From: Lachnospiraceae bacterium P6B14
GTDB taxonomy: Bacteria; Bacillota; Clostridia; Lachnospirales; Lachnospiraceae
Direction of reading: 5' to 3'
Assembly (NCBI GenBank): GCA_000687695.1
Contig: JHWZ01000008.1
Location: 1-64,000 of the forward strand
DNA: 64,000 nt
The notes under the pieces were generated by a model, which saw only the letters and a list, made by a program, of their open reading frames with translations, was not told the origin of the DNA and did not search any database. Positions 1-64,000 of this stretch are shown piece by piece. Made by a program: the position numbers and the translations under genes. Position 1 is the first letter of the stretch; each line of letters starts with the position of its first letter.

Positions 1-95
1 AAAAAAGCGCTGAAAAATCCAGTGTTTTCGATGTTTTTCTTCGTTTTTTCTACGAGAAAAGTCCGCGGTTTCCCGCGGACTTTGTCTACAGTCTG

Positions 96-126
96 CGGGA
101 TGCTCGTATGAGCATCCCGTTTTTTT
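96..126 (+). terminator. Rho-independent terminator of an upstream gene
   Basis: A perfect 10-bp stem, CGGGATGCTC (96-105) with GAGCATCCCG (110-119), closes a GTAT loop and is followed by seven T. A second perfect stem, AGTCCGCGG (60-68) with CCGCGGACT (73-81), lies just upstream. It most likely ends transcription of a gene lying before the window and insulates the glycosyltransferase promoter that starts four bases later. Confidence 0.85.
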
Positions 127-129
127 GTG

Positions 130-158
130 TTGAAAAAACCGTTAAAATGTGGTAAAAT
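130..158 (+). promoter_or_regulatory. Promoter of the glycosyltransferase gene
   Basis: TTGAAA (130-135), a 17-bp spacer, then TAAAAT (153-158) preceded by TGG, giving an extended -10. It sits directly behind the terminator and about 30 bp before the start codon at 191. Seventeen bases around its -10 (143-159) recur exactly at 58629-58645 in another promoter. Confidence 0.75.
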
Positions 159-190
159 ATTACATGATTCTGGTTTTGATAGGAGGGCTT

Positions 191-1474
191 ATGAGCAAGG
201 ATATCGGTGTTGTGATCTGCAATTTCAACAAAAAAGACTTCGTGCTGGAGAGTGTGAAGAGTGTGCAGGAGAGCGTGGGTGTGACTCCGGATATTTTTGT
301 TGTGGATAATGCTTCATCGGATGGGAGCGCGGATGCGCTGAAGAGTACCTATGGTGATGCGATAACCCTTCTTGAAAACAGCGAGAATCTCGGCGGTTCC
401 GGTGGTTTTAATACGGGGCTTCGTAAGGCCAGGGATGAGGGATATAAGTATTTCTTTTGTTTGGATGATGATGCGCAGGTTGATGAGAATGCGCTGAAAG
501 TTTTATATTATTATATGGAAGCAAATCCCGATGTCGGCATGGCAGGCTGCAGGGTTTATCACATGCAGATGCCGGGTGTGATACAGCAGAGCGGACTGAA
601 GATCGATTTTGATCACTGCTCGGCGGTGACTATCGGGGCGGATCAGCCGGAGGATGGATCTTTGCCGGATATCATAGACTGTGATACCGTGGCTACATGC
701 GCGGTTATGGTGCGAGGCGACGTAGCTAGAAAACCTGAGGTCGGTATCATGCCGGAGTCGAACTTCATTTACTGGGATGATATGGAGTGGGGTCACAGGA
801 TCCATCTTGCAGGGTATAAGGTTGTGACACTCGCAGATGCCAAAGCGGTACACCAGATGGGTGCTATCGTGCGCAGACCGAACACCTTTATCAATTATTA
901 TATGTGGAGAAACAGGACGAACTTTTTCCTCAGGTTTACGCCGGAGGAGAAGCTCGATGAGATGAGCTATCAGATACTCAGTGCGTTTTTTGACGCTATG
1001 TATGAGTGCATGTACAGAAATGAGCACAATATCAAAACGTCTATAGCTCTTGCTTATCAGGACGCGCTGACGGGTGTGAGAGGCAAGGCTGGAGAAGGCC
1101 GCATCCTCGAGAACGACGCGAATGATGACAAGCTGATCGCCTTTATTCAGAATAAAAAAAGCTACTATCTGGTTGATACAGGATTCGAAGATGATGCGCA
1201 GTATCTGCGGAACTTCTTTGAAAAGGAGGCGCCGGGAATGAAGCCTGTCGATACCCCGGATGACGCGGATGTGGTTTTCGAGATGTGTGAGAATATTTTT
1301 CAGGTCAAGGATCTGAGCCTCGAGCGCGTGTATATCGATACGTTCAGGAATGCGGTGATCGATGATGAGGATGTCGAGGCGTTACGCGAGTATGATTACA
1401 GCAAGCTCCTTTATGTTTATATGAATCAGGATATACTGATTGACTCAGTAAGAAAGCTTCGAAAGGAGAAATAG
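191..1474 (+). CDS. Family 2 glycosyltransferase
   Basis: Predicted inverting GT2 (GT-A fold) glycosyltransferase that moves a sugar from a nucleotide-sugar donor onto a cell-surface glycan or lipid acceptor. Visible motifs are the nucleotide-binding NASSDGS segment near residues 39-45, NLGGSGGFNTG near 66-77, the metal-binding LDDDA around 91-95, and a YWDDMEWGHR acceptor or base region near 194-203. These resemble rhamnosyl- and galactofuranosyltransferase-type GT2 enzymes. The last ~150 residues match nothing I recognise. I chose ATG 191 because AGGAGGG lies at 181-187; an upstream in-frame ATG at 149 lies within the promoter. The stop is one base before the cellulase gene, so the two are co-transcribed. 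Donor and acceptor cannot be told from sequence. Confidence 0.85.
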   Translation: MSKDIGVVICNFNKKDFVLESVKSVQESVGVTPDIFVVDNASSDGSADALKSTYGDAITLLENSENLGGSGGFNTGLRKARDEGYKYFFCLDDDAQVDENALKVLYYYMEANPDVGMAGCRVYHMQMPGVIQQSGLKIDFDHCSAVTIGADQPEDGSLPDIIDCDTVATCAVMVRGDVARKPEVGIMPESNFIYWDDMEWGHRIHLAGYKVVTLADAKAVHQMGAIVRRPNTFINYYMWRNRTNFFLRFTPEEKLDEMSYQILSAFFDAMYECMYRNEHNIKTSIALAYQDALTGVRGKAGEGRILENDANDDKLIAFIQNKKSYYLVDTGFEDDAQYLRNFFEKEAPGMKPVDTPDDADVVFEMCENIFQVKDLSLERVYIDTFRNAVIDDEDVEALREYDYSKLLYVYMNQDILIDSVRKLRKEK

Positions 1475-1475
1475 G

Positions 1476-3077
1476 ATGAAGAAGCATATAAGTATATTGC
1501 TCGTCGTGGCACTGTTGCTCGTCGGTTGCGGTCAGCAGTCTGAGGCACTCAGCGGTGGGCAGAATGGAGGTACATATAAGCTGCCTGAGCCGATCACGGT
1601 CGTTGAGGACGAGGACACTCCCAAGTCTGCAACGTTTGAGGAGAAAAAGCCTGAGACGGTAAGTCTGGGCGGCGACGAGGCTGCCGAGAGTAAGAAGGCT
1701 GAGCCGTGGGACGGCAAGACTAAAGAGAATACGTTTAAGGGTGACGGATTTGATATCACCTTCCAGCTGCAGAATACGTGGGAAGGCGGATTCACTGCCA
1801 ATGTTGTTATCAAGAATACCGGAACCAAAAAGATCAGAAATTGGGAGGTTGAGTTCAGCCTTCCGAGCGGTATCATGTCTCTTTGGAATGCGCAGCTCAC
1901 AGGAACTGATACCGGAGGGTATACGGTCAAAAGCAGCGAGGACTGGAATCGTGATATCGAGGTTGGAAAGACTGTAGAGTTCGGGTTTAACGGACAGAAA
2001 AACTTCGATGGTTTCCCGGCTAAATATAAGCTGTCGGGTGAGCTGGTTGATGCCGATGCAACACCGGCGCCGGCTACACAGGCTCCAAACCAGAACGATC
2101 CGAATGCGACGCAAGATCCGAATGCATCAGAGGATCCTGAGGTCGATGCGGATGATGATATCGAGGATGCCGAGATCACAAGCGGAAATCAGTTCAAAAA
2201 GCACGGCAGGCTCAAGGTTAAGGGAAGATATATTGTAGATGAGAGCGGCAAAGCATTTAAGCTTAAGGGCGTGAGCACGCACGGCATCGCATGGTTCCCT
2301 CAGTATGTAAACAAGTCAGCGTTCAAGAGCTTCAAAAAATGGGGAGCAAACGCAGTCAGACTTGCATGCTACACATCACAGGGCGAGCAGTACAATCCGT
2401 CCAAGGATTGGAAGACCATCGATAAGGGTGTGAAAGCTGCGACCGAGCTTGGTATGTATGCTATCATCGATTGGCACATCCTGCAGGAAAACAACCCGAC
2501 GATGACGACAGCGAGAGCGAAGAAGTTTTTCAAGCATTTTGCCAAGAAATACGGCAAGACTAAAAATGTCATCTTCGAGATCTGCAACGAGCCGAACGGC
2601 TGCGATTGGAAGGATGTAAAGAAATACGCAAAGAAGATCATTCCGATCATAAGAAAATACACTAACAATATCATCGTTTGCGGAACGCCGACATGGTCGC
2701 AGGATGTGGATACCGCAGCGAATGACAGACTGACCGGAAAGTACACTAAAAATGTCTGCTACACGATACATTTTTACGCGGCAACTCACAAGGATAACAT
2801 CAGAGACAAGGTGAAGTACGCGTTCAAGAAAAAGCTCCCGATTCTCTGCACGGAGTTCTCAATCTGCGATGCTTCAGGAAACGGGGCGCTTGATAAGAGC
2901 AGCGCGAATACGTGGATCAAGCTTTTTAAAAAGCTTAAGATCGGATTCTTTACCTGGAGTCTTTGTAACAAGGCGGAGAGCTCGGCGCTGATTAAGTCGT
3001 CGTGCAATAAGACCGGTGGCTTTAAGAAGAGCGATCTGACATCCGCGGGTAAATGGTTTATTAGTAAGCTAAAGTAA
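1476..3077 (+). CDS. Cellulase lipoprotein: CBM2-like plus GH5
   Basis: Predicted membrane-anchored beta-1,4-endoglucanase. Residues 1-18 form a signal peptide ending in the lipobox LVGC (Cys18), so the protein should be lipid-anchored outside the cell. An acidic spacer is followed by a CBM2-like cellulose-binding domain (about residues 88-190, with Trp-containing strands), a Pro/Thr/Asn/Asp linker (~193-235), and a GH5 catalytic barrel (~245-533). The GH5 signature NEP places the acid/base Glu at 372, and LCTEFS supplies the nucleophile Glu460. Carbohydrate module first and catalytic domain last means the module lies between membrane and enzyme. It follows the GT2 gene by one base and has an AAGGAG site inside that gene. 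Substrate could be cellulose, mixed-linkage glucan or mannan; GH5 covers all of these. Confidence 0.9.
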   Translation: MKKHISILLVVALLLVGCGQQSEALSGGQNGGTYKLPEPITVVEDEDTPKSATFEEKKPETVSLGGDEAAESKKAEPWDGKTKENTFKGDGFDITFQLQNTWEGGFTANVVIKNTGTKKIRNWEVEFSLPSGIMSLWNAQLTGTDTGGYTVKSSEDWNRDIEVGKTVEFGFNGQKNFDGFPAKYKLSGELVDADATPAPATQAPNQNDPNATQDPNASEDPEVDADDDIEDAEITSGNQFKKHGRLKVKGRYIVDESGKAFKLKGVSTHGIAWFPQYVNKSAFKSFKKWGANAVRLACYTSQGEQYNPSKDWKTIDKGVKAATELGMYAIIDWHILQENNPTMTTARAKKFFKHFAKKYGKTKNVIFEICNEPNGCDWKDVKKYAKKIIPIIRKYTNNIIVCGTPTWSQDVDTAANDRLTGKYTKNVCYTIHFYAATHKDNIRDKVKYAFKKKLPILCTEFSICDASGNGALDKSSANTWIKLFKKLKIGFFTWSLCNKAESSALIKSSCNKTGGFKKSDLTSAGKWFISKLK

Positions 3078-3080
3078 GCA

Positions 3081-3161
3081 GCGTTTAGCGGCAGTAGTTT
3101 ATATCCGAGGAGGCCTTTATAAGGCCGAGCGAGGATATAAAGCTACGACCGCGCTAAACGC
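3081..3161 (+). other. Long intergenic hairpin before aroB
   Basis: An 81-nt imperfect inverted repeat fills the cellulase-aroB gap. The outer arms GCGTTTAGCG (3081-3090) and CGCTAAACGC (3152-3161) match perfectly. The inner arms GTAGTTTATATCC and GGATATAAAGCTAC pair with one bulge, and a GGCC/GGCC tip closes it. There is no T-run, so it is not a simple terminator. It ends just before aroB and may act as an RNA processing, stability or translation element. Confidence 0.65.
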
Positions 3162-3181
3162 GGAAGGGTATATTATTATAA

Positions 3182-4294
3182 ATGAGCAGATTTCATGTTG
3201 AACTGAAAAAGGTCGTCGACGACACCTATGACGTCGAGATTGGTCAGGGGTTGGTACCTGCGTTGATCGATGATCTTAAAAACGGGCTTGACGGCGGAGT
3301 GAAAAAGCTCGCTGTCATCACCGACTCAAATGTCGAGGAGCCTTATGGCGGTCCGATCTGTCAGGCGTTATCTGACGCCGGATATCAGGCTGAGCTGTTT
3401 GTGTTCCCGGCGGGTGAGAAGAGTAAAGTCAGGAGCGTCAAGGAGATGCTCGAGGATGCGATGCTCGCTCAGGGATACAGACGTGATTGCATGGTGATCG
3501 CGGTCGGTGGCGGAGTGGTATCTGATCTGGCTGGCTTTCTTGCAGGAACATTTGGCAGAGGGGTGCCGTTTATCAACTACGCTACAACGCTTTTAGCGGC
3601 TGCAGATGCGGCTATCGGCGGAAAGACAGCTGTTGATACGCCACTCGCAACTAACCTTATAGGGCTGATTTACCAGCCTAAAAAGGTCTATGTAGACATC
3701 GATACGTGGAAGACACTCCCGAAGGAGCACATGATAAACGGTCTCGCGGAGACTGTGAAGCATGGGTGCCTCGCGGATATGGAGCTTTTTGAATATCTCG
3801 AAAAAAATACGGATAAGATATTAGCCTGTGACCCGGATGCATGTACCTACATCAGCGAGCACAACTGCGATGTGAAGTATAAGGTAGTCATGAAGGATGA
3901 GCGGGAGGCAAATCTCAGGGAAGTGCTTAATCTCGGACACACGGTTGGCCGTGCCATCGAGACGGTCAGTGACTACAAGCTTCTTCACGGTGAGGCAGTA
4001 TCTATTGGCCTCGTCGCGCAGGCAAAGCTGGGAGCAAAGCTCGGTTACATGACAGATGCGGAAGTCGATCGACTCGTGGCATTATTAAACCAAATAGGTC
4101 TGCCTACTGTAATTCCTGATTACATCGATAAAGAAGAGCTTGTAAAGAAATTATATACAGATAAAAAAGTCCGCGACGGTAAACTTCGTTTTGTCTTCCA
4201 GAAGGGCATCGGCGAGGTTATGCAGTTTGACGACGGACGTTATGCTAAGCCTATTTCGGAAGAAGAAATCAGGGAAATTCTTATGGAAATGTAG
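3182..4294 (+). CDS. aroB: 3-dehydroquinate synthase
   Basis: NAD- and metal-dependent enzyme of the shikimate pathway that turns DAHP into 3-dehydroquinate in the cytosol. Seen: the NAD-binding GGGVVSDLAGF segment (~107-118), GGKTAVDTP (~146-154), AETVK with metal ligand Glu190, and the His ligands His253 (NLGHT) and His269 (LHGEA). The GGKTxxDTP...NLIG wording is closer to the AroB part of fungal AROM than to the usual bacterial GGKTGVN form. The second His of the family motif GHTxGHAIE is Arg257 here, at a position that contacts the substrate in studied enzymes. Length (370 residues) is normal. The ribosome site is weak: GGAAGGG lies about 14 nt before ATG, right behind the long hairpin. 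Confidence 0.9.
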   Translation: MSRFHVELKKVVDDTYDVEIGQGLVPALIDDLKNGLDGGVKKLAVITDSNVEEPYGGPICQALSDAGYQAELFVFPAGEKSKVRSVKEMLEDAMLAQGYRRDCMVIAVGGGVVSDLAGFLAGTFGRGVPFINYATTLLAAADAAIGGKTAVDTPLATNLIGLIYQPKKVYVDIDTWKTLPKEHMINGLAETVKHGCLADMELFEYLEKNTDKILACDPDACTYISEHNCDVKYKVVMKDEREANLREVLNLGHTVGRAIETVSDYKLLHGEAVSIGLVAQAKLGAKLGYMTDAEVDRLVALLNQIGLPTVIPDYIDKEELVKKLYTDKKVRDGKLRFVFQKGIGEVMQFDDGRYAKPISEEEIREILMEM

Positions 4295-4353
4295 AACACA
4301 AATTGCGGAAATATTCATGGATCCGCATGAGTATACAGAAGGAGGAAAAAGAG

Positions 4354-4845
4354 ATGGGATTATCATTTTGGGGCTGGTGTCTGCTGATACTTGGCATCAT
4401 AGTTGCTATAGCGATACTGATTCTGGTCATCGCTATCAAGTCGGCAAAGCCGCACGAGGATGCTGTTTGGCATGATCGTAAGAGGACAATTTTCGGTCTG
4501 CCGTGGTCATTCACGATGTACGAGCTGACGGGTGACCGTATTTTTGTGCAGTCGGGATTTCTCAGCATGAAGGAAGAGGAGATTCGCCTTTACCGCGTGC
4601 TCGATGTGTCGTTTAAGGCAAGCATCGGACAGAGACTTTTCGGTGTGGGCTCAGTCATCCTGGAGACATCTGACAAGACTGCAGGAAATATCGAGCTGCA
4701 TTCCGTAAAAAAGGCACGCAAGGTTAAGGAATTGATCGCAAGCAAGGTTGAGGAGCAGCGTGATAAGAAGCGTGTTGTTAACCGCGAGATCATGGCCGGT
4801 ATTGATGATATTGGTGATGATGTGGAAGCAGACGACATCAACTGA
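4354..4845 (+). CDS. Membrane-anchored PH-domain protein
   Basis: Small protein with one N-terminal membrane segment (about residues 4-27) followed by a bacterial PH (YdbS/YdbT-like, bPH_2) domain. The stretch with WSFTMYELTGDRI...IRLYRVLDVSF...GSVILETSD is the family's core of beta strands. The last ~30 residues are charged and acidic. I chose ATG 4354 because AAGGAGGA lies at 4339-4346; the longer reading from 4303 has no site. It precedes lemA and a DUF2207 gene, and such PH, LemA and DUF2207 proteins often travel together in Bacillota, apparently in envelope maintenance. Molecular function is unknown. Confidence 0.75.
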   Translation: MGLSFWGWCLLILGIIVAIAILILVIAIKSAKPHEDAVWHDRKRTIFGLPWSFTMYELTGDRIFVQSGFLSMKEEEIRLYRVLDVSFKASIGQRLFGVGSVILETSDKTAGNIELHSVKKARKVKELIASKVEEQRDKKRVVNREIMAGIDDIGDDVEADDIN

Positions 4846-4853
4846 AGCGAATA

Positions 4854-4943
4854 GCGTGAGTATGTCTGATGGATGTATACAGCGCATGCTTGCATGCGGA
4901 TGTATACATCCAAGGACATGTGAACCAAACGGTCGACTCACGC
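4854..4943 (+). repeat. Structured intergenic repeat, copy A
   Basis: The 59-nt core (4868-4926) is 45/59 identical, without gaps, to 20551-20609. It folds as a 10-bp perfect stem (GGATGTATAC, 4871-4880, with GTATACATCC, 4902-4911) capped by an inner CGCATGC/GCATGCG stem. Outer pairs are ATGTC (4862-4866) with GACAT (4915-4919) and GCGTGAGT (4854-4861) with ACTCACGC (4936-4943). Both copies follow a stop codon and precede a gene with a strong GGAGG site. There is no T-run. Confidence 0.75.
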
Positions 4944-4964
4944 GTAAGGAGGAGGATATAAGGA

Positions 4965-5522
4965 ATGGTAGTAGGACTTATTATAGGTGGAATAGTAGTT
5001 CTCATACTTGTTATTTTTATCGCATGCTATAACGGACTTGTGCATAAAAAAGCCGCCGTTGAGGAAGGATTTTCGACGATGGATGTGTACATGAAAAAGC
5101 GTTATGACCTGATCCCGAATCTGGTGGAGACGGTCAAGGGCTATGCGAAGCATGAGAAGGAAACTCTCGATAACATCATCAAGGCGCGCGGGGCGAATTA
5201 TGCGGATATGACGCCGGAGCAGAAGATTGAGTCATCGCAGAATATATCCCGCATGATCCCGAATATCATGGCTCTCGCGGAGAGTTATCCTGAGCTCAAG
5301 GCAAATGAGAACTTCATGCAGCTTTCGGGTGAACTCTCACATGTTGAGCAGGACATCGCGAACGCACGTAAGTATTATAACGGTTGCGTGAAGAATTATA
5401 ATATCGCTTGCCGTGCGTTCCCGAGCGGAATGATCGCGAGTATGTTCCATTTTGAGGAAGCAAAGATGTATGAGGTTGCTGACGAGACTGAGCGTGAAAA
5501 CGTGAAGGTCAGCTTCAATTGA
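4965..5522 (+). CDS. lemA: LemA family protein
   Basis: LemA-type membrane protein: one N-terminal membrane helix (about residues 2-22), then a predicted all-helical domain outside or peripheral to the membrane. The family signature is clear: YNGLVHKKAAVEEGFSTMDVYMKKRYDLIPNLVETVKGYAKHE, then SRMIPNIMALAESYPELKANENF and NARKYYNGCVKNYN. The length of 185 residues is normal. Start ATG 4965 has TAAGGAGGAGG upstream. The exact role of LemA is not settled; it is repeatedly found beside DUF2207 or TPM-domain proteins, and the next gene here is such a DUF2207 protein, 16 bp downstream, implying one envelope-related complex. Confidence 0.9.
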   Translation: MVVGLIIGGIVVLILVIFIACYNGLVHKKAAVEEGFSTMDVYMKKRYDLIPNLVETVKGYAKHEKETLDNIIKARGANYADMTPEQKIESSQNISRMIPNIMALAESYPELKANENFMQLSGELSHVEQDIANARKYYNGCVKNYNIACRAFPSGMIASMFHFEEAKMYEVADETERENVKVSFN

Positions 5523-5538
5523 AACCGGAGGAATAGTA

Positions 5539-7410
5539 ATGCTTTTTGTTAAAAAGCTACGTTATATCGTGATAGGCACACTTGCTTTAGTGTGCCTGTT
5601 TTTCGCGTGTGGGACCGATGCTAAGGCCGGTAGCCGAGGCGGTTACCAGATCAATTCTTACGACTGTTATTACAAGGTTACCGAGGACAATGTTTATCAT
5701 GTTGTCGAGACCATCAATGTTACCTTCAATGAGTACAGACACGGTATTTACAGATCGATCCCGGAGGTTAATTATATCGAGAGACTTGACGGGTCAAGTG
5801 ATACCGTGATCGCCGAGGTGGATGTCAAATCCTGCTCGGACAAGTACACGGATGAGAGAGAGGGCAACAACCGAAAGATAAAAATCGGAGATCCCGACGC
5901 GGAGATTATCGGGGATCATACCTACACGATCGCTTATGACGTAAAGTGGGGAAATGACCGCGTAGAGGGCGAAGACGAGTTCTATATGAACCTGATCGGA
6001 GACGGCTGGGATGTGCCCGTGCGGAATCTCACATTCACTATCGAGATGCCGAAGGAGTTCGAGGATAACGGTAATAATATCGGATTCTACTATGGCCCGT
6101 ACAGACAGTCAAAAATAGAAGGGATACGCTACTCCTTTGACGGAAAAATAATCAGGGGCGCGCTCATCGGATATCAGATCGAGCCCGGGGCTTTTTTCAC
6201 AACGAGAATACAGCTTGCGGACGGGTACTTTTTAAAGTCGAGTGAGATACCGGTAGCTGCCGTGATCGCGCTCGTTTTGTGCTGTGTATTTTTGGCGGCA
6301 TCGCTTGTTATCTGGATGCTCGTCGGTCGCGACAAGGATGTTATAAAAGTCGTCGAGTTCTACCCGCCGGACGGGATCAACTGCGCAGAGATGGCGTATG
6401 CGTACTACGGGCAGGTGTCCAACAAAGACTGCGTGCCGATGCTCATCACGCTTGCAGAAAAAGGCTATATTCAGATCGTTCAGACTGACGAAAAGGGCAA
6501 AACGTTCTCGTTCAAGCTTCTCCGTCATTACGAGGGGACTGACGAATCGGAGAAGATTTTCCTCGACGGTTTGTGGAGTTACGGTGAGGTTGTTACGAAA
6601 AAAGAACTGGCAAACAGCTTCTATAAAACGCTCGGTGAGGTTGTTAAAAATATCAGGGACGATTGGGAGAAAAAGATATTCTATAAAAACTCATTGTGGT
6701 GGCGACTCATTACGATTCCGCTTGCTGCTATCCCTTATTTTGTAGGCCTTTCCGGCATGATGAGGTGGGCGACCGGAGAACCTGCCGTCGCGGTTATTTT
6801 TCCGGCGTTTCACTGTGCCGCAGTAAGTGTATTATCAATCGCTTTGTTTTCGAAAAAGGTGAAGCTCCCGTTGAGAATATTTTTGGGAATTACACTTGTT
6901 TTCGGAATGGGTTTCTTCTCGTTCTTTTTAAAGGATATTATCGACTATATGGGCGTGATCTATTGGGTTGTTTATGTTGCGTGCGTTGTTGCTAATATTG
7001 CGCAGATGTTCTTCTTCAAGATTATCGATAAGAGAACGGATTACGGTATCGACCTGCTCGGCAGGATAGAGGGCTTCAGAGGGTATCTCGAGACTGCTGA
7101 GAGGCCGCATCTGGTGGCGCTCGTACAGCAGGATCCGGAGTATTTTTATAAGATACTTCCGTATACTTATGTGCTGGGTATCACGGATGCGTGGGTGAAC
7201 CAGTTTGAGAGTATTGCGATGGAGGCGCCGTATTGGTATCACAGCTACGGCTATAGGACGACGGCGTTTGATTATTATGCGTTTAACAGCTTTATGAGGA
7301 CGACGATGACGTCGGCGCAGACCGCGATGACGTCCACGCCGGGAGGCTCCGGAAGCGGAGGTGGGTTCTCCGGCGGCGGCGGTGGTGGCGGCGGTGGCGG
7401 AAGCTGGTAG
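5539..7410 (+). CDS. DUF2207 membrane protein with Gly-rich tail
   Basis: A DUF2207 protein. A signal peptide (about residues 7-30) is followed by an extracytoplasmic beta-rich domain (~31-230, containing NVTFNEYRHGIYRSIP, a typical family segment), a membrane helix near 237-262, a cytosolic segment beginning VVEFYPPDGINCAEMAY, and four more hydrophobic segments between about 387 and 500. The protein ends in a nearly pure Gly/Ser tail closing with GGGSW, common in LemA-associated proteins and perhaps an extended surface-adhering tail. It follows lemA closely with its own GGAGG (about 5527). The biochemical role is unknown. The tail's GC-rich repeats also create a spurious overlapping frame that reaches into the next gene. 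Confidence 0.85.
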   Translation: MLFVKKLRYIVIGTLALVCLFFACGTDAKAGSRGGYQINSYDCYYKVTEDNVYHVVETINVTFNEYRHGIYRSIPEVNYIERLDGSSDTVIAEVDVKSCSDKYTDEREGNNRKIKIGDPDAEIIGDHTYTIAYDVKWGNDRVEGEDEFYMNLIGDGWDVPVRNLTFTIEMPKEFEDNGNNIGFYYGPYRQSKIEGIRYSFDGKIIRGALIGYQIEPGAFFTTRIQLADGYFLKSSEIPVAAVIALVLCCVFLAASLVIWMLVGRDKDVIKVVEFYPPDGINCAEMAYAYYGQVSNKDCVPMLITLAEKGYIQIVQTDEKGKTFSFKLLRHYEGTDESEKIFLDGLWSYGEVVTKKELANSFYKTLGEVVKNIRDDWEKKIFYKNSLWWRLITIPLAAIPYFVGLSGMMRWATGEPAVAVIFPAFHCAAVSVLSIALFSKKVKLPLRIFLGITLVFGMGFFSFFLKDIIDYMGVIYWVVYVACVVANIAQMFFFKIIDKRTDYGIDLLGRIEGFRGYLETAERPHLVALVQQDPEYFYKILPYTYVLGITDAWVNQFESIAMEAPYWYHSYGYRTTAFDYYAFNSFMRTTMTSAQTAMTSTPGGSGSGGGFSGGGGGGGGGGSW

Positions 7411-7438
7411 CCTGTACGCACTCGGCAAGGAAGAGAAA

Positions 7439-8953
7439 ATGAAGAGTTTTATTTGTATTGATTTGAAATCTTTCTACGCTTCGGTTGAGTGTATCGAGCG
7501 TGGCTTGGATCCGCTGACGACGAATCTGGTCGTGGCGGATCCTTCGCGTACGGAAAAGACGATATGTCTGGCGGTGACGCCGTCACTTAAGAGGTACGGG
7601 ATTCCCGGGAGGGCGCGGCTTTTTGAGGTTGTGCAGAGAGTTGCTGAGGTTAACAAGGAGCGTGAGAGGAAGCTATTAGAGGCGAAGGCCGGGGAGACTT
7701 TTTCAGGGAAAAGCTACTTCGCTACGGAGCTTGAATCAGATGCTTCGCTTGAGCTTGATTATATCGTTGCACCGCCGCAGATGAGGCGGTACATGGAGTT
7801 TTCTAACAATATCGTTTCTATCTATCTGAGATATATCGCGCCGGAGGATATCCATATTTACTCGATCGATGAGGTATTCATGGATGTGACGGCGTATCTG
7901 AAGAATTATCACATGACGTCGAGAGAGCTCGCGATGAAGATGGTGAAGGAGGTGCTCGCGGAGACCGGAGTGACCGCGACTGCCGGCATCGGAACCAACA
8001 TGTTTCTCGCGAAGGTGGCGATGGATGTCGTCGCGAAAAAAATGGCCGCGGACGCGGATGGTGTGAGGATCGCGGAGCTTGATGAGATCAGCTTCAGGGA
8101 GCAGCTGTGGGATCATGAGCCTATCACTGATATCTGGCGCGTGGGAAACGGCTACAGAAGGCGTCTCGCCGAGTACGGCATGAAGACGATGGGAGATGTG
8201 GCCAGATGCTCCATCGAAAATGAGGAGCTCCTTTTCAAGCTGTTCGGTGTGAACGCGGAGATTTTGATCGATCACGCCTGGGGATATGAGCCGACGGAAA
8301 TCAGTTATATCCATTCATACAGACCGGAGAACAACAGCGTGGGCTCGGGACAGGTCTTAAAAGAGCCGTATTCGTACGAAAAAGGGCAGCTGATCGCGAG
8401 GGAGATGACAGAGTTACTTGTGCTCGATCTCGTGAAAAAAAGGCTGGTTACGGACCAGATGGTGCTGACTATAGGATACGATGTGACAAGTCTCACCGAC
8501 CCTGATATCCGTGAAAAATACCACGGAGAGGTCACGACCGACCGATATGGCAGAAAGGTTCCGAAGCATGCTCACGGGACCGCGAATCTCGACCATCACA
8601 TGTCGTCGACCAGACAGATTATGGACGCGGTGATGGAGCTTTACGAGAGGATAGTGAATCCGGATCTGATGATACGCAGGGTGAATATCACGGCGAATCA
8701 TGTGATCTATGAGGGGGAAGTTAAAAAGCCCGAACCTGAGATGCGCCAGCTTACGATTTTTGATGATATAGAAGAGGAGCAGAAGCAGCGCCTCGAGGCC
8801 TATGAAGCAGAGATGAAGGAGCGCAAACTTCAACATGCTATCCTCGATATCCAGAACAGGTACGGTAAAAATGCCCTCTTAAAGGGGATGAACCTCGAGG
8901 AAGGTGCCATGACGATCGAGAGGAACGGTCAGGTGGGCGGTCATAAGGGCTAA
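7439..8953 (+). CDS. Y-family DNA polymerase (UmuC/UvrX-like)
   Basis: Translesion DNA polymerase of the DinB/UmuC superfamily. Catalytic motifs are at the N-terminus (DLKSFYASVE, residues 8-17) and YSIDEVFMDVT near 141-151, where the paired acidic residues bind metal; helix-hairpin-helix and little-finger regions follow. The insertion after the first motif (PSRTEKTICLAVTPSLKRYGIPGRARLFEV) is characteristic of the Bacillota UvrX/YqjW branch, which acts in SOS-type mutagenic repair. I chose ATG 7439, where AAGGAAG lies about 7 nt upstream and the Pol-like N-terminus begins; the longer reading runs through the Gly-tail codons of the previous gene. Full length, 504 residues. No LexA-type operator was recognised. 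Confidence 0.88.
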   Translation: MKSFICIDLKSFYASVECIERGLDPLTTNLVVADPSRTEKTICLAVTPSLKRYGIPGRARLFEVVQRVAEVNKERERKLLEAKAGETFSGKSYFATELESDASLELDYIVAPPQMRRYMEFSNNIVSIYLRYIAPEDIHIYSIDEVFMDVTAYLKNYHMTSRELAMKMVKEVLAETGVTATAGIGTNMFLAKVAMDVVAKKMAADADGVRIAELDEISFREQLWDHEPITDIWRVGNGYRRRLAEYGMKTMGDVARCSIENEELLFKLFGVNAEILIDHAWGYEPTEISYIHSYRPENNSVGSGQVLKEPYSYEKGQLIAREMTELLVLDLVKKRLVTDQMVLTIGYDVTSLTDPDIREKYHGEVTTDRYGRKVPKHAHGTANLDHHMSSTRQIMDAVMELYERIVNPDLMIRRVNITANHVIYEGEVKKPEPEMRQLTIFDDIEEEQKQRLEAYEAEMKERKLQHAILDIQNRYGKNALLKGMNLEEGAMTIERNGQVGGHKG

Positions 8954-9035
8954 AAATCGTAAGATTATTATAATTTCGTGAGGAAGATTTTGATATAATA
9001 AGTATGATAATGATATAAGTGGCGTGTTTTTGTGG

Positions 9036-9064
9036 TTGTCTTATATCGCGTATTATGATATAAT
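9036..9064 (+). promoter_or_regulatory. Promoter of the AMP-forming ligase gene
   Basis: TTGTCT (9036-9041), 17 bp, TATAAT (9059-9064) preceded by TGA (extended -10). It lies 46 bp before the start codon at 9110, in an AT-rich 150-bp gap with no other clear element. Confidence 0.75.
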
Positions 9065-9109
9065 TAAAATGGTGTGAGAAAGGTAAATACATCTTGGAGG
9101 AGAACATAT

Positions 9110-10720
9110 ATGTTTCTTGACATCGAGAATAAGCGAAAAATGAACCCGGCGATGATCCAGGACAACGGTGCCATGGTGACTTACGGCGAGCTGACGGGCT
9201 TCTGTCGTGAGGCGATCATGGGACTGCCTGACCGCGCGCTCATTTTTATATTATGTAAGAATAATATCGCGTCTGTGGCGGGCTATGCTGCGACTATGTC
9301 TGCTAACTGTGTTCCGCTGATGCTGTCTGCTGACATAGATGAGGAGCTTTTGCAGACGCTTATCGATACGTATGATCCTGATTATATCTGGTGCCCGAAC
9401 GCGGATGCCGCGCCGGCGATCGATCATTGGTCGTCTACAAAGGTAACAGGGACATCTGCGAAGGATATAGCTGAGCGTGATGCGGAGACGAAGAAACAGG
9501 TTGAGGCGTCAAAAAAAGCTGCCGAGGCGAAGGCAAACACGCATATCGGGCAGACTGTGAAGGTGACGGAAAAGACTTCGGGTGAGGTCAGGATGGACAG
9601 ATATGATTATAATCTCGTTCGTCTGAAGCCGTGGGATACGATCGTGGAGCAGGCGAAGATGCCTACCGACAGAGAAAAAATGGAAGGAAAGAGGCCGCGT
9701 CTTCATCCTGAGCTTGCGCTGCTTATGACCACATCAGGTTCTACCGGCAGTCCGAAGCTCGTACGCCAGAGTAAGACAAATGTACTTGTTAATGCGGCGG
9801 CTATCGTTGACTATTTGGAGATAGGAGAGTTCGACCGTGCCATCACGACGCTTCCGATGTCGTACACATACGGGCTTTCCATCGTTAATTCGCATCTTTT
9901 GGCGGGAGCTGAGCTTCTGCTTACGGATATAAGTATCATGCAGAGGGAGTTCTGGACATTTTTCCAGAAGGAAAAGGCGACGTCGATCGCGGGTGTGCCG
10001 TACACATATGAGATGTTAAAGAGGCTTAAGTTCACCAACATGATGCTTCCGTCGCTGAAGTATATGACGCAGGCTGGCGGAAGACTTCGTAAGGACCTGC
10101 ATAAGGAGTTCGCGGAGTTCGCGGAGAACTCGAGAAAGCGGTTTTACGTAATGTACGGGCAGACCGAGGCTACAGCGAGGATGTCGTATCTGCCGTATGT
10201 GCATGCTCTGAAGAAGGTTGGAAGTATCGGTGTGGCGATACCCGGAGGAGCGCTTTTCCTCGAGGATGAAAACGGAAATCAGATTGAGGAGCCTCATGTT
10301 GTGGGCGAGCTCGTATATCATGGAAGAAATGTCACGCACGGCTATGCAACCTGCCTGGCCGATCTGGCAAAGGATGATGAGAACGAGGGAGTCCTTCATA
10401 CCGGCGATATGGCTGAGATGGATGAGGACGGATATTTCTTCATCACAGGCAGGAAGAAGAGATTTTTGAAGATATTCGGAAACCGTGTGAGTTTGGATGA
10501 GTGCGAGGATCTCATCTCAAAGAGATATTCGCTCGAGTGCGCGTGTACGGGTAAGGACGATGAGATGCATATCTACATCACCGGAAAGGTCGGAGAGGAG
10601 GTTGTCGCCGAGTTTATCGCGGGCAAGACCGGACTGAATCCGAAGGCCTTCGTCGTGAAGCATATCGATGCGATCCCCCGGAGCGGGAGTGGCAAGGTCG
10701 CGTATGGGGAGCTGGAGTGA
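9110..10720 (+). CDS. AMP-forming acyl-CoA synthetase-like ligase
   Basis: ANL superfamily (AMP-binding) enzyme that would adenylate a carboxylic acid and pass it to CoA or a carrier. Seen: the P-loop-like TTSGSTGSPK near residues 205-214, the YGQTEATARMS motif near 350, the hinge/ribose region TGDMAEMDEDGYFFITGRKKRFLKIFG near 427-455, and the C-terminal catalytic Lys in SGSGKVAYGELE at the extreme end. A Lys/Glu/Ala-rich insert of about 40 residues (~120-160) in the N-terminal domain is unusual. Start ATG 9110 has TTGGAGGAG upstream. It appears monocistronic, with its own promoter and terminator. Substrate is unknown. Confidence 0.82.
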   Translation: MFLDIENKRKMNPAMIQDNGAMVTYGELTGFCREAIMGLPDRALIFILCKNNIASVAGYAATMSANCVPLMLSADIDEELLQTLIDTYDPDYIWCPNADAAPAIDHWSSTKVTGTSAKDIAERDAETKKQVEASKKAAEAKANTHIGQTVKVTEKTSGEVRMDRYDYNLVRLKPWDTIVEQAKMPTDREKMEGKRPRLHPELALLMTTSGSTGSPKLVRQSKTNVLVNAAAIVDYLEIGEFDRAITTLPMSYTYGLSIVNSHLLAGAELLLTDISIMQREFWTFFQKEKATSIAGVPYTYEMLKRLKFTNMMLPSLKYMTQAGGRLRKDLHKEFAEFAENSRKRFYVMYGQTEATARMSYLPYVHALKKVGSIGVAIPGGALFLEDENGNQIEEPHVVGELVYHGRNVTHGYATCLADLAKDDENEGVLHTGDMAEMDEDGYFFITGRKKRFLKIFGNRVSLDECEDLISKRYSLECACTGKDDEMHIYITGKVGEEVVAEFIAGKTGLNPKAFVVKHIDAIPRSGSGKVAYGELE

Positions 10721-10764
10721 CGGCGTTTACCTGATGTAAGTCGATCATAAAAGAAAGATCGGAT

Positions 10765-10800
10765 ATCGCGGATGAGTTATTTCGTCCGCGGTATTTTTTT
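10765..10800 (+). terminator. Terminator of the AMP-forming ligase
   Basis: CGCGGA (10767-10772) pairs with TCCGCG (10785-10790), extended outward by a G-T and an A-T pair, and is followed by ATTTTTTT. Confidence 0.75.
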
Positions 10801-10802
10801 GA

Positions 10803-10831
10803 TTGACACTATACTCCTATAGGAGTATACT
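10803..10831 (+). promoter_or_regulatory. Strong promoter with CsoR-like palindrome
   Basis: TTGACA (10803-10808), exactly 17 bp, TATACT (10826-10831). A perfect 20-bp palindrome, TATACTCCTATAGGAGTATA (10810-10829), fills the spacer and overlaps the -10. The palindrome resembles operators of the CsoR/CstR metal- or persulfide-sensing repressors (ATACCCC...GGGGTAT type). No gene of that class follows. Confidence 0.65.
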
Positions 10832-10982
10832 CGATCTGCTTTCTGATGAGTATACCATACTGCACTGGCGAGAGTTTTGAGGTGTAATGAAGCTGATATT
10901 ATGGAATATGACTTTTCGGGGATCGAGCCCTGATTTTCGCGCATGAAAATGCCAAGAAGTCTGACTAATTAGCAAAAAAGAC
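10832..10982 (+). other. Gene-less stretch behind the orphan promoter
   Basis: No credible gene. A 19-codon reading frame from ATG 10887 (with GAGGTG upstream) is too short to claim. Small hairpins (GGG/CCC around 10918-10931, TTTTC/GAAAA around 10934-10949) are present. It could be a short non-coding transcript or the remnant of a deleted gene. Confidence 0.35.
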
Positions 10983-11023
10983 TTGAATTACTCCACAAAT
11001 TATGATATGATTTGTAGAGTAAT
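10983..11023 (+). promoter_or_regulatory. Promoter/operator of the Fic-fold gene
   Basis: TTGAAT (10983-10988), 17 bp, TATGAT (11006-11011) with TGA extension. A 14-bp inverted repeat with one mismatch, ATTACTCCACAAAT (10987-11000) and ATTTGTAGAGTAAT (11010-11023), surrounds the -10. This is a textbook position for a repressor, plausibly autoregulation by the winged-helix end of the encoded protein. Confidence 0.7.
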
Positions 11024-11072
11024 TTTGTTGTTTATTATAATCCAGAAAAATAATATAGGAGGTTAACAGTTT

Positions 11073-12116
11073 ATGAGGAAGTTTGACTACACGTTTTTGA
11101 AGGGACCGGTGCCGGGACGTCTTATTCACCTGGCAGAGGAGATTGCGGTTCTGAAAACAAAGGAGGTCTATAACAAAGACCGAAACAGCGGTACTTTTCA
11201 GGCGCTGAAAGACAAGGTTGTTTTTGATTCCGTATGCTCAAGTAACGCGATCGACGGTATTACGGCGACGGATGCGAGGATCCAGGGCATCATCGACGGT
11301 GACTACGCGTCGAATAGCGATGAGCAGATGATAAACGGATACAAGGACGCTCTGAATCTGGTCAATATCCAGAATGACAAGGTGAAGTTTGACCAGGAAC
11401 TCATCAGAAACCTGCATAAAATGATCTTCAGCGAGGCGACTCCGCAGGAGGCAGGCACCTATAAGCAGAGTGATATCTTCATTTTTGGAATGGGACAGGA
11501 GGGTTCAGACCGCGTGAGACTGAATCCGATCAGCGCAGAGGACATTCCGGTGGCGTTGGAGCAGTTGATAAGAGCGTATAATGCAGCGATGAAGGACGAG
11601 GAGATACCGAAATTACTGCTGATTCCGTGTGTTGTGCTCGATTTGTTGAAAATTCAGCCTTTCGGGGAGGGGAACGAAAGAATTTCTCGGCTCGTGACAT
11701 CATTTTTGATGTACAAAACGGGGTTAGATGTGGCCGGATACATCTCGATAGAGAAGCTAATCGAAAAGCGCAAAGACGACTATTACACTGCGTTAGAAAA
11801 GTCCTCGGAAAAGTGGCCTGAAGGAGAGAACAATTACGTACCATTTGTGGAGTATATGATGCGAGTAATCGTGCGTGCTTACCACGAATTAGACGACCAT
11901 TTCATGGAGGATACGCGTAAAAAGGCCTCAAAACAGGAAAGGATCGAAGCGATTTTGATGAATACTTACGTTCCGATGTCAAAATCAGAGATCATGGAGA
12001 GACTCCCGGATGTGAGTGTTAGAACAGTGGAAGTTACACTGAAAAGACTTCTGGATGAGGAAAAAATTATGAAAGTCGGAAGCTTCCGTGATGCGAGATA
12101 CAAAAGAAAACAATGA
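11073..12116 (+). CDS. Fic-fold protein lacking the catalytic His
   Basis: Fic/DOC family protein with an N-terminal Fic_N-like helix region, the Fic core and a C-terminal winged helix (about 290-347, SKSEIMERLPDVSVRTVEVTLK). Active members move AMP from ATP to target proteins using the motif HPFxDGNGRxxR. Here it reads QPFGEGNERISR: Gln195 replaces the catalytic His and Glu202 the second Gly of the anion hole. The inhibitory-helix motif (S)NxIEG is SNAIDG, with Asp61 for Glu. The rest of the fold (YISIEKLIEKRKDDYYTALE) is intact and the frame is open, so this is a maintained non-catalytic or altered-activity protein, not a broken gene. AGGAGG lies 9 nt before ATG. Confidence 0.8.
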   Translation: MRKFDYTFLKGPVPGRLIHLAEEIAVLKTKEVYNKDRNSGTFQALKDKVVFDSVCSSNAIDGITATDARIQGIIDGDYASNSDEQMINGYKDALNLVNIQNDKVKFDQELIRNLHKMIFSEATPQEAGTYKQSDIFIFGMGQEGSDRVRLNPISAEDIPVALEQLIRAYNAAMKDEEIPKLLLIPCVVLDLLKIQPFGEGNERISRLVTSFLMYKTGLDVAGYISIEKLIEKRKDDYYTALEKSSEKWPEGENNYVPFVEYMMRVIVRAYHELDDHFMEDTRKKASKQERIEAILMNTYVPMSKSEIMERLPDVSVRTVEVTLKRLLDEEKIMKVGSFRDARYKRKQ

Positions 12117-12203
12117 TTCTCGGAAATGAATTTATAAATTCATAAAAATGTTTGATTACGATATAACCGAGATAAGACATCGAAAAATCGATATTTTGAA
12201 ATG

Positions 12204-12250
12204 AAATAAAATGATGAGTCAACAAAATATGAGGGCTCATCATTTTATTT
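12204..12250 (+). terminator. Bidirectional terminator after the Fic-fold gene
   Basis: A perfect 15-bp inverted repeat, with inner arms AAAATGATGAG (12208-12218) and CTCATCATTTT (12236-12246), is flanked by A on the left and T on the right, so it can stop transcripts from either side. Confidence 0.8.
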
Positions 12251-12602
12251 TACACATGTTTAGGATATAAGAAAAAGTGAAAGGGTAGATCAAGAAAAAG
12301 TTGAAGCTCGGAACTACATTTGAAAAATTTGGAGTCAAAAAATGATGAATCCGCGATTCAAGAATCCGGGGATCCAGGTTTAAGAAGCTAAAAAAGGCGA
12401 TTTTAAAAAAGTTGAATCGTAATTCAACAGAATTTCAGGCTATTTCCTGCGCAGAATTTGCGCAGTTTTTGGCACATCAGCGACCTAAATCGCAAACGTT
12501 ACTACACAAAATGTGGAGTTGACGATTCCAGTTTATAAGGTTGATATTTTTATACACACCTCGCCGTCATGTTTGAGTGCATACGCGACTCGGTGATGGC
12601 AG
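12251..12602. other. Gene-less region between convergent genes
   Basis: About 350 bp, AT-rich, no plausible gene on either strand. It holds a terminator (12447-12470) and an interrupted palindrome, ACTACACAAAATGTGGAGT (12501-12519), which resembles the half-site in the Fic-gene promoter (TTACTCCACAAA at 10988-10999). It may be decayed sequence. Confidence 0.4.
12447..12470 (+). terminator. Rho-independent terminator
   Basis: CTGCGCA (12447-12453), a 5-nt loop, TGCGCAG (12459-12465) and TTTTT. It is a second stop for rightward transcripts from the Fic-fold gene, or marks the end of something since lost. Confidence 0.75.
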
Positions 12603-13445
12603 TCAAATTATTGCGTATTCCTTCAGATTATCGAATAACGCCGGATCGCCATGTCCCGGGAGAATGGTTACATCATCCGGGAGGGATCTGAGATATGGTT
12701 CCGTTGTCTCTCTGAATACCTTTTTGCTGCCTGTGGGGAAGCGCGTGATGACGTCGTGGCCGTTTACCAGGGAGTCTCCCGTAAATACGGCAAGAAGAGA
12801 CGTCTCAGCAGCTGTTGTGTCATCTGCTCCTGTACCCTGATCCGGATCTCCGGCATGGGAGTAGTGAAGCTCTATGCACTGGCTGCAGTCTGAATGCCCG
12901 GGGGCGTAAACTGTTCTTATCATCAGATTGGCACCGTTTTCCGCACGCTCTCCGATTGGAGAGGGCAGGGTTATGATCAGCTCGCCTTCATATATCTCAT
13001 CGGCTTTGCATCCGTAATCGAAATCAAAGCATCTCTGGCAGTATTCCTGTCGCTCTTCTGTCTTGTCCATAACGAGCGCCATGGAGTAAGCAGCTAAGTT
13101 CTTGTGTGAATCTTGCATCTTTCTGTCGCACAGATCGGTCGCATACAGCGTTATGGGCACGAGTTCACGCAGTTTATTCACTCCTGCGATATGATCGTAG
13201 TGCGAGTGTGTCACCAGCACGGTCGCATGATCGGCCTCGCTGCAGATCTTTCTCACGGCATTCTCATCATCTTCATCCCAAAGACAGGGATCGATGATCA
13301 GAAGTTCATGTTTGTTTAAATTTGTTTCAATGGAGTAGCACGGAATGATATACATCCTTGAATCTAACACGGGCATGGAAAATATCGAAATATCGATATT
13401 CTTCGCGTGTTTGATATCTGAAATTGTTAATTCGTAGTGTAACAT
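12603..13445 (-). CDS. Metallo-beta-lactamase-fold hydrolase
   Basis: MBL-fold (glyoxalase II-like) metallohydrolase. Metal-binding motifs in order: THSHYDH near residue 80 (HxHxDH), APGHSD near 187 and FTGDSL near 223, then LPGHG near 267 as the last His. A cysteine-rich stretch (EYCQRCFDFDYGC) precedes the second metal region and is unusual. I placed the start at the ATG at 13445 (minus strand), with GGAG 9 nt upstream; a TTG three codons earlier has the site too close. It reads towards the Fic-fold gene and has its own promoter. Substrate is unknown; hydroxyacylglutathione-like thioesters are common for this group. Confidence 0.82.
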   Translation of the reverse strand: MLHYELTISDIKHAKNIDISIFSMPVLDSRMYIIPCYSIETNLNKHELLIIDPCLWDEDDENAVRKICSEADHATVLVTHSHYDHIAGVNKLRELVPITLYATDLCDRKMQDSHKNLAAYSMALVMDKTEERQEYCQRCFDFDYGCKADEIYEGELIITLPSPIGERAENGANLMIRTVYAPGHSDCSQCIELHYSHAGDPDQGTGADDTTAAETSLLAVFTGDSLVNGHDVITRFPTGSKKVFRETTEPYLRSLPDDVTILPGHGDPALFDNLKEYAII

Positions 13446-13522
13446 TTTATACAACTCCGCACCTTAATTCCGGGCAAAATCCCAAGATCATCTGTCTGGA
13501 ACCAGACTCTTCGCTCGAAGTC

Positions 13523-13551
13523 ATTGTACTACATTATGTGGGGTCTGTCAA
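13523..13551 (-). promoter_or_regulatory. Promoter of the MBL-fold hydrolase
   Basis: Read on the minus strand: TTGACA (13551-13546), 17 bp, TACAAT (13528-13523). The spacer holds an interrupted palindrome (plus strand ACTACATTATGTGGGGT, 13528-13544), similar to the sites at 12501 and in the Fic-gene promoter. Confidence 0.75.
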
Positions 13552-13845
13552 GAGAAAACACAATATATTCTTACTGTCGATTTCTTTTTACTTTAAGGGT
13601 GAACATCTCGTCCGGATCATCCGATATAAAAGGAAGAAGGCTGTAACCGGCGAAAAACAGTGTGTCGGTGATGGTTTTCTTGTGATACCTTCCGAGAGAC
13701 GGAAGGTCTGTTTGCCGTGCACGGAGTTTCCGGAGGGGTGCCTCACAATATCTAGTGAAGGGGTATTTTTCCGTGAAACATCGTGAAACTATGATTGTTG
13801 ACAGAAATGTGTCAAATAATCATAGGGTATTTTCGGCAAAAATGC
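13552..13845. other. Gene-less divergent region
   Basis: Nothing convincing is coded here. It contains a perfect 8-bp hairpin, ACCTTCCG (13687-13694) with CGGAAGGT (13700-13707), and an inverted repeat TTGACA-6-TGTCAA (13798-13815) that could be an operator for the surface-protein gene. Confidence 0.4.
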
Positions 13846-13875
13846 TTGCATTTTGAAAACAAGATGTGGTATAAT
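13846..13875 (+). promoter_or_regulatory. Promoter of the giant surface-protein gene
   Basis: TTGCAT (13846-13851), 18 bp, TATAAT (13870-13875) with TGG directly before (extended -10). The predicted start of transcription near 13882 leaves a leader of about 158 nt. Confidence 0.7.
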
Positions 13876-13881
13876 GACTAT

Positions 13882-14039
13882 AACTGTGATGATGGGTATG
13901 GGGTAACTATGCCCGGACGGTGTTTATTTGCGTGCGAAAAAATGCCGTCAAATGACGTATTTACGTACATTCACCGCGTGTCATGGAGGACATGCGTAGG
14001 CGGCGCCGGTGGGACGCGCCATAAAAGGAGGTTGGCATT
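13882..14039 (+). promoter_or_regulatory. Structured 5' leader of the surface-protein gene
   Basis: The long leader has a stem CCGCGTGTC/GACATGCG (13975-13996, one G-U) and a GGCGC/GCGCC stem (14002-14020) just before AGGAGG (14026-14031). It does not match a riboswitch class that I can recognise by eye. Confidence 0.45.
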
Positions 14040-17000
14040 ATGGATAACGAAAAGAAGAAGAGCAGACTTATCCGACTTCTCGGTAAGCTCGGAGGAAAGG
14101 TAAGGTTTCTCAGAAAACCGCTGATGGTGATCGCGGTTGTATGCGTCAGCATTCACCACTTGATCCGCCAGCTGTTTTTTGACGTGAAGTATCACACTGC
14201 ACGTATGCGCCTCATTACGGGTGCCATGTGTGTGGCTTTGCTGTTCACCTTATTTGTGATACCTGCGATCGCCGATGAGGTGTTCGAGATAGGAACGGAG
14301 ATCGAGATTCTCGATTCGGAGGAGCCTACGGCTGAGCCTATCGAGCAAGCTCCCATTATCGAGAATGAACAACCGGAAGAGCCTAACGCCAACCAGGCTG
14401 AACCGGAAGATGATAATGACGATCAGACTTATGATGATCAGACTGACAGCAACGACGGACAGGGAGATGCCAACGCCCCGACCGACGATACAAATAATAA
14501 TGCCAATGATGATGTAACCTACGACGTAGATGATGAAGGGAACCTGATCGATCCTGAGACGGGAGAGACGGTGAAGAATAGTGGGATCGCTGCGAGAAGA
14601 AGAGATGGTTCCGTCGGCGGTGTTTCATTTAGTGCTTCAGATATAAAGATAAAAAAAGGTACCGGTTCCACGGCGACGGATGCTGCATCGTCTTATACCT
14701 ACAATTTCGGTGCGATTCCGGAGGGTGAGGTTTTCTCGGTCAAAGTAATAGTTGGTGATACGGAAATAGCTCAGACCAGTTTGGAGAGAAAGTGGATTTT
14801 GAAAAAAGAAACCACTACAGGAGGCACTACAACAACCACTACAATAGATGATACAGAGACTAGGGATTTTTATACATTGCCTTCGAGAGATGGTTTGGCT
14901 GCTGGTACATACAAGTTGCATTGCGAGGTAGTTGGTGATGTAGGTTCTTATGAATCCAGCTCTGAAATAACTATTACGGTTAATAAAGCACAGCTTACTA
15001 GAGATAATATCCTTTGGTCGGGAAGTGGGATAGAGGCAAGTTATTTTGTTACAGCATCCGGAGATAATTCACCGATTCCGACTACTGCGCCGGATACTGT
15101 GTGGGTTGGAACAACCGGTGATATTTCTGCTAATTATACCTTCCTTAGGAAATCTGATAATTCCATTGTTGCTGAACCTTGGACGCAGCCAGGAGAATAC
15201 TATGTTCGAGTCGACGTTTCTTCAGCTGAAAACTATGATATATCAGATAATGACCATAAGTTATTCCTTTTCAGGAACACGCCAACTTTTACCGTGAGCC
15301 GATATACATATTCAACGGGTGATCCGTATGATGTTGCGCCTACGGCAAGTGGAGAGTTTGTCAGTGGAGGTAGTGGTCCGAGGTGGTTTAAAAAAAATGA
15401 CGTTGATTCTACAGATGGGAAGGTGACCATAAAACCTAAAACGGATTTTGTTATGTCTGAAACCGTAGGTGGTACTTACGATTCGGACGGTGTAGATCCG
15501 ATAGATAGCTCCTCTGCGAGCGGACAGGGACCGCAAACTTTGTATTTTAAGTATATGAAGGTTTATGGTGACCAAACATATTACTTCCCTGTTTATGATG
15601 AGGCTACGAATAATCCGAAGGCGTATCCATTTAATGCGTCAGTTTATTTGGATAAGGACTTACCTCAAGCAACTGTCACATTGAAACAGAATGGGGCTAC
15701 TATTGGTACGGGTTCATTTACAAAGTCTGATGTAACACTTGAAGTAACAAATCTTACAGATGTGGGTTCTGGAATCTATTTGACATCTGATACGACTCCA
15801 AAGCCGGGAGTCTGGTATCATTTTGACAGAAATCAGAGGACTGCAAGTGGCATTGCGGAGTCCGAATGGACACTTGGGACAAATGGTAGTGTGACAACTA
15901 CGGACTATCCTTCAGGTAAGATATATGTATATGTAAGAGTAAAGGATAAGGCAGGGAACTATAAGTACTATGATGAAACATATGTTACCATGGATACAAA
16001 TGCTCCGGTGATCACAAGTGATTCAAGCAAGAAACCAGTTGTTGCCGGAAAGACGTACTATGTCGCTACTGGACAAAAGAAATACATTACAGTAAGCGAC
16101 AAAAACCAAGAAAAGGGTGATGCTGGCCTGCTGTATGTCGGGTATAATATCGGTACGAGCACTACAGTAAACAATTCGACTGTAGATGTAAGTGCGAAGA
16201 TAGGAAGTGATGGTAAAGAATGTAAGATAGATTATGCGCCTCCTACAACGGATACTGCAACATATACGATTATAGCCAAAGATAAATCCGATAATACAAC
16301 TACTGTAACGTTTATTATTGCCAAGGCGGAAACTGATATTGATGTTACAAAAGAGATAGTATTTGGTAACGCTAATACTGATGATCCGGCTGATCCGAAC
16401 GGGTCCGGAGGATTTAATAAGGTTACCGGTAGGGAATATGGTTATGAAGATGATGATGCTTCGTTAAAGAAAGCTATTAAGATCTGGAGATATCGCGAGA
16501 ATGACGATGGAACGACAACAGATAATTGCAGGATTGTGATAAAGGATGCCGAGTTGTTACCCGGTAGTGATGATTTTGTGATCAGTGATGATCACAAAAC
16601 GGTATATCCGAAGAATAGGCTGGGTGTAGGTATTCATTCAGGTGTTGTGTTGGTAAAATATGTTTTGCTTGCGCCAGATGAAACTGATGCTACGCCGGAT
16701 CCGTCGGGATCGGGAGAGATTATTTACGAAAACACCGCAACTGTAAATCTTTCTTTCATAGTGGTCAAAGCCCCGCTGACGGCGACTTACATGGGAAATA
16801 CGGAATATTTCCATTCAATTGCTGATTTTACGCTCAAAGGGGATGATCCGGGCGAAAAGGAAGACACTGATGAAATGAGGGTTGTTGAAGTAGGTGGTAA
16901 AAAGATCGCCCTCAAGGTCGAAGGATTCAAATACGGTCAGGGAAAAACTATAGTTCCGGAAACCGGTGTTTATACAGACCCAACAGTTTCCGTACCTGAT

Positions 17001-20000
17001 GCCGTTAAAACCAATGATGCAGACCTCCATCATCACCTTGCGCCTGATGCAACGATGGAGATAACGCCTGCAGGCGGAACGGCAACGAACTATTATTTCA
17101 AAGAGCGTAATCCCGGGTTTATGAAATGCGTGAGAAGAGAGATCCCAGGTTCGTATAGTCTTCTTAGTTCAGAAGGTGGAGTGGGAGAGAATGGTTGGTT
17201 TACAGGATTGGTTGTATTCAAGCCGTCAGCAGGCTTTACTCTTTACGATGTTTCGAATTACTTTAATGACGACAAGAATTCACCAAAGAATGATAATTAC
17301 AGCTACCTGCCGGATATAAAAAACAGTGATACCGGCGCTCCAATTGGTTCGGATACTTATATCAGTAATAATTACAAAGCAAATGGTATGTATTTTATAG
17401 ATGAGACGACGGGAATAAAGAAGCAGTTTTATGTATACAATACCGAGACTGAAGAAATCTCATCACTGATGGAAACAGATCCAATCAAGATCGATCATAC
17501 TGCTCCGCATCAGTTTTATACCCATGATGAAAATTCTGTTAAATCCGATTCCGGGGGAATAGGTTACAAGTGGGATGGTAAGCTGATTGATAAGAAGGCC
17601 AACCGCCCATACCTCAGAGTGGATGCGTCTGATCCGTGGTACGAATTCTGGCACACAGTTACATTTGGACTTTACTTCAATGACAGAACGACGGTTGTTG
17701 TGGAGAATGCTATTGATGATATAAGCGGAATTCAATCTGTTTACTATCATGTGGCGGGCAAGGATACAGGTGATTATGTTAAACCGGACAAGAGGGACGA
17801 TTGGAGTGATAGTGGAATTGTAAATGTTCCTGACTATGATGAGGATCATCCTGAAACAAACGGATGGCATCGTGTTTCTCCTCCGGATAGTAACGGACAG
17901 ACATCCTTTAAGGTTGATAAATCGGTTATTGATCAAGCTCATATAGATGAGGGCTACCTGTATGTAAGAATCAAGAACAATGCAGGTCTTGTTACGTATC
18001 TGACTATTTACAAAACAGTTATTTTTGACAGCGAGGGACCATCGATCACAACATCGGTTAAGCCGACAAATCGGATATCGTCGCCTAACACTGAAGGTAA
18101 GTACGTAGTAGCTTCGGCAGATGAGTTTATTGCTGAGGAGGTTCAGTTTACCATCCATGATACTAATCTTCACAAGGCTACGACTGAAAAACCTGAGCAT
18201 TCCGTAGTTGTATATGAAGGGTACAATATCTCTAACAGCGGGACAATTGTCAGCGACGCGGTTTCTCCTACCGGAAGCTGTGTATTTGACAACCCGAATA
18301 AGGAACAGTCCTGGACGGTAACACTTAAATGTGGACATTGGCATGATCGACAGTGTAAGGAGGCCAGCTCCAGGAATTATACCATAGTTGCCAGGGATGA
18401 TTCGGGATTTGAGACGATAAGGTACTTCACGATAACTAAGCCAGTTTATGACATCGAGCTTGATAAGGTTGTAGTGCCGTCCGCAGTGTATGGATACACG
18501 GCGGCGAGTCTGTCTCCTCAGCAGTTGGTTCAGAAACCGATGAATCAGGAGACCGGCGCAGGGTGGAGAAATACTTCGGCTGCAAATGCTGACGCCATCA
18601 TCGAGAATATGGAATACGTACAGGGTGGTGACAACTTCGAGCCTATTATCAAGGACGGAGATAAGTGGATAGTCAAGCCGAAGACGAGTCTGGATGTGGG
18701 TAACTACTCTGCAATTCTGAAAGTTACGTACAAGGATACTGACGGTGAACATAAGACTGCCCCGAAGGAATTGAAGACGAATGTGTTCTTCAATGTCACG
18801 CCGAAGGTGCTGACTGCGACCTATGAGGGTGGAACCATTCTCCGCGGAAAGACATCTGATGCATCGAAGAATGTTAAGGTGACCGGATTCATCGAAGGAC
18901 AGGATGCCACTAACGCGAGCGGATATAAGGCTCCTGTAGTGAATATCCCGGCGGGCTTGAAACAGACTACGATCATCAAACCTGAGGGTGGATCTGCCGA
19001 TAACTACACGTTTGAGTATGTAGGTGGTATTCTTACAGTAGTATCGAGAGAAGCTGAAAAGAATACCCATTATACTGTGAGTGGAACTCAGTCTAATAGC
19101 GGGTGGTTTACATCAAATATCACGTTGACGCCGAAGACGGGATACGTAATGACCTCCGACGCGGACGGAAAGCTGACGATGCCGAATATCGTTATCACCG
19201 AGGATACGGCGGGTGGTGAAAAGAAGTTTTATATAAAAGAAAACAAGGATAACGGTGAGATTTATAACGAGACTTCGTTCCAGTATAAAAAGGATACCAT
19301 AGCGCCATTGATCTCCGGTGTTGTGGATGGAGGTGTTTATGTCGCAAACAAGAAGGAGGTAACCGTAACTGATGCGAATCTTTCGAGAGTATCAGTAAAT
19401 GGTTCGAGAATGGATATATCACAGGGCAAGTCGGTATTTAACCTGTTGGCTACGCAAAAGGAAAAGGTGTGCTTCATCGCAGCAGAGGACTTTGCGGGTC
19501 ATATCACGACAGCGACAGTAACTCTCAAGCAGGAGGATGGAACGGAGGATCCGGACTTAGAGGATGACCTGGATGACGATCCTGATGATGACAGGATCCA
19601 GGATGACACAGACGGTGGCGATGACGGAGATCTCGGATCGTTCACAAAGAAGGTACAGCTCGTGGACGGTGCACCGGCAACCACGTTTACATCGTCAAAT
19701 AAAGAGCTCAAGAATTACGTGCTGAACACCTCTGAGAGAGAAGTACTTAAGGAAGGTTCAGATGTAAATGTCAAGCTTCGTGTGCAGAATATCGACGGAA
19801 GCGTATCGCAGGCTGATAAGGAGCTTGTTATCGCGGCACTTGGTGATTACACGGTAGCGAAATATCTGGATGTGACGCTGTGGAAGACGGTCGGAAGCGG
19901 TGAGGAGGTCGGACCGATCGCGAAGACGAAGAAGGCCATATCCATGACGGTGACTATCCCGTCAGAGTTCAGGAAGGCTGTAAAATCAGGCAAGGTCAGA

Positions 20001-20531
20001 GAGTTCGCGTTTGTACGTGTTCATAACGGAGCGGCCGCCGTGCTTGAGGATCAGGATGGTTCGGCAAATACGATCACCGTATCGTCAAGCCTCTACTCGG
20101 TATATGCTTTGGCTTACAGAGATGTAGATGCCAGCTCGGCAAAGAGTCAATCGGATTCAGGCGGTGGCGGAAAGTCAAAGTCTGACGGAACCTCGAATGG
20201 AGCCGGAAGGTCAGGAAGAGGATCTGGAAGCGGCTCAGGTAGCGGTTCAGGTGGCGGATCCGGTAGCGGTTCCGGCGGTGGATACGGAAGCGTCAGAACG
20301 AACGGTGTCAGTGTGGAGACTGACGGAATCATCGATGGATCTCCGCAGACGGGAGATCGCGCGCCGATACTTCCGACGGCTCTCGGATTCGGGCTGTCGT
20401 TCATCGGAATGATTACAGTTCTCGTACTGAGAAAGAAGTTCGATTATGAGTGGGTATATGTAGATGATGCCGGAAATTATTATGACCGAAAGGGCAATCC
20501 GGTTGACTCGAGCATGTATGAGGATGTGTGA
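14040..20531 (+). CDS. Giant Ig-like/MBG-repeat surface protein
   Basis: A 2163-residue predicted cell-surface adhesin. A basic N-terminus has a first hydrophobic run (~27-44) and a signal-peptide-like segment (~58-78, ending AIADE); an acidic Asp/Asn/Glu-rich stretch follows (~85-185). The bulk is beta-rich: Ig-like modules (SGIYL, VRVKDKAGNY) and MBG/YDG-type segments (APLTATYMG, KVLTATYEGG). A block of about 550 residues is duplicated (roughly 575-1130 and 1215-1780). A Gly/Ser-rich linker precedes PQTGD (2102-2106), a hydrophobic helix and RKK, a sortase-like sorting signal, but a 30-residue acidic/Tyr-rich tail follows, far longer than usual. Parts of the first block look poorer in GC than the ends. 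AGGAGG lies 8 nt before ATG; class B sortase is encoded 7 kb downstream. Confidence 0.85.
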   Translation: MDNEKKKSRLIRLLGKLGGKVRFLRKPLMVIAVVCVSIHHLIRQLFFDVKYHTARMRLITGAMCVALLFTLFVIPAIADEVFEIGTEIEILDSEEPTAEPIEQAPIIENEQPEEPNANQAEPEDDNDDQTYDDQTDSNDGQGDANAPTDDTNNNANDDVTYDVDDEGNLIDPETGETVKNSGIAARRRDGSVGGVSFSASDIKIKKGTGSTATDAASSYTYNFGAIPEGEVFSVKVIVGDTEIAQTSLERKWILKKETTTGGTTTTTTIDDTETRDFYTLPSRDGLAAGTYKLHCEVVGDVGSYESSSEITITVNKAQLTRDNILWSGSGIEASYFVTASGDNSPIPTTAPDTVWVGTTGDISANYTFLRKSDNSIVAEPWTQPGEYYVRVDVSSAENYDISDNDHKLFLFRNTPTFTVSRYTYSTGDPYDVAPTASGEFVSGGSGPRWFKKNDVDSTDGKVTIKPKTDFVMSETVGGTYDSDGVDPIDSSSASGQGPQTLYFKYMKVYGDQTYYFPVYDEATNNPKAYPFNASVYLDKDLPQATVTLKQNGATIGTGSFTKSDVTLEVTNLTDVGSGIYLTSDTTPKPGVWYHFDRNQRTASGIAESEWTLGTNGSVTTTDYPSGKIYVYVRVKDKAGNYKYYDETYVTMDTNAPVITSDSSKKPVVAGKTYYVATGQKKYITVSDKNQEKGDAGLLYVGYNIGTSTTVNNSTVDVSAKIGSDGKECKIDYAPPTTDTATYTIIAKDKSDNTTTVTFIIAKAETDIDVTKEIVFGNANTDDPADPNGSGGFNKVTGREYGYEDDDASLKKAIKIWRYRENDDGTTTDNCRIVIKDAELLPGSDDFVISDDHKTVYPKNRLGVGIHSGVVLVKYVLLAPDETDATPDPSGSGEIIYENTATVNLSFIVVKAPLTATYMGNTEYFHSIADFTLKGDDPGEKEDTDEMRVVEVGGKKIALKVEGFKYGQGKTIVPETGVYTDPTVSVPDAVKTNDADLHHHLAPDATMEITPAGGTATNYYFKERNPGFMKCVRREIPGSYSLLSSEGGVGENGWFTGLVVFKPSAGFTLYDVSNYFNDDKNSPKNDNYSYLPDIKNSDTGAPIGSDTYISNNYKANGMYFIDETTGIKKQFYVYNTETEEISSLMETDPIKIDHTAPHQFYTHDENSVKSDSGGIGYKWDGKLIDKKANRPYLRVDASDPWYEFWHTVTFGLYFNDRTTVVVENAIDDISGIQSVYYHVAGKDTGDYVKPDKRDDWSDSGIVNVPDYDEDHPETNGWHRVSPPDSNGQTSFKVDKSVIDQAHIDEGYLYVRIKNNAGLVTYLTIYKTVIFDSEGPSITTSVKPTNRISSPNTEGKYVVASADEFIAEEVQFTIHDTNLHKATTEKPEHSVVVYEGYNISNSGTIVSDAVSPTGSCVFDNPNKEQSWTVTLKCGHWHDRQCKEASSRNYTIVARDDSGFETIRYFTITKPVYDIELDKVVVPSAVYGYTAASLSPQQLVQKPMNQETGAGWRNTSAANADAIIENMEYVQGGDNFEPIIKDGDKWIVKPKTSLDVGNYSAILKVTYKDTDGEHKTAPKELKTNVFFNVTPKVLTATYEGGTILRGKTSDASKNVKVTGFIEGQDATNASGYKAPVVNIPAGLKQTTIIKPEGGSADNYTFEYVGGILTVVSREAEKNTHYTVSGTQSNSGWFTSNITLTPKTGYVMTSDADGKLTMPNIVITEDTAGGEKKFYIKENKDNGEIYNETSFQYKKDTIAPLISGVVDGGVYVANKKEVTVTDANLSRVSVNGSRMDISQGKSVFNLLATQKEKVCFIAAEDFAGHITTATVTLKQEDGTEDPDLEDDLDDDPDDDRIQDDTDGGDDGDLGSFTKKVQLVDGAPATTFTSSNKELKNYVLNTSEREVLKEGSDVNVKLRVQNIDGSVSQADKELVIAALGDYTVAKYLDVTLWKTVGSGEEVGPIAKTKKAISMTVTIPSEFRKAVKSGKVREFAFVRVHNGAAAVLEDQDGSANTITVSSSLYSVYALAYRDVDASSAKSQSDSGGGGKSKSDGTSNGAGRSGRGSGSGSGSGSGGGSGSGSGGGYGSVRTNGVSVETDGIIDGSPQTGDRAPILPTALGFGLSFIGMITVLVLRKKFDYEWVYVDDAGNYYDRKGNPVDSSMYEDV

Positions 20532-20550
20532 TAAAGAGTGAGTGCTGACC

Positions 20551-20609
20551 GATGGATGTATGACACGCATGCTTACATGCAGTGGCATACATCCAAAGGC
20601 AGTTGAGCC
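20551..20609 (+). repeat. Structured intergenic repeat, copy B
   Basis: 45/59 identical to 4868-4926. The stem GGATGTATG (20554-20562) with CATACATCC (20586-20594) is kept by a compensatory change: the A-T pair of copy A is G-C here. The inner GCATG/CATGC stem with a CTTA loop also remains. A further perfect stem, GGATTCT/AGAATCC (20623-20639), follows before the fabV ribosome site. Confidence 0.75.
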
Positions 20610-20680
20610 TAACAGACAACGAGGATTCTGAAAGAATCCGAGTCGATGTTAGAGCGAGCGGAAGAGGAGGATATCAGGTA

Positions 20681-21877
20681 ATGATAGTTGAACCAAAAGT
20701 GAAAGGATTTATTTGCACTACAGCGCATCCGAAAGGATGCGCTGAAAGTGTTCGTAGGCAGATATCTGTAGCAAAGGCGAAGGGACGCGTAGAGTACCCG
20801 AATAAGACCGGTGATGGCCCCGTAAAGGCCTTGGTGATCGGATCGAGCACAGGATACGGTCTGGCGAGCAGGATCGCCGTAGCTTACGGATACGGGGCTT
20901 CTACGATAGGTGTGGCTTTTGAGAAGGAAGGTCGCCCTGAGAAAAACCGTACAGCATCCGCAGGCTGGTATAACACCATCGCTTTCGAGGAGCAGGCTAA
21001 GGCTGACGGGCTGTATGCGAAGTCCTTTAACGGTGACGGTTTCTCAGATGAGATGAAGCAGCAGGTTATAGAGGCTATAAAGGCTGATTTCGGCCAGGTG
21101 GACCTCGTAGTGTACTCGCTGGCGGCTCCGCGCCGTACGGTGACTGATCCTGCGACCGGTGAGTCAAAGGCCGTAACAAGCGTGTTAAAGACGACAGGAG
21201 CGCCGTATACGAATAGGACTCTCGATCTCAGGACAAACGAGATCACAGAGGTTACAGTGCCTGTAGCAAATGATGATGAAATCCGTGATACGATCACCGT
21301 TATGGGTGGTGATGATTGGGAAAAATGGATCCACGCGCTGTCTGATGCCGGAGTGCTGGCTGACGGAGCGGTGACTCTTGCTTATAGCTACATCGGTCCT
21401 ACGATGACTCATCCGATCTACAAGGACGGGTCGATAGGACAGGCGAAAAAGGATCTGTTTGAGACGTCAAAGCGCGTGTCGGAAGATTTTTCGGATAAGG
21501 GCGTAAAGGCGTATGTATCGGTTAACAAGGCTTTGGTCACACAGTCGAGTGCGGCGATCCCAATCGTGCCGCTGTATATCTCGCTCCTTTACAAGGTGAT
21601 GAAGGCGCAGGGCGTGCATGAGGGCTGCATAGAGCAGATGGTGAGGTTGTATACTGAGAAGCTCCCGGCAGGCGAGACGGACGCAGAGGGCTATATCCGC
21701 ATGGATGACCTCGAGATGGCGGAGAGCGTCCAAGATGAGGTTAAGGAGGTCTGGGAGGACGTTTCCACGGAGAATATCAAGGAATACGGCGATATCGATG
21801 GATACTGGGAAGACTTCTATCAGATGTTCGGCTTCAGGTACGATAACGTGGATTACACGGAGGATGTGGAAATCTGA
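20681..21877 (+). CDS. fabV: Trans-2-enoyl-ACP/CoA reductase
   Basis: NADH-dependent single-domain reductase of the FabV/Ter family that saturates trans-2-enoyl thioesters, in type II fatty-acid synthesis or in butyryl-CoA formation. Recognised from the N-terminus (MIVEPKVKGFICTTAHPKGC), the cofactor region VLVIGSSTGYGLASRIAVAYGYGA-like segment, and the active-site Tyr/Lys pair in YSYIGPTMTHPIYKDGSIGQAKKDL. I chose ATG 20681 because GAGGAGG (20665-20671) and the conserved N-terminus agree; the upstream in-frame reading runs through the hairpin repeat. The length of 398 residues is normal. It has no obvious promoter of its own, so it may be read from the surface-protein transcript. Confidence 0.93.
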   Translation: MIVEPKVKGFICTTAHPKGCAESVRRQISVAKAKGRVEYPNKTGDGPVKALVIGSSTGYGLASRIAVAYGYGASTIGVAFEKEGRPEKNRTASAGWYNTIAFEEQAKADGLYAKSFNGDGFSDEMKQQVIEAIKADFGQVDLVVYSLAAPRRTVTDPATGESKAVTSVLKTTGAPYTNRTLDLRTNEITEVTVPVANDDEIRDTITVMGGDDWEKWIHALSDAGVLADGAVTLAYSYIGPTMTHPIYKDGSIGQAKKDLFETSKRVSEDFSDKGVKAYVSVNKALVTQSSAAIPIVPLYISLLYKVMKAQGVHEGCIEQMVRLYTEKLPAGETDAEGYIRMDDLEMAESVQDEVKEVWEDVSTENIKEYGDIDGYWEDFYQMFGFRYDNVDYTEDVEI

Positions 21878-21911
21878 TAAGTGTCGTGGTATTTTTACCG
21901 GAAAAATGTGT

Positions 21912-21935
21912 CCCCGAGGCGGAATGCTTTCGGGG
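21912..21935 (+). terminator. Possible weak terminator after fabV
   Basis: CCCCGA (21912-21917) pairs with TCGGGG (21930-21935), with GGC/GCT inside. The T-run is missing, so stopping would be inefficient. Confidence 0.4.
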
Positions 21936-21937
21936 GC

Positions 21938-22010
21938 TTGACACGTCTGTTATAATACTATAGGAACATGTGTAATGTTTCGCAAGCGATGTGCCCGGTT
22001 GGCACGTTGC
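21938..22010 (+). promoter_or_regulatory. Possible promoter and leader of lysC
   Basis: A perfect TATAAT (21951-21956) and a TTGACA (21938-21943) occur but only 7 bp apart; either the -10 uses a poor TTTCGG at 21928, or TTGACA uses TAGGAA (21961-21966). The leader has a stem-loop, GTGCC (21991-21995) with GGCAC (22001-22005), supported by GCAA/TTGC outside. It is far too short for a lysine riboswitch. Confidence 0.4.
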
Positions 22011-22037
22011 AATAAACACGATTGGAGAAGTAAGGAA

Positions 22038-23357
22038 ATGAAAAAAGTAGTAAAATTCGGTGGAAGCTCGTTGGCAAGTGCTGAGCAGTTCAGTAAGGTA
22101 GGAGATATCATCCATGCGGATGAGACGCGTGTGTATGTGGTGCCGAGTGCGCCGGGAAAGCGCGATTCTAACGATACCAAGGTAACTGACCTGCTTTTCA
22201 AGATTTACGGATTGATGAAGGCGGGCAAGCCGTATATGAAGGTGCTGGAGCAGATCAAGCTTCGTTACGCGCAGATTATCCGCGGATTGGGGCTGAAGGT
22301 TTCTCTGGCAAAGGAGTTTGATGAGATTCGCAAAAAGCTCGAGAAGGGCGCCGGTGAGATGTATGTGATCTCGCGTGGTGAGTATCTCAACGGAAAGATC
22401 ATGGCAGCTTATCTCGGCTATGATTTCGTCGATGCGGCGAACGTGATCCGTTTCAACGATGATGAGACGCTCGATGCCGAGGAGACCTACAAGCTCATGA
22501 AAAAGCATCTCGATGCTCATGAGCGGGCTGTTATCCCCGGTTTCTACGGTTCAAAGAAAAATGGCGAGGTGGTAACTTTTTCACGAGGAGGATCTGATAT
22601 CACTGGTTCACTCGTGGCTCGTGCCGTGAAGGCAGATATATATGAGAACTGGACGGATGTTTCCGGATTTATGGTAGCTGATCCGAGGATCGTAAAGGGA
22701 TCTCAGGTCATCCATACTATCACTTATTCTGAGCTTAGGGAGCTCGCGTATATGGGTGCGTCTGTTATGCATGAGGACGCTATATTCCCGGTTAGTCAGG
22801 TAGGTATCCCGATCAATATCCGAAATACGAACGAGCCTGAGGCGGAGGGAACGCTGATCGTGGAGAGGACTTCACGTATTTCGAAGTACACGATCACCGG
22901 TATCGCCGGTATGAAGGGCTTTGTTTCTTTGTCTCTCGAGAAGGATAAGATGAATACGGCTGTCGGTTTCTGCAGGAAGGCTCTGACGGCTTTCGAGGAA
23001 TATGGAATCTCCGTGGAGCACATGCCTTCGGGAATCGATACGATGTCTGTGATCGTCCGTCAGAAGGATTTTGCGGACAAAGAGCAGCAGGTTATCGCCC
23101 GTATAGAGGAGCTGTGCGAGCCGGATCATATGGATATCGAGTCTGATATCGCGCTTATCGCCGTGGTTGGACGTGGTATGAAGAGTACACGTGGTACTGC
23201 AGGACGTCTGTTCTCGGCGCTTGCGCATGCACATGTCAATGTAAAGATGATCGACCAGGGGTCATCCGAGTTGAACATCATCATCGGTGTGGCTTCGGTT
23301 GATTTTGAAGAGGCGATCAAGGCAATCTACAACATTTTCGTAGAAGCCAGACTTTGA
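22038..23357 (+). CDS. lysC: Aspartate kinase
   Basis: First step of the aspartate pathway (Lys, Met, Thr): ATP-dependent phosphorylation of aspartate. Seen: KFGGSSLAS at residues 6-14 (ATP/aspartate binding), SRGGSDITGS near 185, an amino-acid-kinase domain to about residue 280, then two ACT regulatory domains (SLEKDKMNTAVGF..., ALIAVVGRGMKSTRGTAGRLFSAL). ATG 22038 is chosen because the conserved N-terminus starts there, with TAAGGA close upstream. Length 440 residues. ACT domains imply feedback control by lysine and/or threonine, which cannot be told apart here. Met-pathway gene metY lies 7 kb downstream. Confidence 0.92.
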   Translation: MKKVVKFGGSSLASAEQFSKVGDIIHADETRVYVVPSAPGKRDSNDTKVTDLLFKIYGLMKAGKPYMKVLEQIKLRYAQIIRGLGLKVSLAKEFDEIRKKLEKGAGEMYVISRGEYLNGKIMAAYLGYDFVDAANVIRFNDDETLDAEETYKLMKKHLDAHERAVIPGFYGSKKNGEVVTFSRGGSDITGSLVARAVKADIYENWTDVSGFMVADPRIVKGSQVIHTITYSELRELAYMGASVMHEDAIFPVSQVGIPINIRNTNEPEAEGTLIVERTSRISKYTITGIAGMKGFVSLSLEKDKMNTAVGFCRKALTAFEEYGISVEHMPSGIDTMSVIVRQKDFADKEQQVIARIEELCEPDHMDIESDIALIAVVGRGMKSTRGTAGRLFSALAHAHVNVKMIDQGSSELNIIIGVASVDFEEAIKAIYNIFVEARL

Positions 23358-23378
23358 TTTTTGAGGATGTGAGTTTAT

Positions 23379-23702
23379 ATGATGGATGGTATCAATCTGT
23401 ATTCGATTGATTACTATAAAAAGACCGTTTTTAAGGGTAGCTACAAGGGTCTGTGTTTCCGTATTGGGAAGATGGAGATCGAGCCGGATGCAATCGATGG
23501 TGCGCCGGGAGATGTTGACGGTGCCGTGGACGGCGGCTCAGCTGAGCCTGTGACCGTTTTACGCGTACAGGCATGGAAGGGGCCATATATCCTTGAAAAA
23601 ACCGAGGAAGAGGTATTTACGGAGCAATTTGAGTACTCTGACGAAGGGCTTAAGGCCGCCAATGAATGGTTGGAGGATAAACAGAGAGAGTTGATCGTTT
23701 AA
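23379..23702 (+). CDS. Small protein of unknown function
   Basis: 107 residues, not recognised. Aromatic-rich N-terminus (YSIDYYKKTVFKGSYKGLCFRIGK), an Asp/Gly/Ala-rich, probably disordered middle (~35-55), then VTVLRVQAWKGPYILEKTEEEVFTEQFEYS and a C-terminal amphipathic helix. No signal peptide, membrane segment or Cys cluster. It lies 21 bp after lysC and 77 bp before a G3E GTPase on the same strand, with GAGG upstream, so it is probably part of the operon. Codon use matches its neighbours, which argues for a real gene. Confidence 0.65.
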   Translation: MMDGINLYSIDYYKKTVFKGSYKGLCFRIGKMEIEPDAIDGAPGDVDGAVDGGSAEPVTVLRVQAWKGPYILEKTEEEVFTEQFEYSDEGLKAANEWLEDKQRELIV

Positions 23703-23779
23703 ACTGCTCGGCCGGGAATGAGAGTTGAGTGGGTAAAAAAGAACATGCAGATCGAAAAACATAGAAAGAAGGCGTAAAA

Positions 23780-24955
23780 ATGACAAAAATTGATATCGTA
23801 TCGGGATTTCTGGGTGCCGGAAAGACGACACTCATCAAAAAGCTTATCAGCGAGGCTTTCACGGGGGAGCAGATCGTTTTGATTGAGAACGAGTTCGGCG
23901 AGATCGGAATAGATGGCGGATTCATGAAGGACGCGGGCATCGAGATCACTGAGATGAATCAGGGCTGCATCTGCTGTTCGCTGGTTGGAGACTTCGGAAC
24001 AGCGTTGGGAGAGGTGCTCGAGAAGTATTCACCTGATCGCATCATCATCGAGCCGTCAGGCGTCGGAAAGCTTTCTGATGTCATCCGAGCGGTAGCCGGT
24101 ATCCTCGATGAGAATCAGGGAGTCGAGCATGATGAGGATATGGTGCTCACAGGACATAAAAATGGGATCGAAGTTCAGCTTGGAGCAGCCGTAACTGTTG
24201 CTGATGCGAAAAAAGCCAAGATGTACATAAAGAACTTCGGAGAGTTCTATGATAACCAGATTCAGAGCGCAAAGACCGTAATTCTGTCACGTACGGGTGA
24301 TATTGATGACGAGAAATTAAATGAATGCTTAAATTTGCTACGTGAAAAGAATAATCGTGCTAAAATAATCACTACTCCATGGGAGGAGATTGACGGTAAA
24401 CAGATAGTGAGTGCATTTGATGATGCGGACTCGCTTGCATTGGAGCTTCTGGAGGAAGAGGATGTATGTCCTGAGTGCGGACATCACCATCACGACGGGG
24501 AAGAGTGCCACCATCATGATCATGAGCATGAGCATCACCATCATGACCATGACCACGAGCACGAGCACGACCATGAGCACCATCACCATGAGGATGGAGA
24601 GTGCTGCTGCGGGCATCATCACGACCACGAGCATGGACATGATCATCACCATCACCATGCGGATGAGGTGTTTACAAGTGTCGGTATCGAGAGCCCGAAG
24701 AAGTATGATGAGGGCGAGCTGAAGGGTATACTTGAGAAGCTGTCGGCTGTCGGAGCTGACGGTGACGCGGCCGGGGAGTACGGACGTATCCTTCGTGCAA
24801 AGGGTATCGTACCTGCGACAGAGGGTGAGTGGTTCCACTTCGACCTGGTACCGGGTGAGTATGAGATCCGAAGAGGTTCGGCTGACTATACCGGAAGGCT
24901 CTGTGTTATCGGTGCTGAGCTTAAGGAAGATGAGATTAAACAGCTATTCAGCTGA
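23780..24955 (+). CDS. COG0523 GTPase with poly-His metal region
   Basis: G3E-family (CobW/YciC-like) GTPase, a predicted metal chaperone or insertase. Seen: Walker A GFLGAGKTT (near residues 9-17), ENEFGEIGIDGG, and the family metal motif CxCC (GCICC, Cys63, Cys65, Cys66); a Walker-B-like region DRIIIEPSG follows. Between about residues 232 and 294 the chain is dominated by His, Asp and Glu, with roughly half the residues His plus interspersed CxxC-like cysteines, a likely zinc, nickel or cobalt reservoir. A CobW C-terminal domain ends the protein. A second G3E protein follows 43 bp later. No Zur box was recognised, so the metal is open. Confidence 0.9.
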   Translation: MTKIDIVSGFLGAGKTTLIKKLISEAFTGEQIVLIENEFGEIGIDGGFMKDAGIEITEMNQGCICCSLVGDFGTALGEVLEKYSPDRIIIEPSGVGKLSDVIRAVAGILDENQGVEHDEDMVLTGHKNGIEVQLGAAVTVADAKKAKMYIKNFGEFYDNQIQSAKTVILSRTGDIDDEKLNECLNLLREKNNRAKIITTPWEEIDGKQIVSAFDDADSLALELLEEEDVCPECGHHHHDGEECHHHDHEHEHHHHDHDHEHEHDHEHHHHEDGECCCGHHHDHEHGHDHHHHHADEVFTSVGIESPKKYDEGELKGILEKLSAVGADGDAAGEYGRILRAKGIVPATEGEWFHFDLVPGEYEIRRGSADYTGRLCVIGAELKEDEIKQLFS

Positions 24956-24998
24956 TGAGAAATTTAAAGCGCATTTTATTTTGGGTTAGGAGATAAAT

Positions 24999-25952
24999 AT
25001 GTTTGGTAATAAGGATATACCTGTATACTTATTCATGGGCTTTTTGGAGAGCGGAAAGACGACCTGTATACGTGAGATCATCGAGGAAGGCAATTTCTCC
25101 GATGGAAAAAGGTCGTTACTTATCCTGACTGAGCAGGGTGAGGCGGAACTCGACGAAGCCCTTCTTCATATGCACAAGATCGATATGATCACGGTGGAGA
25201 ACGAAGAAGAGTTCACTGAGAACGTGTGTAACCACAACCTGAAGAAATACCGTTCCGACCGCGTGATCATAGAGGTTAACGGTATGTGGGATCTGGATAA
25301 CATCTATAATAAGGTACTTCCGGAGAACTGGGTTGTGATCCAGTGCTTCACAACGGTGAACGCGCAGACATTCGATATGTATGTGAACAACATGAAATCG
25401 ATGATGATGCCGCAATTCCAGATGGCGGATCTGGTCATATTTAACAGGTGTAATTCCGATATGGACAAACCGTCCATGCGTCGCGCCGTAAAGGGCATAA
25501 ACAGGATGACACAGGTTATATTCGAGTCTGAGGACGGAACAGTAGAGAATAACATAGAAGAAGAGCTTCCATACGATATAAACGCGGACGAGATCACGCT
25601 GGAGGATGATGATTTCGGGCTGTGGTATATAGATGTGACTGAACATCCCGAGAAATATGAGGAAAAAACCATCACGTTCAAGGGTCAGGTGTATCGTTCG
25701 CCGAACTTCCCGGGCGGGACTTTCGTTCCGGCGCGTGCCGCGATGACATGCTGCGCGGATGATATCCAGAAGATTGGTTTTCTATGTCACTGGAAGGATG
25801 CGGAGTCGCTTTGTGTAGATAGTTGGGTGACGGTCTCAGTGAAGGTAAAGCCGGAGTTCAATCCGCAGTATCAACAATTGTACCCTGTTCTTTGGGCAGA
25901 TAACGTCTCTCCGGCGGAGCCGCCGGCAGACGAAACAGTATATTTTTCATAA
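24999..25952 (+). CDS. G3E GTPase fused to a YcgQ-like domain
   Basis: The first ~180 residues form a second G3E-type GTPase: Walker [10 protein letters not shown] (14-22), [13 protein letters not shown], and [13 protein letters not shown] in the Walker B position. The family's CxCC metal motif is absent. From about residue 220 to the end it resembles the C-terminal domain of YcgQ/TIGR03943 (DUF1980): [14 protein letters not shown], then [12 protein letters not shown] with Cys251-Cys252, then a WVTV strand and a Pro-rich end. YcgQ normally partners the permease-like YcgR, and its genes often lie near COG0523 genes. A single chain combining both is unusual. AGGAG lies just upstream. Likely role: metal handling with the preceding GTPase, by inference. 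Confidence 0.75.
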
Positions 25953-25969
25953 TGGAGGAGTGTAAGAAA

Positions 25970-27175
25970 ATGTCAAAAATTGAAATGAAGACACCTTTGG
26001 TGGAGATGGACGGAGATGAGATGACCAGGATCCTCTGGAAAATGATCAAGGATGAACTGCTCGAGCCGTACATCAATCTGAAAACAGAGTATTATGATCT
26101 CGGCCTGGAGAATCGTAATGAGACTGATGATCAGGTTACGATCGATTCGGCAGAGGCTACAAAGAAGTATGGTGTCGCTGTTAAGTGCGCAACCATCACA
26201 CCGAATGCAGCCAGAGTTGAAGAGTACAAGCTGAAGGAAATGTGGAAATCGCCGAACGGAACGATCCGAGCTATCCTGGACGGAACCGTGTTCAGAGCCC
26301 CGATACAGGTGAAGGGTATCGATCCCTGTGTGAAGAATTGGAAAAAACCTATCACACTTGCCAGACATGCGTACGGTGATGTATATAAAAATGTCGAGAT
26401 TCGCGTTCCCGGAGCGGGAAAAGCTGAGCTTGTTTTCACCGGTGCGGACGGTAAGGAGATCAGGCAGACCATACAGGAATTCGATGGTCCGGGCGTGATT
26501 CAGGGTGTTCATAACACCGATAAATCGATAACAAGCTTTGCTAAATCGTGTTTCAACTATGCGCTGGACACAAAACAGGATCTTTGGTTCGCGACAAAGG
26601 ACACGATTTCCAAGACTTATGATCACAGATTCAAGGATATTTTTGAAGAGATTTATGAAACCGAGTATAAAGAAAAGTTCGAGAAAAACGGACTTGAGTA
26701 TTTCTACACATTGATCGATGACGCCGTTGCGCGAGTGATGAAGACCGAGGGTGGTTTTATCTGGGCTTGCAAAAATTATGACGGCGATGTGATGAGTGAC
26801 ATGGTGTCGTCGGCATGTGGATCACTTGCGATGATGACATCGGTTCTCGTTTCACCATCCGGAGTGTATGAATATGAAGCAGCACACGGAACGGTTCAGA
26901 GACATTATTACAAGCATTTGAACGGTGAAGAGACCTCAACGAACTCGGTTGCGACTATCTTTGCGTGGACGGGAGCCCTTAGAAAGCGCGGTGAGCTCGA
27001 TGGGATTTCTGAATTGTGTAGTTTCGCTGATAAGTTAGAGAAGGCAACACTGTCAACTATCGAGTCCGGGAAGATGACCAAGGACCTGGCTCTCATCACA
27101 TCTATGGACAATGTGACAGTATTAAACAGCGAGAATTTCATCAAAGCGATCAGAGAAACATTCGACGCTATGTGA
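25970..27175 (+). CDS. icd: NADP-dependent isocitrate dehydrogenase
   Basis: Oxidative decarboxylation of isocitrate to 2-oxoglutarate, giving NADPH and the carbon skeleton for glutamate. The opening [17 protein letters not shown] and the later [20 protein letters not shown] and [17 protein letters not shown] are diagnostic of the homodimeric type II enzymes, typical of eukaryotes and some bacteria, rather than the E. coli type. Length 401 residues, normal. ATG 25970 is used because GGAGGAG (25954-25960) sits 9 nt before it; an in-frame ATG at 25952 overlaps the stop of the previous gene. Close spacing suggests co-transcription with the two G3E genes. Confidence 0.93.
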
Positions 27176-27177
27176 TA

Positions 27178-27208
27178 TTGATGTGCTGTAGGAGTGTACA
27201 GCAATCAA
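27178..27208 (+). other. Hairpin between icd and the GNAT gene
   Basis: TTGAT-GCTGTA (27178-27190) pairs with TACAGC-ATCAA (27197-27208) across a GGAGTG loop. It starts two bases after the icd stop and lacks a T-run; probably an RNA 3'-end or processing element. Confidence 0.45.
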
Positions 27209-27232
27209 AAATGGGTTGGGAGCGTATAAATT

Positions 27233-27700
27233 ATGCAAATATGCAAGCTTAGAGAGGATCACCTTCGTGATGCGCTTGAGTTGGTGTGGGAGGTTTTTGA
27301 TGAGTTCGAGGCCCCTGATTATGAGGAGATGGGCATAAAGACTTTCCAACACTTTATCGAGTTTCATGCGATGAGAGACCGACTGGAAAAGGGTGAGATG
27401 AAGCTGTGGGGGTGCTATCAGAACAGCTATCTTGTCGGAGTGATGGCGCTCAGAGAGGGGCAGCATATCAGCTTGCTCTTTGTGAGAAAGAGATTTCATC
27501 ATCTCGGGATCGCCAGCAGACTGGTTCGTATAGCGATATCCGATGTGAAGGCTCAGAGGCCGGAGATACCGCAGATTACCGTAAACTCTTCACCTTATGC
27601 GGTTGGGTTTTATGAAGCTGTGGGGTTCAAGGCTCTGGGACCTGAGGAAAAGAGAGATGGTATCAGGTATACTCCCATGAGAAGATCTCTGGAGGATTGA
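27233..27700 (+). CDS. GNAT family N-acetyltransferase
   Basis: A 155-residue acetyl-CoA-dependent acetyltransferase fold. The acceptor part (FIEFHAMRDRLEKGEMKLWGCYQNSYLVGVMALRE) is followed by the acetyl-CoA pyrophosphate loop, LFVRKRFHHLGIASRLV (Q/RxxGxG/A type), and the C-terminal NSSPYAVGFYEAVGFKALG typical of GNAT proteins. GGGAG lies 10 nt before ATG. It overlaps, by frame only, an upstream extension of the sortase gene; the real starts are 50 bp apart. Substrate is unknown and could be a small molecule, peptide or protein amine. Confidence 0.85.
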   Translation: MQICKLREDHLRDALELVWEVFDEFEAPDYEEMGIKTFQHFIEFHAMRDRLEKGEMKLWGCYQNSYLVGVMALREGQHISLLFVRKRFHHLGIASRLVRIAISDVKAQRPEIPQITVNSSPYAVGFYEAVGFKALGPEEKRDGIRYTPMRRSLED

Positions 27701-27750
27701 CTGAAGGGAACGGTAACATAAACTGTGTAGAGAGCAGGAGAGAGTTGCGT

Positions 27751-28554
27751 ATGAAAAAAATCGTCATGAACATACTGATCATCGTGTTTGCAGCTGTTTT
27801 TATAGGGTGTGGATGGTTCCTTTATAGTTACTATCGTGATGCCGGTGAGGCGAGCGACAGGATAGAGGAGCTCGAACAGCTGGTAGATGAGACAGAGGCA
27901 GAGCCCGAGGATGCGCCGGATATAGCGGAAGATATAGAGATCACAGCTCCTTCCGGTCAGAAAAAGCATGTTATGAAGAAGTACAAAAAGCTCTATAAAA
28001 AGAATAATGATGTAATGGGTTGGATAAAGATCGATGATACGCCGATAAATTATCCTGTGATGTATACTCCTTTGGATAATGAATACTATATCCACAGAAA
28101 CTTCGATAAAAAGGAGGATTCCAACGGACTTCCTTTCCTGGACGGAGCTTGTGACCCTGATGATCCGAACAATAACCTTCTAATATATGGCCATCATATG
28201 AGAAGCGGCATGATGTTCGCACATCTTATGGACTTTGAGAAGGAAAGCTTCTATAAAAAGCACAAGATCATCAAGTTTGACACTTTGTATGAAAAAGGAA
28301 AATATGAAGTGGTGGCTGCTTTCCGTTCCAAGGTTTATAAGGAAACAGAAAAGACTTTCAAGTATTATGAGTACATAGGAAAGCTCACTGAGAAACGATT
28401 TGACGAGTATATTAAAGGGATACAGAAGCTCGCAGCGTACAAAACAGGCGTAAAACCCAAGTATGGTGAGCAGTTGTTATCTTTGGTTACATGTGCTTAT
28501 CATACTGACGAAGGAAGGTTTGTAGTAGTCGCAAGAAAGATAGAAGAAGAATAA
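27751..28554 (+). CDS. srtB: Class B sortase
   Basis: Membrane-anchored cysteine transpeptidase that joins surface proteins to peptidoglycan or to one another. An N-terminal membrane helix (about residues 5-25) is followed by an acidic coiled stretch, then the sortase barrel. Catalytic residues: His148 in IYGHHM, Cys248 in LVTCAY, Arg256 in EGRFVVVAR, the class B arrangement. ATG 27751 has CAGGAGAG about 9 nt upstream; the longer frame would start inside the GNAT gene. Its likely clients are unknown; the giant protein at 14040-20531 carries a PQTGD sorting-like signal and is the nearest candidate. Confidence 0.9.
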   Translation: MKKIVMNILIIVFAAVFIGCGWFLYSYYRDAGEASDRIEELEQLVDETEAEPEDAPDIAEDIEITAPSGQKKHVMKKYKKLYKKNNDVMGWIKIDDTPINYPVMYTPLDNEYYIHRNFDKKEDSNGLPFLDGACDPDDPNNNLLIYGHHMRSGMMFAHLMDFEKESFYKKHKIIKFDTLYEKGKYEVVAAFRSKVYKETEKTFKYYEYIGKLTEKRFDEYIKGIQKLAAYKTGVKPKYGEQLLSLVTCAYHTDEGRFVVVARKIEEE

Positions 28555-28571
28555 TCCGGATAAAAAAACAC

Positions 28572-28632
28572 TTGACAAAAAAACAATCTCGTATTATCAT
28601 ACTGACAAAGTAGGATATACGAGATTTTTTTA
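28572..28632 (+). promoter_or_regulatory. Rrf2-gene promoter inside an inverted repeat
   Basis: TTGACA (28572-28577), 17 bp, TATCAT (28595-28600). A perfect 10-bp inverted repeat AATCTCGTAT (28585-28594) / ATACGAGATT (28617-28626) brackets the -10 and transcription start and runs into a T-run. It could be an autorepressor site and also end transcripts arriving from the sortase gene. Confidence 0.65.
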
Positions 28633-28669
28633 TGGAAAGACATTTTGAGCCGAGGGAATGGAGGTAAAA

Positions 28670-29104
28670 ATGAAGATATCAACAAAGGGGAGATATGCGT
28701 TGAGGCTTATGCTGGAGATCAGCATGTGCGAAAGTGACAGGCCGGTTAGGATTAGAGAGATTGCTGAGAAACAAAACATCTCTGACAAGTATCTGGAGCA
28801 AATTATATCAATACTTAATAAAGCTGGATTTGTACGCAGTATCAGGGGCCCACAGGGTGGATATCTGCTTACCAGAAAGCCATCTGAGTACACGGTAGGA
28901 GATATACTCAGGTTGACTGAGGGGAGCCTGGCACCGGTGGATTGTGCAGATGAGAGGATACATGACTGTCCAAGAAAAGCACAGTGCTCGACTGTTATCA
29001 TATGGAAGAAAATCTTTGATGCAGTGAATGAGGTCGTAGATGGGATCACACTGCAGGATATAAAGGAGTGGCAGACCTCGATAAATGGAGATTATTGCAT
29101 ATGA
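28670..29104 (+). CDS. Rrf2 family regulator with IscR-like Cys triad
   Basis: Winged-helix transcription regulator of the Rrf2 family (IscR, NsrR, CymR, RsrR). The N-terminus MKISTKGRYALRLM and recognition helix IREIAEKQNISDKYLEQIISILNKAGFVRSIRGPQGGY are canonical. Three cysteines, Cys92, Cys100 and Cys106, match in placement the [2Fe-2S] ligands of IscR, so it may sense iron-sulfur or redox state; B. subtilis CymR lacks such a triad. It directly precedes metY and cysK, whose promoter resembles its own, so it probably controls sulfur-amino-acid synthesis. ATG 28670 is chosen with GGAGG 5 nt upstream and the conserved N-terminus. Confidence 0.85.
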   Translation: MKISTKGRYALRLMLEISMCESDRPVRIREIAEKQNISDKYLEQIISILNKAGFVRSIRGPQGGYLLTRKPSEYTVGDILRLTEGSLAPVDCADERIHDCPRKAQCSTVIIWKKIFDAVNEVVDGITLQDIKEWQTSINGDYCI

Positions 29105-29193
29105 TAAGAAATAGTTATACCCCTGAAAAGTTCGATTTTTCAGCACTTTTGATAAAACCCTAGTAAAAAGATAGGAAAAATTGAAAAAATCTA

Positions 29194-29222
29194 TTGACAA
29201 CTAAAAATCTTTGTTGTATCAT
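29194..29222 (+). promoter_or_regulatory. metY promoter
   Basis: TTGACA (29194-29199), 17 bp, TATCAT (29217-29222): the same two boxes as the Rrf2-gene promoter, and the spacers share AATCT and a T-rich end. Expected transcription starts near 29229. Confidence 0.75.
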
Positions 29223-29228
29223 ATGCCC

Positions 29229-29271
29229 ATACTCAATAATTCATACCGAAACGCTATGAATTGCGGAGTAT
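29229..29271 (+). promoter_or_regulatory. Imperfect palindrome in the metY leader
   Basis: ATACTC (29229-29234) and ATTCATA (29239-29245) pair with TATGAAT (29255-29261) and GAGTAT (29266-29271) around a symmetric 4x4 loop. It starts at the predicted +1, so it could be a DNA operator or a leader hairpin. A further GAGTAT follows at 29280. No SAM or T-box riboswitch pattern is visible. Confidence 0.5.
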
Positions 29272-29325
29272 AGAATTCCGAGTATCCATAATACAATTTG
29301 AGAAAGAAAAAAGGAGGAAGTGGCA

Positions 29326-30633
29326 ATGAGCAAGAAAGAGTATAAGGACAGAAACTTACGTTTTGAAACTTTGCAGTTACATGTAGGACAGGAGGAGGCT
29401 GATCCGGTTACCGATTCAAGAGCGGTACCGATCTACCAGACTTCATCATATGTTTTCCATAACAGTGATCATGCTGAGGCACGTTTCGGACTTGCTGACG
29501 CAGGTAATATATATGGAAGACTTACAAACCCGACACAGGATGTGTTTGAGAAGAGAATCGCAGCTTTAGAGGGTGGTGTGGCAGCGCTCGGTGTAGCCAG
29601 CGGCGCAGCAGCTATCAGCTATGTGTTCCAGACTCTCGGCGAGGGCGGTGGACATATCGTTTCAGCTTCCAATATATATGGAGGAACTTACAACCTTCTC
29701 GAGCATACGCTTCCGAACTACGGAATCAGTACGACTTTTGTAGCTCCGGATGATACGGCAGCTCTTGAGGCGGCTATCAAGCCTGAAACAAAGGGTGTAT
29801 TTATCGAGACTCTCGGAAATCCGAAGTCAGACGTTGTTGATATCGAGGGTATCGCAAATATTGCTCACAAGCACGGACTTCCGTTGGTTGTAGATAATAC
29901 GTTCGGTACTCCGTATCTCGTTCGCCCGATTGATTTCGGTGCTGACATCGTGGTTCATTCAGCTACCAAGTTCATCGGTGGACACGGTACCACGATCGGT
30001 GGTGTGATCATCGATAGCGGAAAGTTTGACTGGGGTGCAAGCGGAAGATTTGATTCTCTGACCAAGCCGAATCCGAGTTATCACGGAATCAGCTTTACAG
30101 AGGCTGTTGGACCGGCTGCTTTTGTTACTAAGATCAGAGCAATCCTGCTTAGAGATACCGGTGCGACACTGTCACCGTTCCATGCATTCTTCTTCCTTCA
30201 GGGATTGGAGACTCTGTCACTCAGAGTTGAGCGTCATACGGAGAACGCGCTGAAGGTTGCCAAGTATCTGAGCGAGCATCCGCAGGTAGAGGCGGTACAT
30301 CATCCGTCATTGTCAACGGATCCGAAGCAGCAGGAGCTTTATAAGAAGTACTTCCCGAACGGAGGAGGAACTATCTTCACATTTGAGATTAAGGGTGATG
30401 AGAGAAAAGCGAAGGATTTCATCGACAATCTGGAGATCTTTTCACTGCTTGCGAACGTTGCTGACGTTAAGTCGCTCGTGATCCATCCGGCCAGCACAAC
30501 ACATTCCCAGATGAGTGATGAGGAGTTGGAAGAGGTTGGAATCAAAAAGAACACTATTCGTCTTTCAATCGGAACCGAGCATATCGATGATATTATCGAG
30601 GATCTCGAAGAAGCGTTTAAAGCAGTAGGCTAA
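29326..30633 (+). CDS. metY: O-acetylhomoserine sulfhydrylase
   Basis: PLP enzyme of the Cys/Met-metabolism family that makes homocysteine (or cysteine) from O-acetylhomoserine (or O-acetylserine) and sulfide. Seen: FETLQLHVGQ, PIYQTSSYVF and YGRLTNPTQDVFEKRIAALEGG at the N-terminus, VDNTFGTPYL near 190, and the PLP Lys in HSATKFIGGHG near 210. Length 435 residues and the long form with an insertion match MetY rather than MetB/MetC. I place the start at ATG 29326 (AAGGAGGA 7 nt upstream); a GTG two codons earlier is too close to the site. cysK follows 58 bp later. Confidence 0.92.
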   Translation: MSKKEYKDRNLRFETLQLHVGQEEADPVTDSRAVPIYQTSSYVFHNSDHAEARFGLADAGNIYGRLTNPTQDVFEKRIAALEGGVAALGVASGAAAISYVFQTLGEGGGHIVSASNIYGGTYNLLEHTLPNYGISTTFVAPDDTAALEAAIKPETKGVFIETLGNPKSDVVDIEGIANIAHKHGLPLVVDNTFGTPYLVRPIDFGADIVVHSATKFIGGHGTTIGGVIIDSGKFDWGASGRFDSLTKPNPSYHGISFTEAVGPAAFVTKIRAILLRDTGATLSPFHAFFFLQGLETLSLRVERHTENALKVAKYLSEHPQVEAVHHPSLSTDPKQQELYKKYFPNGGGTIFTFEIKGDERKAKDFIDNLEIFSLLANVADVKSLVIHPASTTHSQMSDEELEEVGIKKNTIRLSIGTEHIDDIIEDLEEAFKAVG

Positions 30634-30640
30634 AGTATAC

Positions 30641-30669
30641 GCGTCGGACGCAGTGTGAGCTGCCGACGC
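30641..30669 (+). other. Hairpin between metY and cysK
   Basis: GCGTCGG (30641-30647) pairs perfectly with CCGACGC (30663-30669), with CAG/CTG inside. No T-run; it separates two genes of the same pathway and may tune relative expression. Confidence 0.5.
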
Positions 30670-30691
30670 TTAATCCAAGGAGGTTTATATT

Positions 30692-31618
30692 ATGGCTATC
30701 AACAAAAGTATAATGGATCTTGTAGGAAACACGCCTGTGTTAGAGTTGGTTAACTATGAGAAGAAACTCGGGCTCGAGGCGACTGTGCTCGCAAAGCTCG
30801 AGGCTTTCAACCCGGCAGGCAGTGTCAAGGATCGTATCGCGAAGAAGATCCTTCTCGATGCATATGAGACCGGAAAGATAAACAAGGATTCGGTTATCAT
30901 CGAGCCGACAAGCGGAAATACCGGTATCGGACTTTCCGCAATCGCTGCCGCACTTGGTATCCGCATCATTATCACGATGCCGGAGACGATGAGTGTGGAG
31001 AGACGAAACATGATGAAGGCTTATGGTGCCGAGCTCGTGCTGACAGATGGTTCACAGGGTATGAAGGGCGCTATTGCCAAGGCTGATGAGCTAGCCAAGG
31101 AGCTACCGGGAAGCTTTATCCCGGGACAGTTCGTAAATGTTCTGAATCCTCAGGCTCATTATGAGACAACAGGACCGGAGATCTGGGAGCAGACTAACGG
31201 TAGTGTTGATATATTCGTAGCGGGTGTCGGAACAGGCGGTACTCTTTCAGGCGTCGGTAAATATCTGAAGGAGAAGAATCCGAATGTGAAGATCGTTGCA
31301 GTGGAGCCTGCTTCATCACCTGTTCTTTCAAAGGGAGAGAGCGGCGCACACAAGATTCAGGGTATCGGAGCCGGATTTGTTCCGGATACTCTCGATACAA
31401 ACGTATATGATGAGATCATCACCGTGGAAAACGATGATGCTTTCGCGACCGGGGGAGAGGTTGTACGCACTGACGGTGTGTTTACCGGAATCTCTGCAGG
31501 AGCTGCTCTGTGGGCGGCAACTGAGCTTGCAAAGAGGCCTGAGAACAAAGGTAAGACAATCCTTGCAGTCTTCCCCGATACAGGTGACAGATACTTATCT
31601 ACACCACTTTTCGAGTAA
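30692..31618 (+). CDS. cysK: Cysteine synthase
   Basis: PLP-dependent O-acetylserine sulfhydrylase forming cysteine from O-acetylserine and sulfide. Signature segments: [10 protein letters not shown] near the start, [10 protein letters not shown] with the PLP Lys (about residue 46), [11 protein letters not shown] near 71, and [13 protein letters not shown] near 178. The length of 308 residues is typical. AAGGAGG lies 7 nt before ATG. Together with metY and the Rrf2 regulator it forms a sulfide-assimilation cluster; no serine acetyltransferase (cysE) is in the window. Confidence 0.95.
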
Positions 31619-31643
31619 AATAATATATCAAAATATGCGTGAG

Positions 31644-31707
31644 CCGAACGTGCGACCGGGATTTCGAAGAAATCCGAGCTTGGCGCGTTTGGTTTCGCGC
31701 TTTTTTT
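31644..31707 (+). terminator. cysK terminator with a competing hairpin
   Basis: GCGCG (31683-31687) with CGCGC (31696-31700) plus seven T is a terminator. The same left arm also pairs with CGTGC (31649-31653) in a longer hairpin (31644-31692, tip GGATTTC/GAAATCC). The two folds exclude each other, as in attenuators. Confidence 0.7.
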
Positions 31708-31708
31708 G

Positions 31709-31737
31709 TTGTTTTTTCTATTGGTTTATGTTAGAAT
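31709..31737 (+). promoter_or_regulatory. Promoter of the GH27-like gene
   Basis: TTGTTT (31709-31714), 17 bp, TAGAAT (31732-31737), starting within the T-rich end of the cysK terminator and 50 bp before ATG 31788. Confidence 0.55.
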
Positions 31738-31787
31738 AAATACTTAGTAAGTTCTATACACAAACACTTACAGGGAGGATATACGAT

Positions 31788-33041
31788 ATGGATTTGATCA
31801 GACCACCTATGGGATGGAACAGTTTTAGCTGTTATGGTGTGAATGTCAACGAGAACCAGGTGCGTGCGAATGCAGACTTCATGGCTGAAAACCTGAAGGA
31901 TTTCGGCTGGGAGTATATCGTTATTGATGCGGACTGGTATTCCTATACATCGGTACCGGAGCCGGGTGCGGATATCTATGTTCCTTTCAATCGAATGGAG
32001 ATAGATGAGTATTCGAGACCGTTTCCATGTGTCCAGAAGTTCCCGTCGGCTGCTGCCGGAGCCGGATTCGCCCCTTTGGCGAGCTATATACACGGCTTGG
32101 GACTGAAGTTCGGTATCACTATGATGAGAGGTATCCCTCGTGTGGCTGCGCACACTCATAGTAAGTTGTGGAATACTGAGATAACTGCGAATCAGATAGC
32201 AAATCCATACTCGATAAGTACGTGGAATCCGGATATGTACGGAGTTGATATCAATAAGACAGGGGCGCAGGATTACTATGATTCTCTCTTTGAGCTCTAT
32301 GCTGAATGGGGAGTTGACTTTGTTAAGTGTGAGGATATCTGCAGACTGGAGACCGAAGAGGAGAAAGCAGAGGCGGAGATGATCCGTCAGGCGATGGATA
32401 AATGCTCTCGTGATATGATCCTTTCGTTGGCGCCGGGACCCGCTGATCTGGAGTCGTGTGATTTTTACAGGGCGAATTCCGAATTGTGGAGAATGGCTGA
32501 GCCGATAGGGGACAGCTGGGAAGAGCTTCGAACGATGTTCGATGTGTGCAAGACATGGATGGGAAAGCCGTCTGATGAGGGATTCCCGGACTGTGGAGAT
32601 CTGCCGGTGGGACTTCTCGGGATCGGATTCGGGAATGAACACAGGACAAGTCTTACCATAGAAGAAGAGAAAAGTATGATAGCTTTGTGGAGTATTTTCA
32701 GATCACCGCTTATGATTGGATCTGAGATGAACAAGCTTGATCAGGAGACCATAGGGTTACTTACAAACCTGCAGGTTTTGAGGCTTACAGAGGTATCTAC
32801 GGGTGCCAGAGAGGCTTATCGCGATACTGATGTGATCGTTTGGAGAGCGAAGGATCGTTACGATGAGGCCGAATATGTGGCGATGTTCAATATTTCGACT
32901 GCAGCAACGCCTATTTGCCCGAAACCTTTCATCAGTAAGAAGGATGGCTTGGCTATAGACCTTTGGAAGGGCGCGGAGATCAATATCCGCTCTACAGAGG
33001 AGATTCCGGGACACGGGTGTCTGTTAATAAGAGTTGAGTAG
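31788..33041 (+). CDS. GH27-like protein with altered catalytic residues
   Basis: Matches bacterial GH27 alpha-galactosidases along its length: PPMGWNSFSCYG at residues 4-15, YIVIDADWY near 44, LGLKFGITMMRGIP near 104, WNPDMYGVD, WGVDFVKCEDIC near 175-185, RSPLMIGSEM near 305. In the family the nucleophile is the Asp of KxD; here it is Glu182 (KCE). The acid/base Asp after WRxxx is Pro239 (WRMAEPIGDSW). Both changes are single clean codons in an intact frame of 417 residues with no signal peptide, so a cytosolic protein that either binds sugar without cleaving it or uses different chemistry is likely. Alignment by eye; the acid/base position is the less certain. Confidence 0.75.
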   Translation: MDLIRPPMGWNSFSCYGVNVNENQVRANADFMAENLKDFGWEYIVIDADWYSYTSVPEPGADIYVPFNRMEIDEYSRPFPCVQKFPSAAAGAGFAPLASYIHGLGLKFGITMMRGIPRVAAHTHSKLWNTEITANQIANPYSISTWNPDMYGVDINKTGAQDYYDSLFELYAEWGVDFVKCEDICRLETEEEKAEAEMIRQAMDKCSRDMILSLAPGPADLESCDFYRANSELWRMAEPIGDSWEELRTMFDVCKTWMGKPSDEGFPDCGDLPVGLLGIGFGNEHRTSLTIEEEKSMIALWSIFRSPLMIGSEMNKLDQETIGLLTNLQVLRLTEVSTGAREAYRDTDVIVWRAKDRYDEAEYVAMFNISTAATPICPKPFISKKDGLAIDLWKGAEINIRSTEEIPGHGCLLIRVE

Positions 33042-33096
33042 TATTTTGACATTAATTAAAACAATACAAACAAAAAATTATAAGGAGGCATAATAA

Positions 33097-34269
33097 ATGA
33101 GCAAGATTGAGATTTCGGATGCAGTGCGCTATATTGGCGTTGATGACCATGATCTGGATCTTTTTGAGAGTCAGTATATCGTTCCGAACGGTATGGCATA
33201 CAACTCATATCTGATTCTGGATGATAAGGTTGCCATCATGGATACGGTTGACCCGAGAGGTACAGACGAGTGGATGAAGAATCTGGAGACGGAGCTCGCC
33301 GGACGTACACCGGATTATCTGGTTGTGCAGCATCTCGAGCCGGATCACAGTGGTTCGATAGAGGCTGTAATGGAGAAATATCCGTCACTTACCATCATTA
33401 CTAGTGCGAAGTCGGCAGGTATGCTTGGGCAGTTTACTGAGAAGGATTATAGTGAGAAAGTGAAGGCTGTGGGAGAGGGTGAGACACTTGAGCTCGGAAG
33501 TCATACACTTACCTTTGTTATGGCACCGATGGTTCACTGGCCTGAGGTTATGGTAAGTTATGAGTCTAGTGAGAAGATTCTCTTTGCGGCAGATGCCTTT
33601 GGAAAGTTCGGAACTCTCGATACTGATGAGGACTGGGCATGTGAGGCGAGAAGATACTACTTTAACATAGTCGGTAAGTACGGTGCGCAGGCACAGGCGC
33701 TTTTGAAAAAAGCAGAGGGGCTGGATATACAGAAGATCTGTGCACTCCACGGACCTATTCTTCCTGATAAGGAGGACCTTTCATACTATATTGGAAAGTA
33801 TCAGATCTGGTCAGCGTACGAGCCGGAGGATGATGGCGTGTTTATCGCGTATACCTCAATCCACGGAAACACCGGAAAGGCTTGTGAGAAGCTCGGAGAG
33901 ATCTTCACGGCGAAGGGTGCGAAGAAGGTCGTTGTGACAGATCTGTCGCGTGAGGATATCGCAGAAAGTGTCGAGGATGCGTTCAGATATGATAAGATCG
34001 TATTCGCTTCGGCAACATATGATGGAGGGCTTTTCCCGACGATGGAGAACTTCCTGTATCGACTCGGTCACAAGAACTTCCAGAATAAAAAGGTCGCGAT
34101 CATGGATAACGGAAGTTGGGCGCCGGTGGCCGGAAAGAAGATCAGAGAAAAGCTCGAGGCCATGAAAAATATCACGATATGCGATACCACGGTATCGATC
34201 AAATCAAAGATGAAGCCCGCAGATGTGCCTGCGATGGAGGCACTTGCGGATGAACTTTTAAGTAAGTAA
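33097..34269 (+). CDS. Flavodiiron protein (FprA type)
   Basis: Reduces O2 or NO in anaerobes, protecting oxygen-labile enzymes. Residues 1-250 are a diiron MBL-like domain with all ligands present: HLEPDH (His79, Glu81, Asp83, His84), His147, Asp166 and His218. A flavodoxin domain follows (about 250-390), with the FMN loop YTSIHGNTGKACEKL. No rubredoxin extension, so electrons come from a separate rubredoxin or flavin partner. AAGGAGG precedes ATG by 7 nt; it lies 55 bp after the GH27-like gene and ends at a strong terminator. Confidence 0.94.
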   Translation: MSKIEISDAVRYIGVDDHDLDLFESQYIVPNGMAYNSYLILDDKVAIMDTVDPRGTDEWMKNLETELAGRTPDYLVVQHLEPDHSGSIEAVMEKYPSLTIITSAKSAGMLGQFTEKDYSEKVKAVGEGETLELGSHTLTFVMAPMVHWPEVMVSYESSEKILFAADAFGKFGTLDTDEDWACEARRYYFNIVGKYGAQAQALLKKAEGLDIQKICALHGPILPDKEDLSYYIGKYQIWSAYEPEDDGVFIAYTSIHGNTGKACEKLGEIFTAKGAKKVVVTDLSREDIAESVEDAFRYDKIVFASATYDGGLFPTMENFLYRLGHKNFQNKKVAIMDNGSWAPVAGKKIREKLEAMKNITICDTTVSIKSKMKPADVPAMEALADELLSK

Positions 34270-34272
34270 AGC

Positions 34273-34309
34273 AAAAAGAATCAATGGTAGCGCCATTGAT
34301 TCTTTTTTT
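34273..34309 (+). terminator. Terminator of the flavodiiron gene
   Basis: A perfect 15-bp stem (34273-34287 with 34293-34307) closes a TAGCG loop and runs into a T-tract. The A-rich left side makes it usable in both directions. Confidence 0.92.
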
Positions 34310-34333
34310 GTTTGGCAAAATTTGAAAACACCA

Positions 34334-34362
34334 TTGACTTTTTCTATGTAATAGAGTAAAAT
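34334..34362 (+). promoter_or_regulatory. Promoter of the ABC ATPase-permease pair
   Basis: TTGACT (34334-34339), 17 bp, TAAAAT (34357-34362), 50 bp before ATG 34413. Confidence 0.75.
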
Positions 34363-34412
34363 CATCTTTGGTTAGATAAGACTAATTATAGTAAGTTGAT
34401 ACGGAGGTACAC

Positions 34413-35111
34413 ATGTTTATTGAAATCAATGACTTACACAAGAGCTTTGGAAACGAAGATAACCGTGTGGAGGTACTGAAGGGGATATCGTTTTCTATTG
34501 AGAAGGGCGATGTTTGCGTACTTCTCGGGCCATCGGGTTCGGGAAAGTCTACGCTTCTTAATATAATAGGAGGGATCGACGATGCTGACTCGGGTTACGT
34601 GTCGATAGGCGGAGAGAAGACTATCGATATGAGCGAGAAGGCGCTCACGGCGTACAGGAGAAACCACCTCGGGTATATTTTTCAGATGTATAACCTGATC
34701 CCGAATCTGAATGTAAAGGAAAATATCGAGGTTGGGGCGTATCTCAGTGATAATCCGCTTGATATCGATGATCTTTTGCATACGTTGGGGTTGTTTGAGC
34801 ACAGATATAAGCTCCCGAATCAGCTGTCCGGTGGTCAGCAGCAGAGGACGTCGATCGGACGTGCGATAGTGAAAAATCCGGACATTCTGCTTTGTGATGA
34901 GCCGACGGGAGCTTTGGACTATACGACTTCGAAGGAAATCCTGGCACTAATAGAGGAGGTTAACCAGAAATACGGAAATACCGTGATCATGGTTACACAT
35001 AACGATGCAATCAAACAGATGGCCGACCGCGTGATCAGGCTTCGTGACGGGAAGATCCGAAAGGATGAGACTAACGAGGTGAAGGTTAAGGCGATGGATC
35101 TCGATTGGTAA
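34413..35111 (+). CDS. ABC transporter ATPase (MacB/LolD type)
   Basis: ATP-binding subunit for an FtsX-like permease. Walker A GPSGSGKST (about residues 41-49), Q-loop YIFQMYNLIP, signature LSGGQQQR near 138, Walker B ILLCDEPTGALD, H-loop VMVTHN. The full set of motifs and the length of 232 residues fit the MacB/LolD/BceA group, which power export or mechanotransmission of peptides, antibiotics or lipids. CGGAGG precedes ATG. The permease follows 70 bp later on the same strand. Confidence 0.93.
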   Translation: MFIEINDLHKSFGNEDNRVEVLKGISFSIEKGDVCVLLGPSGSGKSTLLNIIGGIDDADSGYVSIGGEKTIDMSEKALTAYRRNHLGYIFQMYNLIPNLNVKENIEVGAYLSDNPLDIDDLLHTLGLFEHRYKLPNQLSGGQQQRTSIGRAIVKNPDILLCDEPTGALDYTTSKEILALIEEVNQKYGNTVIMVTHNDAIKQMADRVIRLRDGKIRKDETNEVKVKAMDLDW

Positions 35112-35181
35112 TGAATGCCGGGCGTATGTGCGGCTGTGAATATGGATACAGGTAAAGATATGAGATAGAGAGGTTGGGAAA

Positions 35182-37551
35182 ATGAGAAACCCGCTGATGA
35201 AGCGTATTCCGAGAGAGTTGAAGGGGGAACTCGGTAAATATGCCGTTATATTTTTGTTTATGATCCTAACAATCGGTTTTGTTTCAGGATTCTTGGTGAG
35301 CTCAAAAAGTATGCTTGCGGCGTATCATGAGAGCTTTGATAAGTACAATGTAGAGTGGGGACACTTCGCTGCAAAGGATCAACCCGGTCAGGGAGCACTC
35401 GACGGGATTGAAGAGGATGCAAATGTAGATATAGGTGAGCAGTTCTATGTGGAGTTACACGCCGAGACCGGAGAGAAGACCGGCTCGGGTGCGGCTTCGG
35501 CAGGTTCGGATCTGAGGATATTCAAGATAAGAGAGAATGTAAATATCGCTTGTCTTATGGATGGAGAGATGCCGTCAGCGGAGAATGAAATAGCGATTGA
35601 CCGAATGTACGCTGACAATAATAAGCTTGAGACAGGGGATATTCTGAAAGTCGGAAGCAGGGAGATGAAGATAACGGGTCTCGTTGCTTTACCTGATTAT
35701 TCGGCTCTGTTTGCGAACAACAGTGATATGATGTTTGATTCCGTAAAGTTCGGTGTGTCCTTGGTTTCCGAGAAGATGTTTAATCAGTTTGTCGATAAGG
35801 ATAAGGAAAAGGTTCACTATGTTTACACGTGGAGATATAAGGATAAAAATCCTGCTGATAAGGATGCGGAGATAGATGCTGCTGATGAGTTTATTAAGGT
35901 GGCGGTCAGATATCTGACACTAGAGGATCTGCTGCCGAGATATGCAAATCAGGCTATCCAGTTTACAGGCACTGATCTGGGTGGTGATAGCGAGATGATC
36001 AAGGTTCTTCTGTATGTTCTTATCGCTGTGATGGCATTCGTTTTTTCAATCACGATTAAACATACAATCACGAGAGAAGCAAATGTCATCGGTACTCTGA
36101 GAGCTTCAGGATACACGAGAGGAGAGATTCTCAGGCATTATTTGGCGCTACCTGTCATAGTGACTTTTGTCTCAGCTATCATTGGAAATGTATGCGGATA
36201 TACGTTCTTTAAGGATATGGCGGCTGATATGTACTATGGCAGTTATTCTCTGCCGACGTTTGTGGTCAGGTGGAATGCCGAAGCATTTCTGCTTACTACG
36301 GTCATTCCTGTAATAATTATGTTTATTATTAACTTTTTTATGATTCGTAAATCGCTGAAGCTTTCACCGCTTCGTTTTCTACGCAGAGATCTGACGAAGA
36401 AAAAGAGGAGTAAGGCTATTCGCTTGCCTGGATGGGGCTTTTTCTCACGATTCAGACTACGCATTATACTTCAAAATATGGGTAATTACATAATGATGTT
36501 CGTCGGGATTATCCTTGCAAACATCTTTCTTCTGTTTGGAATGATGATGGGACCGCTTCTTACGCATTACCAGGAAGAAATACTCGATACGATGCCGGCG
36601 AAGTATCAGTACATCCTGAAAACGCAGGTTGATACGAAGTTTCCGAAGGCTGAGAAGTTCTGTATGAGCGAGCTTGAGTACTACCCGAATGATGAGAAAG
36701 ACGGAAAAGAGGAAGGATTCTCGATATATGGTCTTGAGCCTGACTCAAAGTATATACACATCGAGCTTCCTGAAGAGGGAGTGGCAATTGCTGATGGAAT
36801 TAAGGAAAAATACGGAATCAACGTCGGCGATGAGATCACGCTTCATGATGAGTATGAGAAAAAAGACTACACATTTAAGGTGGCAAGTGTAGTGAGTTAT
36901 CCGAGTGCTCTCGCTGTGTTCATGCCGAGAAAGGTATATAATGACACGTTAAAGCCGGATATGGGCATTACTGACGTGATCAATGATATGGAGATGCTTT
37001 TGCACAGAATCGCAACACCGCCGAATTATGAGTATTATAACGGATATTTCTCAGATCAGGAGCTGACGGATATCGATCAGAAGTACATACAGACGACGAT
37101 CACAGAGACTGAGTTGACCAGAGTATCCAGACAGCTTGATGTATCGATGGGAGAACTTTTCCAGCTTTGGAATGTTTTCTCGATAGTCTTGTTTATACTA
37201 CTGATATTCCTTTTGACGAAACTTGTGATAGAGAGAAATACGACATCAATCTCGATGGTGAAGATACTCGGATACCGGGATGGAGAGGTCGGAAAGCTGT
37301 ACCTGATGGCTACAACGTGGGTAGTTGCGCTCGCCATTGTGCTTTCATTCTTCATTGCGACGCCGTTTATCATCATTCTGTATCATATCTTCATGCAGAA
37401 GATGAGGGGTTGGTTGACCGTTTGGATCAACTGGGATACCTATGTTAAGATGTTTGTTCTGGGAATAATTGCGTATGGCATGGTTGCGCTGATTCAGTAC
37501 ATAAAAATACGCCGCATCCCGATGGATGAGGCGCTAAAAAACGTAGAATAA
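35182..37551 (+). CDS. FtsX-like ABC permease
   Basis: 789-residue permease with the two-FtsX-domain plan. An N-terminal helix (about 13-35), a first extracytoplasmic domain (~40-270), three helices near 275-390, a cytosolic basic stretch (FLRRDLTKKKRSKAIRL), a helix near 430-455, a second extracytoplasmic domain (~465-660), and three final helices. Ending at RRIPMDEALKNVE is typical of FtsX/MacB-type permeases. Works with the preceding ATPase, probably exporting or responding to an amphiphile rather than importing nutrients. Its end lies only 18 bp from the convergent glucosaminidase gene, with no clear terminator between. Confidence 0.88.
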   Translation: MRNPLMKRIPRELKGELGKYAVIFLFMILTIGFVSGFLVSSKSMLAAYHESFDKYNVEWGHFAAKDQPGQGALDGIEEDANVDIGEQFYVELHAETGEKTGSGAASAGSDLRIFKIRENVNIACLMDGEMPSAENEIAIDRMYADNNKLETGDILKVGSREMKITGLVALPDYSALFANNSDMMFDSVKFGVSLVSEKMFNQFVDKDKEKVHYVYTWRYKDKNPADKDAEIDAADEFIKVAVRYLTLEDLLPRYANQAIQFTGTDLGGDSEMIKVLLYVLIAVMAFVFSITIKHTITREANVIGTLRASGYTRGEILRHYLALPVIVTFVSAIIGNVCGYTFFKDMAADMYYGSYSLPTFVVRWNAEAFLLTTVIPVIIMFIINFFMIRKSLKLSPLRFLRRDLTKKKRSKAIRLPGWGFFSRFRLRIILQNMGNYIMMFVGIILANIFLLFGMMMGPLLTHYQEEILDTMPAKYQYILKTQVDTKFPKAEKFCMSELEYYPNDEKDGKEEGFSIYGLEPDSKYIHIELPEEGVAIADGIKEKYGINVGDEITLHDEYEKKDYTFKVASVVSYPSALAVFMPRKVYNDTLKPDMGITDVINDMEMLLHRIATPPNYEYYNGYFSDQELTDIDQKYIQTTITETELTRVSRQLDVSMGELFQLWNVFSIVLFILLIFLLTKLVIERNTTSISMVKILGYRDGEVGKLYLMATTWVVALAIVLSFFIATPFIIILYHIFMQKMRGWLTVWINWDTYVKMFVLGIIAYGMVALIQYIKIRRIPMDEALKNVE

Positions 37552-37569
37552 TGTTTTTATTTGCAGGGT

Positions 37570-38214
37570 TTATTGGATGTAGTTGAGCAATTCTGAATCA
37601 TTGTAGTTCGCAAAGCGATCCGAAAGAGCGGAGACGATGCTCTGCATAAGTCTTTCTCTTTCCTCACGTTCTTTCTTCTCTTTAGCCTCTTTTGCCTTGG
37701 CTTTGCGTTCTGCACGGGCTTTTTTGATCTCTTTAAACATCTTTTTGTCGTACTTCTCGAGACCGTATGCCTTAATAACTCTTTTTACTTTGTTGTAGTA
37801 TCCATATGCCGGCACGCAGTAACCGCCCTTTAAGATGGCGCGGATCTGCTTTTTCCAGCTTTTGGTATCTGTTGAACCGTAACGTGTGTAGTAGCTTTTG
37901 TTGATGCACTCCATGTAAGCGTAGATACCCTTTTTCAGTGTTTTGTATGAGTATCTGCCGCCGCCGAGACCCCAAAGGTTGTTGGCTCTGCCGGCGTTTC
38001 CGATACCGCTCTCAACAAAGGCCTGAGCTATACATACTGATGGAAGAGAACCGTAGGTCTTCCAGTTTTTCTCTGTTGATACTGTCTCGTATATCTGATC
38101 AACTCTTTTCTGTGTTTCATTGCTGAACTTCAGTTTGGCTGAGGCATCCGGTGCTGAAAAGAGCAGGATGGTCAGTGCCAGTAAAGGCAGCAGGCTTAAC
38201 ATAATTTTCTTCAT
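37570..38214 (-). CDS. Secreted glucosaminidase-type wall hydrolase
   Basis: Predicted peptidoglycan N-acetylglucosaminidase of the GH73/LytG-Bax type. Signal peptide at residues 1-26 (cleavage after DASA), then a catalytic domain (about 30-160) with PSVCIAQAFVESGIGNAGRANNLWGLGG, in which the Glu of VESG is the expected general acid; YMECINKSYYTRYG and AYGYYNKVKRVI are typical later blocks. A Lys/Glu/Arg-rich coiled-coil tail (~170-200) ends the protein, perhaps for wall contact. TTAAGGAGA lies 6 nt before ATG on the minus strand. 214 residues; no extra wall-binding repeats. Confidence 0.88.
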   Translation of the reverse strand: MKKIMLSLLPLLALTILLFSAPDASAKLKFSNETQKRVDQIYETVSTEKNWKTYGSLPSVCIAQAFVESGIGNAGRANNLWGLGGGRYSYKTLKKGIYAYMECINKSYYTRYGSTDTKSWKKQIRAILKGGYCVPAYGYYNKVKRVIKAYGLEKYDKKMFKEIKKARAERKAKAKEAKEKKEREERERLMQSIVSALSDRFANYNDSELLNYIQ

Positions 38215-38284
38215 TTTCGTTCTCCTTAATACTTAACCGCCGATTTGACGGCTTTTTCTTTATCGCATTTAACAATTCTGTAAC

Positions 38285-38313
38285 ATATTAACAAATTATT
38301 TCTATTTTGTCAA
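38285..38313 (-). promoter_or_regulatory. Promoter of the glucosaminidase gene
   Basis: Read on the minus strand: TTGACA (38313-38308), 17 bp, TAATAT (38290-38285), about 70 bp before the start codon. Confidence 0.75.
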
Positions 38314-38394
38314 CTATTCTTTTCAAATTCTTTATAAAACTGTGAAAACGACTGAAAAATCGTTACTTTTTGTGGACCTTTAGTTAAATAATGC

Positions 38395-38422
38395 TTGCAA
38401 TTTTTCAAAAAAAGAGTATAGT
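38395..38422 (+). promoter_or_regulatory. Promoter of trkA
   Basis: TTGCAA (38395-38400), 16 bp, TATAGT (38417-38422), about 60 bp before the chosen trkA start. The 270-bp divergent region otherwise holds only the glucosaminidase promoter and AT-rich sequence. Confidence 0.6.
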
Positions 38423-38483
38423 ATAGGTGTGTTCTAAGACATGTGAACACGCAAATATTATTGAAAGAAATGAGGCACATTGC

Positions 38484-39884
38484 ATGGGCTTATTTGGCAG
38501 ATTTCAAACGCAGGAGCGCCACGGGCTGGAGATCATCATCGTTGGCTGCGGAACTGTCGGTGCGACGCTGGTGGAGAGGCTTTCGAATGAAGGGCACGAG
38601 ATCACCATCATCGATAAGAACAGAGAGCGTGTGAATGAGATAGCTAACTACTACGATGTCATGGGTATCGTGGGGAACGGCGCGCGATATGGGATCCTGA
38701 TGGATGCCGGTATCACTCATGCGGACGTCCTTATCGCCGTGGCAGAGAGTGACGAGCTGAATCTGCTGTGTTGCGCGGTGGCCAAGGAGGTCAGCAGCTG
38801 CGCTACCTTTGCGCGTGTGCATACGCCTGACTACAGTTCGGAGGCTACATACTTCCGTGAGAAGCTGGGGCTGACCATGGCTATCAATCCGGAGCTTTCG
38901 ACTGCCAAGGATATCGCGAGGCTTCTATATCAGCCGAACGCGCTCGAGGTAAATCCGTTTTCACATGGGCGTGCCGAGATGGTCAAGTTCCAGGTATATG
39001 AGGGGAACCCTCTTATAGAAAAGACTATTGCGGAGATCGGCGCGGGGATATCGTATGCGTTCCTGATCTGTGTTATAGAAAGAAATGATGAGGTCATCAT
39101 TCCGAAGGGTGATGATCATATAGAAGAGGGTGACCGTGTTTCGTTCGTTTCATCGAAGGAGCACGTGCGGGCATTTTTCCAGCATATAGGCTTTGATTCA
39201 CGTCAGGTTGCCGACTGTATGATCGTCGGAGGAGGAACCAGCGGTTATTTCCTTGCAAAAGAGCTTATTGAAATGGGTATCGACGTAAGGATCATCGAGC
39301 AGGATGCTGCAAGGTGCGAAGAGCTCTCCATGCTTCTTCCAAAGGCTATCGTCATCAACGGCGATGGAACAAACGAAGAGGTGCTTCACGAGGAAAACAT
39401 TCGTAATATCGAGAGTTTCATACCTTTGACGGGAATGGATGAGGAGAATATACTTTTGGCACTGCATGCCAGTCGGGTGAACCCGGATGTAAAGGTCGTT
39501 ACGAAGATCAACCGCGTAAACTACAGAGATGTTATCGGCAGCATGAACCTCGGCTCGGTTATCTATCCGCGTTATATAATCACTGAGGCAATCCTTTCCT
39601 ATGTGCGCGGACTGATGAACTCCCAGGGGTCAAACGTTGAGACTCTGTACCATATGTTTAATGACAGGGTTGAAGCAGTGGAGTTTACAATTACGGAGGA
39701 ATCCAAGATCACAGAGGCTCATCTGAAGGATCTTAAGATAAAGAAAAATGTGCTTATCGCCACTATTAACCGTAAGGGAAAGATCATAATCCCGTCCGGA
39801 CGTGATCGTATACATGTCGGAGACTCGGTAATGATCGTATCGACAAACCTTGGCTATGATAATATAAATCAGATATTGGCATAA
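38484..39884 (+). CDS. trkA: Trk potassium uptake regulator TrkA
   Basis: Cytosolic NAD(H)/nucleotide-binding gating subunit of the Trk K+ channel. Two repeated units: Rossmann domain 1 (IIIVGCGTVGATLVERL near residues 15-31), a TrkA_C domain, Rossmann domain 2 (CMIVGGGTSGYFLAKEL near 247-263) and a second TrkA_C. This double form of about 466 residues partners TrkH, encoded 20 bp later. ATG 38484 is chosen for GAGG (38472-38475) 8 nt upstream; an upstream extension begins within the promoter region. Confidence 0.92.
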   Translation: MGLFGRFQTQERHGLEIIIVGCGTVGATLVERLSNEGHEITIIDKNRERVNEIANYYDVMGIVGNGARYGILMDAGITHADVLIAVAESDELNLLCCAVAKEVSSCATFARVHTPDYSSEATYFREKLGLTMAINPELSTAKDIARLLYQPNALEVNPFSHGRAEMVKFQVYEGNPLIEKTIAEIGAGISYAFLICVIERNDEVIIPKGDDHIEEGDRVSFVSSKEHVRAFFQHIGFDSRQVADCMIVGGGTSGYFLAKELIEMGIDVRIIEQDAARCEELSMLLPKAIVINGDGTNEEVLHEENIRNIESFIPLTGMDEENILLALHASRVNPDVKVVTKINRVNYRDVIGSMNLGSVIYPRYIITEAILSYVRGLMNSQGSNVETLYHMFNDRVEAVEFTITEESKITEAHLKDLKIKKNVLIATINRKGKIIIPSGRDRIHVGDSVMIVSTNLGYDNINQILA

Positions 39885-39904
39885 AGCTTTTTCGGAGACA
39901 GACG

Positions 39905-41392
39905 ATGAACTATTCTATTATCAGATATATAGTCGGATATGTCCTGCGTGTGGAGGCGGGGCTGCTTTTGTTACCCGTTATCGTGGACTGCATCCATCAG
40001 GAAGGTAAATGGTATTTCTATCTGATTTCTGCAGCTTTGGCAGCTTTATTCGGAGGAATCCTTACATTTTCAAAGCCGAAAAGTAATGTCTTTTACCTGA
40101 AAGAGGGTTGTGTATCCACGGCGCTCGCCTGGATAGGACTGAGTATATTCGGTGGCTTGCCGTTTTTTATGACAGGCGAGATTCCGTCTTTCATCAATGC
40201 CGTATTTGAGGTGGTTTCGGGCCTGACAACGACGGGAGCGAGTATACTTTCCGATCTTTCTACGCTTTCTCACGCATCGCTTTTCTGGAGATCGTTTACA
40301 CACTGGATCGGTGGAATGGGAGTTCTCGTATTTTTGATGGCGATACTTCCGATGGCGGGCGGATCTACGATAAATCTCATGCGCGCGGAGTCGCCGGGAC
40401 CTGATGTCGGCAAGCTCGCTCCTCACATAAGAGACACTGCGAGGATACTGTACTTTATCTACATGGGGCTCACATCTATCGAGATAATACTGCTTTTGGT
40501 CACGGGAATGCCCGTATTTGATGCATTCACGATGTCTTTCGGTACAGCGGGTACAGGTGGATTTGCTGTCCGCAATTCGGGGATGGCGGACTATACAATC
40601 CTGCAACAAAACATAATCACTGTGTTTATGATCCTGTTTGGCGTGAACTTTAACGCGTTTTATTATATTGTTTACCGCAAATTCAAAAAAGCATGGAAGA
40701 TGGAGGAGGTACGCACATACCTCATTATCATATTTGTTTCCATATCCATTATCACCATAAATATATTGCACATGTGCAGTGGGGTGTGGGATGCGATCCA
40801 GAAAGCGGCTTTTCAGGTCGGATCGATCATCACCACGACAGGTTTTTCGAATGCGGATTTTGACACGTGGCCTGAGCTTTCGAAATTTGTCCTTGTTTTT
40901 CTGATGTTCGTCGGTGCCTGCGCCGGCAGTACAGGTGGAGGACTGAAGGTTTCCCGTGTCATTATTCTCGTGAAGAGCGTTGGAAAGGAGATAACGATGT
41001 ATCTCCATCCAAAGACGATCAAAAAGATTAAGTTTGATGGCCAGCCCATGCCGCATATCGCGGTGAGAGGAACTACGGTTTACTTCCTGGCGTACATCGC
41101 ACTGTTTTTGGTTTCATTCTTTATCATATCCTTTGACGGGCCTGATTTTGAGACCAATTTCACCGGTGTAACCGCTACACTGAATAACATAGGTCCGGGT
41201 CTCGCGGGTGTAGGACCCACGAAAAACTTTGATTTCTATTCGCCTGTGTCCAAGATCGTCCTGATCTTCGACATGCTTGCAGGGCGTCTCGAGCTGTTCC
41301 CGATGCTGATTTTGTTCTATCCGAAGGTATGGATAGAGGAGTTTAAGCATGTTTCGCATCGTCAGCTCAAACTGAATCATCGCAGAAGATAG
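39905..41392 (+). CDS. trkH: Trk potassium channel subunit TrkH
   Basis: Ten or so membrane segments arranged as four pore-loop repeats of the Trk/Ktr/HKT family. Selectivity-filter-like loops are visible: GLTTTGASIL (near 105), GTAGTGGFAV (near 215), ITTTGFSNADF (near 310), and a last LNNIGPGLAGVG (near 425). The motif WIGGMGVLVF is strongly conserved in TrkH. 495 residues, full length. Co-transcribed with trkA and, nine bases on, with the GTPase-nuclease gene. Confidence 0.94.
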   Translation: MNYSIIRYIVGYVLRVEAGLLLLPVIVDCIHQEGKWYFYLISAALAALFGGILTFSKPKSNVFYLKEGCVSTALAWIGLSIFGGLPFFMTGEIPSFINAVFEVVSGLTTTGASILSDLSTLSHASLFWRSFTHWIGGMGVLVFLMAILPMAGGSTINLMRAESPGPDVGKLAPHIRDTARILYFIYMGLTSIEIILLLVTGMPVFDAFTMSFGTAGTGGFAVRNSGMADYTILQQNIITVFMILFGVNFNAFYYIVYRKFKKAWKMEEVRTYLIIIFVSISIITINILHMCSGVWDAIQKAAFQVGSIITTTGFSNADFDTWPELSKFVLVFLMFVGACAGSTGGGLKVSRVIILVKSVGKEITMYLHPKTIKKIKFDGQPMPHIAVRGTTVYFLAYIALFLVSFFIISFDGPDFETNFTGVTATLNNIGPGLAGVGPTKNFDFYSPVSKIVLIFDMLAGRLELFPMLILFYPKVWIEEFKHVSHRQLKLNHRRR

Positions 41393-41401
41393 GGTGTCTG
41401 T

Positions 41402-44206
41402 ATGAAAAATGTTACGATTGGAATTATGGCTCACGTGGATGCGGGGAAAACCACGCTTTCCGAGAGCCTTTTATATGTGGCAGGTTTGCTGCGTGATGTG
41501 GGACGTGTCGACCACGGTGACGCGTTTTTGGATACCTATGCGCTGGAGAAGGAGAGAGGGATCACCATATTCAGTAAGCAGGCAGTGATGCCATGGGGAA
41601 CTCTAGTTGATACCCCGGGACACGTGGATTTCTCTCCTGAGGCGGAGAGGGTACTTGGAATACTTGATTACGCTATATTGGTGATCAGCGGAACTGATGG
41701 GATACAGGGACATACAAGGACTTTATGGAGGCTTCTCGATGAATACGAGGTGCCTGTTTTTATTTTTGTGAATAAAATGGATCTGGCGGGAGCGGATAAA
41801 GAACAGTTGATGAGAGAACTTTCGAGCGGTCTGTCCGAAGGGTGCGTGGATTTTTCGTCCGTTGCGTCTTCGTTAGTGAGAGGTGATGGGGAGAAAGCTT
41901 CATTCTCTGATGAGATGTCTGAGTCTATAGCAATGCTTGACGAGGATGTGATGGAGAGGTACCTCGAGGATGGTGAGATAGTTGATCAGGATATTCGCAA
42001 GCTGATAAGAGAGAGAAAACTGTTTCCATGCTTCTTTGGGGCTGCTCTAAAGGGAGAAGGCGTAGAGGAGTTCTATCATGGTTTGGGTAGATATACAGAG
42101 GACGTATGGGGAGAAAACACAGAGAAAGACGAAAAGTTAAAAGAAGAATCATTTTCTGCAAGAGTGTTCAAGGTTTCAAGAGATGATAAAGGAACAAGGC
42201 TGACACACATTCGCGTGGTTTCGGGGGTTCTGGCACCAAAGAACGAGCTACAAATTAAAACTGCACCTAATAAACCTATATCAAAAGGCGACGGTTCAAA
42301 TAATGATACGGAAAATATGGTATCTGAGAAGGTTGATCAGATACGCAGATACTCAGGTGAAAAGTATGAACTCCTCACTGAGGCGGGGCCGGGTACTGTC
42401 TGCGCCCTGACGGGTTTAAAGAATACCTATCCCGGTCAGGGATTGGGTGATATGGAGGATATGGAGGAGCCGATCCTTGCGCCGGTGCTGAATTACAGGA
42501 TGATACTTCCGGAGTCTGTGAGTGTCTTGACATTTTTACCGAAGTTAAGGGAACTCGAGGAGGAGATGCCGGAGTTGCACGTGTCTGTCGGAAGGGGGAC
42601 TGTGGCGTCCGGTGATGAGAGTGGTGAAGCCGACACCGATCAGATACATGTCCAGGTTATGGGGCAGGTGCAGACCGAGATCCTGCAGGAAGTGATCCGT
42701 GAGCGCTACGGCGAGGAGGTTGGCTTCGGGCAGGCGCAGATAGTTTATAAGGAGACCGTGACTAAGCCTGTAGAGGGAATCGGGCACTACGAGCCACTCA
42801 GGCACTATGCGGAGGCGCACGTGTCGATAGAGCCTCTGCCACCGGGAAGCGGCGTGATCGCGGATATGTGTGTTTCTACGGACGAGCTGGATCTGAACTG
42901 GCAGAGACTGATCGTGACGCATATACTCGAGAGAGAGCATCCCGGCGTGCTTATCGGGGCGCCTCTTACCGATGTGAAGATAAGTGTGATAGGGGGCCGT
43001 GCGCACCCGAAGCATACTGAGGGCGGCGATTTCCGTCAGGCTACCTACAGGGCGATACGCATGGGACTTATGAAGGCCGAATGCAGGGTGCTGGAGCCGT
43101 ATTATTATTTCAGGCTAAGTGTGCCTGAAACTCAGGTGGGACGCGCGATGACTGATATAGAGCGGATGAGCGGGACGTTCACGCTTGCGGATGATATGGG
43201 TTATGACGGGACAGGTGCGTCAAATACGGCATCCGGCAGCAATCAGACTATGTCTGTTTTGGTCGGGCATGCACCGGTGGTCACGATGCAGGATTATGCG
43301 CGTGATGTAACTGCTTATACGGGCGGACAGGGAGAGCTTAGCCTGAGCTTCCATGGATACCTGCCTGCTCACAATGAGGACGAGCTAAAGGAGAGAATCG
43401 GCTACGATCCCGAGTCCGATGTGGAGAACCTGCCGGGATCCGTATTTTGCGAGCATGGTGCGGGGTTCTATGTGCCGTGGGACGAGGTTAAAGAAAAATG
43501 CCACGTACATACCGGTTGGAAGCCGGGAAACATCGTAAGAGGTGATGACGGGGAGATCGTCAGTGATTCGAGTCGGGAGATTTTTGATGATAACAGTAAC
43601 GAGGCGTATCGTCTGAAAATGATGGATGAGGCGCTCGGTGTCGAGGAGATCGATTCGATACTTGATCAGGCGACTCATGCAAACAGGCGTGCGCCGAAAC
43701 GGTCGTTACGGCGGGCCAGGGAGAAGACCGTGAGGCGGGCGGCAAAGCCGACAGGAGCCGCGAAACCACGGAAGACGAAGGAGAAAATAGGCGATTATCT
43801 GCTGGTCGACGGATACAATGTGATACATGCATGGCAGGAGTTAGCGGATCTGGCCGGTGAAGACATGGAGATGGCCAGGGGGAGGCTGCAGGATATCCTA
43901 TGCAATTACCAGGGATACTCAGGCAAGGATGTTATCCTCGTTTTCGATGCGTATCGTGTGGCGTCGCATGCTACGGAGACTTTTGATTATCACAATATCC
44001 ATGTGGTGTATACCAAGACGGCGGAGACGGCAGATCAGTATATCGAGAGGTTTTCCGTGGAAAAGGCGGACCGATATCATGTTACGGTGGTGACCTCAGA
44101 CGGACTCGAGCAGATCATCATCCGCGGAGCGGGAGCGCATCTTTTGTCGGCAAGGGACTTTGAGGCTGAGGTTTCATCCGCTAATGACGGGGCATTTTTA
44201 CATTGA
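41402..44206 (+). CDS. TetM-like ribosomal GTPase fused to an NYN nuclease
   Basis: Residues 1 to about 700 are an EF-G/TetM-type translational GTPase: G1 AHVDAGKTT (10-18), G3 DTPGHVDF (70-77), G4 NKMD (near 125), then the EF-G-like domains II-V, with a Ser/Asn/Asp-rich insert in domain II. A basic Arg/Ala/Lys linker (~755-790) leads to a C-terminal NYN (PIN-like) domain (~797-930) resembling YacP/Rae1, the B. subtilis endoribonuclease that cuts mRNA in the ribosomal A site. Candidate metal-binding Asp residues are kept: Asp803 in LLVDGYNVIHAW, Asp849 in VFDAYR, Asp878 in ADQYIE, Asp900 in TSDG. The frame is open throughout, 934 residues, nine bases after trkH. It may act in ribosome rescue or drug response; resistance is not shown. 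Confidence 0.85.
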   Translation: MKNVTIGIMAHVDAGKTTLSESLLYVAGLLRDVGRVDHGDAFLDTYALEKERGITIFSKQAVMPWGTLVDTPGHVDFSPEAERVLGILDYAILVISGTDGIQGHTRTLWRLLDEYEVPVFIFVNKMDLAGADKEQLMRELSSGLSEGCVDFSSVASSLVRGDGEKASFSDEMSESIAMLDEDVMERYLEDGEIVDQDIRKLIRERKLFPCFFGAALKGEGVEEFYHGLGRYTEDVWGENTEKDEKLKEESFSARVFKVSRDDKGTRLTHIRVVSGVLAPKNELQIKTAPNKPISKGDGSNNDTENMVSEKVDQIRRYSGEKYELLTEAGPGTVCALTGLKNTYPGQGLGDMEDMEEPILAPVLNYRMILPESVSVLTFLPKLRELEEEMPELHVSVGRGTVASGDESGEADTDQIHVQVMGQVQTEILQEVIRERYGEEVGFGQAQIVYKETVTKPVEGIGHYEPLRHYAEAHVSIEPLPPGSGVIADMCVSTDELDLNWQRLIVTHILEREHPGVLIGAPLTDVKISVIGGRAHPKHTEGGDFRQATYRAIRMGLMKAECRVLEPYYYFRLSVPETQVGRAMTDIERMSGTFTLADDMGYDGTGASNTASGSNQTMSVLVGHAPVVTMQDYARDVTAYTGGQGELSLSFHGYLPAHNEDELKERIGYDPESDVENLPGSVFCEHGAGFYVPWDEVKEKCHVHTGWKPGNIVRGDDGEIVSDSSREIFDDNSNEAYRLKMMDEALGVEEIDSILDQATHANRRAPKRSLRRAREKTVRRAAKPTGAAKPRKTKEKIGDYLLVDGYNVIHAWQELADLAGEDMEMARGRLQDILCNYQGYSGKDVILVFDAYRVASHATETFDYHNIHVVYTKTAETADQYIERFSVEKADRYHVTVVTSDGLEQIIIRGAGAHLLSARDFEAEVSSANDGAFLH

Positions 44207-44232
44207 CGTCATATATTACAATATGATATAAT
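44203..44232 (+). promoter_or_regulatory. Promoter of glycogen phosphorylase
   Basis: TTGACG (44203-44208), 18 bp, TATAAT (44227-44232) with TGA before it. The -35 overlaps the stop codon of the previous gene. Confidence 0.75.
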
Positions 44233-44285
44233 ACTTTTTGTGTTTTTTCGAAAATAACGTAATTTCGTAATTCAGGAGGCGTGTC

Positions 44286-46547
44286 ATGGTCAGCGAAATC
44301 TGTCAGAAGCTCTACAAGCGCGACATCAACAAATGTACGGACGAGGAGGTTTATATCGCCCTTTTGCATCTGGTGAAGCGCGAAGCAAAGAAAAAGGAGG
44401 TCGCTCTTTCAAAGGAGAAGAAGAAGCTCTACTACATCTCAGCAGAGTTTCTCATCGGCCGCGTGATCGGAAACAACCTGATCAATCTCGGTCTGTGGAG
44501 CGAGGTGAGGAAAGAGCTTCGTATCAAGGGCAAATCCCTTGCGAACATCCTGGAGAGAGAGCCTGAGCCGTCGCTCGGAAACGGTGGTCTCGGTCGTCTC
44601 GCAGCGTGCTTCCTTGACTCGATCGCAACGTTGGGGTTACCGGGAGACGGAATCGGTCTTTGCTACCATGAGGGACTTTTTTATCAGAAGTTTAAGCGCA
44701 ACCGCCAGATGGAGTATCCGAATGCGTGGAGAGAGAAGCGCTCGGTACTCGGCAGGAGCGTAAAAAAATATCCGGTACGTTTTGGCGGATTTACGGTAAA
44801 TGCCGTGATGTATGACATCCTGATCACAGGCTATGAGAACCGTACGAACCGCCTGCATCTTTTTGACCTGGATTCGGTTGATCCTTCCATCATCAATAAG
44901 GGAATCGACTTTGACAAAACCAATATCAGAAAAAATCTCACGCTGTTTTTGTACCCTGATGACAGTGATGATGCCGGCAGACTTTTGAGAGTTTACCAGC
45001 AGTATTTCATGGTCAGTGCGGGTGCGCAGTTTATTATCGATGAGGCCAGAGCCAGAGGCTCAAACATGCATGATCTCGCCGATTATGTAGCTATTCAGAT
45101 CAACGATACACATCCGTCTATGGTGATCCCGGAGCTCATCCGACTTCTTATGGAAGAAAACGATATGACATGGGAAGAGGCTACAAAGATCGTAACAGAC
45201 ATCTGCGCGTACACGAACCACACGATCCTCGCGGAGGCTCTCGAAAAATGGCCGAAGAGCTTTATCAATAAGGTCGCTCCGCAGCTCGTGCCGATCATCG
45301 AGCGCCTCGATAAGGATGTCAGAAAGAAATACGACAACCCTGATCTCGCCATCATCGACAACGAGAAGCGTGTGCATATGGCAAAGATGGATATGCATTT
45401 CGGTCACAGCATCAACGGCGTGGCAGCACTGCATACAGAGATTCTGAAAAACACCGAGCTTCATGATTTCTATGAAATCTATCCTGAAAAGTTCAACAAT
45501 AAAACGAACGGTATCACGTTCCGCCGCTGGCTCATGGAGTGCAACCGTCCGCTGACGCACTTCCTCGACGAGGTGATCGGACCGGGATATAAAAAGGACG
45601 CGACTGAGCTTAAGCATCTCATGGATCATATCGACGAGGATCGCACGATGAAAAAGATCCTTGAGATAAAGAGAAAGAAAAAGCTCGAGCTCACATATTA
45701 TCTGCGTCATGCGATGAGAGTGGATGTGGATCCAAACTCGATATTTGACATACAGGTAAAACGTCTGCATGAGTACAAGCGCCAGCAGCTCAACTGCCTG
45801 TATGTGATCAGAAAGTATCTCGAGATCAAGCGCGGCAAAAGGCCGAACCGCAAGATAACCGTAATCTTCGGAGCAAAGGCCGCACCTGCATATACTATAG
45901 CAAAGGACATCATCCATCTGATCCTCTGCCTGCAGAAGCTGATCGAGAAGGATAAAGAGGTTCGTCCTTATCTCCAGGTGATCATGCTCGAGAATTACAA
46001 TGTTACCCTGGCAGAACGCGTGATACCGGCCTGCGATATCTCCGAGCAGATATCGTTAGCTTCACAGGAGGCATCCGGTACCGGAAACATGAAGTTTATG
46101 CTTAACGGAGCTGTCACACTCGGAACCGAGGACGGAGCCAATGTTGAGATACACGAGCTTGTCGGTGATGACAATATATATATATTCGGAGAGGATTCGC
46201 AGACGGTCATCGATCGTTATGCGAGAGGAGATTACCGTTCGATCGACTACTATGGCAAGAATCCGATCCTCAAGGAGTGTGTTGATTTCATCGTATCGAA
46301 GCCGATGCTGAAGATCGGAGATAAAAAGCATCTCGGACGTCTTTACAATGAGCTTCTCAGCAAGGACTGGTTCATGACCTTCCCGGATTTCGACTCGTAC
46401 TGTCGCACACGTGAGAAGGCATATCATGATTACGAGGATCGACGCGCGTGGGCCAAGAAGATGATCACAAATATCGCCAATGCGGGGTATTTCTCATCCG
46501 ACAGAACCATCGAGCAGTACAACAACGATATATGGAAGCTTAAGTGA
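44286..46547 (+). CDS. glgP: Glycogen/alpha-glucan phosphorylase
   Basis: GT35 enzyme that releases glucose-1-phosphate from glycogen or maltodextrin. Seen: [11 protein letters not shown] near the N-terminus, [45 protein letters not shown] and the PLP-binding block [28 protein letters not shown], with the Schiff-base Lys in GNMKF. 753 residues, slightly short of the ~800 typical. CAGGAGG precedes ATG by 6 nt. No other glycogen gene is near. Confidence 0.94.
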
Positions 46548-46571
46548 AAAAATAAAAGATTGAAAAAATAC

Positions 46572-46628
46572 TTGACCGCTGGTCATTTTTGTGATAGGAT
46601 AAGACTATTGAAAAATGACTAGTGGTCA
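46572..46628 (+). promoter_or_regulatory. MMPL operon promoter with two TetR-type operators
   Basis: TTGACC (46572-46577), 17 bp, TAGGAT (46595-46600). Operator 1, TGACCGCTGGTCA (46573-46585), covers the -35; operator 2, TGACTAGTGGTCA (46616-46628), lies after the start site, 43 bp centre to centre (about four helix turns). The surrounding 24-nt arms are inverted copies with three mismatches. The TetR encoded at 50978 is the natural candidate repressor. Confidence 0.75.
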
Positions 46629-46664
46629 AGTTTTGCTTTATGAGAAGGATTGGAGGAAGAAAAA

Positions 46665-48743
46665 GTGGGTGTTAAGTATGGTAGATTTATTGCGAAGCAC
46701 AGGGTACTGATCATCATTATCGCAATAATTCTGTTGATCCCGGCGGGGATCGGTTACATCTCAACAAGGATCAATTATGACGTGCTCAGCTACCTGCCAA
46801 ATAGTCTTGAGACGGTTTACGGTCAGGACGTCATGGTGGATGAGTTCGGAATGGGAGCCTTCTCGATGGTCATCGTCGAGGGGATGGAGAACAAGGATGT
46901 TCAGAAGCTGAAGAAGGAAATTGAGAAGGTAGAGCATGTAAAGGAAGTTCTCTGGTATGACGATGCACTTGATATCACGGTGCCCGTAGAGATGCTGCCG
47001 GAGGAGCTTAGAAATGCTCTGTTTACCGATAACGCGACCATGATGATCGCTCTTTTTGATAAAACAACATCGGATGAGACGACGATGGAAGCGATCCAGG
47101 GAATCCGAGATACAGTAAAGGATCAGGCGTTTGTCAGCGGTATGGCTGCGATCACGACGGATATCAAGGCGATCGCACTTCACGAGATGCCGATCTACGT
47201 GGTTGTAGCGGTTATACTTACATTGATCATATTGCTGATCACCATGGATTCGTTTATCACGGGTTTCATCTTCCTTGGAGGTATAGGATTTGCCGTTATA
47301 TATAACATGGGAAGCAATGTTTTCATGGGGCAGATATCATATCTGACTCAGGCGATAGCGGCGATATTGCAGCTCGGTGTTACGATGGACTACTCGATAT
47401 TTTTGCTGGAGAGTTATAGAGAGAATAAAGAAAAATATCCCGGCGATAATCAGCGTGCCATGGCTCATGCGATATCGAATACGCTTATTTCCGTTACCTG
47501 TAGTTCGGTAACGACTATCGCGGGATTTTTGGCACTGTGCTTTATGACGTTCGGACTTGGTATGGATATGGGAATCGTCATGGCGAAGGGTGTCGTGATG
47601 GGAGTGCTCGTGTGCATAACATTTTTACCGGCACTCGTGCTGTGCTGTGACAAGGCGATCGAGAAGACATCACACAGAAGCTTTTTGCCATCGTTTAAGC
47701 GTACTTCAAAGGTCATCACTAAGGGATGGGTAGTTCTGTTTATCCTGTTTCTGGTGGTACTGCCGGTGGCATGGTACGGAAATGCGAATTACCATACAGC
47801 ATACGGAATCGCTGATTCGCTGCCGCAGGACCTCGACAGTGCGATAGCGAACCACAAGCTCAATGATGAGTTCCATATGAATAACATGCATATCCTTATG
47901 CTGCCAAGTGATATGGAAGCAAAGACTAAGAAGGAGATCAACTCACAGATCAAAAAGCTCGACGGAGTCAAGTGGGTGCTCGGTATCAGCTCTTTGGTAG
48001 GAGAGAAGCTGCCTGATGCCATGATACCTGACAGGCTCAGGGAGAAGCTGGTTGGAAAGGAACATGAGATAGAGTTTATCTGCTCGAATTACAGGACATC
48101 TTCCGACGAGGTCAACAAGCAGGTCGGTGAGATAAACGATATAATCAAAAAGGTGGATGAACGTGCGATGATCATAGGAGAGGCGCCTTTGACGAAGGAC
48201 CTCAGAGAGACGACCATCGTTGATATACGAAACGTTAATATCATATCAATAGGATTTATTTTCCTGATCATCCTGTTGACGTTCAGATCGATAATCCTGC
48301 CTGTGATACTCGTGGCAGTTATCGAGCTTGCGATACTTATCAATATGGGTATACCGTTCTATATGGGGACGGATGTATCATTCGTGGCAAGTATCGTTAT
48401 AGGTACGATTCAGCTCGGATCGACTGTCGATTATGCGATACTGATGACGAGTCGGTACAGGACCGAGAGACTATATAGGGAAAAGACGAAACGAGAGGCG
48501 ATAGCGATAGCGCATCTGACATCGTTTAAGTCAATACTTACATCGGGTCTGATCATGTTTGCCGCAACCTTTGGTGTATCGCTTGTGACAAATATCGACC
48601 TCATCGATGCGATCTGCTCTATGCTTGCGCGTGGAGCTCTGATCTCGACAGCATGCGTGCTTTTGTTCCTGCCTGCACTTCTGATGGTATTTGACAAGAT
48701 CATCTGCAGGCTGACATGGACGATGCGAAGAGTTAAATGGTAA
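46665..48743 (+). CDS. MMPL/RND-type membrane transporter
   Basis: Predicted proton-driven exporter of the MMPL family, about 12 membrane helices in two halves, each a first helix, an extracytoplasmic domain and five helices. The conserved proton-relay motif appears twice: VTMDYSIFLLESYR in half 1 and STVDYAILMTSRYR in half 2. Substrates of this family are lipids, hydrophobic drugs or peptides. The likely start is GTG 46665, with GGAGGA (46652-46657) 7 nt upstream; an in-frame TTG at 46650 overlaps that site. First gene of the TetR-controlled operon. Confidence 0.85.
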   Translation: MGVKYGRFIAKHRVLIIIIAIILLIPAGIGYISTRINYDVLSYLPNSLETVYGQDVMVDEFGMGAFSMVIVEGMENKDVQKLKKEIEKVEHVKEVLWYDDALDITVPVEMLPEELRNALFTDNATMMIALFDKTTSDETTMEAIQGIRDTVKDQAFVSGMAAITTDIKAIALHEMPIYVVVAVILTLIILLITMDSFITGFIFLGGIGFAVIYNMGSNVFMGQISYLTQAIAAILQLGVTMDYSIFLLESYRENKEKYPGDNQRAMAHAISNTLISVTCSSVTTIAGFLALCFMTFGLGMDMGIVMAKGVVMGVLVCITFLPALVLCCDKAIEKTSHRSFLPSFKRTSKVITKGWVVLFILFLVVLPVAWYGNANYHTAYGIADSLPQDLDSAIANHKLNDEFHMNNMHILMLPSDMEAKTKKEINSQIKKLDGVKWVLGISSLVGEKLPDAMIPDRLREKLVGKEHEIEFICSNYRTSSDEVNKQVGEINDIIKKVDERAMIIGEAPLTKDLRETTIVDIRNVNIISIGFIFLIILLTFRSIILPVILVAVIELAILINMGIPFYMGTDVSFVASIVIGTIQLGSTVDYAILMTSRYRTERLYREKTKREAIAIAHLTSFKSILTSGLIMFAATFGVSLVTNIDLIDAICSMLARGALISTACVLLFLPALLMVFDKIICRLTWTMRRVKW

Positions 48744-48812
48744 AAAAAGGAATGTGAAAGTATTGTTTATATAGATAACTGTTGATAGAGATTAAAGAAT
48801 GGAGGAAGTGAC

Positions 48813-50924
48813 ATGAAAAGAAATGCTATCAGACGAGTGATATGCGGAGTGTTGGCGCTGAGCCTTGCGTTTGCGACACCGGCCGTATCATTTGCGAAGG
48901 TAACCAAGCAGGAGAGTGTTTATGTTATTGCGAATCCTGATGGTTCGACCAAGTCGATCACCGTATCTGACCAGCTGCAGGGAGCGGCGAATGAGAGCGG
49001 GACTATCAAGGATGTATCAGAGTTATCTGATATCAAAAATGTTAAGGGTGATGAGACATTCGATCAGAGCGGTCAGAATCTCACATGGAATCTGAACGGT
49101 GCGGATATTTTTTATCAGGGAAAGACTGATAAAAAGCTCCCGGTGTCCGTAAAGATCACTTATGAGCTCGACGGAGCAAAGGTGAATCCGCAGGATATCG
49201 TAGGTAAGAGCGGAAAGCTCAAGATAACCGTTAAGTATGAGAACAACGAGATCCAGACAAAGACAGAGAACGGAAAAAGCGTAAAGATCGCGACACCGTT
49301 TTTGATGGCAACAGGCCTGATCCTTGACAGTGAGCATTTCACAAACGTGAAGATGGATGACGGCGGAAAGGTTATCGATGACGGATCAAAGAGTATCGTT
49401 ATCGGCATCGGTATGCCGGGACTCAAGGACTCGCTTGACTTAAGCTCTGATCTGATGAAAAAGATCGATGACAAGCTCAAGGATGAATTCACGGTTACAT
49501 GTGATACAACCGAGTTTGAGATGAAAAACACATTCACATTTGCCAGTGCAAGCCTTCTGAACATGCTTTCAGAGGAAGCTGACAAGGAAGACAGCGGAAT
49601 AGATTTTGACAAGATCGATGACAAGATCGACGATCTGGATGAAGCGGTTGACAAGCTTAATGATGGAACAAAGAAGCTCTCTGACGGAACAAAGGATCTG
49701 GATAAGGGTGTAGCAGATCTGAAGAGCGGTATTGAGAAATACGCAAATCAGGGTGTGAAAAAGCTCACAGCAGGTATCCGCGAGCTCGGTAAAAATGCAC
49801 CGAAGTTGAAGAAGGGTGTCGGTGATTATGTATCCGGAGTTGATAAGCTGGCAGAGGGTACAAAGAAATATGTGGCTACTATCGAACTTGTTTTGAAAAC
49901 CGTTAAGACAGCTACCGCTGATCTTGGTTCCTTTGATGCTACAAAGCTAGCGGCTCTTACAACAGGGATAGAGCAGTTGAGTAACGGGCTTGCAAGTATC
50001 GCAGATAAGGATAAGATGACACAGCTTTCTGATGGAGCAAAGGCTGTATCTGATGGAATCGGAACTGTTAATGCAGGCCTTACACAGCTGAAATCAAGCT
50101 TCTCAAATAATGAGAATGCGATCGTAGCTTTGGAGACTGCACTTGCTGCAGATGAGAAGGTTCTTGAAGGCCTCAAGGCTGCAAAGGCAGCGGGAGATAC
50201 AAATCTTGATACTGCCATTGCAACAATGGAGAAGTCGGTAGAGGGCCAGAAAAAGGCTATCGCAGGACTTAAAGAGGTGACAAAGGGACAGAAGGAGGGA
50301 GTTGAAAAGCTCGCTACCGCAACCGCATCAGGAAGTGATCTTGCATCCGGTGCAAAGACTATAGCTGATTCTGTTTCCGCATTTGTTACGGGTCTTACCA
50401 CCATGGCAGATCCGACTACCATGGCTACTCTTAAAGAGGCTATGGGCAAGATCGGAAAGATTCTTCCTTCACTAAGCGGAATCCTTTCGATGGCAAGCAG
50501 TGATACAATTACAAATACCAACAAGCAGCTTACTGATGGTTGTGACAAGCTTCTTTCTGCAGGAAAGAAGATGCGTTCGACCATAAAGAAGCTCGGTGAC
50601 GGTATGACCAAGCTGGATGACGGAGCCAAGCAGCTTGACTCGGCAACTGATACTGTTGTAAACGGTACAGGAAAGCTTAAGGATGGAACAGGCAAGCTTT
50701 TCTCCGGAGCCAAAAAGCTTAACGACGGATTCACCAAGTTCCGTGAAAAAGCCATCGATAAGCTTATGGACTTCTACAATGACGATCTCAAGGGCATGGT
50801 AGACAGGCTTCAGGATATAATGGATGCAGGAAAAGAATACAAGAGCTTTTCCGGTATTGATGACAGTATGGATGGTGAAGTTAAGTTCATCATCGAGACC
50901 GAGGCTGTAAAGGCTGAGGAATAA
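48813..50924 (+). CDS. Secreted YhgE-like coiled-coil protein
   Basis: 703 residues with a signal peptide (1-28, cleavage near SFAK) and no clear later membrane helix. After a beta-type domain (~35-235), most of the chain is repeats of Leu-x-x-Gly spaced by about seven residues (KLNDGTKKLSDGTKDLDKGVADLKSG; again near the C-terminus KLGDGMTKLDDGAKQLDSAT), the pattern of YhgE/Pip and phage-infection-type proteins that forms long helical rods. Those proteins usually have C-terminal membrane helices, missing here. Lying between an MMPL pump and its regulator, it may be an extracytoplasmic adaptor that links the pump to the wall. Confidence 0.7.
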   Translation: MKRNAIRRVICGVLALSLAFATPAVSFAKVTKQESVYVIANPDGSTKSITVSDQLQGAANESGTIKDVSELSDIKNVKGDETFDQSGQNLTWNLNGADIFYQGKTDKKLPVSVKITYELDGAKVNPQDIVGKSGKLKITVKYENNEIQTKTENGKSVKIATPFLMATGLILDSEHFTNVKMDDGGKVIDDGSKSIVIGIGMPGLKDSLDLSSDLMKKIDDKLKDEFTVTCDTTEFEMKNTFTFASASLLNMLSEEADKEDSGIDFDKIDDKIDDLDEAVDKLNDGTKKLSDGTKDLDKGVADLKSGIEKYANQGVKKLTAGIRELGKNAPKLKKGVGDYVSGVDKLAEGTKKYVATIELVLKTVKTATADLGSFDATKLAALTTGIEQLSNGLASIADKDKMTQLSDGAKAVSDGIGTVNAGLTQLKSSFSNNENAIVALETALAADEKVLEGLKAAKAAGDTNLDTAIATMEKSVEGQKKAIAGLKEVTKGQKEGVEKLATATASGSDLASGAKTIADSVSAFVTGLTTMADPTTMATLKEAMGKIGKILPSLSGILSMASSDTITNTNKQLTDGCDKLLSAGKKMRSTIKKLGDGMTKLDDGAKQLDSATDTVVNGTGKLKDGTGKLFSGAKKLNDGFTKFREKAIDKLMDFYNDDLKGMVDRLQDIMDAGKEYKSFSGIDDSMDGEVKFIIETEAVKAEE

Positions 50925-50977
50925 AGATAGTAATATGCGGTTGGTGTGAACCGCAAAAAAATAAATGAGGTGTGAAA

Positions 50978-51592
50978 ATGAGTAAGCTTGATGAGAAGAA
51001 AAAAAAGAAGAGAGAGGCACTGTTTGCGGCAGCGTTCAATCTCTTCAACACGAAGGGGATCAGGCAGACTTCTATCTCTGAAATTGCGAATGAAGCAGAT
51101 GTTGCGAAGGGGACTTTTTATCTGTATTTCAAGGATAAGTTTGACCTCAGAGATAAGCTTATTGCAGCCAAGGCATCTCAGATTCTGATGCAGGCCACAA
51201 GAGAAGTCGGACTTGACATGGATCATCTGAACATGTATCCTTTGGAGGACGCCATTGTTCAGATAGTAGATGTTATCCTGGATCGTATGAGCAGGGAGCC
51301 GGAGCTTCTCAGATTCATAACAAAGAATCTGAGCTGGGGAGCATTTCGTCAGATATCCCTCGAGGATGAGAGCGCAGAAGATATGAATTTCCATGAGGGT
51401 TATCAAAAGCTGATAGATGCCTCGGGCAGGAGATTTGAAAATCCGGATCTGATGCTTTTTATGATAGTCGAGCTGGTCGGCGGATGCTGTTATCAGGTAA
51501 TCCTTTATGAAAAGCCGGTTACTCTCGAGGAGTTGAAGCCGAGACTCTATGAGTCGATCAGGGATATCATCGCAAATCAGGAGATTTCATGA
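50978..51592 (+). CDS. TetR family transcription regulator
   Basis: DNA-binding helix-turn-helix at the N-terminus (ALFAAAFNLFNTKGIRQTSISEIANEADVAKGTFYLYFKDKFDLRDKL), followed by a ligand-binding helical domain with an unassigned effector. 204 residues. ATG 50978 is chosen for GAGG 7 nt upstream; a GTG two codons before is too near. Its stop overlaps the ABC gene start in ATGA, so it is in the transporter operon and likely binds the paired operators at 46573-46628. Ligand is probably a pump substrate. Confidence 0.9.
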   Translation: MSKLDEKKKKKREALFAAAFNLFNTKGIRQTSISEIANEADVAKGTFYLYFKDKFDLRDKLIAAKASQILMQATREVGLDMDHLNMYPLEDAIVQIVDVILDRMSREPELLRFITKNLSWGAFRQISLEDESAEDMNFHEGYQKLIDASGRRFENPDLMLFMIVELVGGCCYQVILYEKPVTLEELKPRLYESIRDIIANQEIS

Positions 51593-53346
51593 GGTTTTTA
51601 TTAAAGTATTTAAGACCGTACATAAAGGAATGTGTTCTGGCGCCGCTTTTCAAACTTTTGGAAGCGACGCTGGATCTTTTTGTACCTTTGGTGATGACCT
51701 GGATCATCGATGAAGGTATCGCAAAAGAGGATACTTCCTTTATTCTTTTAATGGGTGGACTTCTCTTGGGATTTGCTATCGTCGGAGCGGTGATCGCCAT
51801 AACTGCGCAGTATTTTGCGGCAAAGGCTGCGATATATTTTCAAACCGATGTAAAACATGCTCTGTTTGAGCACATAGTTCATATGTCTGCTGAGTCAAAG
51901 AATAAGCTCGGCTCCGAGACTCTCATAACACGTATGACAGGTGATATGAATCAGGTCGCATCCTGTGTGAACTGGTCCTTAAGGTTGTTTTTGAGGTCGC
52001 CTTTAATAGTTGTCGGAGCGATGGTGATGGCTTTTGCCATCGATGTCAGGTGTGCGCTTATTTTTGCGGTGCTTATTCCTGTTCTTTCTTTCATAGTTTT
52101 TCTTTGCTTACGCATAACTATCCCTCTTTATAAAAATGTTCAGAAACGTCTTGATAAGGTGTTACTCCACACGAGAGAAAATCTCGCCGGAGTGCGTGTT
52201 ATCAGGGCGTTTTTAAGACAGGATAAAGAGAAAGAGACGTTCGGAAAAGAGAACTCAAAACTGCAGAAAGAGCAGTTACATGTGGGTAGGATTTCTTCGC
52301 TTATGAATCCACTCACGTTGCTTATAGTTAACGCTGCGATGATGCTTCTTATCTACGTGGGAGGCGTGAGAGTTGATATCGGCGGGCTTACCCAGGGTCA
52401 GGTTGTCGCATTGATAAATTATATGTCACAGATACTTATCGAACTTATCAAGATGGCAGACGTTATTATTCTTGTTAACAAATCACTGGCGAGTGCGGAC
52501 AGGATCAAAGAGATATTCGAGATCGGAGATGAGGATCGTCGAAAGGAAGATAGTTGTGATGGAGTTTTTTCGGCTCGAGCGAGTGAAAAAACTAAGGATG
52601 AAAGTGATTCGCCGGTTCTGGAATGTAAGGATATGAGTTTCTCCTATCCGGGGAGCAGAGAGAGTGCTTTGGAGGATATAAATATTTCCGTAAATAAAGG
52701 CGAAACTCTCGGAATAATAGGAGGAACCGGATCCGGGAAGACAACCCTTCTTTCGTTACTTTTGGGGTATTATAAGGCGAGTCGTGGCGTGCTTGATATT
52801 TTTGACAGGGACAGTAAAGATTGGGCTCAGGATGCTCTCAGAAAAAGAGTGGGATATGTGCATCAGAGATCGGTACTGTTTTCGGGTACGATAAGGGACA
52901 ATCTGCTTTGGGGTGACGAGTCTGCAACGGATGAGAAGATGTGGGAGGCTTTACGTATCGCGCAGGCGGATGAGTTTGTAAGCCAGAAGGATGGGCTTGA
53001 CACAGTGGTTGAGGCAGGCGGGAAGAACTTCTCGGGCGGGCAGAGACAGAGACTGTGTATCGCCAGAGCGCTTGTGAGAAATGCGGATATATATGTGCTT
53101 GATGATGCGTTTTCGGCGCTTGATACTGCGACCGAGGCGAAACTTCGCGTGCAGTTATCCGATCATGTTAAAAAGCTTAAGGCTACACTTGTTATAGTGT
53201 CGCAGAGGATCTCATCGGTAAAGAATGCTGATGGTATTCTAGTGCTGGAGGACGGAAAGCAGGTCGGATACGGAACACATGATGAGCTGATGAGTTCGTG
53301 TGAGGTTTACCGCGAGATCGAACGGATCGGGGGTGATGCCTCATGA
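51589..53346 (+). CDS. ABC exporter half with degenerate ATPase site
   Basis: Six-helix membrane domain (residues ~15-310) followed by an ATPase. Walker A GGTGSGKTT, signature FSGGQRQRL, Walker B YVLDDAFSALD. The catalytic Glu after the Walker-B Asp is Asp, as in the degenerate half of heterodimeric exporters such as BmrC/TM287-type. The next gene codes the consensus half, overlapping by ATGA. Between membrane and ATPase domains is a Ser/Glu/Asp-rich stretch (~312-340). Export of drugs or amphiphiles is the family role. Confidence 0.92.
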   Translation: MRFLLKYLRPYIKECVLAPLFKLLEATLDLFVPLVMTWIIDEGIAKEDTSFILLMGGLLLGFAIVGAVIAITAQYFAAKAAIYFQTDVKHALFEHIVHMSAESKNKLGSETLITRMTGDMNQVASCVNWSLRLFLRSPLIVVGAMVMAFAIDVRCALIFAVLIPVLSFIVFLCLRITIPLYKNVQKRLDKVLLHTRENLAGVRVIRAFLRQDKEKETFGKENSKLQKEQLHVGRISSLMNPLTLLIVNAAMMLLIYVGGVRVDIGGLTQGQVVALINYMSQILIELIKMADVIILVNKSLASADRIKEIFEIGDEDRRKEDSCDGVFSARASEKTKDESDSPVLECKDMSFSYPGSRESALEDINISVNKGETLGIIGGTGSGKTTLLSLLLGYYKASRGVLDIFDRDSKDWAQDALRKRVGYVHQRSVLFSGTIRDNLLWGDESATDEKMWEALRIAQADEFVSQKDGLDTVVEAGGKNFSGGQRQRLCIARALVRNADIYVLDDAFSALDTATEAKLRVQLSDHVKKLKATLVIVSQRISSVKNADGILVLEDGKQVGYGTHDELMSSCEVYREIERIGGDAS

Positions 53347-55088
53347 GACAGAGAGAGATACTAAGGAGAGTTTTGAGGTACACCGCGGGGTACAAGGGCT
53401 TTGTATTTTTATCATTATTATTTGCAGTGGTATCGACCGTTCTTTCGTTGTATATTCCCATAGTTACAGGAGATGCCATCGACCATATCATCGGTGAAGG
53501 TAAGGTCGATATGGGTGAGGTTTTATCAAAGCTTTTGGTCATCGGGATCTGCGCGGGTGTGAGCGCTTTGACTGCGTATCTTATGAAGCTATGTAATAAC
53601 AGGATATGTTTCGGAGTTATAAAGGATATGAGAACGGATGCTTTTAATGTTATTGAAAAGCTGCCGATATCATATATCGATTCGCATCCTCACGGGGATA
53701 TAGTTAGCAGAGTTATAGCTGATGCGGACGCCGTTTCTGATGGATTACTGTTGGGAAGCACGTCATTATTTACCGGAATAATAACCATAATAATAACGCT
53801 TGTTTTTATGTTTATAACAAGTGTTCCCATCGCGATCACGGTAGTTGTTATGACGCCTTTATCTCTGATCTTTGCGAGGTTTGTTTCGAGAAGATCGTAC
53901 AGACTCTTTCTCGCACAGTCAAAGGATCGTGGTGAGCAGACAGCATTGATCGATGAGGTATTTAATAACATCGAATGCGTGCAGGCTTTCGGCAGGGAAC
54001 AGGCATTTACGGATGCTTTTGATAAGATAGCAAACAAGCTTAAAAAGGATTCTCTGGGCGCGACATTTTTCTCGTCGATAACAAATCCAGGAACCAGATT
54101 TGTTAATAATATTGTGTATGCGGCAGTTGGTGTTTTTGGCGCGCTCTTTGCCGTGAGAGGCTCGATCACGGTCGGTGTACTGACTGCATTTTTGAGCTAT
54201 GCAAACCAATACACAAAACCATTTAATGAGATCAGCGGAGTGATCACGGAGCTGCAGAATGCTATCGCATGTGCCGGTAGGATCATCGAGATCGTGGATG
54301 AGCCGTGTGAGAAAAAATCAAATGATGACACAGTTCTGACGGAAGTAAATGGTAGTGTTGTTTTTGATGATGTTTATTTTTCGTATAATAAGACCGATGA
54401 GTTTAAGCCGGATGAGGCATTGATACGTGACCTGAATCTGGATGTAAAACCCGGAAGCAGAGTCGCTATAGTCGGACCGACAGGAGCCGGGAAATCAACT
54501 ATTATTAACCTTCTTATGAGGTTCTATGATGTAGACCATGGAGTGATCACCGTCTCGGATCATGACATCGCATCTGTGGACAGGGATTCGCTCAGAGAGC
54601 AGTACGGGATGGTGTTACAGGAGACGTGGCTGGCGCATGGCTCAGTGAGAGATAATATCGCTTTCGGAAGGCCGGAGGCGACGCTTGATGAGGTTATCGC
54701 TGCGGCGAAGGAGGCTCATGCACACAGTTTTATCTCGAGGCTGCCTGATGGATATGATACCGTTATCGATGATGCGACCGGGCTTTCTGCGGGGCAGAGG
54801 CAGCTTTTATGTATCGCGAGAGTTATGCTTCACCTGCCACCGATGCTGATCCTCGATGAGGCGACGTCGTCGATCGATACGAGGACGGAGATGCGGATAC
54901 GCAGGGCGTTTGATAAGATGATGAGTGGCAGGACGAGCTTTATCGTGGCGCACAGGTTGCAGACGATACGAGAGGCGGATGTGATTCTTGTAATGCGCGA
55001 TGGGGCCATAGTGGAGAAGGGGACGCATGAGGAGCTGATAGCAGCGGATGGGTTCTACAAGAAGCTTTATGATGCATCCAGGGTGTAG
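53343..55088 (+). CDS. ABC exporter half with consensus ATPase site
   Basis: Six-helix membrane domain then ATPase: Walker A GPTGAGKST, Q-loop VLQETWL, signature LSAGQRQLL, Walker B MLILDEATSSID with intact Glu, H-loop VAHRLQT. Pairs with the product of the preceding gene as a heterodimeric exporter of the BmrCD/LmrCD/EfrAB kind. Starts in a 4-base overlap (ATGA). Last gene of the MMPL-TetR-ABC operon; it is followed by the large hairpin region, with no simple terminator. Confidence 0.92.
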   Translation: MRQREILRRVLRYTAGYKGFVFLSLLFAVVSTVLSLYIPIVTGDAIDHIIGEGKVDMGEVLSKLLVIGICAGVSALTAYLMKLCNNRICFGVIKDMRTDAFNVIEKLPISYIDSHPHGDIVSRVIADADAVSDGLLLGSTSLFTGIITIIITLVFMFITSVPIAITVVVMTPLSLIFARFVSRRSYRLFLAQSKDRGEQTALIDEVFNNIECVQAFGREQAFTDAFDKIANKLKKDSLGATFFSSITNPGTRFVNNIVYAAVGVFGALFAVRGSITVGVLTAFLSYANQYTKPFNEISGVITELQNAIACAGRIIEIVDEPCEKKSNDDTVLTEVNGSVVFDDVYFSYNKTDEFKPDEALIRDLNLDVKPGSRVAIVGPTGAGKSTIINLLMRFYDVDHGVITVSDHDIASVDRDSLREQYGMVLQETWLAHGSVRDNIAFGRPEATLDEVIAAAKEAHAHSFISRLPDGYDTVIDDATGLSAGQRQLLCIARVMLHLPPMLILDEATSSIDTRTEMRIRRAFDKMMSGRTSFIVAHRLQTIREADVILVMRDGAIVEKGTHEELIAADGFYKKLYDASRV

Positions 55089-55090
55089 CG

Positions 55091-55290
55091 TGCTATCTGC
55101 CATACCGTGGTGCTAGCGGCCATACCGCAGATGTTCATTTGGATCTCGGAGGATCGCTTGCGCTCATGGTTTTTACGAAGCACTGCATGGCACCAAAATA
55201 CGGTGCCTACGCAGTGTCGTAAAAACAGCCTCCTCGATCCTGCATGAAATCTGATTCGTATGGCCGCGGGAGCTCATGTGCATGGGAGGT
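55091..55290. other. Giant intergenic hairpin with 20-nt direct repeats
   Basis: Between the ABC exporter and DUF187 genes. GCGGCCATAC (55116-55125) pairs with GTATGGCCGC (55258-55267). Within these arms, CAGAT, TTCAT and GGATC blocks pair in order, then GTTTTTACGA...CACTGC with GCAGTG.CGTAAAAAC, and GGCACC (55189-55194) with GGTGCC (55202-55207) at the tip. The left arm begins with tandem copies TGCTA-3-GCCATACCG (55091-55110, 55111-55130). No ORF, no T-run. Confidence 0.7.
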
Positions 55291-55367
55291 GTCGACTTCT
55301 GTTGGTCTGTGTGAAATCGGCTCCGTATCGTCGTGGGAGATTTGGAAATAATTGAAAGGATAAGTGT

Positions 55368-56660
55368 ATGATGGGTTTTGTAAAAAAGTTTGTTTTGAAA
55401 GGAATGCTTGCGCTGTTTTTAGTTGCCTGTTCCACATGCGTGATGGGGGATAAGCAAGTAAAGGCGGGGACGACGAGTCACAGGGCCGTGTGGGTTTGTT
55501 TTTATGAGTACGCTGCGGTAGGGCTTTCTAACAGGACGGAGGCTGCTTTTAAGAGAAATGCGGAGACGCTGTTTAAGAGTATCAAGAACTACGGATGCAA
55601 TGAGGTGTACTTTCATGTGAGGGCTTTTGATGATGCTATTTATCCTTCCAAGATCGTCGGATGGAGTTCGTATATGTGCTCGGATAAAAAGTCTCCGGGT
55701 TATGATCCGTTGAAGATACTTGTTGAGAAGGCGCATGAACAGAAGCTGAAGATCCATGCGTGGATGAATCCATATCGTGTCACCTACTCAAAGATTCTTA
55801 ATCCCGCAAAGAAAAAGTCGATCAACAGGATCGTCAAGCAGGTGAAGGAGATAGTTGATAATTATGATGTTGACGGGATACATTTTGATGACTATTTTTA
55901 CCTGGGAAGTAAGTATAACAAGGTGAAGGGTGCGACCAAAAGAAAGAATGTAAATAAGCTTATTAAAAAGGTTTATAAAACCGTCAAGGCGAAGAGTAAG
56001 GATATCGAGTTTGGTGTCAGTCCGGCGGGAAATATTGAGTACTCGATGTCGATCGGTGGAGATGTAAAAACCTGGCTCAGTAACAAGGGATATATAGATT
56101 ACATCGTGCCTCAGATATACTGGTCGGATCAGTACAAGCTTTCCGGCACCATGCACAAGCTTTTTACAGAGAGACTGGCGGCGTGGAGATCGCTAAACAA
56201 GATCGATCTGCCTATGTATATCGGTTTGGGAGTCTACAGGGCAGGATTGAGTAAAAAAGCGGTTAAGCCGGATTACGGATGGGCGAAGAAGTCGACTAAT
56301 CTTGTTTCTCAGTTGAAAAAGATAAAGAACGGAAACTCGGAAGGGTTTTCGTTGTTTGCGTATAGCGATGTCGCCGGCAGCAAGGCGAGGAAGGAGATGA
56401 ACAAGTTCCTTATCGAGCTCGGCTGGATATCGCTTAATAAAACATCCGTGACCATCAAAAAAGGTGATACGTTTAAGCTTGTCGCGAATTGGGCACCGTC
56501 TAAGAATCCGTGTACGGAGGATATTGATTTCAGATCGCTGGATGGTGAGATAGCTGTCGTTGACAAGAACGGCGTTATCTCCGCGTTGAAGGAAGGAACG
56601 TGCAAGGTACAGGCAATATCCGGTGATAAGGTTAAATCATGTACGGTTACTGTTGAATAA
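55368..56660 (+). CDS. DUF187 (GHL10) lipoprotein with BIG2 domain
   Basis: Predicted extracellular glycoside-hydrolase-like protein. Hydrophobic leader with a lipobox LVAC (Cys21), so likely lipid-anchored; cleavage after VKA is an alternative. The catalytic-like barrel (about 35-340) has the DUF187/GHL10 hallmarks: RAVWVCFYEYAAV, NEVYFHVRAFDDAIYPSKIVGWSSY, LKIHAWMNPYRV, DGIHFDDYFY and YIVPQIYW. The last ~80 residues form a bacterial Ig-like group 2 domain (LNKTSVTIKKGDTFKL...CTVTVE). Substrate is unknown; DUF187 enzymes have been tied to wall or exopolysaccharide glycans. GAAAGGATAAG precedes two adjacent ATG codons. Confidence 0.85.
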   Translation: MMGFVKKFVLKGMLALFLVACSTCVMGDKQVKAGTTSHRAVWVCFYEYAAVGLSNRTEAAFKRNAETLFKSIKNYGCNEVYFHVRAFDDAIYPSKIVGWSSYMCSDKKSPGYDPLKILVEKAHEQKLKIHAWMNPYRVTYSKILNPAKKKSINRIVKQVKEIVDNYDVDGIHFDDYFYLGSKYNKVKGATKRKNVNKLIKKVYKTVKAKSKDIEFGVSPAGNIEYSMSIGGDVKTWLSNKGYIDYIVPQIYWSDQYKLSGTMHKLFTERLAAWRSLNKIDLPMYIGLGVYRAGLSKKAVKPDYGWAKKSTNLVSQLKKIKNGNSEGFSLFAYSDVAGSKARKEMNKFLIELGWISLNKTSVTIKKGDTFKLVANWAPSKNPCTEDIDFRSLDGEIAVVDKNGVISALKEGTCKVQAISGDKVKSCTVTVE

Positions 56661-56677
56661 CGTTTAATTAACTTAAC

Positions 56678-56726
56678 AAAAACCGCACTTTGGTTTATTA
56701 TTATAAACGTAAAGTGCAGTTTTTTG
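56678..56726 (+). terminator. Terminator of the DUF187 gene
   Basis: GCACTTT (56685-56691) pairs with AAAGTGC (56711-56717), extended by AAAAC/GTTTT around one mismatch, with an inner GTTTAT/ATAAAC. T-run follows. Confidence 0.85.
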
Positions 56727-56767
56727 TTTTGAGAATACTTTTTGCTTTCAAAAGTCGGAGGTGGATA

Positions 56768-57247
56768 ATGAGAGTAACAATAATATGCGTTGGAAAAATA
56801 AAGGAAAAATATCTGACCGAAGCTATAGCTGAGTATAGCAAAAGACTGTCGAGATACTGCGACCTTGAGATAATCGAGGTGGCAGATGAGAAGACTCCCG
56901 ATAAAGCAAGTGAACATGAGGAGGAGCTGATCCGTGAGAAGGAAGCTGAGAGGATAAATAAGCATATCCCCGATGGTGCGCACGTGATAGCTACAGCCAT
57001 CGGTGGCAAGGAGTACAGCTCTGTGGAGTTTTCCGAGAAGATTGAGAAACTCGGTGTGGACGGTGTGTCGCATATCGTCTTTCTCATCGGTGGATCGATC
57101 GGCCTCGATATGGGTCTTCTACAGGATGCGGATGAACGCATCAGCTTTTCGCGTATGACTTTCCCTCATCAGCTGATGAGGGTGATCCTTCTCGAGCAGA
57201 TCTACCGTGCTTACAGGATCATGAAAGGTGAGCCGTATCACAAGTAA
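56768..57247 (+). CDS. rlmH: 23S rRNA (pseudouridine1915-N3)-methyltransferase
   Basis: SPOUT-fold enzyme that methylates pseudouridine 1915 in helix 69 of 23S rRNA. 159 residues, typical length. The C-terminal signature is complete: FLIGGSIGLDMGLLQDADERISFSRMTFPHQLMRVILLEQIYRAYRI...YHK, including the SAM-binding knot and the final tripeptide needed for catalysis. Start ATG 56768 follows GGAGG; the longer frame runs through the preceding terminator. Stand-alone gene. Confidence 0.95.
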   Translation: MRVTIICVGKIKEKYLTEAIAEYSKRLSRYCDLEIIEVADEKTPDKASEHEEELIREKEAERINKHIPDGAHVIATAIGGKEYSSVEFSEKIEKLGVDGVSHIVFLIGGSIGLDMGLLQDADERISFSRMTFPHQLMRVILLEQIYRAYRIMKGEPYHK

Positions 57248-57271
57248 TCCGGGGCATTTTTATATATTGTT

Positions 57272-58432
57272 CTACTTGGAGATTCTTCGGAGGTACAGGT
57301 CAAACTCCGGTACTGTGAAGTCCAGTAAGCCTCGATCAGGAGAGTAGATGATACCTTTATTTATCAGCTTTGCGCGATGTGGAGAAATAGCCTTCAATTC
57401 TTTTTTCATGGATTTGGCTATCTGGGCTATCTCGCAAGGGAGTTTTTTCTGATTTGCCATAGCAAAGATGAAATCCTTTTCCGAGTCGCTACAGCGTTCA
57501 TATCTTGTTTTGTAGAATCCTGAATCCAGAGTTTCATAGTATGTGGGCTTGATCCTGTCAACCATTTTTTTGTCTATGCGGCTTCCTTTGAGCTCGTCAA
57601 AGAGTACTTTTCCAAGTTGCTGGATGAAAAATGGGTATCCTTTTGTAATCTCAAAGACTTCATCTGATGCATCGGCATCGAAGTTAATATTGAGTTTTTT
57701 TGCCGGTTCTACGATGGCATATCTCGTCTGAGTCAGGTCGAGAGAGGAGATCTCTCGGTAGAGAAACAGTCTCTCTGAATATGTTTTTGCTTTCGATAAA
57801 AGTTGGTATATCTTGGGAACGCCTGTCCCGATTACCATGATTGGATAGCCAAGTTGGTTTGCCCGATGGAGAGCAACTATCAGGGCACCAAGTTCCTCCT
57901 TGTTGATATACTGCATCTCGTCAACAAAGAAACATATAGGTACATCGGTTTTTGATGCAGTTTCACCAAGCGCGGTAAATACCTGAGTCAGACTCTGGTT
58001 GAGGTTGCCGTTTTGAAAAAGAGCCCGATCCTGTACCGAAAGAGAGAAGGTTCCGCTCTCAGGATCAAAGGATACAGCCAGAGAGGTGATGGCATCAAGG
58101 GTTTTGCTGATCAGTGTTTTTACTTTATCCATGTTTCGTATATGAGTAAGATAAGTCTTTGCACAGGCGATTATTTGTGAGATAAAGTCATCCCGTTCTT
58201 CAACCTCGATGTGAGAGGAGTATATCCCCATGTCTCCTGCGATGCTCTCAAGACGGTTTAAGAGTACGGTTTTACCCGTGCCTCGAAGTCCGCTGAATAC
58301 GATGGATTGAACAGGAACTCCGTGCGTTAACGCATCGAATACCTGTGTAACTTCGTTGATTGTTTCTTCTCTTCCGGCCAGACAGCCAGGCATCAGGCCG
58401 GCACCCGGACGATAGGGGTTTATCATAGCCAT
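57272..58432 (-). CDS. AAA ATPase of the archaeal-ATPase/Orc-like group
   Basis: 387-residue ATPase, AAA_16/archaeal-ATPase type. Walker A SGLRGTGKTVLLNRL (near residue 48), Walker B ICFFVDEMQYI near 165, sensor-1-like VIGTGVPKI near 200, then a lid and a C-terminal winged-helix-like part (~310-387). The opening NPYRPGAGLMPGCLAGREETI is typical of this family, which is common in Bacillota and of unknown function. ATG 58432 (minus) has GAAGG 8 nt upstream. AT-rich compared with neighbours and on the opposite strand, so possibly acquired. The gene stands alone with its own promoter. Confidence 0.8.
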   Translation of the reverse strand: MAMINPYRPGAGLMPGCLAGREETINEVTQVFDALTHGVPVQSIVFSGLRGTGKTVLLNRLESIAGDMGIYSSHIEVEERDDFISQIIACAKTYLTHIRNMDKVKTLISKTLDAITSLAVSFDPESGTFSLSVQDRALFQNGNLNQSLTQVFTALGETASKTDVPICFFVDEMQYINKEELGALIVALHRANQLGYPIMVIGTGVPKIYQLLSKAKTYSERLFLYREISSLDLTQTRYAIVEPAKKLNINFDADASDEVFEITKGYPFFIQQLGKVLFDELKGSRIDKKMVDRIKPTYYETLDSGFYKTRYERCSDSEKDFIFAMANQKKLPCEIAQIAKSMKKELKAISPHRAKLINKGIIYSPDRGLLDFTVPEFDLYLRRISK

Positions 58433-58480
58433 GGTAACACCTTCTTTCCAGAATATACACATGAACATTTATCTGAATGT

Positions 58481-58509
58481 ATTATCTCATAAAAAAAAGA
58501 AGAAGTCAA
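58481..58509 (-). promoter_or_regulatory. Promoter of the AAA ATPase
   Basis: Minus strand: TTGACT (58509-58504), 17 bp, GATAAT (58486-58481) with TGA before it. Confidence 0.75.
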
Positions 58510-58586
58510 TACGATGCAAGCGATTTTCGATAAAAAATATGTTAGACAGAGTTAGAATGTGTTAGAATTGGTTAGAAACCTTGTTT

Positions 58587-58612
58587 GCCCCGACTTTTAG
58601 CGGGGCATTTTT
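58587..58612 (+). terminator. Rightward terminator with no visible gene
   Basis: GCCCCG (58587-58592), 8-nt loop, CGGGGC (58601-58606), ATTTTT. The preceding 1.3 kb on this strand is antisense to the ATPase gene, so it may end an antisense or rlmH read-through transcript and insulates the promoter four bases later. Confidence 0.8.
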
Positions 58613-58615
58613 ATG

Positions 58616-58644
58616 TTGCAGACGGGGGTAAAATGTGGTAAAAT
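58616..58644 (+). promoter_or_regulatory. Promoter of the beta-CASP nuclease gene
   Basis: TTGCAG (58616-58621), 17 bp, TAAAAT (58639-58644), TGG extended -10. The core TAAAATGTGGTAAAATA (58629-58645) is identical to 143-159. Confidence 0.75.
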
Positions 58645-58676
58645 ACCTATATCTGTGATGATAAATGGAGGTTAGT

Positions 58677-58798
58677 GTGAAAAATCACATTGATATGCTG
58701 ATTTTTCACACGGCTGTTTGTGCCGTACCGGCTCAAAACAGCCATGATGCGACATGTGTGCTTGAGGCACACATGCGCGTGCCGCATAGATCGCGGCA
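58677..58798 (+). promoter_or_regulatory. Leader with four consecutive stem-loops
   Basis: Four perfect hairpins in tandem: GTGAAAAATCA/TGATTTTTCAC (58677-58709), GGCTGTTT/AAACAGCC (58712-58743), CATGTGTGC/GCACACATG (58753-58775, TTGAG loop), TGCCGC/GCGGCA (58780-58798). The last ends at the GGGAGG ribosome site of the next gene. No T-runs, so not terminators. Confidence 0.7.
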
Positions 58799-58809
58799 GG
58801 GAGGTAGCC

Positions 58810-60414
58810 ATGAAACTGGTTTTTATTGGGGCTGATCATGAGGTGACAGGCAGCTGTCACTACATGGAGGTCGGAGATAAGAAGTTTTGTATCGATATCG
58901 GTATGGAGCAGGGACGGGATATGTTCGAGAACCAGGAGATCCCTGTAAATGCATCCGAGATCGATTTTGTTCTTTTGACACATGCACATATCGACCATAC
59001 GGGTCTGTTGCCACTGCTTTATGCGAGAGGCTTTAGAGGGCAGGTTTTCGCAACAAAGGCGACCTGTGAACTGTCTCAGATCATGTTGCGTGACTCAGCG
59101 CACATCCAGCAGTTCGAGGCAGAGTGGAGAAACCGTAAGGCAGCCCGCGCCGGCGGCGAGATTTATCAGCCGGTCTACACTATGGAGGATGCTCTCGGTG
59201 CGATCCATCTTTTGGTGCCGTGCGAGTATGACAGCATCATCGAGATATGTGACGAGGTAAAGATAAGATTTACTGATGTCGGACACCTCCTTGGATCTGC
59301 ATCGATCGAGGTGTTCTGTAAGGAGGGGGCCGATGAGCGTACCGTCGTATTCTCGGGAGACCTCGGAAATATTAATAAACCTATACTCAGAGATCCTCAG
59401 TATACCAAGGCTGCTGATTATGTAGTTATGGAGTCTACCTACGGTGATCGTATCCACAGTGACGGAGTGCCCGACTATGTCGGCGACCTCGCTGCCATCA
59501 TCGAGGAGACCTTTACAAGAGGCGGAAACGTGGTTATCCCCGCCTTTGCAGTTGGGCGTACTCAGGAGCTCCTTTATTTTATCAGACAGATCAAGGAGCG
59601 TAAGCTCATTACCTCATACCCTGATTTCGAAGTATACGTGGACTCGCCGATGGCGGTTGAGGCTACACATGTGTTTAGTCGAAACGTGGAAGAATGCTTC
59701 TCCGAGGAGGCCAGGGATCTCGTGAAGCGTGGTATCAACCCGATCGGATTCCCGGGACTGAAGCTCTCCATCACATCAGACGACTCGAAGGCTATCAACT
59801 TCGATCCGAATCCGAAAGTGATCCTTTCCGCGTCCGGTATGTGCGATGCCGGCCGTATCAGACATCATCTGAAGCATAATCTGTGGAGAACTGACTCCTC
59901 AATTGTCTTCGTAGGATATCAGACAGCGGGTACTCTGGGTAGAGCGCTCCTCGACGGACTCGACGAGGTTAAGCTTTTCGGAGAGCTCATCGAGGTCAAG
60001 GCCCGTATAACAAAGATAAACGGTATCAGCGGTCATGCCGACGTGAACGGACTTCTGAAGTGGGTAGAGTCCTTCACTGAGAAACCGCCGAAGAGAGTAT
60101 TTGTTGTCCATGGTGAGGACACAGTGTGCCAGCAGTTCTGCCGCACGCTCGAGGAGCACGCCTTCATCGCGAGCGCTCCGTACTCGGGCACAGAGTTCGA
60201 CGTAATAAAAGGTGAGTTCATCCGCGAGGCAGAGCCTGTATTTGCAGAGAGAAAGAAGGCCGCTACCAAGCGCGCATCCGACGTATTCTCACGTCTTCTT
60301 ACCGCTGGCCAGCGCTTGCTCTCAATTATTAAGAAAAATGAAGGTCTGTCAAACAAAGATACCGCTAAGTTTACAGACCAGATTAACTCACTGTGTGACA
60401 AGTGGGACAGATAG
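58810..60414 (+). CDS. MBL-fold/beta-CASP RNA-processing exonuclease
   Basis: CPSF73/RNase-J-like metallo-beta-lactamase with a beta-CASP insertion. Metal motifs: GADHEVTGSC, LLTHAHIDHTG (HxHxDH near 62), GHLLGSAS near 164, FSGDLG near 184, then the beta-CASP motifs (PAFAVGRTQELLYFI, LSASGMCDAGRI, and final HADVNGLLKW). A C-terminal region (~440-534) ends in a helical tail. Bacterial members of this branch (YciZ/Ysh1-like) are thought to be RNases. ATG 58810 follows GGGAGG; the frame upstream of it crosses the four-hairpin leader, a place where autoregulation by cleavage would be natural. Confidence 0.88.
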   Translation: MKLVFIGADHEVTGSCHYMEVGDKKFCIDIGMEQGRDMFENQEIPVNASEIDFVLLTHAHIDHTGLLPLLYARGFRGQVFATKATCELSQIMLRDSAHIQQFEAEWRNRKAARAGGEIYQPVYTMEDALGAIHLLVPCEYDSIIEICDEVKIRFTDVGHLLGSASIEVFCKEGADERTVVFSGDLGNINKPILRDPQYTKAADYVVMESTYGDRIHSDGVPDYVGDLAAIIEETFTRGGNVVIPAFAVGRTQELLYFIRQIKERKLITSYPDFEVYVDSPMAVEATHVFSRNVEECFSEEARDLVKRGINPIGFPGLKLSITSDDSKAINFDPNPKVILSASGMCDAGRIRHHLKHNLWRTDSSIVFVGYQTAGTLGRALLDGLDEVKLFGELIEVKARITKINGISGHADVNGLLKWVESFTEKPPKRVFVVHGEDTVCQQFCRTLEEHAFIASAPYSGTEFDVIKGEFIREAEPVFAERKKAATKRASDVFSRLLTAGQRLLSIIKKNEGLSNKDTAKFTDQINSLCDKWDR

Positions 60415-60429
60415 AATGCCCTTAAAGGA

Positions 60430-60498
60430 CTACCAATCGATTCGCACGTGAGGAGACTTGAGCGCTGCTCCCGTCTCCGAGCGAAGAATCGATGGTAG
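60430..60498 (+). other. Nested intergenic hairpin
   Basis: CTACCAATCGATTC (60430-60443) pairs with GAATCGATGGTAG (60486-60498) with one bulge; GGAGAC (60452-60457) pairs with GTCTCC (60473-60478) inside, and GAGC/GCTC at the tip. It shares GAGGAG...CCGAGCGA at the inner junctions with the hairpin at 3081-3161. A TATAAT follows at 60504 without a good -35. Confidence 0.65.
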
Positions 60499-60528
60499 GA
60501 CGACTATAATGCTACAAGGAAACTACTC

Positions 60529-62232
60529 ATGAAGAAGTTACTAAAGACTGTCATAATTACCGTCATTATCCTGGGAGCACTGACGGCAGGCGGGATATTT
60601 TTGCTGACAAAATCCGACGACGAGGTCGGTGAGTTCGGTACCAGACGCCACCTTCAGCAGAGCGACCAGGAGGACGAGCATGCTTTCCGCTACGACACGG
60701 AGCAGCTTGCCACCCCACTGGTAAGAGAGGGTGAGGGAAAAAATGTCCTGAACTTTGATGATTATAACGTCTTTTCCGTAGGGCACTCAAAGGCCTGCAG
60801 AGACCGACTCGACAGACTGATCCGCAGAAGCAGTCCGGATTTCGAAAATCCCATCATCGCGTACAATCCCTTTGGTACGATGGAGAATTCTTACTATTTT
60901 TACTTTAAGACCCAGTCCAAATATATGGTGAAGTATACAGTGACCGTCGCTGACGAAAAAGTACCCGATCGTATACGCTATGTGAATAATGGCCAGGTAA
61001 AGAACGTGAGCACGGAGCATGAGTTCGTGGTTGGAGGTCTGATCCCCGGGATGACGAACTATATCATTCTTGAGCTTCTCGATGAGAACGGTGGGCACAG
61101 GGATGAGATCATCTACAAGGCCGATGTGCCTGAGGCTTCGCTCCCCCACAAGGTTTCGTATGAGCGCGGGAAGAGTGATTTCCGCCTCCAGAACGGTATG
61201 TTTTTCATGCTTCCGAAGGATGATAAAAGGATATACACCTACGATAATAACGGATATATCAGAGGTATCATCAATACTGAATCCGGACATGGCAGGAGAG
61301 TCTTTACCACCGATTCAAATCTGGTTTACCAGACCGCAGGGACTCATGTTGCCAAGATAAACAGGATAGGGCAGATCGAGGGCATGGCCCTGTTTACGGG
61401 TATAACCGAGATTCTTGATTTTTCATACGACGGATATGATAATGTATACGCGCTGGTCAAGGATAAAAAGCAGTACAAGATCGTTTGCACGTCAACGGCG
61501 GGCGGACGAACAAAGGACGTGTTTATTTTTCCGAAGGGAATAAAGGTCACATCGATAGTCAGCGTGACAGGAAGTAAGCTCTACGCGTCGACGTCGTCGC
61601 CAATGGGCATCATGAGGATAGACGGACTGATGAGTGCGGATCCCAGGGTGGGGCTTGTGTTCGGTATCACGTCTGACTGGGTGACTACCCCGTACAAGAA
61701 AAAAATAGTCGACCCGACAGTGCCAAAGAAAAAGAAAAAAAGTGAGGACGATAAAGACAAAAAGAAAAATGACAAGGACGAGTCAGAAGATAGTGAGGAT
61801 GCAGAAGATGCTGAGGAAACAGAAACGGCTTCCGGTGAGGCTGTGCTCGTTGCTCCCGAGGAGAAAAAGGATCCGCCTTTGGTCGGCTGGGATATGAAGG
61901 ACAGCGTGCTGTCTTTGGTTGCTGATGAGTCCGCGGGAAAGACCGACGTGCTCACGTTCTGCGTAGAGAAGGGTAGGCTCATCCATGCGGTGAAGCTTCA
62001 GATAGACGGAAAGAAAAAAGAGGCAAAGCTGCTCCTCGACAAGGAGACCGAGTTCGACGGACAGGTTTTCATGCAATGGTATGATCACGGGTATTCGATC
62101 ATTGCCAACGGGACCAGAGGTACTTATGAGGAGAGAGATGCCGATTTCAGAGTGACCAGGACATTTGATTTCGGCAGGGAGTACGACGGTCTGTGGAAGT
62201 ATTCCCTAGAGGGCATGTGCTTCTTCGGCTGA
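60529..62232 (+). CDS. Arylsulfotransferase-like exported protein
   Basis: 567 residues. One N-terminal membrane helix (about 5-25) then an extracytoplasmic chain. The part from ~105 to ~215 resembles the N-terminal beta-sandwich of arylsulfate sulfotransferases (NPFGTMENSYYFYFKT, VTVADE, STEHEFVVGGLIPGMTNYIILELLDENGG), and the rest looks like propeller blades (YTYDNNGYIRGI, VAKINRIGQIEG). A Lys/Asp/Glu-rich low-complexity run (~405-445) interrupts the later part. The catalytic His residues of that family cannot be confirmed by eye, so sulfotransfer is unproven. Weak AAGGAA site before ATG. Confidence 0.55.
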   Translation: MKKLLKTVIITVIILGALTAGGIFLLTKSDDEVGEFGTRRHLQQSDQEDEHAFRYDTEQLATPLVREGEGKNVLNFDDYNVFSVGHSKACRDRLDRLIRRSSPDFENPIIAYNPFGTMENSYYFYFKTQSKYMVKYTVTVADEKVPDRIRYVNNGQVKNVSTEHEFVVGGLIPGMTNYIILELLDENGGHRDEIIYKADVPEASLPHKVSYERGKSDFRLQNGMFFMLPKDDKRIYTYDNNGYIRGIINTESGHGRRVFTTDSNLVYQTAGTHVAKINRIGQIEGMALFTGITEILDFSYDGYDNVYALVKDKKQYKIVCTSTAGGRTKDVFIFPKGIKVTSIVSVTGSKLYASTSSPMGIMRIDGLMSADPRVGLVFGITSDWVTTPYKKKIVDPTVPKKKKKSEDDKDKKKNDKDESEDSEDAEDAEETETASGEAVLVAPEEKKDPPLVGWDMKDSVLSLVADESAGKTDVLTFCVEKGRLIHAVKLQIDGKKKEAKLLLDKETEFDGQVFMQWYDHGYSIIANGTRGTYEERDADFRVTRTFDFGREYDGLWKYSLEGMCFFG

Positions 62233-62338
62233 TGTGAGCATTGATCAGGATATACATGCTGCCTGATATAAATGGCGTCTTGGTCATTTTTACGAGATGA
62301 GGCAGGAAAATTATTTATTATTTGGAGAGATTTACATC

Positions 62339-62367
62339 TTGTCACGGACGAGGTGTTAATGTATAAT
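62339..62367 (+). promoter_or_regulatory. Promoter of the transaldolase-transketolase operon
   Basis: TTGTCA (62339-62344), 17 bp, TATAAT (62362-62367), 46 bp before ATG 62413. The 100 bp before it hold only a weak ATCAGG/CCTGAT hairpin. Confidence 0.8.
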
Positions 62368-62412
62368 GGGTGGCAGTTGATTTTTATTATTATCGTGATA
62401 GGAGGTTTTACC

Positions 62413-63072
62413 ATGAAATTATTTGTTGATACCGCAAAAATCGAGGATATCAAGAAGGCAGAGGAGATGGGCGTGATCTGTGGAGTGACTACCAATCCTT
62501 CACTTATCGCCAAGGAAGGTGGCAGAAGCCAGGAGGATGTTCTCAAGGAGATCGCATCTATAGTTGACGGACCGATCAGTGGTGAGGTCAAGGCAACTAC
62601 AGTTGACGCAGAGGGAATGATCGCAGAGGGTCGAGAGATCGCTAAGCTTCATCCGAATATGGTCGTAAAGATCCCTATGACAATCGAGGGACTTAAGGCT
62701 GTAAAGGTTCTTGCTTCTGAGGGTATCAAGTGTAACGTTACACTTATCTTTTCAGCAAACCAGGCACTGCTCGCTGCTAAGGCAGGTGCTGCTTACGTAT
62801 CACCGTTTATGGGACGTCTTGATGACATCTCTACACCGGGTATCGACCTGATCGAGCAGATCGCAGCTATTTTTGCAAACTATCCTGACATCGAGACAGA
62901 GATCATCGCAGCCAGCATCAGAAATCCGATCCACGTTACTGATTGCGCACTGGCAGGCGCTGATATCGCTACAGTACCGTATGGCGTTATCGAGCAGATG
63001 ACCAAGCATCCGTTGACTGACAAGGGTATTGAGAACTTCCAGAAGGATTACATCGCTGTCTTCGGCAAGTGA
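62413..63072 (+). CDS. Transaldolase-like aldolase (TalC/MipB type)
   Basis: 219-residue small transaldolase/fructose-6-phosphate aldolase. [36 protein letters not shown] is the family opening, and the Schiff-base Lys lies in VVKIPMT (near residue 86). The length separates it from the ~320-residue classical transaldolase; both exchange C3 units in the pentose-phosphate pathway. AGGAGG precedes ATG 62413 by 8 nt. Transketolase subunits follow at once, making a non-oxidative pentose-phosphate operon. Confidence 0.93.
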
Positions 63073-63108
63073 TGACTTAAGCCCTTAGTATACAGGAGGA
63101 AATAATCA

Positions 63109-63936
63109 ATGGACATTAAAGAGCTTCAGAAAAAAGCCGTCGAAGTCCGCAAGGGCGTTATCGTCGGTACACATGCAGCCAAGTCCGGCCATCCGGGCGG
63201 ATCACTTTCGGCTGCTGATATTTACACATATCTTTTCTTTGAGGAGTTGAATATCGATCCGGCTAAACCGGATGATCCGGATCGTGACCGCTTCGTACTC
63301 AGTAAAGGTCATACGGCACCGGGCTACTACTCGGTTCTTGCAAACCGCGGATTTTTCCCTGTAAAGGATCTCGAGACTTTGCGTCATACAGGTTCATATC
63401 TGCAGGGACATCCTGATATGAAGCACATCCCGGGCGTAGACATGTCATCGGGATCACTCGGACAGGGTATCTCGGCAGCGGTTGGTATGGCTCTATCAGC
63501 GAAGCTTTCAAACAAGAGCTATCGCGTTTATACACTTCTCGGAGACGGAGAGATCCAGGAGGGACAGGTTTGGGAGGCAGCCATGTTTGCCGGCTCCAGA
63601 GAGCTTGATAACCTCACCGTGATCGTTGACAACAACGGTCTCCAGATCGATGGACCGATCGATGAGGTAAACTCACCGTATCCGATCGATGAGAAGTTCA
63701 AGGCGTTCGGATTCCATGTGATCAATATCGACGGTAATGATTTTAATGATATCAAAAAAGCTTTCGACGAGGCTCGCGCTACAAAGGGTAAGCCGACGGC
63801 GATCATCGCAAAGACAGTCAAAGGTAAAGGCGTTTCATTCATGGAGAACCAGGTAGGCTGGCATGGCAAGGCTCCGAACGATGAGGAGTTCGAGCAGGCT
63901 ATGGCTGAGCTTGATAAGATAGGAGGTGCAATCTAA
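63109..63936 (+). CDS. tktN: Transketolase, N-terminal subunit
   Basis: TPP- and Mg-binding half of a split transketolase. Seen: GHPGGSLSAADIY, DRFVLSKGHTAPGYYSVLANRG, SSGSLGQGISAAVGMAL and the TPP motif GDGEIQEGQVWEA...DNNGLQIDG. 275 residues ends where the pyrophosphate domain ends. Stop and next start overlap in TAATG, fitting tight co-translation with the C-terminal subunit. AGGAGG lies upstream. Confidence 0.95.
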   Translation: MDIKELQKKAVEVRKGVIVGTHAAKSGHPGGSLSAADIYTYLFFEELNIDPAKPDDPDRDRFVLSKGHTAPGYYSVLANRGFFPVKDLETLRHTGSYLQGHPDMKHIPGVDMSSGSLGQGISAAVGMALSAKLSNKSYRVYTLLGDGEIQEGQVWEAAMFAGSRELDNLTVIVDNNGLQIDGPIDEVNSPYPIDEKFKAFGFHVINIDGNDFNDIKKAFDEARATKGKPTAIIAKTVKGKGVSFMENQVGWHGKAPNDEEFEQAMAELDKIGGAI

Positions 63937-64000
63937 TGGCTGATAAGATCGCTACAAGAGACAGCTACGGTAATGCACTGGTTGAGCTCGGAAAGGCACA
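63936..64000 (+). CDS. tktC: Transketolase, C-terminal subunit (partial)
   Basis: Starts in the TAATG overlap and runs off the window after 21 codons (MADKIATRDSYGNALVELGK...), the usual beginning of the pyrimidine-binding half of split transketolases, which completes the TPP site across the dimer. GGAGG (63922-63926) lies 9 nt upstream inside the previous gene. Confidence 0.88.
   Translation, partial: MADKIATRDSYGNALVELGKA

What the first reader, a model, noticed from the sequence alone, without database searches (positions are those of the whole stretch)
41402..44206. TetM-like ribosomal GTPase fused to a Rae1/YacP-type nuclease
Seen: one open frame with a complete EF-G/TetM-type GTPase and, after a basic linker, an NYN domain keeping four candidate metal-binding Asp (803, 849, 878, 900). 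Known: TetM/TetO bind the ribosomal A site; Rae1 (YacP) cuts mRNA in the A site of translating ribosomes. Inference: the GTPase may deliver the nuclease to stalled or drug-bound ribosomes, giving a GTP-gated mRNA cutting or ribosome-rescue system. Its place nine bases after trkH is unexplained.
Basis: partly seen in the sequence, partly recalled or inferred. Interest (0 to 1): 0.78.

Follow-up and report, generated by a model that had tools for sequence, protein, structure and literature searches.

The report
Translation GTPase carrying the cell's Rae1
This bacterium makes one protein that joins an EF-G-like ribosome-binding GTPase to the mRNA-cutting enzyme Rae1, and in many related bacteria this fused form has taken the place of the separate Rae1 gene, which suggests that the GTPase brings the cutter to the ribosome.

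Summary
In detail: 41402-44206 (+) is one 934-aa frame with a five-domain EF-G/TetM-type GTPase (aa 1-702), a basic disordered linker (704-797) and a YacP/Rae1 NYN domain (798-934) with all four Asp. It is no frameshift artefact (intact in 74 of 80 loci from other genomes). The architecture is already in print (Atkinson 2015, ten clostridial species, read as possible resistance). New here: (1) the fusion displaces free YacP: 93 of 96 fused genomes in the order and 23 of 23 outside it have exactly one NYN_YacP match; two genomes hold fusion plus intact yacP at its old place between rlmB and sigH, two hold fusion plus a decayed one. (2) The conserved C-terminal tail of free YacP, where R166P behaved as loss of function in B. 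subtilis Rae1, has decayed in 130 of 130 fused C-termini examined; the four Asp stay in all 130. (3) The GTPase is a separate subfamily, found with or without NYN, lacking the TetM domain IV loop and failing the resistance-protein cut-off. Best reading: the cell's only Rae1, carried to ribosomes by its own GTPase. Replacement is well supported; GTP-gated delivery is inference. TrkH adjacency looks incidental.

The parts
41402..44206 (+). whole fusion gene, 934 aa plus stop
   Evidence: homologous intact frames in 74 of 80 loci
41408..42091 (+). GTPase (G) domain, aa 3-230; G1 AHVDAGKTT, G2 RGITI, G3 DTPGH with His74, G4 NKMD (motif names recalled)
   Evidence: Pfam GTP_EFTU 1.1e-43; H11, G15-T18, R52-I56, D70-H74, N124, K125, D127 invariant in 37 of 37 fused proteins
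42737..43078 (+). EF-G domain IV, aa 446-559
   Evidence: Pfam EFG_IV 6.7e-15
42995..43036 (+). domain IV tip loop GRAHPKHTEGGDFR, aa 532-545, family-specific, in the place of the TetM loop YYSPVSTPADF
43088..43378 (+). EF-G domain V, aa 563-659
   Evidence: Pfam EFG_C 7.5e-13
43379..43507 (+). C-terminal extension of the GTPase with GSVFCxHGxGF motif, aa 660-702; most free-standing relatives end here
43511..43792 (+). linker aa 704-797, mostly disordered; its last 40 residues are basic (+14 here; median +6 in 109 fused proteins)
   Evidence: pLDDT under 50 over 710-746 and 757-793; charge count
43793..44203 (+). NYN_YacP (Rae1-type) nuclease domain aa 798-934, Asp 803/849/878/900; lacks the C-terminal RR tail of free YacP

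Best explanation
A translation factor: an EF-G-like GTPase of its own subfamily, covalently carrying what is the cell's only detectable Rae1/YacP endoribonuclease. SHOWN by sequence: intact two-enzyme architecture; the fused GTPases form one group with a single free form nested in it; in genomes that hold the fusion, free-standing yacP is nearly always absent, sometimes decaying, rarely still intact; the catalytic-type Asp are kept, the C-terminal tail of free YacP has decayed. INFERRED: the GTPase binds the factor site of ribosomes with an accessible A site, so the nuclease no longer needs its own docking tail; because domain IV and the NYN domain should not both fit in the A site, the GTPase would bind first and leave on GTP hydrolysis while the 71-149 residue linker lets the NYN domain enter and cut the A-site codon. 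The cut, non-stop ribosome would be passed to tmRNA-SmpB, both of which the genome encodes.
For: Exactly one NYN_YacP match in 93 of 96 genomes of the order with a fused-length frame and in 23 of 23 elsewhere in the phylum, there seen to lie in the fused frame. Stages of replacement at the ancestral place rlmB-yacP-sigH (gene names checked in L180): intact yacP plus fusion in G149 and G166; a yacP stretch of about 85 codons with 3 in-frame stops plus fusion in G085; about 30 codons plus fusion in G056; no match there in G037 and G062. Tail: held-out free YacP median 56 bits, fused median 3, 0 of 130 fused C-termini above the 5th percentile of the free ones, while the NYN core keeps 183 against 206 bits. 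R166 of B. subtilis Rae1 falls in that tail (position read from the alignment), and R166P was one of the Rae1 suppressors taken by its authors as loss of function (PMC6613710, passages). G-motif residues and His74 invariant in 37 of 37. SmpB and tmRNA present.
Against: No experiment. The free-standing GTPase occurs in three genomes of 96-99% completeness with no YacP match (G591, G613, G636), so the GTPase has a job that does not need the nuclease; among the non-fused genomes of the order, GTPase and YacP do not co-occur significantly (Fisher p 0.12). The NYN tree does not clearly give one origin: one clade is rejected with long rows and one split gene in (AU p 0.002) and has weak support (66/65) with L228, L229, L231 and L048 out. 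The tail comparison was thought of after seeing the sequences, and the fused set is rich in near relatives. That Rae1 works in the ribosomal A site is known from B. subtilis only. AlphaFold does not place the NYN domain on the GTPase.
Confidence: 0.6

Rival explanations
1. Two independent jobs in one chain: the GTPase is an unrelated ribosome-remodelling factor and the NYN domain is a normal Rae1 merely co-expressed by fusion; the nuclease finds ribosomes by itself.
For: Free-standing GTPases exist: 28 genomes of the order have short frames (a few cut or split), 27 of them with a YacP match; 7 in the phylum sample, 3 of them with no YacP match. The linker is long and disordered.
Against: Decay of the free-YacP tail in 130 of 130 fused C-termini suggests that tethering replaced something; the fusion is kept across many families, with only one nested loss seen in 41 rows, though rows were chosen mostly for being fused.
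Confidence: 0.25
2. Tetracycline ribosomal protection protein with an added RNase (Atkinson 2015).
For: Nearest solved structure by sequence is TetO, with EF-G and TetM close behind; best NCBIfam model is tet_protect.
Against: 364 bits against a cut-off of 775; the TetM loop YYSPVSTPADF is replaced by AHxKHTEGGDF or near variants in fused and most free forms; separate from TetM/S/O-W in the tree (which warns that the Tet and EF-G branches are long); present in 36 of 37 genomes of the genus, unlike a mobile resistance gene. Neighbours were not searched for resistance genes.
Confidence: 0.07
3. The nuclease acts on rRNA or tRNA precursors during ribosome maturation, with the GTPase as an assembly factor.
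For: NYN domains had been proposed to act in rRNA and tRNA maturation (as cited in PMC4342817, passage); yacP's home cluster holds rlmB and an RNase III-domain gene.
Against: The studied member of this domain family, Rae1, is reported to attack mRNA in the A site (review passage, PMC12320835).
Confidence: 0.08

Closest known systems
Clostridial Tet-NYN fusions of Atkinson 2015 (PMC4342817)
   Same: Same architecture in Clostridiales: Tet-type translational GTPase plus YacP-like NYN domain
   Different: The passages seen report it in a few sentences for ten species and suggest antibiotic resistance; displacement of free yacP, tail decay, subfamily identity and spread between families are not in the passages seen; additional files were not read
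Rae1/YacP of Bacillus subtilis
   Same: NYN_YacP domain with the same four Asp; 5mq8/5mq9 match 5e-21
   Different: Free-standing, conserved C-terminal RR tail, in Clostridia encoded between rlmB and sigH; here fused, tailless and elsewhere in the genome
TetM/TetO ribosomal protection proteins
   Same: Five-domain EF-G-like GTPase
   Different: Different domain IV tip loops and C-terminal extension (GSVFCxHG), below the family cut-off, separate in the tree
Eukaryotic Hbs1-Dom34 / no-go decay and bacterial SmrB/MutS2 (recalled)
   Same: Works-like idea: ribosome-recognising NTPase coupled to an mRNA endonuclease that prepares rescue
   Different: Unrelated protein families; here both are in one chain

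Membership tests
Rae1/YacP (NYN_YacP, PF05991) | domain match over the curated cut-off | tested here: met
   154.8 bits against 24.6, aa 800-928
Rae1/YacP (NYN_YacP, PF05991) | four active-site-type Asp | tested here: met
   130 of 130 fused, 31 of 31 free
Rae1/YacP (NYN_YacP, PF05991) | C-terminal tail with RR (R165-R166 in B. subtilis) | tested here: not met
   window tail scores -2.3 bits; 0 of 130 fused above the 5th percentile of free
Rae1/YacP (NYN_YacP, PF05991) | gene between rlmB and sigH | tested here: not met
   the fusion follows trkH; the own cysS stretch (10 kb) has no match to yacP, rlmB or sigH
Rae1/YacP (NYN_YacP, PF05991) | translation-dependent A-site mRNA cleavage | not testable with these tools
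   needs experiment
Tetracycline ribosomal protection proteins (NF012153) | score over curated cut-off | tested here: not met
   364.3 against 775 bits
Tetracycline ribosomal protection proteins (NF012153) | TetM-type domain IV loop | tested here: not met
   YYSPVSTPADF in TetM, TetS, TetO/W against AHPKHTEGGDF here
Tetracycline ribosomal protection proteins (NF012153) | raises tetracycline resistance | not testable with these tools
   needs experiment
Elongation factor G (TIGR00484) | score over cut-off and EF-G domain IV loops | tested here: not met
   247.7 against 659.4 bits; loops differ; the genome has another protein (L232) that groups with an annotated EF-G
Clostridial trGTPase-NYN fusion family (Atkinson 2015) | translational GTPase with YacP-like NYN in Clostridia | tested here: met

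The most novel reading that the evidence does not exclude
A one-chain, GTP-gated no-go-decay factor of bacteria: a dedicated translational GTPase subfamily recognises a particular ribosome state and hands its A site to a tethered Rae1 nuclease; the tether has made the docking tail of free Rae1 dispensable, so the fused gene moves between lineages and resident yacP genes decay behind it.
Probability: 0.45. Interest if true: 0.8.

Novelty: new member of a known kind. Interest (0 to 1): 0.6.

Why it matters
How Rae1 reaches the right ribosomes is, as far as I could read, open. This natural fusion names a partner: a translational GTPase subfamily without known function, found also as a free protein in other genomes, most of which have a free YacP. 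The replacement series and the decay of the YacP tail turn 'does this GTPase deliver Rae1?' into a direct test in B. subtilis. It also bears on annotation: a free relative on a Ligilactobacillus salivarius plasmid is listed as a tetracycline resistance protein although it groups with this family.

Tried and rejected
Frameshift or assembly fusion: rejected. Operon function with trk genes: trkH is upstream only in L002; in L004, L006, L007, L016 and L017 trkA lies upstream but points the other way; a glgP match lies downstream in L002, L004 and L016 (flanks of at most 1.5 kb), so some neighbours are kept within the genus. Over 78 loci no gene family is a constant neighbour (commonest cluster 19 of 78; 61 of 78 have 2.5 kb or more upstream). 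Tetracycline resistance: not supported, as above. Co-occurrence of free GTPase with YacP: direction as expected, not significant (p 0.12), and three counter-examples. One origin of the NYN part: unresolved. Phage origin: two 'Bacteriophage sp.' fecal records carry the fusion, one of them marked UNVERIFIED (the other not opened); I take them as bacterial DNA, not followed further. Leroy 2017, Condon 2018, Deves 2023 and Gilet 2025 on Rae1 are not held, so Condon 2018, on the distribution of Rae1, may already mention the fusion; my searches of the held library for it found Atkinson 2015 and nothing else. VIA-align was not available. The regex for the tail (30 of 31 free, 3 of 122 fused) was replaced by the profile test.

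Full report
OBSERVATION. The frame 41402-44206 (+) encodes 934 aa without interruption. Pfam gives GTP_EFTU 3-230, EFG_IV 446-559, EFG_C 563-659 and NYN_YacP 800-928; domain II is just under and domain III well under its cut-off. The AlphaFold model (37 fused proteins, mean pLDDT 78.6, pTM 0.62) aligns over EF-G chains by Foldseek (best E 2.2e-48, TM-score by query length 0.43). It shows two confident modules joined by a mostly disordered stretch, 704-797. B. subtilis YacP structures match the C-terminal part at 5e-21.

NOT AN ARTEFACT. In the window's genus 36 of 37 genomes have exactly one NYN_YacP match, 30 of these 36 in an open frame of at least 840 aa (recount); the other six have shorter frames, one (G013) being split in two; the one miss (G018) is 78% complete.

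PRIOR ART. Atkinson 2015 (PMC4342817; [quoted passage not shown] So the architecture is known. It was written before Rae1 was described (2017, from a reference list). Four later Rae1 papers are not held.

THE FUSION HAS REPLACED FREE YACP. In 245 genomes of the order, drawn at 90% completeness or more, 226 have NYN_YacP and 127 the GTPase family, which is cleanly separated (E at most 1e-60; apart from a second piece of G135 the next hit is 3e-44). Of the 127, 96 have open frames of at least 840 aa, and 93 of these have exactly one NYN_YacP match; the exceptions are G085, G166 and G056, explained below. The match list is cut, so for some genomes the place of the single match was not seen. G149, G254 and G135 have cut or broken fused frames and are not among the 96. 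In a sample of 398 genomes of the phylum 35 have the GTPase. Five of these are in the order; the other 30 were searched for NYN_YacP: all 23 with the fused length have one match, beside the GTPase match in the long frame; of 7 with free GTPase 4 have a free YacP and 3 have no match.

The ancestral place of yacP is between rlmB and sigH downstream of cysS: seen in G059, G042 and G148, and next to rlmB with sigH further off in G238; cysE, cysS, an RNase III-domain gene, rlmB, yacP and sigH were confirmed by family models in G059. G149 and G166, of one genus, have an intact yacP there as well as the fusion (in G149 the fusion frame is cut by the contig start). G085, of the same genus, has the fusion and a yacP stretch with three in-frame stops. 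G056, of another family, has the fusion and about 30 codons of yacP between rlmB and sigH. G037 and G062 have the fusion and no yacP match there. In six genomes of the window's genus (G000, G016, G025, G027, G034, G036) and in G043 none of the other six reference genes matches in the 9-10 kb around cysS. I read these as stages of one process: the fusion arrives, the resident gene decays. G123 and G238, of the window's family, have free GTPase and free YacP.

ORIGIN. In a tree of 69 GTPases (quick IQ-TREE, LG+G4) the family is separate from TetM/TetS/TetO-W and EF-G (SH-aLRT 97; the program warns that the Tet and EF-G branches are long), the 40 fused proteins form one group (99) whose only free member is the plasmid-borne Ligilactobacillus salivarius protein, and the other 23 free GTPases lie outside; two label changes suffice. 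Fused genes of several families, of Desulfosporosinus and of Anaerovorax are intermixed, which suggests horizontal spread. The NYN domain, short and fast, gives no clear answer.

WHAT CHANGED IN THE NUCLEASE. The four Asp are Asp in 130 of 130 fused C-termini (the window, 117 whole and 12 partial frames, identical C-termini counted once, the split L048 left out) and in 31 of 31 free proteins. Free YacP ends in a conserved tail with ..MEKMRRxK. R165-R166 of B. subtilis Rae1 lie in it, and Rae1 R166P was among suppressors of an efp mutant that the authors take as loss of function (PMC6613710, passages). Profiles trained on half of the free proteins, ten splits, score held-out free tails at median 56 bits and fused tails at median 3; none of 130 exceeds the 5th percentile of the free ones, 9 exceed their minimum. 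The core scores 206 against 183. The window's tail scores -2.3 bits. The idea came after reading the tails. The 40 residues before the NYN domain are basic (median +6, at least +3 in 93% of the 109 fused proteins whose borders could be set; +14 in the window).

WHAT CHARACTERISES THE GTPASE. The nucleotide-binding motif residues and His74 are invariant in 37 of 37, so GTP hydrolysis is expected. The domain IV tip reads AHxKHTEGGDF or near variants in fused and most free forms, unlike TetM (YYSPVSTPADF) or EF-G, and a GSVFCxHGxGF extension stands where TetM has its C-terminal stretch. It fails the NCBIfam resistance cut-off. A fused homologue in Monoglobus is annotated 'translation factor GTPase family protein', the free L. 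salivarius one as a Tet resistance protein.

MECHANISM. Rae1 is reported to attack mRNA in the A site of B. subtilis ribosomes (review passage, PMC12320835). An EF-G-like factor that bears the only detectable Rae1 of the cell most simply delivers it. Since domain IV and NYN would compete for the A site, I propose ordered action on one ribosome: GTPase binding, hydrolysis and withdrawal, NYN entry on its tether, cut, rescue by tmRNA-SmpB (genes present). The replacement of free Rae1 is strongly supported; the order of steps, GTP gating and the kind of ribosome recognised are inference. Free GTPases in genomes without a YacP match show that the GTPase has some function of its own.

CONTEXT. trkH lies nine bases upstream here and close upstream in L002; trkA lies upstream, pointing away, in five other congeners, and glgP downstream in L002, L004 and L016; over 78 wider loci no neighbour is general. 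A promoter-like site (TTGACG-18-TATAAT, 11 of 12) overlaps the fusion's stop codon and probably serves glgP.

Noticed in passing
L188 4001-5920 (NZ_CP114545.1): Ligilactobacillus salivarius plasmid protein annotated as TetM-family resistance nests inside the fused clade but has no NYN domain; probably misannotated as resistance.
   Followed up: partly
MT835563.1 5421-7964 and MT835514.1 15276-17759: Two unannotated human-fecal 'Bacteriophage sp.' records carry the fusion (98-99% of the query covered); probably bacterial contigs assigned to phage.
   Followed up: no
window 44203-44232: Near-consensus sigma-70 promoter with extended TG whose -35 box overlaps the fusion's stop codon, 53 bases before the glgP start.
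   Followed up: no
G591, G613, G636 (no loci fetched): Genomes with the free GTPase of this family and no YacP match: the GTPase has a Rae1-independent role.
   Followed up: no
L048; G013:C3 139088-141689: In one congener the fusion is split into a GTPase frame and a 234-aa NYN frame next to each other; sequencing error or recent fission.
   Followed up: no
L004, L006, L007, L016, L017 upstream of the fusion: trkA lies just upstream, pointing away from the fusion, in five congeners, so potassium-uptake genes stay loosely near the fusion within the genus.
   Followed up: partly
window 43631-43690 (aa 744-763): A short motif (EEIDxIL..T..AN, partly helical in the model) in the otherwise variable linker recurs in 65 of 109 fused proteins by a loose pattern; possible binding element.
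   Followed up: no
G645:C4 58571-59245: A genome with the fusion also has a second, broken GTPase-family match (220-aa frame, one stop inside).
   Followed up: no
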